NCBI GenBank assembly: GCA_017473085.1
Contig: JAFUNF010000027.1
Location: forward strand, 1 to 38,715
Direction of reading: 5' to 3'
DNA: 38,715 nucleotides
Source of the DNA: Clostridia bacterium
GTDB lineage: Bacteria; Bacillota; Clostridia; Oscillospirales; CAG-272
Shown here piece after piece: positions 1 to 38,715 of this stretch. A model generated the notes under the pieces. That model saw nothing but the letters and a program-made list of their open reading frames with translations, was not told the DNA's origin and ran no database searches. A program made the position numbers and the translations under genes. Numbering within the stretch: the first letter of the stretch is position 1; each line of letters opens with the position of its first letter.

Positions 1-6
1 TAATGT

Positions 7-69
7 CCTCCTAATGTGTTTTTGTTTGTGCAACTGGCAGGTCGCTCTTTCATTATACCACATTAGGAG
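7..69 (-). promoter_or_regulatory. Leftward promoter and ribosome site for a gene beyond the left edge
   Basis: On the minus strand a perfect TATAAT (plus 52-57) is preceded by TGG, giving an extended -10. No good -35 is visible at the usual distance. About 40 bases downstream lies AGGAGG (plus 7-12), six bases from the window edge, so a leftward gene probably starts just outside. An 11-base inverted repeat, CTCCTAATGTG at 8-18 and its complement at 59-69, brackets the region. One arm overlaps the ribosome site and the other sits just upstream of the -10. That placement would suit an operator, which is inference. Confidence 0.6.
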
Positions 70-105
70 TTTTTCTTTTTTACTCATCGGCTTTAGCCTC
101 TACTG

Positions 106-132
106 AACCACGCGACTATCGCGTGGTTTTCG
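106..132 (+). terminator. Hairpin with T-run
   Basis: A perfect 10-base stem (106-115 with 119-128) has a three-base loop and is followed by TTTT on the plus strand. It has the form of an intrinsic terminator for rightward transcription, but no rightward gene ends here. It may belong to the hairpin-rich repeat material of this edge. Confidence 0.45.
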
Positions 133-142
133 TTGACACAAC

Positions 143-174
143 AAAATCACTTGTGGTGACCCACAAGTGATTTT
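143..174 (-). terminator. Bidirectional terminator behind the 161-aa membrane protein gene
   Basis: The arms 143-156 and 161-174 form a perfect 14-base stem with loop TGAC, with A-run and T-run ends so it would work in both directions. It lies 115 bases past the stop of the leftward gene ending at 289. The stem core AATCACTTGTG recurs in the terminator at 10041-10068. Confidence 0.7.
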
Positions 175-199
175 TTGTTTGTGCATTAAGAAAATGAAT

Positions 200-253
200 A
201 CAGGCAAGGTTGCATGTCTTCACTGCCTTCTTTGTTATTCGTTCTTACCTGTC
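200..253. repeat. 55-bp repeat, copy 1
   Basis: The segment begins ACAGGCAAGG and ends TTACCTGTC. It matches 923-977 along its whole length with a handful of substitutions and one single-base gap. Both copies lie just beyond the 3' end of a small leftward gene (36 and 66 bases away). The short inverted arms at the left part of copy 2 are imperfect here. Confidence 0.75.
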
Positions 254-288
254 TTTTCATACTTTCTTGACTTTCATCTCTATGGCAT

Positions 289-774
289 TTATTTTTGTTC
301 ATTAATGTCTAAATGTTCGTACACAAACTGTTTTGAGTATTTCGCTCTCAACATGCAGTACGTCTCGTTTTCTATCATATCGCCACAGCCTTCAAGTAAA
401 AACTGTTCGCCAGTTTCAAGATTTTCAACAAAAACATTAGAGCTCCATGTACCATATAATAAGCTCATTTTTGTTTTGACTTCTTTTACAACTATTCTTA
501 TTTCTTTATGGCTTTCAGCACAATCCTTTTTTGAATTTATACAAACAAGCAATATATATTTGGCAAAAACCACTATCAAGCCTATTAGTAAGCATACTAT
601 TCCAAAGCTTAACCAGGTCGTTGTCTCTGTATCTCCACTCTTAATTTCAGCCACTCTATTAATAGCTAATATTACAATCAGCACACACAAAACAACGCAA
701 AATACAATGCCAATTATTACACTTATTTTTTGATCTTCTTTTATCTTTTGCTTTAACCTATCTTCCATATCCAT
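289..774 (-). CDS. Small two-helix membrane protein, function unknown
   Basis: This 161-residue protein is not one I recognise. It has a charged N-terminus, a first hydrophobic helix at about residues 18-38, a polar turn containing GDTETTT, and a second helix at about 54-78. A soluble C-terminal half of some 80 residues follows and contains the stretch FVENLETGEQFLLEG. The start is ATG at 774 with GAGG ten bases upstream; the ATG two codons later is possible. It stands alone, and its 3' flank carries the same 55-bp repeat as the immunity-like gene ending at 1043. It may therefore be a second stranded immunity-type cassette gene, which is inference from context only. The reading frame is intact and the hydrophobic pattern is convincing. 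Confidence 0.6.
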   Translation of the reverse strand: MDMEDRLKQKIKEDQKISVIIGIVFCVVLCVLIVILAINRVAEIKSGDTETTTWLSFGIVCLLIGLIVVFAKYILLVCINSKKDCAESHKEIRIVVKEVKTKMSLLYGTWSSNVFVENLETGEQFLLEGCGDMIENETYCMLRAKYSKQFVYEHLDINEQK

Positions 775-921
775 AAGTTGTGTACCTCTATGATATTTGT
801 CAATTATTTGTAATTTTTAGTAGTAAAGTGTCAAAACACTTACGTTGTGGTTCCCAAGCATCGTATTATTTTTTACCACAGAAGTGCTTGTGCTGTTAAT
901 TATTGCAATTATATTTATGGA

Positions 922-977
922 GACAGGCAACATTGCCTGTCTTCACTGTTTTTCTTTGTTATTCATTCTTTCCTGTC
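922..977. repeat. 55-bp repeat, copy 2, with palindromic end
   Basis: Bases 923-977 match 200-253 (see copy 1). In this copy bases 922-941 form a near-perfect palindrome, GACAGGCAA and TTGCCTGTC around a two-base centre, so the left end could fold as a hairpin. It lies 66 bases beyond the stop of the leftward gene ending at 1043. Confidence 0.75.
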
Positions 978-1042
978 GAGAGGATAACTACACTCTCGCA
1001 AGTTTGTGTTTGATGTTTAATATTAATTCGCTAATGAGATAA

Positions 1043-1402
1043 TTATATTTTTAAACCAAATATACTTTTTTTGTTATTAATCTCGGTTGCAATTATTTTT
1101 GCAATCATTTCCCAGTAATCATTTCTCTCATCCTTAAAAAGCCATTTTACACCTTTATGAATTTTGTAAAATTGACCAACCACTTTAGGATATTCTTCAA
1201 TAAGATTTATTTTTTTTGAAATCATATCATATTTCACAAAAATTGCTGATTCATTAAATTGTTTCCATTCATAAAATTCAATGTATCCATTTTTATTATT
1301 AAAGACATAATGATTTCCTCTATCATTATTAAATTCAAAAGTAAAACCATATTCTTCAATTAAAAATTTTAATTTATTTTTAATAATATCTAAAGTAGTC
1401 AT
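1043..1402 (-). CDS. Probable immunity protein of a stranded toxin cassette
   Basis: This soluble, lysine-rich 119-residue protein has no signal peptide or membrane helix and I do not recognise its family. Its position is informative. It starts 11 bases after the stop of a toxin C-terminus fragment on the same strand, with AGGAG seven bases before the ATG. That is the usual arrangement of an immunity gene behind a polymorphic toxin tip. Aromatic-rich segments such as YIEFYEWKQF and KGVKWLFKDE fit a small alpha/beta immunity fold but prove nothing. It is more AT-rich than the housekeeping genes of the window, consistent with horizontal movement. The product is likely cytoplasmic and would bind the cognate toxin domain. 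Confidence 0.55.
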   Translation of the reverse strand: MTTLDIIKNKLKFLIEEYGFTFEFNNDRGNHYVFNNKNGYIEFYEWKQFNESAIFVKYDMISKKINLIEEYPKVVGQFYKIHKGVKWLFKDERNDYWEMIAKIIATEINNKKSIFGLKI

Positions 1403-1413
1403 CTAACTTCTCC

Positions 1414-1710
1414 TTAAAAAAAGTGGTAAGGTAATTTCCAAATATTACGATATTTCCAAATGTTTAATAAAATCCTTTCAAAGAAATAACTTGAACTTCT
1501 AGCTGTTCTTCCAATATCAATTCCAATATCTATAACTGTATAACCTTTTCTAAGTTTACCATATAACCAAGCCATATTATCTGCCTTACCAGCTATTTCG
1601 GCTAAAACTTTTCCGCCTTTACCTAAATCACTCAATCTATCATATGCTTTAAACCCATCATATAAATTATCTGTGGAGACAGGGGACGGTTCCTTGTCTC
1701 TGTGATTCAC
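1414..1710 (-). pseudogene. Stranded C-terminal tip of an Rhs/wall-associated-type toxin
   Basis: The open frame encodes 98 residues. The first ~15 come from a REP-like hairpin (1676-1700) and resemble no protein. From about residue 16 the sequence looks like the end of an Rhs-type or other polymorphic toxin: a glycine-rich linker, then GYTVIDIGIDIGRTARSSS, then an aromatic end with NIWKYRNIWKLPYHF. I know very similar tails from RHS-repeat toxins of Firmicutes, but this is memory and not a search. The only start is GTG at 1710 with no ribosome site before it. The delivery part of the toxin is missing, so this is most likely a displaced tip left behind by recombination. The likely immunity gene follows 11 bases downstream. 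Confidence 0.6.
1676..1700. repeat. REP-like hairpin
   Basis: Bases 1676-1700 start GAGACAGGGGACGG and end TTGTCTC. They fold into an 11-pair hairpin with two G-T pairs and a CGG loop. Hairpins containing GGGACGGTTC between GAGACA and TGTCTC are, from memory, a common dispersed repeat in Clostridia. It lies exactly at the broken 5' end of the toxin fragment. Confidence 0.6.
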
Positions 1711-1780
1711 TAATTGTCAACTATATTTTATCACAGATTTATATATGTGTCAATTGCGTCTTGTTTTTAAAACAAAATCG

Positions 1781-1809
1781 TTTACAAGTGCTTTTATTTA
1801 TGGTAGAAT
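1781..1809 (+). promoter_or_regulatory. Promoter of the GH78-like gene
   Basis: TTTACA at 1781-1786 and TAGAAT at 1804-1809 are separated by 17 bases. Transcription would start about 25 bases before the start codon at 1840. Confidence 0.65.
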
Positions 1810-1839
1810 TGTGTTAAGTAAAAAAGCGAGGTTTTGGTA

Positions 1840-3723
1840 ATGGGCGTTTTTGAAAAAAGTAAATTTATTTGGTATGAAGAGGAAGCAAAAATTGACAGCT
1901 ATGGGGAATTTTTGCCCACGCTTGAATATTGTGGTGGGGAATGTATTTTTCGCATAAGCTGTGACGGAGATTACACTCTTTTTATAAATGGTAATTATGT
2001 GTCCTCAAATCAATATGGAGATTATGAGCATTACAAATCCTATGACGAAATAGATATTTCCTCTTATCTTACAAAAGGGGAAAATCAGATGACTATTTTG
2101 GTGTGGCACTTTGGAAAGGACTCTCAAAGATACAAGCACTACAAGGCTGGGGTAATATTTGAAGCTTTGGTAGATGGCAAGCTTGCTTTGGTTAGTAATT
2201 CCCACACTCCCTCAAGAAAAAGCAAAGCATACACAAGTGGCAAGCAAAGGCTTATTTCCTCTCAATTAGGCTTTACCTATGAGTGCAATTGCAGAGATGA
2301 AATTCCTGAAAAGCCACACACCTGTGTTGAAATTGACAAAAAATGCAATTTTGTACCTCGTCCCAACAAGCGTCTTTGTCTTGGAGATTTTGTGCCTGCT
2401 ACTGAAATTTACAACAAGGGTGGCAGAAAAATTGTTCTTGACTTAGGCAAAGAATACGTAGGACTTTTATCCTTTGAAATTGAAGTAGATAAGCAATGCT
2501 ATGTTAATATTGCTTATGGAGAACATTTGAAAAACGGTCTTGTGCCAAGGCGTATTCATGACAGGGACTTCTCTGTTGATTTGCTTGCAAAAAAGGGTAC
2601 AAATACCCATACTAACTATATGCTAAGGCTTGCCTGCCGATATTTGGAAATCACCTCCTTTTATCCTGTTGTTGTTAAAAAAATTGGTCTAATTCCTCAA
2701 TACTACAAAGCAACAAGGAAAGAGGTTGACATTGAAAGCACTCTTGATTGTGAAATTTACGATATTTGTATGAATACTCTTGAGCTTTCCATGATGGAGC
2801 ATTACGTGGACTGTCCTTGGCGAGAGCAATGCCTTTATGCTTATGACTCACGCAATCAAATGCTAAGTGGCTATTATGGCTTTGAGGGTGGCAATTTCGA
2901 CTATGCAAGGTCTAACCTTTTGCTAATGAGCAAGGACAATCGTCCTGACGGACTTTTGTCAATTTGCTTTCCCTGCGGTATAGATTTAGTTATTCCGTCA
3001 TTTTGCCTTTACTACGTAATTGCAGTTTGGGAATACCTTTCGCACACAGGGGACAAGTCCCTGATTTATGAGGTTATAGACAAGCTTAAGGAAATTATCA
3101 AGGTCTTCTTGAATAATAAAAAAGGGGACTTAGTGTCTATATTGGAGGGAAATGACTACTGGAATTTTTACGATTGGTCTAAGGGTGCTGACGGAGGCTG
3201 TAGCTATGAGGACCAAATTGACCCATTAATAAATTTGATTTTTATTTTGGCACTTCGTGCTTACGATAATATTTGTAAATATTGCTCTCTTGAAAATGAA
3301 TTTTACTTTGACGAAAAGGAATTTTTAGCAAAAGCAAAGGAAAGATTTTTTAACGAGAGCCTTGGGCTTTGGGAAATGAATGGTATTGCATCTGAGCTTG
3401 TAAATTCTCTTGCTATTTTATCTGGTGCTTCACAGAGTAAGGAGGCCAAGGAAATTTGCAAAAAGCTTAGTGAAAATCAGCTTGAGAGCTGTTCCCTTAG
3501 TATGAAATGCTTTAAGTATGATGCTCTTTTAAAAATCGACCCACAATACAAGGACACAATCCTTGAAGAAATACGAAAAACCTACACTCCTATGCTAAAA
3601 ACAGGCACAGCTTGGGAAACTGCCAAGGGCTATGAGGACTTTGACGGTGCAGGTAGCCTTTGCCACGGCTGGAGTGCTATTCCCGTTTATTACTATCACA
3701 AGTTAGGCATTGTAAAACGATAA
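1840..3723 (+). CDS. Short alpha-L-rhamnosidase-like glycoside hydrolase (GH78)
   Basis: A 627-residue protein of the six-hairpin type. The N-terminal ~250 residues are beta-rich and resemble the lectin-like domains of GH78 enzymes. Around residues 320-345 comes HYVDCPWREQCLYAYDSRNQ, matching the family block that carries the proposed acid glutamate. Near the C-terminus, GTAWETAKGY followed by SLCHGWSAIPVYYYHKLG matches the other GH78 landmark. Members are usually longer (about 900 residues), so this is a compact form. No signal peptide is visible, so it should act inside the cell on imported rhamnosides or similar sugars. The ATG at 1840 is preferred over TTG at 1834 because GCGAGG lies eight bases upstream of it. 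It is a single-gene unit with its own promoter and terminator; no sugar importer is adjacent. The exact substrate is unknown. Confidence 0.75.
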   Translation: MGVFEKSKFIWYEEEAKIDSYGEFLPTLEYCGGECIFRISCDGDYTLFINGNYVSSNQYGDYEHYKSYDEIDISSYLTKGENQMTILVWHFGKDSQRYKHYKAGVIFEALVDGKLALVSNSHTPSRKSKAYTSGKQRLISSQLGFTYECNCRDEIPEKPHTCVEIDKKCNFVPRPNKRLCLGDFVPATEIYNKGGRKIVLDLGKEYVGLLSFEIEVDKQCYVNIAYGEHLKNGLVPRRIHDRDFSVDLLAKKGTNTHTNYMLRLACRYLEITSFYPVVVKKIGLIPQYYKATRKEVDIESTLDCEIYDICMNTLELSMMEHYVDCPWREQCLYAYDSRNQMLSGYYGFEGGNFDYARSNLLLMSKDNRPDGLLSICFPCGIDLVIPSFCLYYVIAVWEYLSHTGDKSLIYEVIDKLKEIIKVFLNNKKGDLVSILEGNDYWNFYDWSKGADGGCSYEDQIDPLINLIFILALRAYDNICKYCSLENEFYFDEKEFLAKAKERFFNESLGLWEMNGIASELVNSLAILSGASQSKEAKEICKKLSENQLESCSLSMKCFKYDALLKIDPQYKDTILEEIRKTYTPMLKTGTAWETAKGYEDFDGAGSLCHGWSAIPVYYYHKLGIVKR

Positions 3724-3726
3724 AAC

Positions 3727-3752
3727 AAAAGAAGGACTTGCGTCCTTCTTTT
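3727..3752. terminator. Shared bidirectional terminator
   Basis: The arms 3727-3737 and 3742-3752 pair perfectly around loop TTGC, with A and T ends. The hairpin sits between the convergent stops of the GH78-like gene (3723) and the ABC exporter (3754) and would end both transcripts. Confidence 0.85.
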
Positions 3753-3753
3753 A

Positions 3754-5577
3754 TTATGCCTTGTATTTTTCTGCTTGTAGGTTGAACGTATGGGCATATT
3801 TTCCACCCTGCTTCATTAGTTGCTCGTGAGAGCCGTTTTCGATAATTTTTCCCTTTTCGAGCATATAAATTTTATCAACGTGTCTTGTCGTTGACAAGCG
3901 ATGGGTTATAAATATAACTGCCTTATCTCTTGCGTTTTTATCAATACCCAGATTGAGATTATATTCAGCAATCGGGTCAAGTGCGCTTGACGGCTCGTCC
4001 ATAATCAAAAGCTCGTTATCGTGAGCAAAGGCTCTTGCAATTGCAAGCTTTTGATTTTCTCCACCTGATAGCTCTGTGCCTGTCGAATAAAATTCTCTTG
4101 TAAGCTCTGTATGTATTCCCTGTGGTAGGCTTTTTAGCTTATCTCCAAAGGTGCTATCGGTAAGCGCATTAAGAACTACTCTCTCCTTATCCTCAGTGTA
4201 TACGTCTCCTAAAACGTTTTCAGCAACCGTAGCAGAAAACACCTTGTAATCCTGAAATACTGCTCCCATTTTCTTGCGTAGGCTGTTCAGGTCGTATTCC
4301 TTTATGTTTATTCCGTTTATTAGGATTTCACCCTCGGTAACATCATAAAGTCGCATTATGAGCTTGGTTGCTGTGGTTTTGCCTGCTCCGTTATAGCCAA
4401 CAAAGGCTATTCTTTCGCCCTTATTTAGCTTAAAGCTTACATCGTTTAAAACGTACTCCTTATCGTATTTAAAGGACACGTTTTTAAACTCCAGACTTTC
4501 AAAGGCATCCAAGTAAACGCTTCCCGACTTAATTTTAGCCTCTGTCTCTAAAAAGCCTCTTACCTTGTCTGCAAACAAGGAGTCCTTATTCATAGAAACA
4601 AATTTATTTTGAAGGTCGTATATGAGATATTTTAGCTTCCAGCCAGCAGTAACTGCTGCTGAAAAGCCACCTATTAGCACACCTGAATCGCTTTGGAATA
4701 GTCCATGTGCCATATAAAGAATGATGAAAATAGTCAAGCCTTGACTTAAAATCAAGGAAATTGCCCTTATAATACTCGACTTTATATTATATCTACGATT
4801 TTCCTTTAGCTGTATTCTTGTAGTCTCATCATATTCATTGATAAGATTTTCAGATACGTCAGTAAGTCTTATTTCCTTTGCGTAGTTGGAAAGAGAAAAG
4901 AACCTTTCAATGTACCAGGTTTTTCTCCATAGCTCGTTCATTTCCAAATCATATTGATAGGCAAAGCCGTTGCCAATTATTCTTACAATCATATTGACAA
5001 TTGATACACCAAGAATAATCAAGGCGATTTTATAGTCAACTGTCATAATAACCGTTACAATTGAAACCGAGGCTACTAAAGCTCTTATTAAATCTCCAAG
5101 CTGGTCAATGGTATTTACGATACTCTTATCGCAATTTTGCATTGAATAGATAAAATCGTTGTAAAACTCAGGTGTATCGTAGCAGGACAGGTCAATGTCG
5201 CTTGCCTTGACGAAAAAGCTTTTATGAATAAGTCTGATAAAGTTTAGCTTATGCTTTGGGTTAAGTAGCTTGTAATACCAAGCAAAGAATAGCTCGTATA
5301 GGAGAGTATATACTCCCATCATAGCAGTCAATATCAGTATATTTCTTAGATATTGTTCCTTGTTTTCTGAGCCTACTGCCATATCAAGCATATTTAAAAT
5401 TTGGGTAGTAAAAAATATCCCGACACCGTGATTCAAGCCTGTAAAGAAGCCCATTACAAGTCGCATAATAACCATAACCTTATCCATTTTAAATGCCATC
5501 TTTAGAATGAAAAGGTTGTTTTGTATTGATTTCTTAAAGGGGACTCTTGGCTTTTTCTGTACACTTCTTACTTTCAT
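3754..5577 (-). CDS. ABC exporter half, permease fused to ATPase (second subunit)
   Basis: A 607-residue half-transporter. The first ~330 residues hold several hydrophobic segments of an exporter-type membrane domain. The ATPase domain follows, with Walker A GYNGAGKTT near residue 395, signature LSGGENQ near 505, Walker B LLIMDEPSSALD near 525 and the switch histidine in ITHRLS near 560. All ATPase landmarks are intact. The ATG overlaps the TGA of the upstream half-transporter by four bases and has a strong GGAGG within that gene, so the two are translationally coupled and should pair as a heterodimer in the cytoplasmic membrane. Export of a peptide, lipid or drug is typical of the family; the cargo cannot be inferred. 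Confidence 0.9.
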   Translation of the reverse strand: MKVRSVQKKPRVPFKKSIQNNLFILKMAFKMDKVMVIMRLVMGFFTGLNHGVGIFFTTQILNMLDMAVGSENKEQYLRNILILTAMMGVYTLLYELFFAWYYKLLNPKHKLNFIRLIHKSFFVKASDIDLSCYDTPEFYNDFIYSMQNCDKSIVNTIDQLGDLIRALVASVSIVTVIMTVDYKIALIILGVSIVNMIVRIIGNGFAYQYDLEMNELWRKTWYIERFFSLSNYAKEIRLTDVSENLINEYDETTRIQLKENRRYNIKSSIIRAISLILSQGLTIFIILYMAHGLFQSDSGVLIGGFSAAVTAGWKLKYLIYDLQNKFVSMNKDSLFADKVRGFLETEAKIKSGSVYLDAFESLEFKNVSFKYDKEYVLNDVSFKLNKGERIAFVGYNGAGKTTATKLIMRLYDVTEGEILINGINIKEYDLNSLRKKMGAVFQDYKVFSATVAENVLGDVYTEDKERVVLNALTDSTFGDKLKSLPQGIHTELTREFYSTGTELSGGENQKLAIARAFAHDNELLIMDEPSSALDPIAEYNLNLGIDKNARDKAVIFITHRLSTTRHVDKIYMLEKGKIIENGSHEQLMKQGGKYAHTFNLQAEKYKA

Positions 5578-7439
5578 ACCTGTCCCTCCTCTATATCAAT
5601 ATAGTTTTGAGCTTGCTTTCTGAACATATCTACATATTCACCATTTAAAGCCATAAGCTCAGAATGAGTTCCACTTTCGATAATTTCTCCATCCTTTAGC
5701 ATATATATTCTGTCAGCACTTACTGCACTTGAAAGTCTATGAGATATAAAAACCATACCCTTTCCCTTGCCCATTTCCATCATTCCTGTATACATTTTGC
5801 TTTCTGCAACAGGGTCAAGTGCCGATGTAGGCTCGTCAAGAACTACAAAGGGAGAGTTTTTAAGAAACGCGTGGGCAATAGCAAGCTTTTGTCCCTCTCC
5901 AACGGACAAAACAGCTCCCTTTTCACTAAATTCCTTAGTTAAAAGTGTGTCTATTCCATTTTCTAATGACATTATTTTTTCATAGGCTCCACTAAGCTTT
6001 AACGCCTCGATTACCTTTTCCTCGTCCCCTTCCCTTTTTGGACGCATCAGGACATTTTCTATAACAGGCAGAGCTATAAGCTTAAAATCCTGAAATACGA
6101 CACTGAACAGGCTTCTGTATTCCTTAACCTTAAGCTCTCTTACATCGTCGTTTCCTATGGTAACCTTACCATTTATTGGGTCATAAAGCCTTAAAAGTAG
6201 CTTAACAAGTGTGCTTTTTCCCGCACCATTGTGCCCTACTAAGGCAATTTTTTCCTTTGGATTTATTTCCAGATTTATATTTTTTAAAACGTACTTGTCG
6301 CTTCCCTCGTATTTGAAGGATACATTTTCTAACTTTATCGTTCCTACATTTACATCCCTTGCATCAGGCTTGTCCTTAACCTTAGGCTCATAATCAAGAA
6401 ATTCCCTCAAGTCCTGAATAAAAAGTGACTTTTCGTGCAAGTGAAAATATTGGTTAGTTATGTTTATAAATGTGCCTGAAAGCTCTGATACTGAGTTTAT
6501 AACAACAGCACAGCCACCTAATCCAAGTGCCACTCCCCAGGGCAATATTCCAAAGGCAGACAAGACTGCGTATGCAATTGCTAAGGGATTAGCCAGTATG
6601 CTTGAAAGCTTGTTTCCAAGAATATCCAGTGCCATTTCTATTTTTCCGTATTTGTCAACGACACCCATACGTCCATCTGATGCCTCGTCGTATTTATTGA
6701 GCATAAAGCTTTTTGCATTTGTAAGGCGCATTTCCTTTGCATAGTCAACAGAGTAAAATACTCTTTGAGCATATTGACATCTTCTGTGAAGGATTTTGTC
6801 CTCGGTTGTATGCTTGTGCCATAGCTCGTTGCTTTTCTTCTTAAAGAAGGAGCCTATAAGTGGAATAAGTGCAAAAACTACAAACACAGGGTCCATTTGG
6901 AACAAAAGTCCACCATATAAAACCATACTTAAAATTGTTCCAAGCAAATAAAAGGTAACATAGGTAACATTAAATATATGGTTTGGCATATCCAAGGTTG
7001 CTCTTACGTATTTGTCATAAAATTCAGGTGTTTCATAGCAGGCAAGCTCTACGCTTTTATTCTTTTCGAATACCATTTTGCTAATTGATGCAGAAATTTT
7101 TATCCTTGCCTGACCCCAGGTAAAGTCTGTGACTAAGCCTATAAGCAGGCTTGAAAGCACGGGCACAAGCATCATAATAACAACGCTTAAGCAAACGTCC
7201 TTAAATTCTACGTTGCCACTTGAATACATATCAATTACGTATTTCAATGAATATGTACCTGTTACAAAATATACCAAGCTGTCTGATAAATAGGAAATAA
7301 GTAAAATTATCATAGAGTCAGGTGCAATTTTAAAGCTTACTCCAAGTGCAAAAAAGGTATTTTTCATAACCTTCCCAAAAGATGCTCGTCTTTTCTTGTC
7401 CTTGTCTGTTGACTTTTTTGTTTTATCCCTTGTATTCAA
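5574..7439 (-). CDS. ABC exporter half, permease fused to ATPase (first subunit)
   Basis: A 621-residue half-transporter. The start is TTG at 7439, nine bases after GGAGG (plus 7449-7453). An ATG at 7499 in the same frame would lie within the promoter and is rejected. A basic N-terminus (KKSTDKDKKRR) precedes the membrane domain, then Walker A GHNGAGKST near residue 406, signature LSVGEGQ near 513, Walker B FVVLDEPTSALD near 535 and ISHRLS near 568. The signature has valine where the second glycine of LSGGQ is usual, while the partner keeps LSGGE. Such asymmetry is common in heterodimeric exporters, so the two ATP sites may be unequal. It overlaps its partner gene by four bases. Confidence 0.9.
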   Translation of the reverse strand: MNTRDKTKKSTDKDKKRRASFGKVMKNTFFALGVSFKIAPDSMIILLISYLSDSLVYFVTGTYSLKYVIDMYSSGNVEFKDVCLSVVIMMLVPVLSSLLIGLVTDFTWGQARIKISASISKMVFEKNKSVELACYETPEFYDKYVRATLDMPNHIFNVTYVTFYLLGTILSMVLYGGLLFQMDPVFVVFALIPLIGSFFKKKSNELWHKHTTEDKILHRRCQYAQRVFYSVDYAKEMRLTNAKSFMLNKYDEASDGRMGVVDKYGKIEMALDILGNKLSSILANPLAIAYAVLSAFGILPWGVALGLGGCAVVINSVSELSGTFINITNQYFHLHEKSLFIQDLREFLDYEPKVKDKPDARDVNVGTIKLENVSFKYEGSDKYVLKNINLEINPKEKIALVGHNGAGKSTLVKLLLRLYDPINGKVTIGNDDVRELKVKEYRSLFSVVFQDFKLIALPVIENVLMRPKREGDEEKVIEALKLSGAYEKIMSLENGIDTLLTKEFSEKGAVLSVGEGQKLAIAHAFLKNSPFVVLDEPTSALDPVAESKMYTGMMEMGKGKGMVFISHRLSSAVSADRIYMLKDGEIIESGTHSELMALNGEYVDMFRKQAQNYIDIEEGQV

Positions 7440-7470
7440 GAAAAATCGCCTCCTTGCATTTTGTATATAT

Positions 7471-7499
7471 ATAATATCACAAAAAATTTTCTTATACAA
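7471..7499 (-). promoter_or_regulatory. Promoter of the ABC exporter operon
   Basis: On the minus strand TTGTAT (plus 7494-7499) and TATTAT (plus 7471-7476) are 17 bases apart. They lie just upstream of the GGAGG and TTG start at 7439. Confidence 0.6.
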
Positions 7500-7541
7500 G
7501 GCTTGTTTTAATGCTTGATTTATGGTATAATAGGTTTGCGA

Positions 7542-7573
7542 AAAAAAGTGATGCTCAAGGGCATCACTTTTTT
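7542..7573 (-). terminator. Terminator of the pts operon
   Basis: The arms 7542-7554 and 7561-7573 form a 13-base stem around TCAAGG. Its downstream arm on the minus strand ends in a T-run. The stem overlaps the stop codon of the IIA gene. Confidence 0.8.
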
Positions 7574-8045
7574 ATATTGTGTAGGTCAGGGCTACCTCGC
7601 AAGCAATCACCTTGCCCTTGTTTACTTCTATTTTGGAAAGGATATCTGGATTGGTTATTATTACCGCTATCGTAGGGTCGTAGCCCTTTTTCTTTAAAAG
7701 CTCAAGGTCCACGGTTGCTATAATTTCTCTCTTTTTTATTTTATCGCCCTTTCTCACCTTGGCAATGAAGCCCTCTCCGTCAAGCTCTATCGTATCAATT
7801 CCTATGTGGATTAGGATTTCTAATCCGTCCTCGCTTAAAATTGTGTATGCGTGTCCACTTTCAAAGGCGTTTACCACCTCGCCGTTTACAGGGGAAAAAA
7901 TCGTACCCTGTGTAGGAATTACCCCAAAGCCCTTCCCTAAAATATCATTTGAAAACACAGGGTCGTTTATTTGTGAGGCATCTATTACCTCGCCCTGTGC
8001 AGGTGAGTATATTTCTCTTTGTTTTTTTCTTTTAAATAAATTCAT
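7572..8045 (-). CDS. crr: PTS glucose-type IIA protein
   Basis: A 157-residue stand-alone IIA domain of the glucose family. It accepts phosphate from HPr and passes it to a IIB domain. The phosphorylated histidine lies in EILIHIGIDT near residue 78 and the second active-site histidine in GHAYTI near 62. The GKGFGVIP and DTIELDGEGF blocks are also typical. The ATG at 8045 is chosen because AAGGAG overlaps the upstream ptsI stop four bases before it; a GTG at 8063 in frame would sit inside ptsI. It is last in ptsH-ptsI-crr and has no attached IIBC, so it must serve permeases encoded elsewhere. A regulatory role like that of enteric IIA is not assumed. Confidence 0.88.
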   Translation of the reverse strand: MNLFKRKKQREIYSPAQGEVIDASQINDPVFSNDILGKGFGVIPTQGTIFSPVNGEVVNAFESGHAYTILSEDGLEILIHIGIDTIELDGEGFIAKVRKGDKIKKREIIATVDLELLKKKGYDPTIAVIITNPDILSKIEVNKGKVIACEVALTYTI

Positions 8046-8053
8046 TTTGCTCC

Positions 8054-9700
8054 TTATCTGCACTCGCTTACCTTTCCACGCACACCTAAAAGATAGGGTA
8101 CGGAAACGGATAGCTCGTCAACTCCTATTTTTACAAGCTCCTCTGTTAAGCTTAAATCTGCTGCCATTTCTCCACAAACGCCTATCCAACCACCATTTTC
8201 GTGGATTGATTTGGCTGACATTTTTATCAGCCTTAATACAGGCTCATAATTATCCTCGCACAAGGATGCAACCTTAGAATTTTGTCTATCGACTGCCAAG
8301 GTATATTGACTTAAGTCGTTTGTGCCTACGGAAAAAAAGTCCACTAATCTTGCAAGCTTATCACTTATTATTGCTGAGGCAGGAGTTTCTATCATAATTC
8401 CAAGCTCTATTTTGCTATCGTATGGTAGCTTTCTTTCACTTAATTCAGCCTTACATTCCTCGATAAGCGTTTTACAGGTTAGTATTTCCTTTTCGCAAAC
8501 TACCATAGGTAGCATAATGGAAACTCTGCCATAATAGGAGGCACGAAGAATTGCTCTTATTTGATTTTTAAACATATCTCTTCTTTCAAGACAAACCCTA
8601 ATGCCTCGAAAGCCCATAGCAGGGTTTTCCTCGGCTGGTATATCAAGATATGATATTTGCTTATCTGCTCCTACGTCAAGCGTTCTTATTATTACACGCC
8701 TGCCTCCCATTTTGATTGCTACATCTCTGTAAGTAGAAAAAAGCTCCTCCTCGGTGGGATAGTCTTGTCTTTCAAGATACATAAACTCGCTTCTTAAAAG
8801 TCCTATGCCCTCTGCACCATTTGACAAGGCACCTGAAATTTCATTTTCGTTGCCTATATTTGCGTAAATCATTACCTTGTGCCCACTTCTTGTGACAGCA
8901 GGCTTATTTATTAATGAACGCAAATATCTTTCGTGCTCGGTTGCGATTTTGTTTTCCTTGGCTCTTACCCTTTCAAAGTCCTCTGCCTGTGAATCAGTTG
9001 GGTCAATTATCAAGCTACCCTCAACTGAGTCAAGCAGTGCCAAATGTCCGTCTAAGCCAGCCTCTATTCTGCCTGTGCCTACTAAAGCAGGAATGCCCAT
9101 TGACCTTGCTAAAATAGCCGTATGCGACGAGGGTGTGCCACCAAAGGTAACTATTGCAAGTATTTTGCTTTTGTCAAGCAAAACAGTTTCCGAGGGGGTT
9201 AGATCGTCAGCTACTAAAATATACGAGGTGCTATTTTCTTGTCCGTCTCTTTTGCTATCCTTGTCTAACGCTTTTATAAGCTGAGAGGAGATATCCTTTA
9301 TATCACTTGCTCTTGCCGACAAATACTCGTCGCCTAAATCTATTAGCATTTTTGAGTATTTCTCTGAGGCAATTTCAATTGCTTCCTCGGCACACTTACC
9401 ATTTTTTATTTCGGTAATAATTGCATCATTCAGGTCCTCGTCCTCAAGTAGCATTGCGTGAATTTCAAATATCTGTGCCTCGCTACTTCCTGTTATTTCC
9501 TTAGCCCTTTTCTCTATTTCCCACACTCGCTCAATTGCGTTTTTCTTTGCTTCCTCCAGTCGCAAAAGCTCTGTGCCTACATTATAGGTGCTTCTTTTCT
9601 TTGACTGGGTTGTTTGCTTTTTCAGGAAATGGAGCCTACCACTTACTCTTTTATTAGTTATGCCAATTCCTTGCACTATTGTGCTTTTTTTATTTGCCAT
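8054..9700 (-). CDS. ptsI: PTS enzyme I (phosphoenolpyruvate-protein phosphotransferase)
   Basis: A 548-residue cytoplasmic enzyme, slightly shorter than the usual ~570. It takes phosphate from phosphoenolpyruvate and gives it to HPr. The phosphohistidine block GGTPSSHTAILAR is near residue 190, as in known enzyme I proteins. The PEP-binding half carries GIGLLRSEFMYLER, IMIETPASA and FFSVGTNDLSQYTLAVDRQN. The ATG lies within the last codons of ptsH (11-base overlap) with AGGAG three bases ahead, giving tight coupling. The crr ribosome site overlaps its stop. All expected active-site blocks are present, so the protein should be functional. Confidence 0.95.
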   Translation of the reverse strand: MANKKSTIVQGIGITNKRVSGRLHFLKKQTTQSKKRSTYNVGTELLRLEEAKKNAIERVWEIEKRAKEITGSSEAQIFEIHAMLLEDEDLNDAIITEIKNGKCAEEAIEIASEKYSKMLIDLGDEYLSARASDIKDISSQLIKALDKDSKRDGQENSTSYILVADDLTPSETVLLDKSKILAIVTFGGTPSSHTAILARSMGIPALVGTGRIEAGLDGHLALLDSVEGSLIIDPTDSQAEDFERVRAKENKIATEHERYLRSLINKPAVTRSGHKVMIYANIGNENEISGALSNGAEGIGLLRSEFMYLERQDYPTEEELFSTYRDVAIKMGGRRVIIRTLDVGADKQISYLDIPAEENPAMGFRGIRVCLERRDMFKNQIRAILRASYYGRVSIMLPMVVCEKEILTCKTLIEECKAELSERKLPYDSKIELGIMIETPASAIISDKLARLVDFFSVGTNDLSQYTLAVDRQNSKVASLCEDNYEPVLRLIKMSAKSIHENGGWIGVCGEMAADLSLTEELVKIGVDELSVSVPYLLGVRGKVSECR

Positions 9701-9962
9701 TTTCTCCTAATTTTTCCTCGCATACAGAATAAAGTGTATCCTTTGCCAGCTCCTCATCCTTGCCCTCTATTTTAAAATGAAGGCTCGCTCCACATTTTGC
9801 TCCCAAAGACATAACCGAAAGAAGTCTTTTGCCATCTGCTACCTTTTGGTCACAGCTTATGGTTACGCTTGATACATAGCTCTTTGAGGCATTAGCAATT
9901 GCTCCTGCTGGTCTTGCATGAAGTCCGTTTTTATCCTTAATAATAAATGTAAATTCTTGCAT
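9690..9962 (-). CDS. ptsH: PTS phosphocarrier HPr with arginine at position 46
   Basis: A 90-residue HPr. The phosphate-carrying histidine is at position 15 in GLHARPA, the canonical place. The regulatory block normally reads K-S-I-M-G-V-M-S-L with Ser46. Here it is K45-R46-L-L-S49-V-M-S-L, so the serine phosphorylated by HPr kinase is replaced by arginine. Sugar transport should work, but CcpA-type control through Ser46-P should not, unless Ser49 or another HPr copy substitutes. The start ATG has GAGG eight bases ahead. It heads the operon ptsH-ptsI-crr; no convincing promoter was found, though the gene is isolated from the preceding one by the terminator at 10041-10068. Confidence 0.93.
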   Translation of the reverse strand: MQEFTFIIKDKNGLHARPAGAIANASKSYVSSVTISCDQKVADGKRLLSVMSLGAKCGASLHFKIEGKDEELAKDTLYSVCEEKLGENGK

Positions 9963-10040
9963 TTTCTTTTCCTCTATCTTTTTTATACTATTATTTTGTC
10001 TTTTTATTTACTTATTATGCAAATTTTAAATTCACAAAAA

Positions 10041-10068
10041 AATCACTTGTGTTTTTTCACAAGTGATT
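10041..10068 (-). terminator. Terminator of the BspA-like gene
   Basis: The arms 10041-10051 and 10058-10068 (AATCACTTGTG and complement) pair perfectly around six T. The flanking A-run gives a T-run on the minus strand. It lies just past the stop at 10077. The same stem core appears at 145-155. Confidence 0.8.
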
Positions 10069-10076
10069 CTTTGTTT

Positions 10077-12974
10077 TTATTCGTCCTCTTTAGAAGTAGG
10101 AAGTGGAGCTACAATTGAGCTTGCAATATCGTGAAGCTCGTTATAGTTTACACCACTTGGGTTTTCAACTGTTGCGTTGCTTTGAACGTAATTAACCACA
10201 CCATTATCAATTATATAAATACAAATAATGTAGTTATCGTCAAGGCAATCCTCGGGAATACCCTTAATAATAGTTTCTGTAACTACTGAGGAGTCGCCTG
10301 TCAGGTTTTTCTTCATAGCACCCTTGTTAGCAGTACCAGAGCTACTAAGTGGTGTTGATATGCCGAGAACACTTCTTAAGCCTACTGTAACACCGATTTC
10401 AAGGCTTGTGCCATTGATGTTTATGTAGTCGCTTAGGCTATCTCTGTTTATCATATATTTTGAGCTGATTGAGTACGCACCAACCTCTGAGGTTGAGTAG
10501 CCAAGAGCCTTTACAATTGGCTGGTGGTTTGGCTCTGCCTCGTCAACAGATTGCTGACAGCTTGAGCACTTATACACGCCTGTGCCATTAAAGGTATAGC
10601 CCTTATCATATCTTATACCCACTAAAACTGTTAAATTATGAGCAAGCATTGGAGTTGTTTCGTTCAATAGCTCAATTACCTCGTAGCTATCGCTTGAGGT
10701 AACATTTTTTGTAAATAGCTTATAGATTGCTGGGTTTTCGTAGCCACAAGGACAATCTGTTACGTATTTAACTCCACCCTCGCTGGTACAAGTAGCTTCA
10801 CTTGTAGTCCTTGTGTATGCGTGAGGAATACCATAGTGAATTGTGTAGTTACTACAACCATTAAAGGCTGCACCATTGGCAAGTGAAGTTTTCGTATAAA
10901 TCGTAATGTTGGTATTATTTGCAAAGGCGTTATTACCACAGGATAGGCTTGATGCGTGGTGGTAAACTACTGCATCGGCAGATATCGCCTTAAAGGTGTT
11001 ATCGTTGATTGTGGTTAAGCCCATTATGATAATTCTCTTAAGGCTATTACAGTTTTCAAAGGTTTGATTAACACCAAAGGTTGTAAGGCTTGTTCCAAGA
11101 TAAAGCTCCTCAACACCACTTTCATAAAAGGCGGCAACTGATACAAACTTATACGTACCACCATCTGGGAAGGTTAGCTTTTTGATATTAGTTTTCTTAA
11201 AGCTATCCTGTGCGAAGCTATAGCTTGAGCCTGAACACATATTTAAGGCGGAAACGTTTGTTTTGCCTGTAAAGGCTTCCTTTGCAAAGGTAACGCTTGC
11301 ACCCTCTACCAAGGAATTGATAGTTGTCAAGGTTGTTGGTGCACAGTTTGCATTAAAGGTAACTGTACACTTTTTGATTGTGATTGTATCAAGGGTCGTT
11401 AGCTTTGCTATGCTTGCGATAGTAACGGAAGCATCATCGTCAATGATAACCTCCTTGATATAGGTGTTTTCCGTTGCAAGGTTTACACTTGCAATACCTA
11501 ATGGAATATATATTCTTACAATTTGGTCAAGAGTGTATTCACCAAAGGCTAAAACGTCTGTTGCAATATAGCCACTTGTTTGCTTAGTAAGCTTGTATAT
11601 ATCCTTAATAGCAACCTTTACCTCTTCTTCGCCACTGCCTGTGTTTACAACGACAACAACCTCGTCGTTTGTTGGGTCATAGGGCACGAATACAAATTCA
11701 ACGCTTTGACAGCCTGTACAAGCTGATTTTTCCCAACCAAGCTCGGTCTTTGTTGCAGGCTTGGACTCAACAAATTGGAAGTCGTGGTCTGTTCTTGAGC
11801 CCTTTTCAATTTCTATGATATGTCCACAGTGCTGACACTTATAGGTCTCACATTCAAAGGTGCAACAGGTTGCCGCCTCCTTGGACTCTAAAATATAGCT
11901 ATGTGTTTGTCCAGGCTGACCACAAGTATATGGAACTATACATTGATAGGTAATGCCACTTGCAGTAAGGTTAAGAACCTTGTATTGCTCTGCGTCAATG
12001 TAAAGCTTAATGCCCTCGAAGTCGGTTTCCTCAGCGAATACTATGTTACCACCTGTAAAGGTATATTTTGCTTTTTCTTCGCGGAAAAAGCTATAATCGG
12101 AGCTTTCCATTATAATTGTTCCGCCTCTTACGTTAACCTTTATTGTGTTATTGGAATTCTCCAATAGCTTTGACCTAACGATTAGCTGAGCGCCCTCGTT
12201 AATATCAATGTTTGGTTGACGGTCATTTGTATTGCCGATATTCATAACAGTTTTACAATCAACCTTACCATAAATCCTTACATGTGGATATCCCTGTGAG
12301 GTTGCAGCATCCGTATCCTTTAGCAGTGTTGCCTTTGATGCGTTTACAGTAACGCCTCTACCGATAAATAGTACGCTTTCATTACCACGATAGCTATGTG
12401 AGTTAATATATGCAAATACAGGGTTAGAGTGGGTTGTATTGAAGTTAATGTCACCAACGCCGTAGAATGATGGACCTGCTCTTTGTCCACTGATTCCTCT
12501 TTCGTGGGAGCCTGTAATATTGATTGTGTGACCATTCATAAACACCATAGGTCTTGCATACCAGTCAAGGCTTAACTGCTCGGTAACGGTTATATCTGCG
12601 ATAAGACGTATTTTGTAGTTTTCGGCAGACTTGAAAAGCGTCTTGAAGGTCTGAAAATCAGAAACGTCCTGTGCAACAGCCTGCTTAAGGTCTGTGTCCT
12701 CGTCAAATTTTACGTGTGCACCTGCCGACCAAGAGCGTCCGTCTGTGGTGTACCATACGAAGGAATAGCCTGATTCAACCTCCTTGTTAGGCAAGGTGAA
12801 GCCTACCTCGGAATCAACAAGCATTTCTCCCTTGTTTCCAAAGCTTTCGTCAACCTTGTCGCCGTTATAGAAGGTAACAGTTATCTCCTTTGCTGAGCCA
12901 ACTACTGCAAGCATAAGCATAAGCACTGCAATTAAGCCCAAGGTTATTAGAATTTTATTTTTAGATTTAATCAT
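10077..12974 (-). CDS. Large secreted BspA-like repeat protein
   Basis: A 965-residue exported protein. Residues 1-28 form a signal peptide with a basic start, a long hydrophobic core and a cut after VGSA. An N-terminal segment has beta-repeat character (VTFYNGDKV). The middle, about residues 450-720, resembles the leucine-rich BspA/LRR_5 type, with repeated units such as GVEELYLGTSLTTFG and NSLKRIIIMGLTTI. Cysteine-pair segments punctuate it: CQHCG, CTGCQ, CPCGY and CSSCQ, several following the ATCTSEGG-type phrase common in gut Firmicute surface proteins. No LPXTG anchor or C-terminal membrane helix is visible, so it is either released or held non-covalently. Adhesion is known for some relatives; its ligand here is unknown. 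It is a single-gene transcript with its own strong promoter and terminator. Confidence 0.8.
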   Translation of the reverse strand: MIKSKNKILITLGLIAVLMLMLAVVGSAKEITVTFYNGDKVDESFGNKGEMLVDSEVGFTLPNKEVESGYSFVWYTTDGRSWSAGAHVKFDEDTDLKQAVAQDVSDFQTFKTLFKSAENYKIRLIADITVTEQLSLDWYARPMVFMNGHTINITGSHERGISGQRAGPSFYGVGDINFNTTHSNPVFAYINSHSYRGNESVLFIGRGVTVNASKATLLKDTDAATSQGYPHVRIYGKVDCKTVMNIGNTNDRQPNIDINEGAQLIVRSKLLENSNNTIKVNVRGGTIIMESSDYSFFREEKAKYTFTGGNIVFAEETDFEGIKLYIDAEQYKVLNLTASGITYQCIVPYTCGQPGQTHSYILESKEAATCCTFECETYKCQHCGHIIEIEKGSRTDHDFQFVESKPATKTELGWEKSACTGCQSVEFVFVPYDPTNDEVVVVVNTGSGEEEVKVAIKDIYKLTKQTSGYIATDVLAFGEYTLDQIVRIYIPLGIASVNLATENTYIKEVIIDDDASVTIASIAKLTTLDTITIKKCTVTFNANCAPTTLTTINSLVEGASVTFAKEAFTGKTNVSALNMCSGSSYSFAQDSFKKTNIKKLTFPDGGTYKFVSVAAFYESGVEELYLGTSLTTFGVNQTFENCNSLKRIIIMGLTTINDNTFKAISADAVVYHHASSLSCGNNAFANNTNITIYTKTSLANGAAFNGCSNYTIHYGIPHAYTRTTSEATCTSEGGVKYVTDCPCGYENPAIYKLFTKNVTSSDSYEVIELLNETTPMLAHNLTVLVGIRYDKGYTFNGTGVYKCSSCQQSVDEAEPNHQPIVKALGYSTSEVGAYSISSKYMINRDSLSDYININGTSLEIGVTVGLRSVLGISTPLSSSGTANKGAMKKNLTGDSSVVTETIIKGIPEDCLDDNYIICIYIIDNGVVNYVQSNATVENPSGVNYNELHDIASSIVAPLPTSKEDE

Positions 12975-13028
12975 ATTATTCGACCCCTTTTTGTTAGGTT
13001 AAAGCCTTAGTAATAATTTTACAGAATA

Positions 13029-13058
13029 ATTATAACATATATATAATCACTTTGTCAA
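13029..13058 (-). promoter_or_regulatory. Promoter of the BspA-like gene
   Basis: On the minus strand a perfect TTGACA (plus 13053-13058) and a perfect TATAAT (plus 13029-13034) are 18 bases apart. A leader of about 50 bases precedes the start at 12974, which has AAGGGG as a plausible ribosome site. Confidence 0.8.
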
Positions 13059-13191
13059 TATAGCAATATAACCAAAGTTGTATATTTTGCACAAGTTTTT
13101 TTATTTTTTTGTAGGTTTTAAATTTATTTTAGACAAAACGCCCATACAAAGAGGACTAACAAAAAGGTGCAAATTAAAAGCACAAGATTTA

Positions 13192-13392
13192 GCGTGATGT
13201 CCTCAACGGACAATCACGCAGTTAAATCCGTCTTCAACAGGAGAAATCCACTCTTGGTGGATGAAATCGCTTTCGCGGTGAAATCCTGCTTCGCAGGACT
13301 GCAAGATAGACGGATTAGATTTCATTCAAGTCTTGACTTGGATTTCATTTGAACAAAGTGAAGATTTCATTGTTGTCTTACAACGATTTCAT
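13192..13392. repeat. Variable-hairpin array 1 with ATGAAATC linkers
   Basis: This non-coding stretch is almost entirely short hairpins: 13192-13219 (11 pairs, one bulged A), 13246-13262, 13266-13279, 13284-13298, 13324-13343, 13346-13362 and 13369-13387. The octamer ATGAAATC or GTGAAATC separates the left hairpins (13261, 13278). Its complement GATTTCAT recurs at 13318, 13341, 13363 and 13385, so the right half points the other way. An outer nine-base stem (13225-13233 with 13308-13316) encloses the left hairpins. Stem sequences differ from one unit to the next, yet each pairs with itself. No reading frame is plausible. Confidence 0.75.
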
Positions 13393-13403
13393 TCAACTAA
13401 CTG

Positions 13404-13451
13404 AAAAAGAGGAAATATTTCGGCTATGAAACCGATTTATTTCCTCTTTTT
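13404..13451 (-). terminator. Terminator behind hpt
   Basis: The arms 13404-13416 and 13439-13451 form a 13-base stem with A and T ends. The loop contains a smaller TCGG/CCGA pairing. It lies 10 bases past the hpt stop and could act in both directions. Confidence 0.8.
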
Positions 13452-13460
13452 GATTTTTTA

Positions 13461-14012
13461 TTACGCTTTATACTCTGCTATGTAAGGTAGATTCCTGTAA
13501 TACTCACCACAGTCAAGACCATAGCCAATTACAAAATAGTCTGGGATTGTAAAAAGTGAAATATCAGGGTTAAAGTCCACTACTCTACGGCTTGGCTTAT
13601 CAAGAAGAGTAACAACGTGCAAGGAAAGTGGCTTTCTTGCCTTAAGAAGCTTAACAACGTCATTTAACGTTCTACCTGTGTCAACAATGTCCTCAACTAT
13701 TACTAAGTGATATTTGCTAACGTCCTGATCTAAATCCATTGTAATGTTTACAATGCCTGTGGAAATTGTGCCCTGATAGTAGCTTTTTGCACACATAAAG
13801 CCAATTTCACAGGGAACGCTAACTGCACGACAAAGGTCAGCCATAAATACAAAGGCACCCTTTAAAATGCTTACAAGCAAAATTGGTCTGCCGTCATATA
13901 TCTCGTCAATTTTTTTGCCTGCCTTTTTAATTTCCTCTTTGATTTCGTCCTCAGTTACGATAACACGATTAATTCTGCTTTCGAAATCCTCAACACTCTT
14001 TATCTCTTCCAT
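13461..14012 (-). CDS. hpt: Hypoxanthine phosphoribosyltransferase
   Basis: A 183-residue purine salvage enzyme that joins hypoxanthine or guanine to PRPP to make IMP or GMP in the cytoplasm. The PRPP-binding block VIVEDIVDTGRTLND is centred near residue 110. The family blocks RPILLVSILKGAFVFMADL near residue 42 and PDYFVIGYGLDCGEYYRNLP near the C-terminus complete the profile, and the length is normal. The start ATG has GGAGC upstream. It is a single-gene unit with a near-consensus promoter at 14055-14083 and a strong terminator. It is not beside tilS or ftsH, where many Firmicutes keep it. Confidence 0.95.
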   Translation of the reverse strand: MEEIKSVEDFESRINRVIVTEDEIKEEIKKAGKKIDEIYDGRPILLVSILKGAFVFMADLCRAVSVPCEIGFMCAKSYYQGTISTGIVNITMDLDQDVSKYHLVIVEDIVDTGRTLNDVVKLLKARKPLSLHVVTLLDKPSRRVVDFNPDISLFTIPDYFVIGYGLDCGEYYRNLPYIAEYKA

Positions 14013-14054
14013 TTTAAAAGCTCCTTTTGTCTTGCTTTTTGTAGTATTTTTTAC

Positions 14055-14083
14055 ATTATATCACAAAATTTTCCATACTTCAA
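14055..14083 (-). promoter_or_regulatory. Promoter of hpt
   Basis: On the minus strand TTGAAG (plus 14078-14083) and TATAAT (plus 14055-14060) are spaced by 17 bases, about 45 bases before the start codon. Confidence 0.75.
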
Positions 14084-14120
14084 CAGAAATTTTTACAAAA
14101 TTAGAAAAATCAAAGGCAAC

Positions 14121-14150
14121 AAAAAGAGAGAATGCTTGATTCATTCTCTC
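14121..14150 (-). terminator. Terminator of the serpin gene
   Basis: GAGAGAATG at 14126-14134 pairs with its complement at 14142-14150. The A-run at 14121-14125 becomes a T-run on the minus strand, 24 bases past the serpin stop. Confidence 0.75.
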
Positions 14151-14173
14151 CTTATGCTTGTAATAGGGGAAGG

Positions 14174-15409
14174 CTACTTTCCCATCATTGTTCCGATGAA
14201 AAACGGAATATTAGTAGTTGTGTCAATCAGCATATAGACAAAGGGTCTGTCAAGATAAATATATACAGGCTCCTGACCTGGTCCTGCACTTCCACAAAGG
14301 TCCATTACGGTTACAGCACCTGCACGAGTGCCCTTTTCTGCAACAGAAATAAATGATTTGTGAAGCACACGGCTTACGTAAAGATTGCCACCCTCTATTT
14401 GTCCTACTCCTCTAAGGTCTGCATCTTCCATATCAAATATATTCTCAATACCCATTTTTTTAAGTGCTTCCTTCATTTCAATTGAATACTCGCTTTCAAA
14501 TTTTGGAATTGAGGTATAGGTTGTTGCGTAATTTGACGAGGTTAACAGAGAATTTAGCTCGCTACCGTTCAGGGTACTTAGATATTGGTCAACGGTCATT
14601 TCGTTTTTAGGAAGAAGTGCCACAAATGCGTATTTGCTACCCTTATAATACTTTTTGAAGCCAATAGCATTTTCATTTTCTAAATAGCTACCCTCTGTTG
14701 CGTACATAAACTCCATTTGCTTTTCTGTACCATTTTCGGTGGTAAAGGTGCTATTTCTTACTTGATTATCCTCATAAATTTCTTGCCACTCTGCCTCAAA
14801 GGCAAGTGCGTTGACAAGATACATTAAGGAGTCGGGAGAAATATCGTTTAGAATTTTGGGTATCATTTTGTCGGTTTTGTTACTTACCCAATTGTTAATG
14901 TCCTTAAGGGTAGAATTATTAAAGGGAGCATTATAAACATCGGCATCGTGGTAGTCCTTGTTAGTCTGCAAAAATTCCTCATTTGCTGAAAAGCCCTCGT
15001 TTACCCATATAGAATTAGCCACACTCAGCTTATATTTTTCGCCCTGTGGCAAGGAATTAACATAGGTATAAAGGAAAAGGTTTAGCTCCTCTGTGCTCAT
15101 ACCTATTGCGTTTTCAATTTCAGTCTTAGCTTCGCCATTTGCACCATTTGATAGCATACCAAGTGCACAAAGCACGGAAAGTGGGGAAATAACCGAGCTG
15201 TTTTCTGACTTGCTATTCTTAAAAAGCTCTATGGCAAAATCGGTAATTTGGACACTTCCCTCGGTTAAATCGTAGCTTTCAGTAATATGTCTTGGGGTTA
15301 TACCATCCATTAAATTTTGTGCCTTAACGCTTTTTACACAGCCTGTCAAATTAAGTAACAGGGCAAGTAAAAGCAAAAGGCTGACTATTGCTATTTTAAT
15401 TTTTTTCAT
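14174..15409 (-). CDS. Lipoprotein serpin (serine protease inhibitor)
   Basis: A 411-residue serpin with a lipoprotein signal ending LTGC (Cys24), so it should be anchored on the outer face of the cytoplasmic membrane. The start ATG at 15409 follows GGAGG by six bases; an in-frame ATG at 15439 lacks a ribosome site. The fold is recognised from FEAEWQEIYEDNQ, the KSFISVAEKGTRAGAVTV hinge and the C-terminal DRPFVYMLID and FFIGTMMG. The hinge has the small residues needed for loop insertion, so it should be inhibitory. Counting from the hinge puts the cleavage site in the small-residue stretch CGSAGPG, which would suit elastase-like proteases (inference). It lies 59 bases behind the HAD gene with no clear terminator between, so it may be read from the rmuC operon. 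Confidence 0.9.
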   Translation of the reverse strand: MKKIKIAIVSLLLLLALLLNLTGCVKSVKAQNLMDGITPRHITESYDLTEGSVQITDFAIELFKNSKSENSSVISPLSVLCALGMLSNGANGEAKTEIENAIGMSTEELNLFLYTYVNSLPQGEKYKLSVANSIWVNEGFSANEEFLQTNKDYHDADVYNAPFNNSTLKDINNWVSNKTDKMIPKILNDISPDSLMYLVNALAFEAEWQEIYEDNQVRNSTFTTENGTEKQMEFMYATEGSYLENENAIGFKKYYKGSKYAFVALLPKNEMTVDQYLSTLNGSELNSLLTSSNYATTYTSIPKFESEYSIEMKEALKKMGIENIFDMEDADLRGVGQIEGGNLYVSRVLHKSFISVAEKGTRAGAVTVMDLCGSAGPGQEPVYIYLDRPFVYMLIDTTTNIPFFIGTMMGK

Positions 15410-15468
15410 AACTGTCCTCCTTATTTTGTGGTCCTTCACTAATAAAGACGGATTTTATGTTAGCTTGG

Positions 15469-16191
15469 TTACAAAAGCACCTTAATTACTTTTTCAAAAT
15501 CTCGATAATCGTCAATGGTTAGATAATTAAAGTCAGATTTATAAACACTCTCGTCGTTTCCACCAAGTCCATAGTCGTCGCCTATATAGACAACACATTC
15601 GTGGGGAATATTGTTTTCCTTGCAATATAAATCAAGGGCGTAATATTTATTGTAGGGCTTAGGGGACATATCAAAGGAGGATGAGCCACCTACAAAAACA
15701 TTGTAGTCAGAAAACGCATCTACAACCTCCCCGTAAATTGCTCTTCTCTTTTTTCTGTCAGGGTCAAAGGCAAGCTTATCCTCTTGTATCGCCTTAGTGC
15801 CTAAGATTGGAAAGGTAATACAGCCTGAGGAGTGATATTCTACATTGTCACCACGAAAGCTTGTAAATCCATATTTTTCTCGAAAATATGTAACTGTCTT
15901 TTCTGTTTTTTCCTTGTCAGTCGGAAAAACTAAATCTCTTTTTACATCAAGGGACTTAGTTTTTTCATTGTAGGTTGCGTATTGCAAGCCGTAGTTTCCT
16001 ATTATATCAATTGGGTAACCATTCATTTGATTGAAAATTCTTTCTGCCTTGCCCGCTCCTACCATTATCAGCTTATATTTTTTGGAAAGAGCATCAAGTG
16101 CCTTTTTATGAGACTCGTCTAACCTTTCCTTATGTTGAGTTAGTGTGCCATCTAAGTCCATTGCCACTACTTTTATTTTACTTTTGTCCAT
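15469..16191 (-). CDS. HAD-superfamily phosphatase, phosphomannomutase-like
   Basis: A 240-residue HAD hydrolase of the Cof/PMM type. The nucleophile block is VVAMDLDGTLT, with Asp12 and Asp14. A cap domain follows, and the third block near the C-terminus is CVVYIGDDYGLGGND, binding magnesium. Family members remove phosphate from sugar phosphates, or isomerise them in the PMM branch; the substrate is not visible. The ATG lies inside the last codons of the glycerophosphodiesterase gene (14-base overlap) with GGAG seven bases ahead. In context it could dephosphorylate a glycerol phosphate or sugar phosphate made by the preceding enzymes, which is inference. Confidence 0.8.
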   Translation of the reverse strand: MDKSKIKVVAMDLDGTLTQHKERLDESHKKALDALSKKYKLIMVGAGKAERIFNQMNGYPIDIIGNYGLQYATYNEKTKSLDVKRDLVFPTDKEKTEKTVTYFREKYGFTSFRGDNVEYHSSGCITFPILGTKAIQEDKLAFDPDRKKRRAIYGEVVDAFSDYNVFVGGSSSFDMSPKPYNKYYALDLYCKENNIPHECVVYIGDDYGLGGNDESVYKSDFNYLTIDDYRDFEKVIKVLL

Positions 16192-16942
16192 TTATATTCT
16201 CCAGCTTTTCCTTTATGTCCCTTGGGTTGTTGGTTGTGATTAGCTTAGCGCCATAGTCAAGGCAGGCTTCAAGCTTGCTTATTTGAGTAACGCCAGCACC
16301 AACCCAAGGCTCTATGCCCTTGCTAATCAAATAATCATAGTGCTCCTTTTTCTGCCACTCGAAAATACACGCACAGTAAAGGTACTCGTCAGGGTTTATG
16401 GTTTTGTTGCCTAACTCGTAATAAGGATAAAAGCCATGAAGCAGGTATTTCTTGCCGTATTTTTTATACACGTATTCAAGCACAAAGGCATCAAAGCTAT
16501 TTATAACTATTCTTTGTCCTAAGCCATATTTTTCCACAAGAGCAATAGTCTTTTCTATACACTCCTCGGCTCTTTTTTGATTTTGCTCGCTATAATATTC
16601 CTTGATTTCAAGGTTTAAGGTTAGCTTTGTGTCCTTTGTCCATTCTAAAAGCTCCTCAAGAGTTGGAATTATCTCAGGACCTCTTTGGTCACCTACGTTT
16701 ATCTGTCTCAATTCTTGAAATGTAGTGTCTGCAACCACACATTTTTTGTCACCTGTGCGGTTGGTTGTATCATCATGAATCAAAACAGGGACTAAGTCCT
16801 TTGTAAGACGTACGTCTGTTTCTATCATATCTGCACCATTTTCAAGTGCCATTTTAAAGGCAGTCATGGTGTTTTCATAATAGTTATAGCAGTCACCTCT
16901 GTGACCTGCTATTGCCATGCGATTATCATATGTCAGCTTCAT
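16178..16942 (-). CDS. Glycerophosphodiester phosphodiesterase
   Basis: A 254-residue GDPD-family enzyme with no signal peptide, so probably cytoplasmic. It would hydrolyse glycerophosphodiesters to a glycerol phosphate and an alcohol. The catalytic histidines are His14 in GHRGD and His56 in IHDDTTNR. Metal ligands Glu41 and Asp43 lie in ETDVR, and LNLEIKEY supplies another glutamate. The C-terminal GVTQISKLEACLDYGAKLIT matches the barrel end. The ATG has AGGAG six bases ahead and overlaps the dehydrogenase gene by 17 bases. The tight link to a glycerol-1-phosphate dehydrogenase suggests a shared substrate pool, possibly of sn-1 stereochemistry. Confidence 0.88.
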   Translation of the reverse strand: MKLTYDNRMAIAGHRGDCYNYYENTMTAFKMALENGADMIETDVRLTKDLVPVLIHDDTTNRTGDKKCVVADTTFQELRQINVGDQRGPEIIPTLEELLEWTKDTKLTLNLEIKEYYSEQNQKRAEECIEKTIALVEKYGLGQRIVINSFDAFVLEYVYKKYGKKYLLHGFYPYYELGNKTINPDEYLYCACIFEWQKKEHYDYLISKGIEPWVGAGVTQISKLEACLDYGAKLITTNNPRDIKEKLENINGQK

Positions 16943-18203
16943 TTTTATCTCCTAATAGGTCGTAATAGAGCCAAAGCACAGTATATCTGTCCTTTAGGTC
17001 CTTTGCATAAAGCACTGCATTTTCTAATTTCTCTTTTGAATAGGTATTTATAAATTGAAACGCATCAAGCTCTGCCAAGAACAAAAGGTCCAAAATATCG
17101 CCACAGGGTGGCACTTCCTTAAGAATTTCTCTAATTTGGGCTTCCTTTTCCTTGTAGATTTTTGACCTGTCGGTTACATACCTTTTCATTTTGTCCTGTA
17201 ATGCTATACAGCCATCTGCCACAGGTCCATAAAGCTCGCCAATTATCTGCTCATACTCCTGTCTTGGAGGGGTATATTGCTTATCAAAGCTATCAAGACT
17301 TAAAATTTCCTCACGAAGCATTTGAGTGATTACTGTTGAAAATGCAACATCAATTCCGTGTGGTAAATACTCCTCGTTATTTACTATGCCTGTAATCTCA
17401 AAGAAGTGAGAAAGATGATGCTCGCTTCCTGAGGCAGGGCGAGAGGTGGTAGCAAAGCTCATCATTATGCCAACCTGCATAAGTGCCAAGCTAAGTGCCC
17501 TTATGCTTTCCTCATCTCTTTGTAAAAGTCCCTTTGCAGTTTTTATGGTTGCATCTATCATTTCATAGGTTGAGTCGTATATATATTGACAAAAATACTC
17601 GTCATTAACTACCCTTGAAAGCTTCCAGTCGTTAAGGGCAGAAAGCTTACCTATTATGTCACCATAACCAGCCTTTATCATTTCCATAGGTGCGTTTTTC
17701 AAAACCTGTGTGTCGGCTATAATAGCCTTTGGCAAGCCACAGGGCACTGTATCCTTCATACCCTTAAGTATCATTGCGGCACCATTTGAGGCGTATCCGT
17801 CCATTGAGGGTGCAGTTGCAACTATCATATAAGGAATACCCTCAAAATGCGACACGTACTTGCACAAATCCTGAATTACACCTGAGCCAACGCCTACAAT
17901 TATTTGGCTATTTCCTAAATCATTTTTAACTCTTTCGATTGCTTCCTCGTTAGGCACTAAAATTGTTTTACCTGAGAAAATTACCTTTTTTATTTCCTTA
18001 CCTGAAAGTGCCTTTTCTGTCTGCTTGCCACCTGACGAATAGGTGTTTTCGTCAGCTACTAACAAAATTGAGGTGTAGTCACTACATAGCTCGCTTAGGT
18101 GTGAAATTGCACCACTCTCCACGTAAATATGCTCAATTGGACAGGTGTGAGTTTTGCCACAGGCTTTACACTCCACACCCTTTAACAGTTGATTTAAATT
18201 CAT
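16926..18203 (-). CDS. egsA: sn-Glycerol-1-phosphate dehydrogenase (AraM/EgsA family)
   Basis: A 425-residue NAD(P)-dependent enzyme of the AraM type, reducing dihydroxyacetone phosphate to sn-glycerol-1-phosphate, the enantiomer of the usual bacterial glycerol phosphate. Landmarks are the N-terminal ECKACGKTHTCP, the nucleotide-binding GVGSGVIQDLCKY, VATAPSMDGYASNGAAMI, and the metal-binding histidines in SEHHLSHFFE and LPHGIDVAF. The ATG overlaps the stop of the WYL regulator gene (ATGA) with AAGGAG eight bases ahead. In Bacillus the product is used for heptaprenylglyceryl phosphate by PcrB; no PcrB is in the window. Gram-negative contamination is not suggested. Function is confident; the pathway is inferred. 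Confidence 0.88.
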   Translation of the reverse strand: MNLNQLLKGVECKACGKTHTCPIEHIYVESGAISHLSELCSDYTSILLVADENTYSSGGKQTEKALSGKEIKKVIFSGKTILVPNEEAIERVKNDLGNSQIIVGVGSGVIQDLCKYVSHFEGIPYMIVATAPSMDGYASNGAAMILKGMKDTVPCGLPKAIIADTQVLKNAPMEMIKAGYGDIIGKLSALNDWKLSRVVNDEYFCQYIYDSTYEMIDATIKTAKGLLQRDEESIRALSLALMQVGIMMSFATTSRPASGSEHHLSHFFEITGIVNNEEYLPHGIDVAFSTVITQMLREEILSLDSFDKQYTPPRQEYEQIIGELYGPVADGCIALQDKMKRYVTDRSKIYKEKEAQIREILKEVPPCGDILDLLFLAELDAFQFINTYSKEKLENAVLYAKDLKDRYTVLWLYYDLLGDKNEADI

Positions 18204-19183
18204 TGATATAGCTCCTTTATTAGCTCAATATGGTCTTTAATTTGACTTACAACATTTTTAGGTTGAGTTACCCTTAGCTGTGCACCATAGGAGCAACACC
18301 AAGCGATAAACATTGGGCTAACCTGTACCTCAACTACGCATATTGCCTTGTCTTCCCTTGCGTTTATCTTTACTCTTTCGCCAAAGCGATCAAGAACCAT
18401 ATCAATCAAATTTTTGCTAATTTCAAAGGTTACTCTTTCAACCTTGCCACCATACATACTGAATAGTTGTCTTTTGTGCTCTGCCAAGCTTGCCTTTTCT
18501 GCTTTTTCGTTAGGGGTGATGTCCTCGTTTAGCATAGCTACGGATTCCATACGGTCAACACGATACTGATTTAGAGTTTTGTGCTTGTCGTCATAGCAAA
18601 CAAGGTAGTATTGGTTATCGTCAATAAAGGTGGCAACAGGGTTTACTATGTACCATTTTTTGTCCTTACGATAAACTCTTTCTCTATTTTCGTTGTAGTC
18701 AAAATAGTAAAAGCCAATTTTCTTGTTTTCCTGCTTTGCACGAACTATGGTGTCAATTGAGTAGTAGATTAATTCATTTGTGCTTTTCACTGTGCTATAT
18801 TTTGTGATATTTCCCTTTAGCATTTCTCCCATCTTACTACCTGCAAGGGCAGAAACCTTAGTAATTAGCTCGTCGGTTTTCTTTTCTGTAATGAAGCCTG
18901 CGGAGTGGACTGCATCCATCAAAATTCTTACCTCGTGAGGGTCAAAGTTTCTATCTACTACATAATACTTATTGCTTCTTGAACGGTCCTTTAACACCTC
19001 AAAGCCGTATTTATTTAAAAGGTCTATGTCGGCATAGAGGATTTTTCTGTCAACCTGTATTCCCTCGTCTCCTAACCTCTTAATAATAGTTTTGGTATCC
19101 ATTGGATTATTCTCGTCGGTTTCGCTTTTTAAAAGCTCCCATAGCTTCAAAAGCTTAATTTTACGTGAGTTTTCGTTTACCAT
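18200..19183 (-). CDS. WYL-domain transcriptional regulator
   Basis: A 328-residue regulator. Residues ~10-70 form a DeoR-like winged helix with DRKILYADIDLLNKYGFEV as recognition segment. The WYL domain follows, with KIGFYYFDYNENRER and KKWYIVNPVATF at its core and YYLVCYDD and LNQYRVDRM behind. WYL domains bind small ligands or nucleic acid. The ATG at 19183 has GAGGAGG seven bases ahead and starts one base after the rmuC stop; an in-frame ATG at 19216 is not supported. It is translationally coupled to egsA, whose ATG overlaps its stop. It could control this operon, which is inference. Confidence 0.88.
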   Translation of the reverse strand: MVNENSRKIKLLKLWELLKSETDENNPMDTKTIIKRLGDEGIQVDRKILYADIDLLNKYGFEVLKDRSRSNKYYVVDRNFDPHEVRILMDAVHSAGFITEKKTDELITKVSALAGSKMGEMLKGNITKYSTVKSTNELIYYSIDTIVRAKQENKKIGFYYFDYNENRERVYRKDKKWYIVNPVATFIDDNQYYLVCYDDKHKTLNQYRVDRMESVAMLNEDITPNEKAEKASLAEHKRQLFSMYGGKVERVTFEISKNLIDMVLDRFGERVKINAREDKAICVVEVQVSPMFIAWCCSYGAQLRVTQPKNVVSQIKDHIELIKELYQ

Positions 19184-19184
19184 A

Positions 19185-20564
19185 TTATTCCTCCTCGCCC
19201 TCATTGTCAGACTCAATTTCTAAAATATTCTCTGCCTCGCCTAAGGTTATTACTGAAATATCTCTTAGCTTCTTTTCCATTTTGTCAGCCTTTTTAGTGG
19301 TTAGTACATCAAGCTCACGACTTGCCTGATCAACCTTTTTCTTTGCACTTGAAAGTGTTTTTGCAAAGGTACCAAATTCGGTTTTGATTGCCTCTAACAG
19401 TGTAAACACCTTGTTACTATGCTTTTGAATAGCAAGTGAATCAAAGCCAAAGCGTAAGGAGTTAAGAAAGGCAAACAGGGTTGATGGACCTACTACGTTT
19501 ATTTTGTACTTTCTTTGTAGCTCCTCAAATAGTCCTGACTCTATAACCTCAATATAAAGACCCTCAGTTGGTAAAAACATTACTGCAAAGGCTGTGGTGT
19601 GTGGCACATCAATATATTTTGAGCTTATGTCCTTAGCACAGCCTACTATTCTTGTTCTTAATTCCTTTCGTGAGGAATCAATTGCTTGCTTGTCTCCCTT
19701 TTCCATAGATTCCTTTAGCTTGTTGTATGGCTCAAGTGGGAACTTTGAGTCAACAGGAAGATAAACAAAATCTCCATCCTGCGAGGTTGGCATTTTAATT
19801 GCAAATTCAACCACATCGTCGGAGCCCTTTTTGGTTGCCACGTTTTCCTCGTACTGATTCGGAGTTAAAACATCACTGATAATATTGCCCAGAACAACCT
19901 CTCCTACAATGCCCTTTGCTTTTACGTTTGTAAGCACGTTTCTCAAGGAGTCAACCCCTGAGGCAATGCTCTTAATTTCGCCAATCGCCTTGTTTACGTT
20001 TCCAATTTGGCTTACTACATTTTCAAATGAGGTCTTTAGTCTTTCGTCAAGAGTCTTCTGAAGCTTTTCGTCAACGGTTGCTTGAATTGCACTTAGCTTT
20101 TCCTCGTTTTCACGTCTTAAGTCCTTTAGGGATTTATCAACGCCCTGACCAATTAGTGCGTACTTTTCCGTCATATTTTTTGAAAAGCTATCAAATTTTT
20201 CGTTAAGGTTTTTAATTGCCTTTTCGTTTTCCTCTCTTACTGCTTCTGACATTTTAGACAGGGAGGCATTTAATTTTTCAATTAGCTCAATATAGTTATT
20301 AGTGTTTTTTTCATTAAAATCCTTAGTGCTTTTTTCTATCGAGGAAAGCTTTTCATTTATCTCCTTAATAAAGGAGCTATTTGTTCTTTCAATACTATCA
20401 AGAACCATTTTAAATGAGCCACTTAGACTCTCATCAACAGCTTCCTTAATTACTCTTTTATCAATTGGTGTCTTTTTTTGCCCAAGCACCACAAAAAGCA
20501 CCGCTACCGAGCTTATGGCACAAAGAATACAGCACACAAGCATAATTATTTCATAAATCTCCAC
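19185..20564 (-). CDS. rmuC: RmuC-family DNA recombination protein
   Basis: A 459-residue RmuC. An N-terminal membrane helix spans about residues 5-28. A long coiled coil follows (~40-210, rich in E, K and S), then the nuclease-like RmuC core with GIVGEVVLGNIISDVLTP, VDSKFPLEPYNK and FAVMFLPTEGLYIEV. The family limits inversions at short repeats by an unknown mechanism. The GTG at 20564 follows GGAGG by seven bases; an in-frame ATG at 20624 lies in the promoter and is rejected. It is the first gene of the leftward operon toward the WYL regulator and egsA. Confidence 0.92.
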   Translation of the reverse strand: MEIYEIIMLVCCILCAISSVAVLFVVLGQKKTPIDKRVIKEAVDESLSGSFKMVLDSIERTNSSFIKEINEKLSSIEKSTKDFNEKNTNNYIELIEKLNASLSKMSEAVREENEKAIKNLNEKFDSFSKNMTEKYALIGQGVDKSLKDLRRENEEKLSAIQATVDEKLQKTLDERLKTSFENVVSQIGNVNKAIGEIKSIASGVDSLRNVLTNVKAKGIVGEVVLGNIISDVLTPNQYEENVATKKGSDDVVEFAIKMPTSQDGDFVYLPVDSKFPLEPYNKLKESMEKGDKQAIDSSRKELRTRIVGCAKDISSKYIDVPHTTAFAVMFLPTEGLYIEVIESGLFEELQRKYKINVVGPSTLFAFLNSLRFGFDSLAIQKHSNKVFTLLEAIKTEFGTFAKTLSSAKKKVDQASRELDVLTTKKADKMEKKLRDISVITLGEAENILEIESDNEGEEE

Positions 20565-20595
20565 AGCTTGTCCTCCTTTACACTTATATAGTTTA

Positions 20596-20624
20596 ATTTT
20601 ACCACTAAATAATATAAAAATCAA
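20596..20624 (-). promoter_or_regulatory. Promoter of the rmuC operon
   Basis: On the minus strand TTGATT (plus 20619-20624) and TAAAAT (plus 20596-20601) are 17 bases apart, 32 bases before the GTG start. Confidence 0.65.
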
Positions 20625-20642
20625 CGGAAGTGAAAATTTTAT

Positions 20643-20670
20643 TTGATTTTAAATTTATTTATGCTATACT
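20643..20670 (+). promoter_or_regulatory. Promoter of rbfA-nrnA-truB
   Basis: TTGATT at 20643-20648 and TATACT at 20665-20670 are 16 bases apart, with TG one base upstream of the -10. It is divergent from the rmuC promoter with 18 bases between the two -35 boxes. Confidence 0.7.
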
Positions 20671-20724
20671 ATATATGAACTTTAAAGGAAAATACAAAAA
20701 ACGACTTAAGAAAGGAAAGAAAAA

Positions 20725-21093
20725 ATGCCAAAATACAGAAGAGACAGAATCAACGATGCTGTAAAGGAAGAAATGGCACAAATCATTCGTGATGTTAAGG
20801 ACCCCAGAGTTGCTGAGGCTATGGTTTCTATTACAGGTGCACAGGTTACAGGAGATTTAAAGTTTGCAAAAATTTACTTCTCTGTTTTAGGTGGAGATAA
20901 AAATGAGGTTTTAAAGGGTCTTAAGAGTGCAACAGGCTTTTTCAGAAGCGAGCTTGCAAAGAGAATTAACCTGAGAATTACCCCACAGCTTACCTTTGAA
21001 TACGATAACTCTGCCGAGTATGGCTCAAGCATTCACGCAATTTTAAAGACACTTGATATTAAGGAAGATGACGAGGACGAGGGAAATGAGTAA
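20725..21093 (+). CDS. rbfA: Ribosome-binding factor A
   Basis: A 122-residue 30S maturation factor. The opening RRDRINDAVKEEMAQIIRDV, the KH-like core with DPRV and TGDLKFAKIYFSVLG, and LRITPQLTFEYDNS are all typical. The C-terminus is acidic (KEDDEDEGNE). Length is normal. AGGAAAG precedes the ATG. In many Firmicutes rbfA follows nusA and infB; here it begins a fresh operon behind its own promoter. Its stop region contains the start of the next gene. Confidence 0.95.
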   Translation: MPKYRRDRINDAVKEEMAQIIRDVKDPRVAEAMVSITGAQVTGDLKFAKIYFSVLGGDKNEVLKGLKSATGFFRSELAKRINLRITPQLTFEYDNSAEYGSSIHAILKTLDIKEDDEDEGNE

Positions 21094-22075
21094 TCAATTT
21101 AAAGGTCTAAGCCTTTCCTCCCTTGCAAAGCTGGTTCGCAAAAAAAAGAATACTCTTATTCTTTGTCACCAAAATCCTGACCCAGACACATTAGGAAGTG
21201 CCTTTGCACTCAAGGAATTGCTTTACGTTTTTGGGTCCCTTTCAAGGGTTGCTTGCTGTGATGTACCCTCTAAGAAATTTAACTTTATAACTCTTGGAGA
21301 GGACTTATCCTATCATACTCTGAACTACGAAAGAATAATTGCAGTTGATGTGGCATCTCCCTCCCAGCTTGGCAAGTTGGATTTTCTTGCCAAGAGTGTT
21401 GATATAACTATTGACCATCACGAAATGAACACTCGTTTTTCCCCATATTATGAGGATTTTCGTGCGTCCAACTGTGAAAATATTTACTTGCTTGCTAAGA
21501 AAATGAAAGCACTAAAAAAGCTACCTAAGCACTTTTTTGAGTGTGTATATGCAGGAATGAGCTCAGATACAGGTGGCTTTAAGTATTCAAATGTAAAGCC
21601 TGAAACTATGAGCGTCGCCTGTGAGGTTTTGAAGAGTGAAATTGACCACGCAGAGATAAACAGAATTATGTTTGACTCCAAAACTATTGAGGAAATCAAG
21701 GCACAAAGGCTTACCTATGAGATAATGAAGCTATATTGCGACAACGCTCTTTCCGTTGCTATGTTTACTAAGGACTTCAAAAAGGAAAACGGAATAAACG
21801 ATGAGGATATTTCCGATGCAGTAAACCATGTAAGAGGCATTGAGGGAGTTTTAGTTGCTATTACTATTAAGCAAAGCTTTGATGACGAAAGGAAGTTTTT
21901 CATTTCCTCTCGCTCAAACGTGGAGATTGACGTATCAAGCGTATGCGCAAGCATAGGCGGTGGCGGGCATAAGCGTGCCGCAGGTGCCTCTATTTTTTGC
22001 GAATCTCCAGAGGAGGCTCTTGAGCTTGTGGTTGACCTTTTCAGTAAGGCAGTTGAGGAATTTAAGAAAAGCTAA
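21086..22075 (+). CDS. nrnA: DHH-family nanoRNase/pAp phosphatase
   Basis: A 329-residue DHH/DHHA1 phosphoesterase of the NrnA type, which degrades very short RNAs and 3'-phosphoadenosine 5'-phosphate in the cytoplasm. Motifs in order are LCHQNPDPDTLGSA near residue 25, IIAVDVASP, TIDHHEMN (the DHH core) near 115, and GGGGHKRAAGAS in the C-terminal DHHA1 domain. The ATG at 21086 overlaps the rbfA stop by eight bases and has GAGG ahead; an in-frame ATG at 21053 would lie deep within rbfA. The order rbfA-nrnA-truB is conserved in Firmicutes. Confidence 0.92.
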   Translation: MSNQFKGLSLSSLAKLVRKKKNTLILCHQNPDPDTLGSAFALKELLYVFGSLSRVACCDVPSKKFNFITLGEDLSYHTLNYERIIAVDVASPSQLGKLDFLAKSVDITIDHHEMNTRFSPYYEDFRASNCENIYLLAKKMKALKKLPKHFFECVYAGMSSDTGGFKYSNVKPETMSVACEVLKSEIDHAEINRIMFDSKTIEEIKAQRLTYEIMKLYCDNALSVAMFTKDFKKENGINDEDISDAVNHVRGIEGVLVAITIKQSFDDERKFFISSRSNVEIDVSSVCASIGGGGHKRAAGASIFCESPEEALELVVDLFSKAVEEFKKS

Positions 22076-22992
22076 TGAGTAAAATAGAAAACAATATAAG
22101 TGGTGTTTTGCTTGTAAACAAGCACAAGGGTGTTACCTCTCACGACATTGTTAATAAAATTAGACGACTGTACTCTACAAAAAAGGTAGGTCATACAGGC
22201 ACACTTGACCCCTTGGCAACAGGGGTGTTGCCTATTTTGATAGGTCGCAGTGCAAAGGCGAGTGAGTATTTGCTTTCGGAAAATAAGGAATATGTAGCCC
22301 ACCTACGTCTTGGCTTGACAACGGACACCGAGGATATAACAGGTAAGGTTTTAACTACAAGCGAGATGATTCCCACAAGGGAAGAGTTTTTTGAAGCTTG
22401 CCGACATTTCGTTGGCGAAATTACACAGGTGCCACCTATGTATAGTGCATTAAAGGTAAATGGGCAAAAGTTAGTTGATTTAGCAAGACAGGGTATCGAA
22501 ATTGAAAGACAGGGCAGAAAAATCAATATTTATTCAATTTTGCCCGAGGAAGTGTCTGAAATTGAGGGTGTTTACAAAATTAGAGTAGCTTGCTCTAAGG
22601 GTACGTACATACGGACACTTTGTGCCGATATTGGTGCATTTTTAGGCTGTGGTGCTACTATGACCGAGCTTGAAAGAACTGTTAGTGGCAATTTTAAAAT
22701 TGAGGACACCTACACAATTGACCAGCTTGAAAATATGTCCCCCCAGGAAAGGAATGCTCTTTTAATTCCTACTGAGGAGCTTTTTGGGGAGGCTAAGGCT
22801 GTTACTCTGCCCGACTTTTATTCAAGGCTCTTTAGAAGTGGCTGTGAGATTTATCTTGCAAAAATTAAAGCAAGCTTCCCTCTTGATACATTTTTAAGAG
22901 TTTACGACGGCGACGGCTTCCTTGCCTTAGGTCAGGTAAAGGAATATGAGCAAGGCTTGGCAATTAAGTCAATTAAGCTATTCAGAATATAA
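22075..22992 (+). CDS. truB: tRNA pseudouridine-55 synthase
   Basis: A 305-residue TruB, which makes pseudouridine 55 in the T-loop of tRNAs. The catalytic aspartate is in GHTGTLDPLATGVLPI near residue 44. VPPMYSALKVNGQKLVDLAR and CSKGTYIRTLCADIG are the other signatures. The C-terminal ~60 residues resemble a PUA-like tail. The ATG shares one base with the nrnA stop (TAATG). No ribF follows, unlike many relatives; a strong terminator ends the operon here. Confidence 0.95.
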   Translation: MSKIENNISGVLLVNKHKGVTSHDIVNKIRRLYSTKKVGHTGTLDPLATGVLPILIGRSAKASEYLLSENKEYVAHLRLGLTTDTEDITGKVLTTSEMIPTREEFFEACRHFVGEITQVPPMYSALKVNGQKLVDLARQGIEIERQGRKINIYSILPEEVSEIEGVYKIRVACSKGTYIRTLCADIGAFLGCGATMTELERTVSGNFKIEDTYTIDQLENMSPQERNALLIPTEELFGEAKAVTLPDFYSRLFRSGCEIYLAKIKASFPLDTFLRVYDGDGFLALGQVKEYEQGLAIKSIKLFRI

Positions 22993-23025
22993 AAGCACGC
23001 AGGAGCGACACTCCTGCGTGTTTTT
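22992..23025. terminator. Shared terminator of truB and the leftward lipoprotein operon
   Basis: CACGCAGGAG (22996-23005) pairs perfectly with 23011-23020 around CGACA and is followed by TTTTT. The AAAAG on the other side makes it usable by the leftward gene that ends at 23033 as well. Confidence 0.88.
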
Positions 23026-23032
23026 ACGTTTC

Positions 23033-24307
23033 TTATGAATTATCGGCAAGTACACAGTCAACCATATATCCGCCAAATTCTATCTCTTTATTTTCATATT
23101 CGCTTACACGATAATTTGATGAGTTATGAAGATTGTTGATATACTCTTGGTCTGATGTAGAATATTTGATTAAAATTCTAAATTGTTTTATTCCTGTTTT
23201 AGTGATTTCTGCCACCTTAAACTTGTTTGTTTCTCCAATCCCTCCTAATTCTGTAGAATCAATAAAATATCCTTCATCCACGAACAATCTAACAGCGCCC
23301 TCTGGGCATTCTTTACTCATTCCGTTTGCCTCAAAGATTGCATTGACAAGGTCATTGCGAGTGTTTTGGACGTCTGTGAAATAAGAGAAGAAATAGTCTA
23401 CTTGTGCAGTTGAAATCTTTATATTTTCAGCCTTTAAAAAGTCTTCTAAAGATATATTGTTTGCAAAATCTATTGTTCCATATCGATAGCTTGATTCGTC
23501 ATCATCAATTTTATATTTCAAAAAAAGTCCAGCACCTGTGATTTTGTCATCGCCCTCCAAAATCCATTTCGCTTCTTCAATATTGTTTTTATCATAGTTT
23601 ACAGCTACGCACTCTTTGATAATAGTGTCAAAGCAAGTTGCATTCAAAACTTCGTTTACTTTTTCTGGATAGTCTGCGACAAGGTCGGCAACTGTTTTTG
23701 GAGCAAAATCTTCTGCTTGATAAGGGCTGATTTCAACAGCGCTGTCGCCGAGATTTTCTTTGATTGCGTTTGAGATTTCGGTTTCTATTGAAGAGTCTGT
23801 TTTTTTGTACTCTTCCTTTGCATCAAAGGTCATAATGCTTTCGCTTTCAATTGTGATTTGCACCACCTCGATATTGCCGTCAAGTATATCATCAATATCA
23901 ACTGAGGTTAAAAATTCGATTGTCGCAACCTTAAGCTCTCTTTCGGTATCCCCTGTTTTTACAACGTTTGCCACCAAAATTTGCTCAATCGTATCCTCTT
24001 CTCCTATGTAGGCATAGGATGTGCTGATTGCATCCTTTATATAAGAGATTTTTTCAATTTGTTGTGACGCAAAGTGATTTGCATCTTCCAAATGTTCTGC
24101 CAAAAGCTCTTCAATGGTTGTATTCTCTTCCACTGGAGGAGTCTCTGTATCGGTAGAAAGAGGGGGTGCTTGTATGCCTATGTCTGTGTCTGTTTGGGTT
24201 TGTGTTTCTTCCTCTGGTGGATTGGAAGTATTACAGCCAAGCAAGGTCACAAGCATACATATAGCAAGGAATAGCACTACTATTTCTTTTATTTTTTGAA
24301 TTTTCAT
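23033..24307 (-). CDS. Secreted lipoprotein of unknown function
   Basis: A 424-residue predicted lipoprotein with lipobox LLGC (Cys25). A Thr/Glu/Pro-rich spacer follows (about residues 26-62, with repeated TQTQTDT), typical of a stalk to carry a domain off the membrane. The rest is acidic and mostly soluble, with several EEA, EIS and VNEVLNATC-like segments but no motif I recognise. The start ATG has GAGGAG seven bases ahead and lies 15 bases behind the DUF1295 gene, so it is the last gene of the sdaA operon. Its codon use appears somewhat more mixed than its neighbours (inference by eye). Confidence 0.7.
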   Translation of the reverse strand: MKIQKIKEIVVLFLAICMLVTLLGCNTSNPPEEETQTQTDTDIGIQAPPLSTDTETPPVEENTTIEELLAEHLEDANHFASQQIEKISYIKDAISTSYAYIGEEDTIEQILVANVVKTGDTERELKVATIEFLTSVDIDDILDGNIEVVQITIESESIMTFDAKEEYKKTDSSIETEISNAIKENLGDSAVEISPYQAEDFAPKTVADLVADYPEKVNEVLNATCFDTIIKECVAVNYDKNNIEEAKWILEGDDKITGAGLFLKYKIDDDESSYRYGTIDFANNISLEDFLKAENIKISTAQVDYFFSYFTDVQNTRNDLVNAIFEANGMSKECPEGAVRLFVDEGYFIDSTELGGIGETNKFKVAEITKTGIKQFRILIKYSTSDQEYINNLHNSSNYRVSEYENKEIEFGGYMVDCVLADNS

Positions 24308-24322
24308 TATTTCTCCTCAAGG

Positions 24323-25183
24323 TCATCTTTTAATCTTGAAGGGCAAAAGGTAATTGGTTGCTTTTTTGTATTCCTCAAAGCCTTCCTTTTTGCCTTGTCT
24401 TTTCTCTGCCATTGGTATGCTTACAAAGGCAAACAAAAGTGTGTTGGCTAAGGCACCTAATAGTAAATACCATGCAGTTGGTACAGCTATTGTGCAAGCA
24501 ATACCTATTCCCCACCACATTAAAATTTCTGCTAAGTAGTTAGGGTGGCGAGAATGCTTCCAAACACCATTTCTTATAAATGGTGTTTTTTTGGTTTTTC
24601 TATATTTGTGCATTTGTGTATCGGCAACGCCTTGAAGCACTATTGCACCAAGCGATATTACAAGTCCTATATATGCAAGTGGATTTGCCTCTTGTGTGCT
24701 TGTAAGGGCAGATATACCTGGAGTGACTACCAGATATACAACTATTGTTGGCACTAAGTGAATACCCACAAAATTGATTATAGGATAGAATTTTTTTGTT
24801 TGTTCCTTTAGCATTGTATATCGCCAATCCTGATATGTAAGGTCATAAAAGGTATATGCCCAGTTTGCTGTAAGTCTGACTCCCCACAAAATTACTACTA
24901 CAAGAAGTAGCCATTTGAATAGGCTCATTTCAACGCTTGTTGCCAAAAGGGAAAGTATCACAATTGGTTGAACACTCCAATAGGGGTCGTAAACTGATGC
25001 ATTGTTAAATAGCACGCTAAAAACAAAGCACAAGGCAGTTGCACCCACGTCTGCTAAGAAAATTGCAAGGTATAAATTAACTAACGGATAAAGCAAATAA
25101 TATACCCACAAGCCTACTAAAATTGAAAACAAATATACAAGAGCCACAACTAAAAAGCTAAGTCCTCTTTTTCCCTTAAGCAT
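24323..25183 (-). CDS. DUF1295 membrane protein, steroid-reductase/ICMT-like
   Basis: A 286-residue integral membrane protein with about seven hydrophobic helices. The C-terminal block NGVWKHSRHPNYLAEILMWW is the signature of the DUF1295 and isoprenylcysteine-methyltransferase-like fold, where the histidine and asparagine help bind a nucleotide cofactor. Relatives include 3-oxo-5-alpha-steroid 4-dehydrogenase C-terminal domains; the substrate here is likely a lipid but unproven. It starts two bases after the HEPN-like gene with a ribosome site (AAAGGAG) in that gene's end. Confidence 0.82.
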   Translation of the reverse strand: MLKGKRGLSFLVVALVYLFSILVGLWVYYLLYPLVNLYLAIFLADVGATALCFVFSVLFNNASVYDPYWSVQPIVILSLLATSVEMSLFKWLLLVVVILWGVRLTANWAYTFYDLTYQDWRYTMLKEQTKKFYPIINFVGIHLVPTIVVYLVVTPGISALTSTQEANPLAYIGLVISLGAIVLQGVADTQMHKYRKTKKTPFIRNGVWKHSRHPNYLAEILMWWGIGIACTIAVPTAWYLLLGALANTLLFAFVSIPMAEKRQGKKEGFEEYKKATNYLLPFKIKR

Positions 25184-25185
25184 TT

Positions 25186-26157
25186 TTATCTCCTTTTCGA
25201 CCTTACCTTAATAAAGGTATCCTCGGCGTATTTAAAATCTGTCTTTAGCATATTGTTGATGGCAAAGCTATATTCAGTTTCGATTTTGGAATCAACAGTT
25301 ACAGTAAAGGCATCTTTCTCTACATAATATTTAATGTCTCTTTCGTTGTGGTCGCTGGAGTTTATTGTATATTGTGTTTCTAAGATGGTTCCATCATAAA
25401 GTCTTATACTAATGAGGTCCCCATTTGCTTTTATATCAGACATATTTTTAGCGTTTACAATTAATCCGTCAAGAAAGATTGAGCTTTTGTCACACTTGTC
25501 GAATATTCGTCTGATATCGTTTTGAAGCATTTTTCTTGTGGCGCTTAAATAATCGTAGTAGGTCTGTCCATCCTCCTCATAGTAAAGATTGTATTGACCA
25601 CAGTAGTACTCAGGACTGTCCCCATCAATGTCGGTTGCTTCATCGTTGTAGGTGATTGTAACTATTTTGTTTGTACGAAGCATAATTTCAAGGCTTGGCC
25701 AATGATTATCATCGCCCCAATCGCAACAGGTGGATTTTACATTCTTCAAATCTACAGTTACGTTATTTAGCTTAACACTTGCACCCTTGGTGCATATGCC
25801 TGAAATTGATAAATCAGGAGCCTTTGCTGGTGATTTTGGTGCTTCCTCTACCTTTTTAGGCTGTGGTGCAGGAGTTTCTTCTTCCTTTTGTGCTCCAGCC
25901 TTACCATTTGTCATAATTTCAATATATCTGTTTACCAATCTAACCTCTTCCTCGGTAACATTGATATATTTCATTCCACCATGACCCATTGCATTTCTTA
26001 AATCCACAAATTGCTCAATTCGTGAGCAATCCTCTAAGCTTATAAGTCCATTTTTGTATGCTACCTTAGCCCAACCCTTTGCGTTTTGGTCTACAAGATT
26101 GTAGGCTCTTTTGTTTAAAATATCAATGGCATCAATAAATTTTTCGTTAGGTGTCAT
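25186..26157 (-). CDS. Two-domain protein with HEPN-like N-terminus
   Basis: A 323-residue soluble protein. The first ~95 residues are helical and end in FVDLRNAMGHGG, an R-x4-H motif with a polar residue after R, as in HEPN RNase domains. A flexible Pro/Lys/Glu linker follows (EEETPAPQPKKVEEAPKSP), then a beta-rich domain of ~190 residues with CCDWGDDNHWPSLEIML. I do not recognise that second domain. The ATG at 26157 has AGGAG six bases ahead and overlaps the serine dehydratase stop by 11 bases. No nucleotidyltransferase antitoxin partner is adjacent, so a toxin role is unsupported; an RNA-linked role is inference from the motif. Confidence 0.6.
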   Translation of the reverse strand: MTPNEKFIDAIDILNKRAYNLVDQNAKGWAKVAYKNGLISLEDCSRIEQFVDLRNAMGHGGMKYINVTEEEVRLVNRYIEIMTNGKAGAQKEEETPAPQPKKVEEAPKSPAKAPDLSISGICTKGASVKLNNVTVDLKNVKSTCCDWGDDNHWPSLEIMLRTNKIVTITYNDEATDIDGDSPEYYCGQYNLYYEEDGQTYYDYLSATRKMLQNDIRRIFDKCDKSSIFLDGLIVNAKNMSDIKANGDLISIRLYDGTILETQYTINSSDHNERDIKYYVEKDAFTVTVDSKIETEYSFAINNMLKTDFKYAEDTFIKVRSKRR

Positions 26158-27391
26158 CGTTTTCTCCTGTTGCTTCGTGATTAGTATAGTGCTTAGCAAG
26201 TCCACCTGATGAAGTTTCTCTGTAATCACTTAATAGATTTTTACCTGTTTCGTACATTACCTTCACTACCATATCAAAGCTAATTTTTCTTGAGTCGGTT
26301 AAGAAGTTTGCCAAGGAAAGTGCATTGATTGCACGCATTGCGGCAACTGCATTTCTCTCAATGCAAGGAATTTGCACAAGTCCACCGATTGGGTCACAGG
26401 TAAGCCCTAAGTGATGCTCCATTGCAACCTCGGAGGCATATTCAATTTGACCAAGTCCCATTTCAAAAAGCTCTGCAAGGGCAGCTGATGCCATTGAGCA
26501 GGCAGAGCCGATCTCTGCTTGACAGCCACACTCTGCGCCACTTATAGATGCATTTTTCTTGATTAGGTTTCCTATAATTCCACCTGTGGCAAGAGCTTGC
26601 AAAATTTTGTCGTCGCTGAAGCCCTTTTTCTCTTGGTAATACATAAGAACAGAGGGTAAAACTCCACAGGAGCCACAGGTTGGTGCAGTTACAATTTTGC
26701 CACCTGAGGCGTTTTGCTCGCTTACTGCAAAGGCATAGGAGCATACAAGACGGTTTTCCTGTGTTTGAGCTGACTCGTCTATATGTCTTTGATTGTATAA
26801 AATTTGTGCACGACGTTGGGTATTTAAGCCACCTGGTAAAACACCCTTAGTTGTAAGTCCCTGACGGATTGAGTTTTTCATACACTCCCAAACATCAGAC
26901 AGGTAGTGAAAGATTTCCTCCCCCTCAAATTCCTTAACATATTGCCAAATTCTTATATTTTTGCTTGAGCAGTATTCGGCAATTTCTGTATATGAGTTGT
27001 GGGGATAAACCTCACTTTCTCCTGAGGCTGTACTTTGTTCGTTTTGCTCCCCATCAAAAAGAATGCTTCCTCCACCTATGCTATATACTCTTTTTTTGCC
27101 AAGGAGTGTGCCTCCCTTATAGGCAAAAACGTCCATTGTATTTGGATGATAGTCACAAGGAGCAGTTTTATCAAAGATTATTTCGCAGGGTATGGGCAAA
27201 AAGGTTTCCTTAATTATTCTGTCTGTGCCATGCCCCTTTCCTGTTAGGGCAAGAGAGCCAAAAAGAGTAACCTTGAAGCTATCTGCCTCTGGAAATTCGC
27301 TTTTAATTCTTTTCACTGCCCTTTCAGGTCCCATTGTGTGAGAGCTTGAGGGTCCTCTTCCAATTTTATATAGCTCACGTAAGGATTGCAT
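26147..27391 (-). CDS. sdaA: L-serine dehydratase, iron-sulfur dependent, single chain
   Basis: A 414-residue enzyme converting L-serine to pyruvate and ammonia. The N-terminal beta domain has GRGPSSSHTMGPERAVKR. The alpha domain carries the [4Fe-4S] cysteines in TAPTCGSCGVLPSVL and GAECGCQAEIGSACSMAS. MEHHLGLTCDPIGGLVQIPC is the typical C-terminal block. Both domains are on one chain, as in the E. coli enzyme, though somewhat shorter. It has GGAGG before its ATG and its own promoter, and leads an operon of four genes. The cluster is oxygen-sensitive, consistent with an anaerobe. Confidence 0.93.
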   Translation of the reverse strand: MQSLRELYKIGRGPSSSHTMGPERAVKRIKSEFPEADSFKVTLFGSLALTGKGHGTDRIIKETFLPIPCEIIFDKTAPCDYHPNTMDVFAYKGGTLLGKKRVYSIGGGSILFDGEQNEQSTASGESEVYPHNSYTEIAEYCSSKNIRIWQYVKEFEGEEIFHYLSDVWECMKNSIRQGLTTKGVLPGGLNTQRRAQILYNQRHIDESAQTQENRLVCSYAFAVSEQNASGGKIVTAPTCGSCGVLPSVLMYYQEKKGFSDDKILQALATGGIIGNLIKKNASISGAECGCQAEIGSACSMASAALAELFEMGLGQIEYASEVAMEHHLGLTCDPIGGLVQIPCIERNAVAAMRAINALSLANFLTDSRKISFDMVVKVMYETGKNLLSDYRETSSGGLAKHYTNHEATGENDDT

Positions 27392-27422
27392 TTTTTATCC
27401 TCCAATAATATTATCTATTTAT

Positions 27423-27450
27423 ATTTTAGCATATTTTAGGTGCTTGTCAA
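27423..27450 (-). promoter_or_regulatory. Promoter of the sdaA operon
   Basis: On the minus strand TTGACA (plus 27445-27450) and TAAAAT (plus 27423-27428) are 16 bases apart. The -35 lies seven bases beyond the stop of the comEC frame. Confidence 0.75.
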
Positions 27451-27456
27451 GTAAAA

Positions 27457-27969
27457 CTATTTTGCGATTCGTATTCTGAGAGGCTCTGTTATTTCAATTT
27501 GACTTAGTCGCTTAGATAAAAATCGAATTGTGGCATAATCTTTGCTATTTCCTAAAAACAAGCAAGCTTGTGCGTATGGTATGTCATAGCTATACTCCAT
27601 ATGATATGGTGGGCCATAGCTACCAAGGACTAAAATGTCACTTTGATATGCCCATTTTTCAGGGGTAGTGTCTGTTAGCTCATAAGCGGAGGGTGCTAAA
27701 TAAACTAAATTGCATCGGTTAATTGACAAATTGAAATAGGTGCATTTCCTTTCAGAGCGAGAAAGCACGTCGCTCATTTTCATATCAATGGCGGCTTGTC
27801 CTAAGCCTTGATGCTCTTGTAGGTCGAATATATTTACGCCCTCTGCTTTGGCAATTTCAAAAATATGACTCCTTGCCTCAAGCTCCTTTTCTGACACTCC
27901 CTCGGGTAAATATAGATTTCTTACCTTGATTTTATTATTAAGCTTTTGGAAAAATTTATCAGAGGCTAG
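27457..27969 (-). pseudogene. comEC: comEC, 3' part (shifted frame)
   Basis: The open frame from 27969 to 27457 encodes 170 residues: LASDKFFQKLNNKIKVRN and YLPEGVSEKELEARSHIFEI first, then the end of a lactamase-like domain (SDILVLGSYGPP, ending LRIRIAK). It is in a different frame from the 5' part and continues its sense exactly. The two frames abut at the TCC codon before the TAG stop. A GTG at 27897 could start a 146-residue protein, but no good ribosome site supports it. The combined length, about 752 residues, is normal for ComEC. The usual metal-binding HxHxDH motif is absent, so the lactamase-like domain looks non-catalytic. Confidence 0.7.
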
Positions 27970-29714
27970 GATAAGTCGGTTATTATGTAATTTTCTATTT
28001 CAAAATAGCCCAAATGATTTGCAAGGGCAGTGCTTGTGTTTGCAACACCTGTTGTTGAGGGAGACATGTCAATTATTGAAAGCTGATTGTTTTCCTCAAA
28101 ATACACAAGGTCCCGTGTCCTTTCGCTATATGCACCTACATAAGTGTTTACTGTTCTGTCAACAAATAAAACAGCTGTGCCTGCCACAACAAAGCACAAG
28201 CCACAAAGAATAGCACCTATTAGCTTGACCCTTATTTTCTTATGAGTCAAAGCAAACAAGACAAGTGATACTACGCAAATAACTATACCAAGAACTTGTA
28301 TCCAGCTTGACATAGGCACAACTATATGCTTAAAATTGGCAAAAAAGCTAACTATCTGTATACTCTTTTCACAGAGAAATTCGCACACTCCTCCAAGAAA
28401 ATTGCTTATATATGGAATGTCGCACACCATAAGATACACAGGACTTATATAAATTAGCAAATTGAATATAGGCACTAAAATTATATTTAGGAATGGAGAA
28501 AGAATTGCAACGCCACCTATTCTTATACAAAGCACAGGAATTGTGGCAATGCAAACAACTATTGTTGTAATGAAGGTAAATACTATGTGTCTTAATGGCT
28601 TAAAGGGTAATCTTCTCAGGAATTTTATTGAATAAATTATTCTTGTTGCCAAAACGCAACCCATCATTGCAAGGAAAGACAACTGAAGTGACATGGAAAA
28701 TATAGAATACGGGGATACGATACATATAAGTGTTACTGACAAAAACAAAAGAGTTATTGTGTCAGTGCGCTTGCCAAAGCATTTCAGTATATAGAAGATT
28801 ATTAGCATTAATGCAGAGCGAAGACAAGAAAGAATAAAGCCTGTCATAGCAGTAAACAACAAGATGCCCACACAGGTAAGTATATAGGATATTCTTCCCT
28901 TAATTTTCAATAGCTTTAAAAGAAATGTTAAAATTGCAGATATAATTGCTAAGTGCATTCCACTCAAAGCAAGAATGTGAGATACACCAAGTCGTGAAAA
29001 GTCTCTTGTTATGCTTGCACTAAGTGTGCTTGTATTTCCTAAAAGCAGAGCTGACAAAAGTGAGGCTGTATCTTGGTTCAGATTATTGAAAAATCGCTGA
29101 CAGAGTGTCTGTTTTAATTGTCTTAACCACAACACTATTGAGTTTGCATCGTTAGAGATAATTTGGTGCTTTTCTGCCTCAACTCTCAAAAATATTCCTC
29201 GGTCTTGATATATTTTAGCCTCGTCAAAGCCAAGAGATTTTTCATCGAGAATAGAAATATATGCCTCTGCCTCGAATACATCTCCATACTTAAGTCCACC
29301 AAATTGTATTTCGCCAATTGCCTTTGTGTTTACCTCGTTTCCGTCAAGAGAAATAATATTTATTTCGTATGTTCCTAAGTAGCTGGATTCGTATAGAATC
29401 TCCTCTACCCTTGCTTCAATAACACCCTCCTTTTCCTGCAAGCTACTTGCTTTCATTTCGTTAGTAGTAAAGAAAATTAAGCTTACAGAAAATGAAATTA
29501 CCATCAAAAGTGCAAGTGGTGTCAGTCTTGCTAATAGATATTTATTTTTATTTCCTCTTTTAATAAGACAGTATATTGCAAGTATAAGGTAAAGGAAAAG
29601 CACCGTTGACAGACATATAATTCTTAAAACGGTGCTCATATAATATGATGCAAAAAGACAAATTATAAAGCCTAAGCATCCTAATGCCAGGTTACGATAT
29701 TTAAAAATGCCCAT
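27966..29714 (-). CDS. comEC: comEC, 5' part: competence DNA-uptake channel
   Basis: A 582-residue frame containing the N-terminal helices, the OB-like external domain (about residues 90-190), and the competence domain with LSGMHLAIISAIL and a run of hydrophobic helices to about residue 510. It then enters the lactamase-like domain (YFEENNQLSIIDMSP) and stops at TAG (plus 27966-27968) after ENYIITDLS. ComEC forms the membrane channel for single-stranded DNA during transformation. The stop cuts the C-terminal domain, which continues in another frame. If real, the protein is truncated. If the one-base change is an assembly error, the gene is whole. No comEA is adjacent. Confidence 0.85.
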   Translation of the reverse strand: MGIFKYRNLALGCLGFIICLFASYYMSTVLRIICLSTVLFLYLILAIYCLIKRGNKNKYLLARLTPLALLMVISFSVSLIFFTTNEMKASSLQEKEGVIEARVEEILYESSYLGTYEINIISLDGNEVNTKAIGEIQFGGLKYGDVFEAEAYISILDEKSLGFDEAKIYQDRGIFLRVEAEKHQIISNDANSIVLWLRQLKQTLCQRFFNNLNQDTASLLSALLLGNTSTLSASITRDFSRLGVSHILALSGMHLAIISAILTFLLKLLKIKGRISYILTCVGILLFTAMTGFILSCLRSALMLIIFYILKCFGKRTDTITLLFLSVTLICIVSPYSIFSMSLQLSFLAMMGCVLATRIIYSIKFLRRLPFKPLRHIVFTFITTIVVCIATIPVLCIRIGGVAILSPFLNIILVPIFNLLIYISPVYLMVCDIPYISNFLGGVCEFLCEKSIQIVSFFANFKHIVVPMSSWIQVLGIVICVVSLVLFALTHKKIRVKLIGAILCGLCFVVAGTAVLFVDRTVNTYVGAYSERTRDLVYFEENNQLSIIDMSPSTTGVANTSTALANHLGYFEIENYIITDLS

Positions 29715-29729
29715 ATTTCCTCGTGATTA

Positions 29730-30515
29730 TTATTCTAAGTAGCTTTCTCTTAGCTCCTTAAGATATTTTTCATCAATTCCCATACACTTCTTTAGGTATT
29801 CTTCAATTCCACCCCTGTCTTCAATCACCTCAAATACCACCTGTATGTACTCTGGAATTACTCCATTTACAAAGGGAATACAATCAATATGGTCACTATC
29901 AAGTCCCATTTCCTTTGCTCTTTCGATAGTTCGTTTAGTTGATTCCGCTGTGCTTTTATTAGTTAGCATATAGTCTTTTATTATATCCTCTTGTGATGCA
30001 CCTAATGCCATCAAAAACAAAACTGTACCTGTGCCCACTCGGTCCTTGCCAGCTGCACAATGATATAAAAGAGCACCCTCTTTATTTTCCTTTAACAAAT
30101 CAAAGAAACGACGATAGCCATTTATACTAAATTCATCAGTTACAAGTGGCTCGTAAAGTCTTGCTAACCAATCTCTTACACCTGTGCCAAGGGTAGTTAT
30201 AATGTTTATAACCTGCTCCTCAACAGTTTGCTTTTTGCCATCTCTTGAAAGTCCAACTGTTAGGCTTTTTAGAATTGGACATTTTTCATATCTTACACCA
30301 TCTATTACTCGGTCAGGACTTGATAAAATTTCGGGCTCGGAGCGAAAATCCACAACCATACGAAGTCCCTTTTCTGTAAGCTGCTTTTCTCCCTTGTCTG
30401 TTAGGTAGCCTATGTGAGAGGAGCGAATAACTCTGCCCATTTTTAAGGTCTTATCACCACATTTAATTCCGCCTAAGTCACGAACATTTTGTGCACCATC
30501 TATATATAATTCCAT
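29730..30515 (-). CDS. Tyrosine/serine protein phosphatase (PTP type)
   Basis: A 261-residue cytoplasmic phosphatase. The catalytic loop HCAAGKDRVGTG near residues 152-163 fits C-x5-R, with cysteine as nucleophile and arginine binding phosphate. The N-terminus NVRDLGGIKCGDK and VVDFRSEPE belong to the Tyr_phosphatase3 family, whose members act on phosphotyrosine or phosphoinositides. The ATG has GGAG five bases ahead. It lies upstream of comEC with a 15-base gap and has its own promoter, so the two form an operon. The substrate is unknown. Confidence 0.88.
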   Translation of the reverse strand: MELYIDGAQNVRDLGGIKCGDKTLKMGRVIRSSHIGYLTDKGEKQLTEKGLRMVVDFRSEPEILSSPDRVIDGVRYEKCPILKSLTVGLSRDGKKQTVEEQVINIITTLGTGVRDWLARLYEPLVTDEFSINGYRRFFDLLKENKEGALLYHCAAGKDRVGTGTVLFLMALGASQEDIIKDYMLTNKSTAESTKRTIERAKEMGLDSDHIDCIPFVNGVIPEYIQVVFEVIEDRGGIEEYLKKCMGIDEKYLKELRESYLE

Positions 30516-30548
30516 AAATACTCCGACAAAAAAATATTATTTTATAAA

Positions 30549-30577
30549 ATTGTACCATAATAGATTGATATTTTCAA
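30549..30577 (-). promoter_or_regulatory. Promoter of the phosphatase-comEC operon
   Basis: On the minus strand TTGAAA (plus 30572-30577) and TACAAT (plus 30549-30554) are 17 bases apart. It overlaps the rightward promoter of cysE. Confidence 0.6.
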
Positions 30578-30593
30578 CACTTTGTGATATTAT
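30565..30593 (+). promoter_or_regulatory. Promoter of the cysE operon
   Basis: TTGATA at 30565-30570 and TATTAT at 30588-30593 are 17 bases apart, with a strong GGAGC ribosome site before the ATG at 30640. It overlaps the leftward promoter, so the two may interfere. No T-box or SAM riboswitch is visible in the 120-base gap. Confidence 0.65.
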
Positions 30594-30639
30594 TTATAAT
30601 ATAATATAGCATAATGACCTATTTGAAAGGAGCTTTTTT

Positions 30640-31506
30640 ATGGATAGCATAAAAAATACTGCTAATCTTTTGGCTAAAACCTATAAGGAGTCCCCAATTT
30701 CCTTGTTTAACAATACTATGTGCTTGCCTGATAAGGCTGAAATAATTTCAATTCTTAAGGATATACAATCGCTTTTCTTTCCTGCTTATTTCGCTTCAGT
30801 TAAAACTGATAACGCAGAGGACTTTGCTCAGGAGCTAACAAGCACAATATACTACAAGCTTAAAAAACAGCTTGACCGTGCTATTACCTCAAAATGTAGT
30901 AGTAACAAAAGCTCAAACGAAATTCTTGAAAGATTCATTTCAAGTCTGCCTGAAATACACAAGCTTTTAATAAAGGATGTTGAGGCAACCTTAAGTGGCG
31001 ACCCTGCTGCCTCATCCTGTGAGGAAATTATCTTTTGTTATCCTGGATTTTATGCAATTTTCGTATACAGAGTGGCACATTTGCTATACCTTGAGGGTGT
31101 GCCATTTATTCCCAGAATAATGACCGAGCACGCTCACTCAATGACAGGTATTGATATTAACCCTGGTGCTACAATTGGGGAATATTTCTTTATTGACCAT
31201 GGTACAGGCATTGTTATTGGCGAAACCACAGTAATTGGCAATCACGTTAAGATTTATCAGGGTGTTACTCTTGGTGCTTTATCTCCAAGAAAGGGGCAAA
31301 GCCTATCAGGTGTTAAGCGTCATCCTACTGTTTGTGACGATGTTACTATTTATTCAGGTGCGTCAATTCTTGGTGGCGAAACTGTAATTGGCAAGGGCGC
31401 AGTTATCGGTGGTAATGCCTTCATTACTGAAAGTGTTGATGATGGTAGCCGTGTAAGTGTTAAAAAGCCTGAGCACATTGTTAAGAATAAAACGAATAAG
31501 GACTAA
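30640..31506 (+). CDS. cysE: Serine O-acetyltransferase
   Basis: A 288-residue enzyme of the EpsC-like clade, making O-acetylserine for cysteine synthesis from serine and acetyl-CoA. The N-terminal ~140 residues are helical. The left-handed beta-helix carries hexapeptide repeats, with GIDINPGATIG, FFIDHGTGIVIGETTVIG (catalytic Asp-His pair near 186) and GVTLGALS. The C-terminus is basic. AAGGAGC precedes the ATG. cysK is not next to it; three unrelated genes follow on the same strand. Control by cysteine is usual but no element is visible. Confidence 0.93.
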   Translation: MDSIKNTANLLAKTYKESPISLFNNTMCLPDKAEIISILKDIQSLFFPAYFASVKTDNAEDFAQELTSTIYYKLKKQLDRAITSKCSSNKSSNEILERFISSLPEIHKLLIKDVEATLSGDPAASSCEEIIFCYPGFYAIFVYRVAHLLYLEGVPFIPRIMTEHAHSMTGIDINPGATIGEYFFIDHGTGIVIGETTVIGNHVKIYQGVTLGALSPRKGQSLSGVKRHPTVCDDVTIYSGASILGGETVIGKGAVIGGNAFITESVDDGSRVSVKKPEHIVKNKTNKD

Positions 31507-31510
31507 AAAA

Positions 31511-31993
31511 ATGAATTGTAAGGTTAAAATAACAACTACTCAAAGCGACTATAAGGGCATGTCTATTTTTGACTGTGCCGTTAAGGAGCTTATGATGAAT
31601 GAAACCATATCGGACTACACCGAGGGCGATATAATTGAAACTACTCTTTTTGGGGAATTTTCCACACAGGGTGGCAAATTTACTCTCAGCTACGACGAGG
31701 AAAGCGAATATATGGGTGCTACCCATACTAAAGTTGAATTTTCTCTTGCAGAGCCTAATTTAATTAGCATTGTAAGAGGTGGTGCAGTTGAATCCTTTAT
31801 GGTTTTCGAAAAGCACAAGAGAAATATTTGCGTCTATAACACAGGAATTTTGCCCTTCGATATTTGTATTTTTACTAAGGAAATTACAAATCAGCTTCTT
31901 GAAAAGGGATACCTTGAGCTTGATTATATTATCGAGATTAAGGGTGCTTGTGCTCAGCATACTGTTATGAAAATGGAAGTGACAAGACTATGA
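31511..31993 (+). CDS. DUF1934 (YwiB-like) beta-barrel protein
   Basis: A 160-residue small beta-rich protein without a signal peptide. The pattern FTLSYDEESEYMGATHTKVEF fits the DUF1934 core, where an aromatic-glutamate-rich strand pair precedes a Met-Gly turn. YwiB of B. subtilis belongs to this calycin-like family of unknown function. The ATG is four bases after the cysE stop, with AAGGA near the end of cysE; longer in-frame starts overlap that gene and lack support. Its stop overlaps the holA ATG by four bases, so the two are coupled. Confidence 0.65.
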   Translation: MNCKVKITTTQSDYKGMSIFDCAVKELMMNETISDYTEGDIIETTLFGEFSTQGGKFTLSYDEESEYMGATHTKVEFSLAEPNLISIVRGGAVESFMVFEKHKRNICVYNTGILPFDICIFTKEITNQLLEKGYLELDYIIEIKGACAQHTVMKMEVTRL

Positions 31994-33027
31994 CCGAGGC
32001 AGAATTCCGTGCCGAGCTTAAGGATTTAAAGGGTGGCTATTTGTTTATAGGTAGCGAGGATTACCTTAAATACTCCTACTCTAAGGAGGTGCAAAAGGTT
32101 ATTCTTGACGGCTCCTTTGATGAGTTTAATCATCTTGTGCTTTATGCCGAGGAATATACCCCCTACGCTCTTTCAGATGCTATCTCCTCTTTGCCTGTTA
32201 TGGCTGAAAAAAAGCTTGTCGAGGTCCGAGGTGTGAACTTCAATAGCTTTAAAAAAGATGACCTTGCCAAGCTTGAGGGTGTTTTAGATACCCTTAAGGA
32301 CAACGAGCATACTATTCTTATTATTCGAGCCGATAGTGATTATTTTAACGCAGGTAGGCTACCTAAGGCTCCCTCTGAGCTTTATAAAATAGTAACTAAG
32401 CATTTAACTCCTGTTATACTTGATTTTCCTACTCCTGCAAGGTTAAAAAGCTGGATTTCTCGACACTTCTCCCAGCATAATGTGAAATTTGACCCCATAC
32501 TGTGCGACAAGTTAGTCGATGTTTGTGGTCACGATATGTGGGCTTTATCTAACGAAATTACTAAGCTTTGTGCCTACGCTCAAGGATTAGAAAAGGACAT
32601 AATTACACGCGAGGATATTGACAACGTTTGTTGCAAAACAACCGAGTATGATGATTTTCAATTAACTAATGCACTTTTAGAAAAAAATAGGTCCTTAGTG
32701 TTTGAAACTCTGTATAGACAAAAGTCCTCCTTTGAGCCAGCACCAACCATACTTGCATCAGTTATGCGTATGTACACCGAGCTTTTCTTAGTGCAAAGAC
32801 TTTATTCTCAGGGTCAGGGCAAGGCACAAATTGCCTCTGCAACTGGTATTCACGAGTTTAAGGTGGGTATGTATTTAAAATCAATTAATGGTGTTAATCC
32901 CAAAAAATTTGCTCGAGCAGTTGAGCTTTGTGCCGAGGCAGATGTTAAGTATAAATCTGTTTCCAATGCTTCTCCCTATTTAATACTTGAAAGGCTAATA
33001 AGTACACTCTGTGTCTTGTTTTGTTAG
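31990..33027 (+). CDS. holA: DNA polymerase III subunit delta
   Basis: A 345-residue clamp-loader subunit. The fold is recognised from the N-terminal GGYLFIGSEDYLKYSYSKEV, the LPVMAEKKLVEVRG block, LVDVCGHDMWALSNEITKLC and the C-terminal PAPTILASVMRMYTELFLVQ and YLILERLISTL. Delta opens the beta clamp during loading. The ATG at 31990 overlaps the preceding stop (ATGA), and an in-frame ATG at 31948 is not supported. The normal neighbour rpsT is absent. Confidence 0.92.
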   Translation: MTEAEFRAELKDLKGGYLFIGSEDYLKYSYSKEVQKVILDGSFDEFNHLVLYAEEYTPYALSDAISSLPVMAEKKLVEVRGVNFNSFKKDDLAKLEGVLDTLKDNEHTILIIRADSDYFNAGRLPKAPSELYKIVTKHLTPVILDFPTPARLKSWISRHFSQHNVKFDPILCDKLVDVCGHDMWALSNEITKLCAYAQGLEKDIITREDIDNVCCKTTEYDDFQLTNALLEKNRSLVFETLYRQKSSFEPAPTILASVMRMYTELFLVQRLYSQGQGKAQIASATGIHEFKVGMYLKSINGVNPKKFARAVELCAEADVKYKSVSNASPYLILERLISTLCVLFC

Positions 33028-33033
33028 TTTTGT

Positions 33034-33606
33034 ATGAGAATTAAATATCCTATAATAGTTGAGGGAAAATACGACAAAATTAAGCTTGATTCTCTTTTTG
33101 AGGCTACTGTTATTACAACAGGTGGCTTTGAGATTTTCAACAGTCGAGAAAAGGAGCTTTTGATAAAAAGGCTTGCAAGCAAAACTCCTATAATTCTCTT
33201 GACCGACTCTGACGGTGGTGGTCATCTTATTCGCTCCCATATAAAAACTATTTTACCACCTGACAAAATTATTAATCTTTACGTACCAAGGGTTGAAGGT
33301 AAGGAAAAAAGAAAAAGCCAACCATCAAAGGAAGGCATTTTGGGCGTTGAGGGCATTGATAAGGAAACCCTTATTTCTCTTTTAAAGCCCTTTAGTGGCG
33401 ATGGCGAATACATTGCCAAGGGCAATATCACTAAGGTGGATTTCTTCAAATTCGGTCTTAGTGGTGGTAAGGATAGCAAGCAAAAAAGAGAAAAGCTTCT
33501 TTCCTTGCTCAACCTACCAACAAATATGACTGCTAACGCAATGCTCAGCGCAGTCAACATTTTTTACTCCAAGGAAGAGATTGAGAAAATTATTTCTACT
33601 ATGTAA
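33034..33606 (+). CDS. Toprim ribonuclease M5-like protein (DUF4093)
   Basis: A 190-residue Toprim protein related to ribonuclease M5, which trims 5S rRNA precursors. The Toprim glutamate is in IIVEGKYDK near residue 10, and the acidic motif LTDSDGGGHLIRSHI near 57-71 resembles the LTDPDxxG of RNase M5. The C-terminal half carries the DUF4093-type FFKFGLSGGKDSKQKREKLL. The start is only six bases after the holA stop, without a clear Shine-Dalgarno sequence, so translation may rely on coupling. It is the last gene of the cysE operon; a true rnmV cannot be distinguished from a paralogue without a search. Confidence 0.82.
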   Translation: MRIKYPIIVEGKYDKIKLDSLFEATVITTGGFEIFNSREKELLIKRLASKTPIILLTDSDGGGHLIRSHIKTILPPDKIINLYVPRVEGKEKRKSQPSKEGILGVEGIDKETLISLLKPFSGDGEYIAKGNITKVDFFKFGLSGGKDSKQKREKLLSLLNLPTNMTANAMLSAVNIFYSKEEIEKIISTM

Positions 33607-33621
33607 AAAGGTGTCCACGGG
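33605..33621 (+). repeat. Half copy of the downstream terminator
   Basis: AAAAAGGTGTCCACGGG sits at the end of the RNase M5-like gene and nearly equals the left half of the terminator at 33757 (AAAAGGTGTCCACAGGG). It lacks its own complementary arm. Confidence 0.75.
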
Positions 33622-33737
33622 CTCACCTGCGAAAAACAGGCGAGCCAATGAAATTTGCCCATTCGGGCAAGTGAAATCGCTACACGATGAAATATTTGCT
33701 ACGCAAATGTGAAATGTTCGCTTTGCGAACGTGACTA
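33620..33737 (+). repeat. Variable-hairpin array 2 with RTGAAAT linkers
   Basis: Five hairpins in a row: 33620-33646 (GGCTC and CCTG arms, one mismatch), 33655-33670, 33676-33688, 33694-33708 and 33716-33730. The linker ATGAAAT or GTGAAAT stands between them at 33648, 33671, 33687 and 33709, and a decayed GTGACTA follows at 33731. Linker starts are 23, 16, 22 and 22 bases apart. Stem sequences are all different. This is the same design as array 1 at 13192. It lies in the 517-base gap between the convergent RNase M5-like gene and tpiA. Confidence 0.75.
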
Positions 33738-33756
33738 AATTACATTTTAAATAATG

Positions 33757-33783
33757 AAAAGGTGTCCACAGGGACACCTTTTT
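33757..33783 (+). terminator. Terminator of the cysE operon
   Basis: AAAAGGTGTCC (33757-33767) pairs with 33772-33782 around ACAG and ends in T-run. It is the full version of the half copy at 33605. Nearly the same hairpin recurs at 33952-33979. Confidence 0.85.
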
Positions 33784-33951
33784 CGTATAACTACATTGAA
33801 TCTGCAAATTGGAAGCTAAATCCACCTTTATCTTGACACAGGAGAAGCAAGAAATTCAAGGCGCACCTCACGTGCCCCCCTAAAATTCCTTAAATTTTGG
33901 GGAACCCCTACTTAGCCACAGACGAAGGCTATCTTACGATAGTCGAAGTGA

Positions 33952-33979
33952 AAAAAGGTGTCCATTAGGACACCTTTTT
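33952..33979 (-). terminator. Bidirectional terminator, likely for tpiA
   Basis: AAAAAGGTGTCC (33952-33963) pairs perfectly with 33968-33979 around ATTA, with A and T ends. It lies 145 bases beyond the tpiA stop and could end its leftward transcript. Confidence 0.75.
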
Positions 33980-34123
33980 AGTACACTATATTGGAAAAGC
34001 AAATTGGATGTTAGAAGCAAGTTTTTCAAGGCGTACCGCAGATTGCAGGTGAAGGCTATCTTGCGATAGTCGAGATTGCAATTGAGGAACAACACAGAAA
34101 AACGAAGCTTATCACATTCAATT

Positions 34124-34879
<756 letters not shown>

Positions 34880-34924
34880 TTTTTTATTCTCCGTTTAATT
34901 TAATATTTGAATATATGTAAGCAA

Positions 34925-34950
34925 GTATGCAGGTTGTTAAGCCTGCATAC
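34925..34950 (-). other. Hairpin between pgk and tpiA
   Basis: GTATGCAGG (34925-34933) pairs perfectly with 34942-34950 around an eight-base loop. On the minus strand only a weak T-rich tail follows, so it may be an attenuator or RNA processing hairpin between pgk and tpiA and not a full terminator. On the plus strand it ends in GTTTTT. Confidence 0.55.
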
Positions 34951-34967
34951 GTTTTTATTTGCTTAAA

Positions 34968-36266
34968 TTACTTGTCTTGTAGGCAAGCAATACCAGGAAG
35001 CTCAAGTCCCTCAAGGAATTCAAGAGAAGCTCCACCACCTGTGGAAATGTGTGTCATCTTGTCAGCAAAGCCAAGTTTTTCAACTGCTGCTGCAGAGTCA
35101 CCACCACCGATGATTGAGATAGCGCCACTTTCAGCAACTGCGTTAGCAACTGCCTCAGTGCCTGAAGCAAAGTTCTTCCACTCGGAAACGCCCATAGGAC
35201 CATTCCATACTACTGTGCCTGCACCCTTGATTGCGTTAGCAAATAGCTCTTGTGTCTTAGGACCGATATCAAGACCCATCCAGCCGTCAGGAATTTCGTT
35301 AGAGTTGCAGAACTTAGATTCTGTATTCTCGTCGTATTCCTTACCTAACTTGTTATCAACAGGGATAAGGAAGTTTACGCCCTTAGCCTTAGCCTTTTCC
35401 ATCATTTCCTTAGCAAGCTCAACCTTGTCGTCCTCACAAAGTGAAGTACCAACGTTGTAGCCAAGTGCCTTGAAGAATGTGTAAGCCATACCACCACCGA
35501 TAATAAGTGTGTCAACCTTTTCGATAAGATTGTTAATAACACCAATCTTGTCAGAAACCTTAGCACCACCAAGGATTGCTACGAATGGACGAGCTGGGTC
35601 AGCCAAAGCCTTACCCATAACGCCGATTTCCTTTTGAATGAGGTAACCACAAACTGCAGGAAGGTATTCTGCAACGCCTGCTGTTGTTGCGTGTGCACGG
35701 TGAGCTGTACCGAATGCATCGTTTACGTAGATATCTGCATAGGAAGCAAGCTCCTTAGCAAATTCAAGATTGTTCTTTGTTTCTCTTGCATCAAAACGAA
35801 CGTTTTCAAGAAGAACTGCCTTGCCACCCTCAAGGTTAGCAACCTTAGCCTTTGCGTCCTCGCCAACGATGTCCTCTGCAAATGTAACTGTACCCTCGCC
35901 AAGAAGCTCATTAAGTCTTACTGCAACTGGCTTAAGTGTGAGAGTCTTCTTGTCGTCAAGAGCCTTAACGAGAAGCTTCTTTGTAGCCTCTTCTCTTTCG
36001 CACTCTGGGAGAGCCTCAACCTTTTTCTTTTCCTTCTTTGTAAGACCAAAGCCCTCTGTCAAGATGCTGTGTGGCTTACCCATGTGAGAGCAAAGTACAA
36101 CCTTTGCACCCTTGTCAAGTAGATACTTGATTGTTGGAAGAGCGCCGATAATTCTCTTATCACTTGTGATAACGCCGTCCTTCATAGGAACGTTGAAGTC
36201 ACATCTTACGAGAACTCTCTTACCTTCTACGTTTACGTCTTCGATTGTTTTCTTGTTGTAGGTCAT
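34968..36266 (-). CDS. pgk: Phosphoglycerate kinase with an extra charged insertion
   Basis: A 432-residue kinase that makes ATP from 1,3-bisphosphoglycerate. The start [29 protein letters not shown] and the C-terminal [14 protein letters not shown] are canonical. Usual bacterial length is about 395; the excess lies at about residues 67-107, after SHMGKP. It is a lysine- and glutamate-rich helix-like insert with [18 protein letters not shown], at the N-domain surface. The start ATG has AGGAG nine bases ahead. It leads a pgk-tpiA pair with its own promoter. Activity should not be affected by the insertion, which is inference. Confidence 0.96.
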
Positions 36267-36301
36267 TTTTATTTATCTCCTATCTTTTTATTTTCGCGTA
36301 T

Positions 36302-36330
36302 AATATAACATATTTTATTTCATTTTGCAA
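36302..36330 (-). promoter_or_regulatory. Promoter of pgk
   Basis: On the minus strand TTGCAA (plus 36325-36330) and TATATT (plus 36302-36307) are 17 bases apart, about 35 bases before the pgk start. Confidence 0.6.
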
Positions 36331-36348
36331 TAGTTTTACATAAATTTA

Positions 36349-37209
36349 TTAAGCAACATATTTAAAAATATAGTAAACCATTAAAATTACGCCAAGCACA
36401 ATACGATACCAGCCGAATGCTTCAAAGCTATGCTTCTTGACAAAGTCCATTAAAAATTTGATAACTACCAAGGAAACAAGGAAGGCAACCAGGGTACCAA
36501 TTAGCAAAATCAAAAGCTCGTAGCTATTAGGCATACCTACCTTGTAAAGATACTTAGCTCCTTTATAAAGCGATGCGCCCACCATTACGGGTATTGCCAT
36601 AAAAAATGAAAATTCAGCCGAGGCAGGGCGAGAAACCTTTATAATTGAAGCGCCTAAAATTGTTGAGCCTGAACGAGAGGTGCCTGGTATTAAGGACAAT
36701 GCCTGAAAGCAACCTATCTTAAATGCAGTTTTTGTGTCAATGTCGTACACTGTGTTATACACCATTGTGCGTTTTTTGTTTACTCTTTCAATTACGATAA
36801 ACAAAATACCATAAACCACAAGTGCAATTGAAACGACTATAAAGTTGTGAAAATGCTCCTCAAACCAATCGTCAAGCAAAAGTCCAATAACACCTGCTGG
36901 AATAATTGCAATTATAACTCTTTTCCAAAGGGTCCAGGTTTTCGTTTTCATTAGGTGGGTTTTCTTTTTTGAAAAGGGGTTAAGCTTGTCAAAAAACAAA
37001 ACAACCACTGCTAAGATTGCTCCTAACTGAACGACCACGTTGAACATTTCCTCGAAGTCGGGGTTAGTCTTAAACAGGTCAAGGCTAACAAATTCCTGTG
37101 CTAAAATCAAGTGTCCTGTGCTGGAAACGGGAAGCCACTCGGTAACTCCCTCAATGATTCCCATAAGCGCAGACTTTAGGATTTCAACAAGTAAAAACAA
37201 AAAATCCAT
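36349..37209 (-). CDS. uppP: Undecaprenyl-diphosphate phosphatase
   Basis: A 286-residue polytopic membrane enzyme of the BacA type, recycling the undecaprenyl carrier for cell-wall synthesis. The catalytic blocks are EGVTEWLPVSSTGHLIL near residue 20 and SLIPGTSRSGSTI near 170, with the active serine, arginine and glutamates. About eight hydrophobic helices are seen. The ATG comes 12 bases after the U32 gene stop, with a GGAG ahead, so the two are one operon. High copy of this protein is linked with bacitracin resistance in other bacteria. Confidence 0.95.
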   Translation of the reverse strand: MDFLFLLVEILKSALMGIIEGVTEWLPVSSTGHLILAQEFVSLDLFKTNPDFEEMFNVVVQLGAILAVVVLFFDKLNPFSKKKTHLMKTKTWTLWKRVIIAIIPAGVIGLLLDDWFEEHFHNFIVVSIALVVYGILFIVIERVNKKRTMVYNTVYDIDTKTAFKIGCFQALSLIPGTSRSGSTILGASIIKVSRPASAEFSFFMAIPVMVGASLYKGAKYLYKVGMPNSYELLILLIGTLVAFLVSLVVIKFLMDFVKKHSFEAFGWYRIVLGVILMVYYIFKYVA

Positions 37210-37221
37210 TATTATTCTCCA

Positions 37222-38457
37222 TTATTTATCAGATGAACGAACGATATCGCCCTTCTTTACCTCGTAAGGCACCTTCATTTTAAATAGCATTGAAGGATGA
37301 GGGGCAGACGGAATTTCATCGCCGTTTGGTAGATAAAGTCCCTCTACCTCAAATTTTCTTCCTGTCATACCAGGAGTGATAATTTCGCACACTTCCCCTA
37401 CCGAAAGCTTATTTCTCTGAGTGAAATAGTAATAGTCGCCGTCCCTTTCGCCTGTGGCTACACACAAGTAAGCCTTTTCACGCAGATAGCCGTTTTGGGT
37501 AACAGTTTGGGCATTGCCCATAGGATTATCGTAGTAAAAGCCTGTTGCGTATTCTCTGTGGCTAACGCTTTCAAGCTCACGCAACCAAAGTGGGTTATAG
37601 CGATACTCCCCTGGATTTTTTAAGTATTCATTCATTGCTATTTTGTAGGTGTTGGCACAGATTGCCGTGTAGTAGGCACTCTTCATACGGCCCTCAATTT
37701 TAAAGCTATCAATACCACTTTCCATAAGGTCAGGAATATGCTCAATCATACACATATCCTTTGAGGACATAATAAAGGAGCCCTCCTTATATTCCTCAAG
37801 GTTAAGATTGCAATCAAGCCTTTTTTCCTCAGCAAAGGAAAGAGGGGTTGCATTAGTGTAATTCCATCTACAAGGCTGAGCGCAAGCACCACGATTTGCA
37901 TCTCTGCCTGTGTAGTAATTGGAAAGCAAGCATCTTCCACTATATGAAATACACATTGAGCCGTGAATAAAGCACTCAAGCTCTAAGGATTTTGGAGTGT
38001 TTTTGCGAATTTCCTTAATTTCATCAAGGGAAAGCTCACGTGCCAAAACAACACGCTTAGCGCCCATTTTGTGATAGGCATTTGCAGTATATGAGGAAAC
38101 TATGCTCGCCTGTGTGGAAATATGTATTTCCATATTGGGAGTAATTTCCTTTACAAGCTGTAAAACTCCTATATCGGCAACAATTAACGCATCAACGCCA
38201 ATTTCGTCGTATCTTTTTAGGTACTTCTTAAGTCTTTCGTATTCCAAGGAGCGAGGCATAGTATTTACTGTAACGTATAGCTTTACGCCGTGAGAGTGTG
38301 CGTATTTTACCGCCTCCTCAAGCTCATCAAGGGTAAAGTTATCGGCAGCAGCTCTCATTCCAAAGGAGTCAGATGCAAGATAAACTGCATCAGCACCATA
38401 AAGAATAGCAGCCTTCATTTTTTCAAAATTGCCCGCAGGACAAAGTAATTCCTTCAT
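37222..38457 (-). CDS. U32-family peptidase-like RNA hydroxylation protein
   Basis: A 411-residue U32-family protein. Its start ELLCPAGNFEKMKAAILYGA is the family signature. The cysteine block CFIHGSMCISYSGRCLLSNY, followed by GACAQPCRW, carries the four cysteines thought to hold an iron-sulfur cluster. Family members were called collagenases, but relatives such as TrhP and RlhA hydroxylate tRNA or rRNA; this is the likelier role. The C-terminus includes KIEGRMKSAYYTA and a small beta domain. The ATG has AAGGAA ahead, and a perfect TTGACA promoter lies 60 bases upstream. It leads the operon with uppP. Confidence 0.88.
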   Translation of the reverse strand: MKELLCPAGNFEKMKAAILYGADAVYLASDSFGMRAAADNFTLDELEEAVKYAHSHGVKLYVTVNTMPRSLEYERLKKYLKRYDEIGVDALIVADIGVLQLVKEITPNMEIHISTQASIVSSYTANAYHKMGAKRVVLARELSLDEIKEIRKNTPKSLELECFIHGSMCISYSGRCLLSNYYTGRDANRGACAQPCRWNYTNATPLSFAEEKRLDCNLNLEEYKEGSFIMSSKDMCMIEHIPDLMESGIDSFKIEGRMKSAYYTAICANTYKIAMNEYLKNPGEYRYNPLWLRELESVSHREYATGFYYDNPMGNAQTVTQNGYLREKAYLCVATGERDGDYYYFTQRNKLSVGEVCEIITPGMTGRKFEVEGLYLPNGDEIPSAPHPSMLFKMKVPYEVKKGDIVRSSDK

Positions 38458-38497
38458 TTATTATATTCCTTTTATTATATACTTTAAATCTCTTATT

Positions 38498-38526
38498 ATT
38501 TTAACATACATTATTATTTATGTCAA
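38498..38526 (-). promoter_or_regulatory. Promoter of the U32-uppP operon
   Basis: On the minus strand TTGACA (plus 38521-38526) and TAAAAT (plus 38498-38503) are 17 bases apart, 40 bases before the start codon. Confidence 0.75.
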
Positions 38527-38555
38527 TAAATGGAATAAAATTCAACTTTATATCA

Positions 38556-38590
38556 AAAAGCCAGGGAACATCTAATTTATGTGCTCCCTG
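38556..38590 (-). terminator. Leftward terminator for a gene beyond the right edge
   Basis: CAGGGA (38562-38567) pairs with 38585-38590 and ACAT (38568-38571) with 38579-38582, leaving a GC bulge. The A-run at 38556-38560 becomes a T-run on the minus strand. Confidence 0.6.
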
Positions 38591-38637
38591 TCAAGTAGAC
38601 ATAGTAAAAAACAAAAAGATAATTGAACAAATCTTTC

Positions 38638-38687
38638 ATTCCCCTACCACGTGGTAGGGGAATTTTTCGTCACGAAGCGGTGGCGAA
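38638..38687. repeat. Palindrome and hairpin at the right edge
   Basis: Bases 38638-38663 form a perfect 26-base palindrome centred on CCACGTGG, followed by a T-run. It is followed by a second hairpin, TTCGTCAC (38666-38673) with 38680-38687 around GAAGCG (one G-T pair). No gene is visible to the window end. The pair resembles the hairpin-rich intergenic material elsewhere in the window, but lacks the RTGAAAT linker. Confidence 0.6.
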
Positions 38688-38715
38688 GTAATACTCCCAC
38701 GGTGTCATACAATTA

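Follow-up and report, generated by a model that had tools for sequence, protein, structure and literature searches.

A Gut-1 hairpin array behind a clostridial rnmV-like gene: probable truncated copy of a small mobile element that targets terminator loops

The hairpin array behind an rnmV-like gene in the 38,715-nt stretch of Clostridia bacterium DNA analysed here (the window) belongs to an already listed Rfam family, Gut-1 RNA (RF01706). It is probably what is left, after truncation, of a small mobile element (∼0.3–0.45 kb, non-autonomous) of gut Clostridia that targets terminator loops. We refer to it as array 2 and to a similar array elsewhere in the window as array 1; on sequence comparison, both are truncated, they derive from different element types, and each lies in the terminator of a gene. 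The preliminary description had placed both arrays behind gene ends. That position is correct and is explained by terminator targeting, but what stands there are truncated insertions of two element types in terminators, missing from a sister genome, and the family is one that Rfam already holds.

Two truncated copies in the window and their empty sites in sister genomes

Array 2 stands where the rnmV-like gene (+ strand, ending at 33606) faces a triose-phosphate isomerase gene (– strand, ending at 34124), flanking gene ends that agree with the preliminary description. The features of the site are as follows.

33034..33606, + strand: rnmV-like gene; the element is inserted in its terminator (TIGR00334, E-value 1.6e–20, 73.9 bits, below the curated 110.65)
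33604..33618, + strand: left arm and two bases of the loop of the rnmV terminator, TAAAAAGGTGTCCAC, adjoining the left side of the element (comparison with sister genomes G005 and G026)
33619..33748, + strand: array 2, left part of a terminator-inserted hairpin element, cut off past the last linker-bounded hairpin (similarity to locus L208)
33619..33646, + strand: left-end hairpin of the element, GGGCTCACCTG..CAGGCGAGCC (sequence, fold and alignment with relatives)
33646..33720, + strand: RF01706 (Gut-1 RNA) match, 59.8 bits against a gathering cut-off of 50 (Rfam scan)
33655..33670, + strand: hairpin TTGCCC-ATTC-GGGCAA (sequence, fold)
33678..33686, + strand: weak hairpin CGCTACACG (sequence, fold)
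33694..33708, + strand: hairpin ATTTGC-TAC-GCAAAT (sequence, fold)
33716..33730, + strand: hairpin GTTCGC-TTT-GCGAAC (sequence, fold)
33757..33783, + strand: complete terminator copy on the right-hand side of the element, with 33606–33618 repeated in its first 13 nt (repeat family D1)
33953..33979, + strand: further terminator copy, with downstream sequence that aligns with the sister's sequence past the rnmV terminator (repeat and sister alignment)

The five hairpins and four RTGAAAT linkers of the preliminary description were confirmed, with linkers starting at 33648, 33671, 33687 and 33709 (spacing 23, 16 and 22); the fourth step, again of 22, ends at 33731, where the would-be fifth linker has decayed to GTGACTA. 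The region folds far better than expected by chance (33605–33740, –48.4 kcal/mol versus –29.8 ± 3.6 in 200 shuffles, z = –5.15, no shuffle equal). The linker word RTGAAAT is only mildly enriched across the window (31 occurrences versus 20.2 ± 5.4 expected, with 31 reached in 4 of 100 shuffles), so that the arrays stand out and the word alone does not.

Array 2 is 83% identical to L208 over 160 nt (window 33604–33761) and 80–83% identical over 130 nt to four further loci (L222, L247, L248 and L250). Similarity to L208 fades shortly past the last linker-bounded hairpin, and the second half of the element is absent. The geometry is that of the split-terminator copies described below, with 66 nt from 33605 to 33671. 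A clean 2-bp target duplication is not seen at this site; the 13-nt repeat at 33606 and 33757 is longer than the usual 2-bp duplication and is not that duplication. A third terminator copy stands 196 nt beyond the second, and tandem duplication plus deletion seems the simplest account of the site's history.

Sister genome G005, about 81% identical, is colinear with window positions 1821–38545 at about 80–89% identity, and the alignment has three breaks longer than 100 nt: 13138–13457 (array 1), 23026–24324 (an ORF) and 33617–33950 (array 2). Ordinary terminators occupy both array sites in G005. At the rnmV site, G005 and G026 carry rnmV and then directly AAAAAAGGTGTCCGTTAGGGACACCTTTT and AAAAAAAGGTGTCCTTTTGGACACCTTTTT, with no array in either; the array 2 site was thus compared with two sisters and the array 1 site with one (G005). 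Another copy, L010, has a site that is also empty of the element in both G005 and G026. The terminators there differ in sequence between the sisters and the split copy; hence, absence is shown but an exact empty site is not. The remaining break is a 1.3-kb stretch that holds a 424-aa ORF (23033–24307, minus strand) absent from G005, and this ORF has no Pfam match.

Array 1 comprises the following features.

13176..13186, + strand: left arm AAAAGCACAAG, resembling by eye the terminator beside hpt in G005 (AAAGCACAGG..CCTGTGCTTT)
13191..13452, + strand: array 1, right-truncated element of a 46-copy subfamily, with left end AGCGTGATGTCC.., RTGAAAT array and first right-domain hairpin (similarity to L022)
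13404..13451, + strand: right-domain terminator-like hairpin AAAAAGAGGAAATATTTCGG..CCGATTTATTTCCTCTTTTT (sequence, subfamily comparison)

It is 83% identical over 275 nt to L022, located elsewhere in the same genome, and lacks the right end. Its linkers start at 13261 and 13278 (+) and at 13319, 13342, 13364 and 13386 (–). Matches to RF01706 score 37.4 and 23 bits, both under the cut-off of 50.

Spread of the family and structure of complete elements

The preliminary description had predicted a family from two arrays and had chosen beforehand, as the refuting outcome, a covariance-model scan that hits only these two loci. RF01706 instead matches 62 dispersed places in the 1.7-Mb source genome at E ≤ 1 (4 above cut-off), and the prediction is borne out by matches at E ≤ 1e–4 in 44 of 57 genomes (the source and 56 relatives), 38 of which have matches above cut-off, with up to 50 matches per genome. 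Among genomes drawn from the class, 34 of 196 (source genome included) have matches at E ≤ 1e–4; 14 control genomes gave none above cut-off. A search with the linker pattern matched at least 113 stretches. Among the 80 matches listed, whose titles were read by eye, clostridial names account for 71 and other taxa for 6, and the remaining 3 are vague (two Bacillota, one ‘bacterium’), so most titles agree with the suggested host range of Clostridia.

The survey of Weinberg et al. (2010; PMC2864571), in the part that concerns Gut-1, lists it from human gut alone and from environmental sequences only. Six of 13 named linker-pattern loci scanned with Rfam gave a Gut-1 match above cut-off, and the titles name, among others, goat rectum (L071), the colons of roe deer (L106) and sheep (L129) and water buffalo cecum (L135), which extends the family beyond the human gut. 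The contig that carries the L135 match (6463–6542, 58.1 bits, above cut-off) is titled Akkermansia sp., which may reflect misbinning or a transfer between phyla. Thirteen viral contigs (L184–L196) match a three-linker pattern.

Several lines of evidence define the complete element. Seven loci of genome G003 share elements that are 84–97% identical over 153–212 nt and have different left flanks, several of them at contig ends. In L207, the terminator is split into AAAAAGGATATCGC and GCGATATCCTTTTT, with the element between them. We found exact A-tract inverted repeats of at least 9 nt around 12 of 153 distinct arrays (many of them shortened by contig ends) versus 2.3 ± 1.3 (maximum 6) in 30 permutations; duplicate window loci (L001, L003, L006 and L032) were left out. 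In 10 of the 12, the left arm begins 66–72 nt from the first recognised linker. This test and the arm test given below replace an earlier unrestricted inverted-repeat test, whose null was polluted by homology among the elements.

A conserved right end, TTCTCCGCTAAGAACNTCACC (≤1 mismatch), is present in 25 of the 57 genomes (reversed control pattern, 0 matches); among 391 genomes drawn from the class, however, just 3 have it, one of them the source genome. Pairing it with the left end AGCGTG.. yielded 52 records and, after an orientation filter and duplicate removal, 46 unique elements, two of which (L109 and L173) align in the reverse orientation. Forty-four of these are 300–443 nt long and the other two 530 and 1038 nt; each of the two longer elements carries an ORF without Pfam match, and no transposase is found in the subfamily. 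Terminal inverted repeats are imperfect and ∼20 nt long (columns 4–24 pair with 476–495, RNAalifold, 11 elements). Perfect flanking arms of at least 8 nt bracket 29 of 46 elements (17 of 2070 mismatched pairings), and arms of at least 10 nt bracket 26 (3 of 2070); the A- and T-tracts of a terminator are present in 23 of the 29, and 17 elements have no perfect arms of at least 8 nt. A 2-bp target duplication is seen at 37 of 46 elements versus 16 expected, counting one extra right-end base, in a frame picked from six candidates (2 or 3 bp at each of three offsets); other offsets give 7 and 9. The duplicated bases are TT (20), AT (8), TA (7) or others (2), and once the flanks are joined, most of these 37 sites regain a hairpin around TT, AT or TA, as in L063 (AAAGAGGTTGTCGT-TA-CGACAACCTCTTT). 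The elements thus show the marks of MITEs, being short and without transposase, with imperfect terminal inverted repeats and a 2-bp target duplication.

The target of the L268 element is no terminator; it is a dispersed palindrome, GGACGACCAATGGTCGCC, which occurs in L127, L211, L215, L219 and L268; copies in L211, L215 and L219, of the same genome (G024), are free of the element, and L268 is the one element there that has this target. Some array copies directly follow tRNA or tmRNA genes and their terminators (L206, L220, L228, L235, L237, L238 and L239; also L071, L106 and L147). Three of them (L206, L220 and L235) finish in a similar stretch, GAGTTCGAA.., that resembles a worn tRNA 3′ end.

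The interior is modular. It consists of ∼7 hairpins with variable stems, joined by 7-nt linkers that are nearly identical and that run forward in one half, the first, and as reverse complements in the other. Eight linker types occur on the common ends: GTGAAGT (11, plus a remnant in L262), RTGAAAT (9, two reversed), GTTATGA (8), GTGATAT (7) and, more rarely, ATGAATT (4), TCGATAT (2), GCGATAT (1) and ATGATGT (1, L324). Between the same ends, an ORF replaces the array in L268 (86 aa) and L320 (169 aa), neither with a Pfam match. Other end types, array 2 being one, follow the same plan. The Rfam model spans 77 nt of the RTGAAAT array, with the same linkers and hairpins, and in a second set of 13 loci scanned with Rfam the only arrays to reach the gathering threshold were RTGAAAT-type. 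Arrays with TCGATAT, GTGATAT, GCGATAT, GTTATGA and ATGAATT linkers (L261, L263, L283, L275 and L063) gave no match at this threshold, and the GTGAAGT copy L010 scored 49.9 bits, just below 50.

Folding, candidate mobilisers and competing readings

We propose that a trans-acting transposase or recombinase would recognise the element ends and use terminator hairpins as targets. Insertion into a loop may be tolerated because the split arms could re-pair around the element and the right domain would supply a terminator-like hairpin of its own. The array itself would be a folded cis-acting module of the element, not a free RNA gene. Folding is strong in complete copies (L010, z = –10.7). Since second-half linkers are reverse complements of the forward ones, the two halves are able to zip together, and the ends pair too.

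It is possible, though we would not call it likely, that the hairpins matter as DNA and that a recombinase acts on the array in a folded single-stranded or cruciform state, much as with attC or RAYT substrates; this reading is compatible with the mobile element. Among accepted stems, 290 of 331 are perfect, a share partly selected by a filter that admits at most one mismatch. On the ATTTCAY strand, 272 of 331 stems have a C–G closing pair; triloops are GNA in 72 of 173 cases (ANA 44), tetraloops are GNNA in 60 of 132 (28 GNRA, no GNRA bias), and CTTG occurs 21 times. GNA triloops are stable DNA loops. The loop types of this strand resemble stable DNA loops; the tetraloops d(cGNNAg) and d(cCNNGg) are called stable in the title of Nakano 2002, a reference cited by PMC5090098. 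With DNA energy parameters, however, same-direction runs show little difference between their strands (57 versus 38, mean –0.10).

Y1 transposase (RAYT/IS200, PF01797) was rejected as mobiliser. Its copies in the source genome show, by eye, no array at their ends, and although it occurs in 27 of 57 genomes, it is absent from G056 (44 Gut-1 matches), G044, G036, G003, G009 and G024, which also counts against a RAYT-like substrate. A RAYT-like Y1 transposase of 250 aa in L198 (1117–1869) has short repeats of its own, GACAAGCCACCGTCCCCTGTC, unrelated to the arrays. PF00665 (rve), found in 11 of 29 genomes of the genus (source included), was likewise set aside, as none occurs in G010, G019, G009 or G011, each with several elements. 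No element ends (≤4 mismatches) surround PF00665 transposases in 15 loci, and for the two families covered (PF00665 and PF01797) no end pair in the loci examined encloses a transposase, as it would in a related autonomous transposon. Viral contigs and plasmids were set aside as carriers, since two exact end patterns gave 0 matches in viral contigs and the right domain gave none against plasmids. A CRISPR-like array was discarded by eye, the linkers being a constant 7 nt and the palindromic units variable.

We consider it unlikely that the arrays are host-serving 3′-end structures of the REP/BIME kind, which stabilise mRNA or reinforce termination and are mobile only incidentally. Stop-to-stop frames of at least 80 codons end within 150 nt of the left side of 38 of 45 elements, of the right side of 32 and of both sides of 26 (counts made without a null), and both truncated window copies still finish at terminator-like hairpins, as such a role would predict. 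Yet sister genomes with plain terminators lack the element, two copies bear ORFs in place of arrays, and conserved ends with a target duplication are marks of a mobile element.

Quite improbable, in our judgement, is a genuine noncoding RNA that is transcribed and acts in trans or as a 3′-UTR element, even though Gut-1 was listed in 2010 as certainly RNA (‘Y’) and probably not cis-regulatory (PMC2864571, in the part that concerns it). The arrays follow genes, so that co-transcription is possible, and double compensatory changes, which speak for RNA, occur in 13 of 95 consensus pairs of 11 aligned elements, the linkers being nearly invariant. The RNAalifold covariation term of that alignment is slightly unfavourable (+2.52 kcal/mol) because the linkers hardly vary and gaps are penalised. 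The RTGAAAT strand folds better as RNA in 87 of 101 same-direction runs (unrelated-taxon loci L099, L100, L111, L135, L138 and L139 omitted, here and in the other run tests). With A as the first base of every linker, this preference nearly disappears (58 versus 43), and perfect hairpin units taken by themselves show the opposite tendency (24 versus 59, 88 ties). The half-run preference therefore hinges on one linker base, and strand tests do not settle RNA versus DNA. Complete elements have no strand preference (top strand favoured in 18 of 42, with L109, L173, L268 and L320 omitted), while the sense strand is favoured by control tmRNAs (11 of 11) and tRNAs (80 of 112); the element halves face opposite ways and would cancel, so this comparison is not taken as proof of DNA-level folding. 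Internal mismatches on the RTGAAAT strand are 9 G–T, 19 A–C and 13 others, a distribution that does not favour RNA pairing. Tens of copies per genome, some absent from sisters, are also unlike an RNA gene.

Chance hairpins or an assembly artefact can be dismissed, given the Rfam match, the shuffle z-scores and copies in most relatives; many fetched copies do lie near contig ends, but this lends no support to an artefact, since repeats are expected there.

Relation to known systems and meaning

The mobile-element reading has its nearest precedent in target choice in IS1272/TnSha1 (IS1182 family), which inserts in hairpins, many of them transcription terminators, with no primary sequence specificity (PMC4923244, parts compared). 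The same parts describe staphylococcal IS1272 as encoding a transposase, making blunt cuts, with loss of part of the stem-loop, and leaving no target duplication; in contrast, Gut-1 elements have no transposase, retain both arms and show a 2-bp duplication. Pneumococcal BOX, RUP and SPRITE are small, high-copy, structured, MITE-like repeats; of these, BOX and RUP carry inverted repeats at their ends and duplicate their targets, and BOX is modular, some large copies encoding ORFs (PMC3049150). BOX is thus a precedent for modular structured MITE-like repeats, some with ORFs, but the sequences differ, BOX modules are sequence-conserved while Gut-1 stems vary between constant linkers, and the parts of that paper compared give no terminator-loop target. 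Group IIC introns, which comprise a ribozyme and a maturase and insert beside a DNA stem-loop, share stem-loop-directed mobility with the Gut-1 elements (PMC10190682, in part); no Rfam intron match reached the gathering threshold in the second set of 13 loci.

REP/BIME sequences with a RAYT transposase are dispersed intergenic palindromes. Unlike these, Gut-1 elements are not tracked by the Y1 transposase. Gut-1 as published is a human-gut noncoding RNA (PMC2864571, in the part that concerns it); the present analysis places it inside a dispersed element that has conserved ends and terminators as targets. Searches of the literature on terminator-targeting small elements and on Gut-1, within a coverage that excludes most subscription journals, yielded no description of the terminator-loop habit, which seems to be undescribed. 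What seems new is this habit together with the interchangeable array modules; the Rfam family, and small non-autonomous mobile repeats as a kind, were already known.

As a bolder and tentative suggestion, the elements might form an unrecognised class of mobile cassettes, whose ends would insert cargo (hairpin arrays with interchangeable, concerted linkers, or small genes) into terminator loops, the host hairpin re-closing and termination being kept. The Gut-1 ‘RNA’ would then be no RNA gene, being instead a control region that is folded and probably acts as DNA, and the mover an enzyme that reads DNA hairpin shape.

With the mobile-element reading, an orphan Rfam RNA family gains a genomic explanation. 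Gut-1 matches could be re-annotated as repeats, and such repeats may break assemblies of gut MAGs. The elements point to an enzyme that reads the shape of a hairpin and has little preference for its sequence. Insertion into terminator loops would amount to a ‘safe harbour’ strategy, which spares genes and may spare termination as well.
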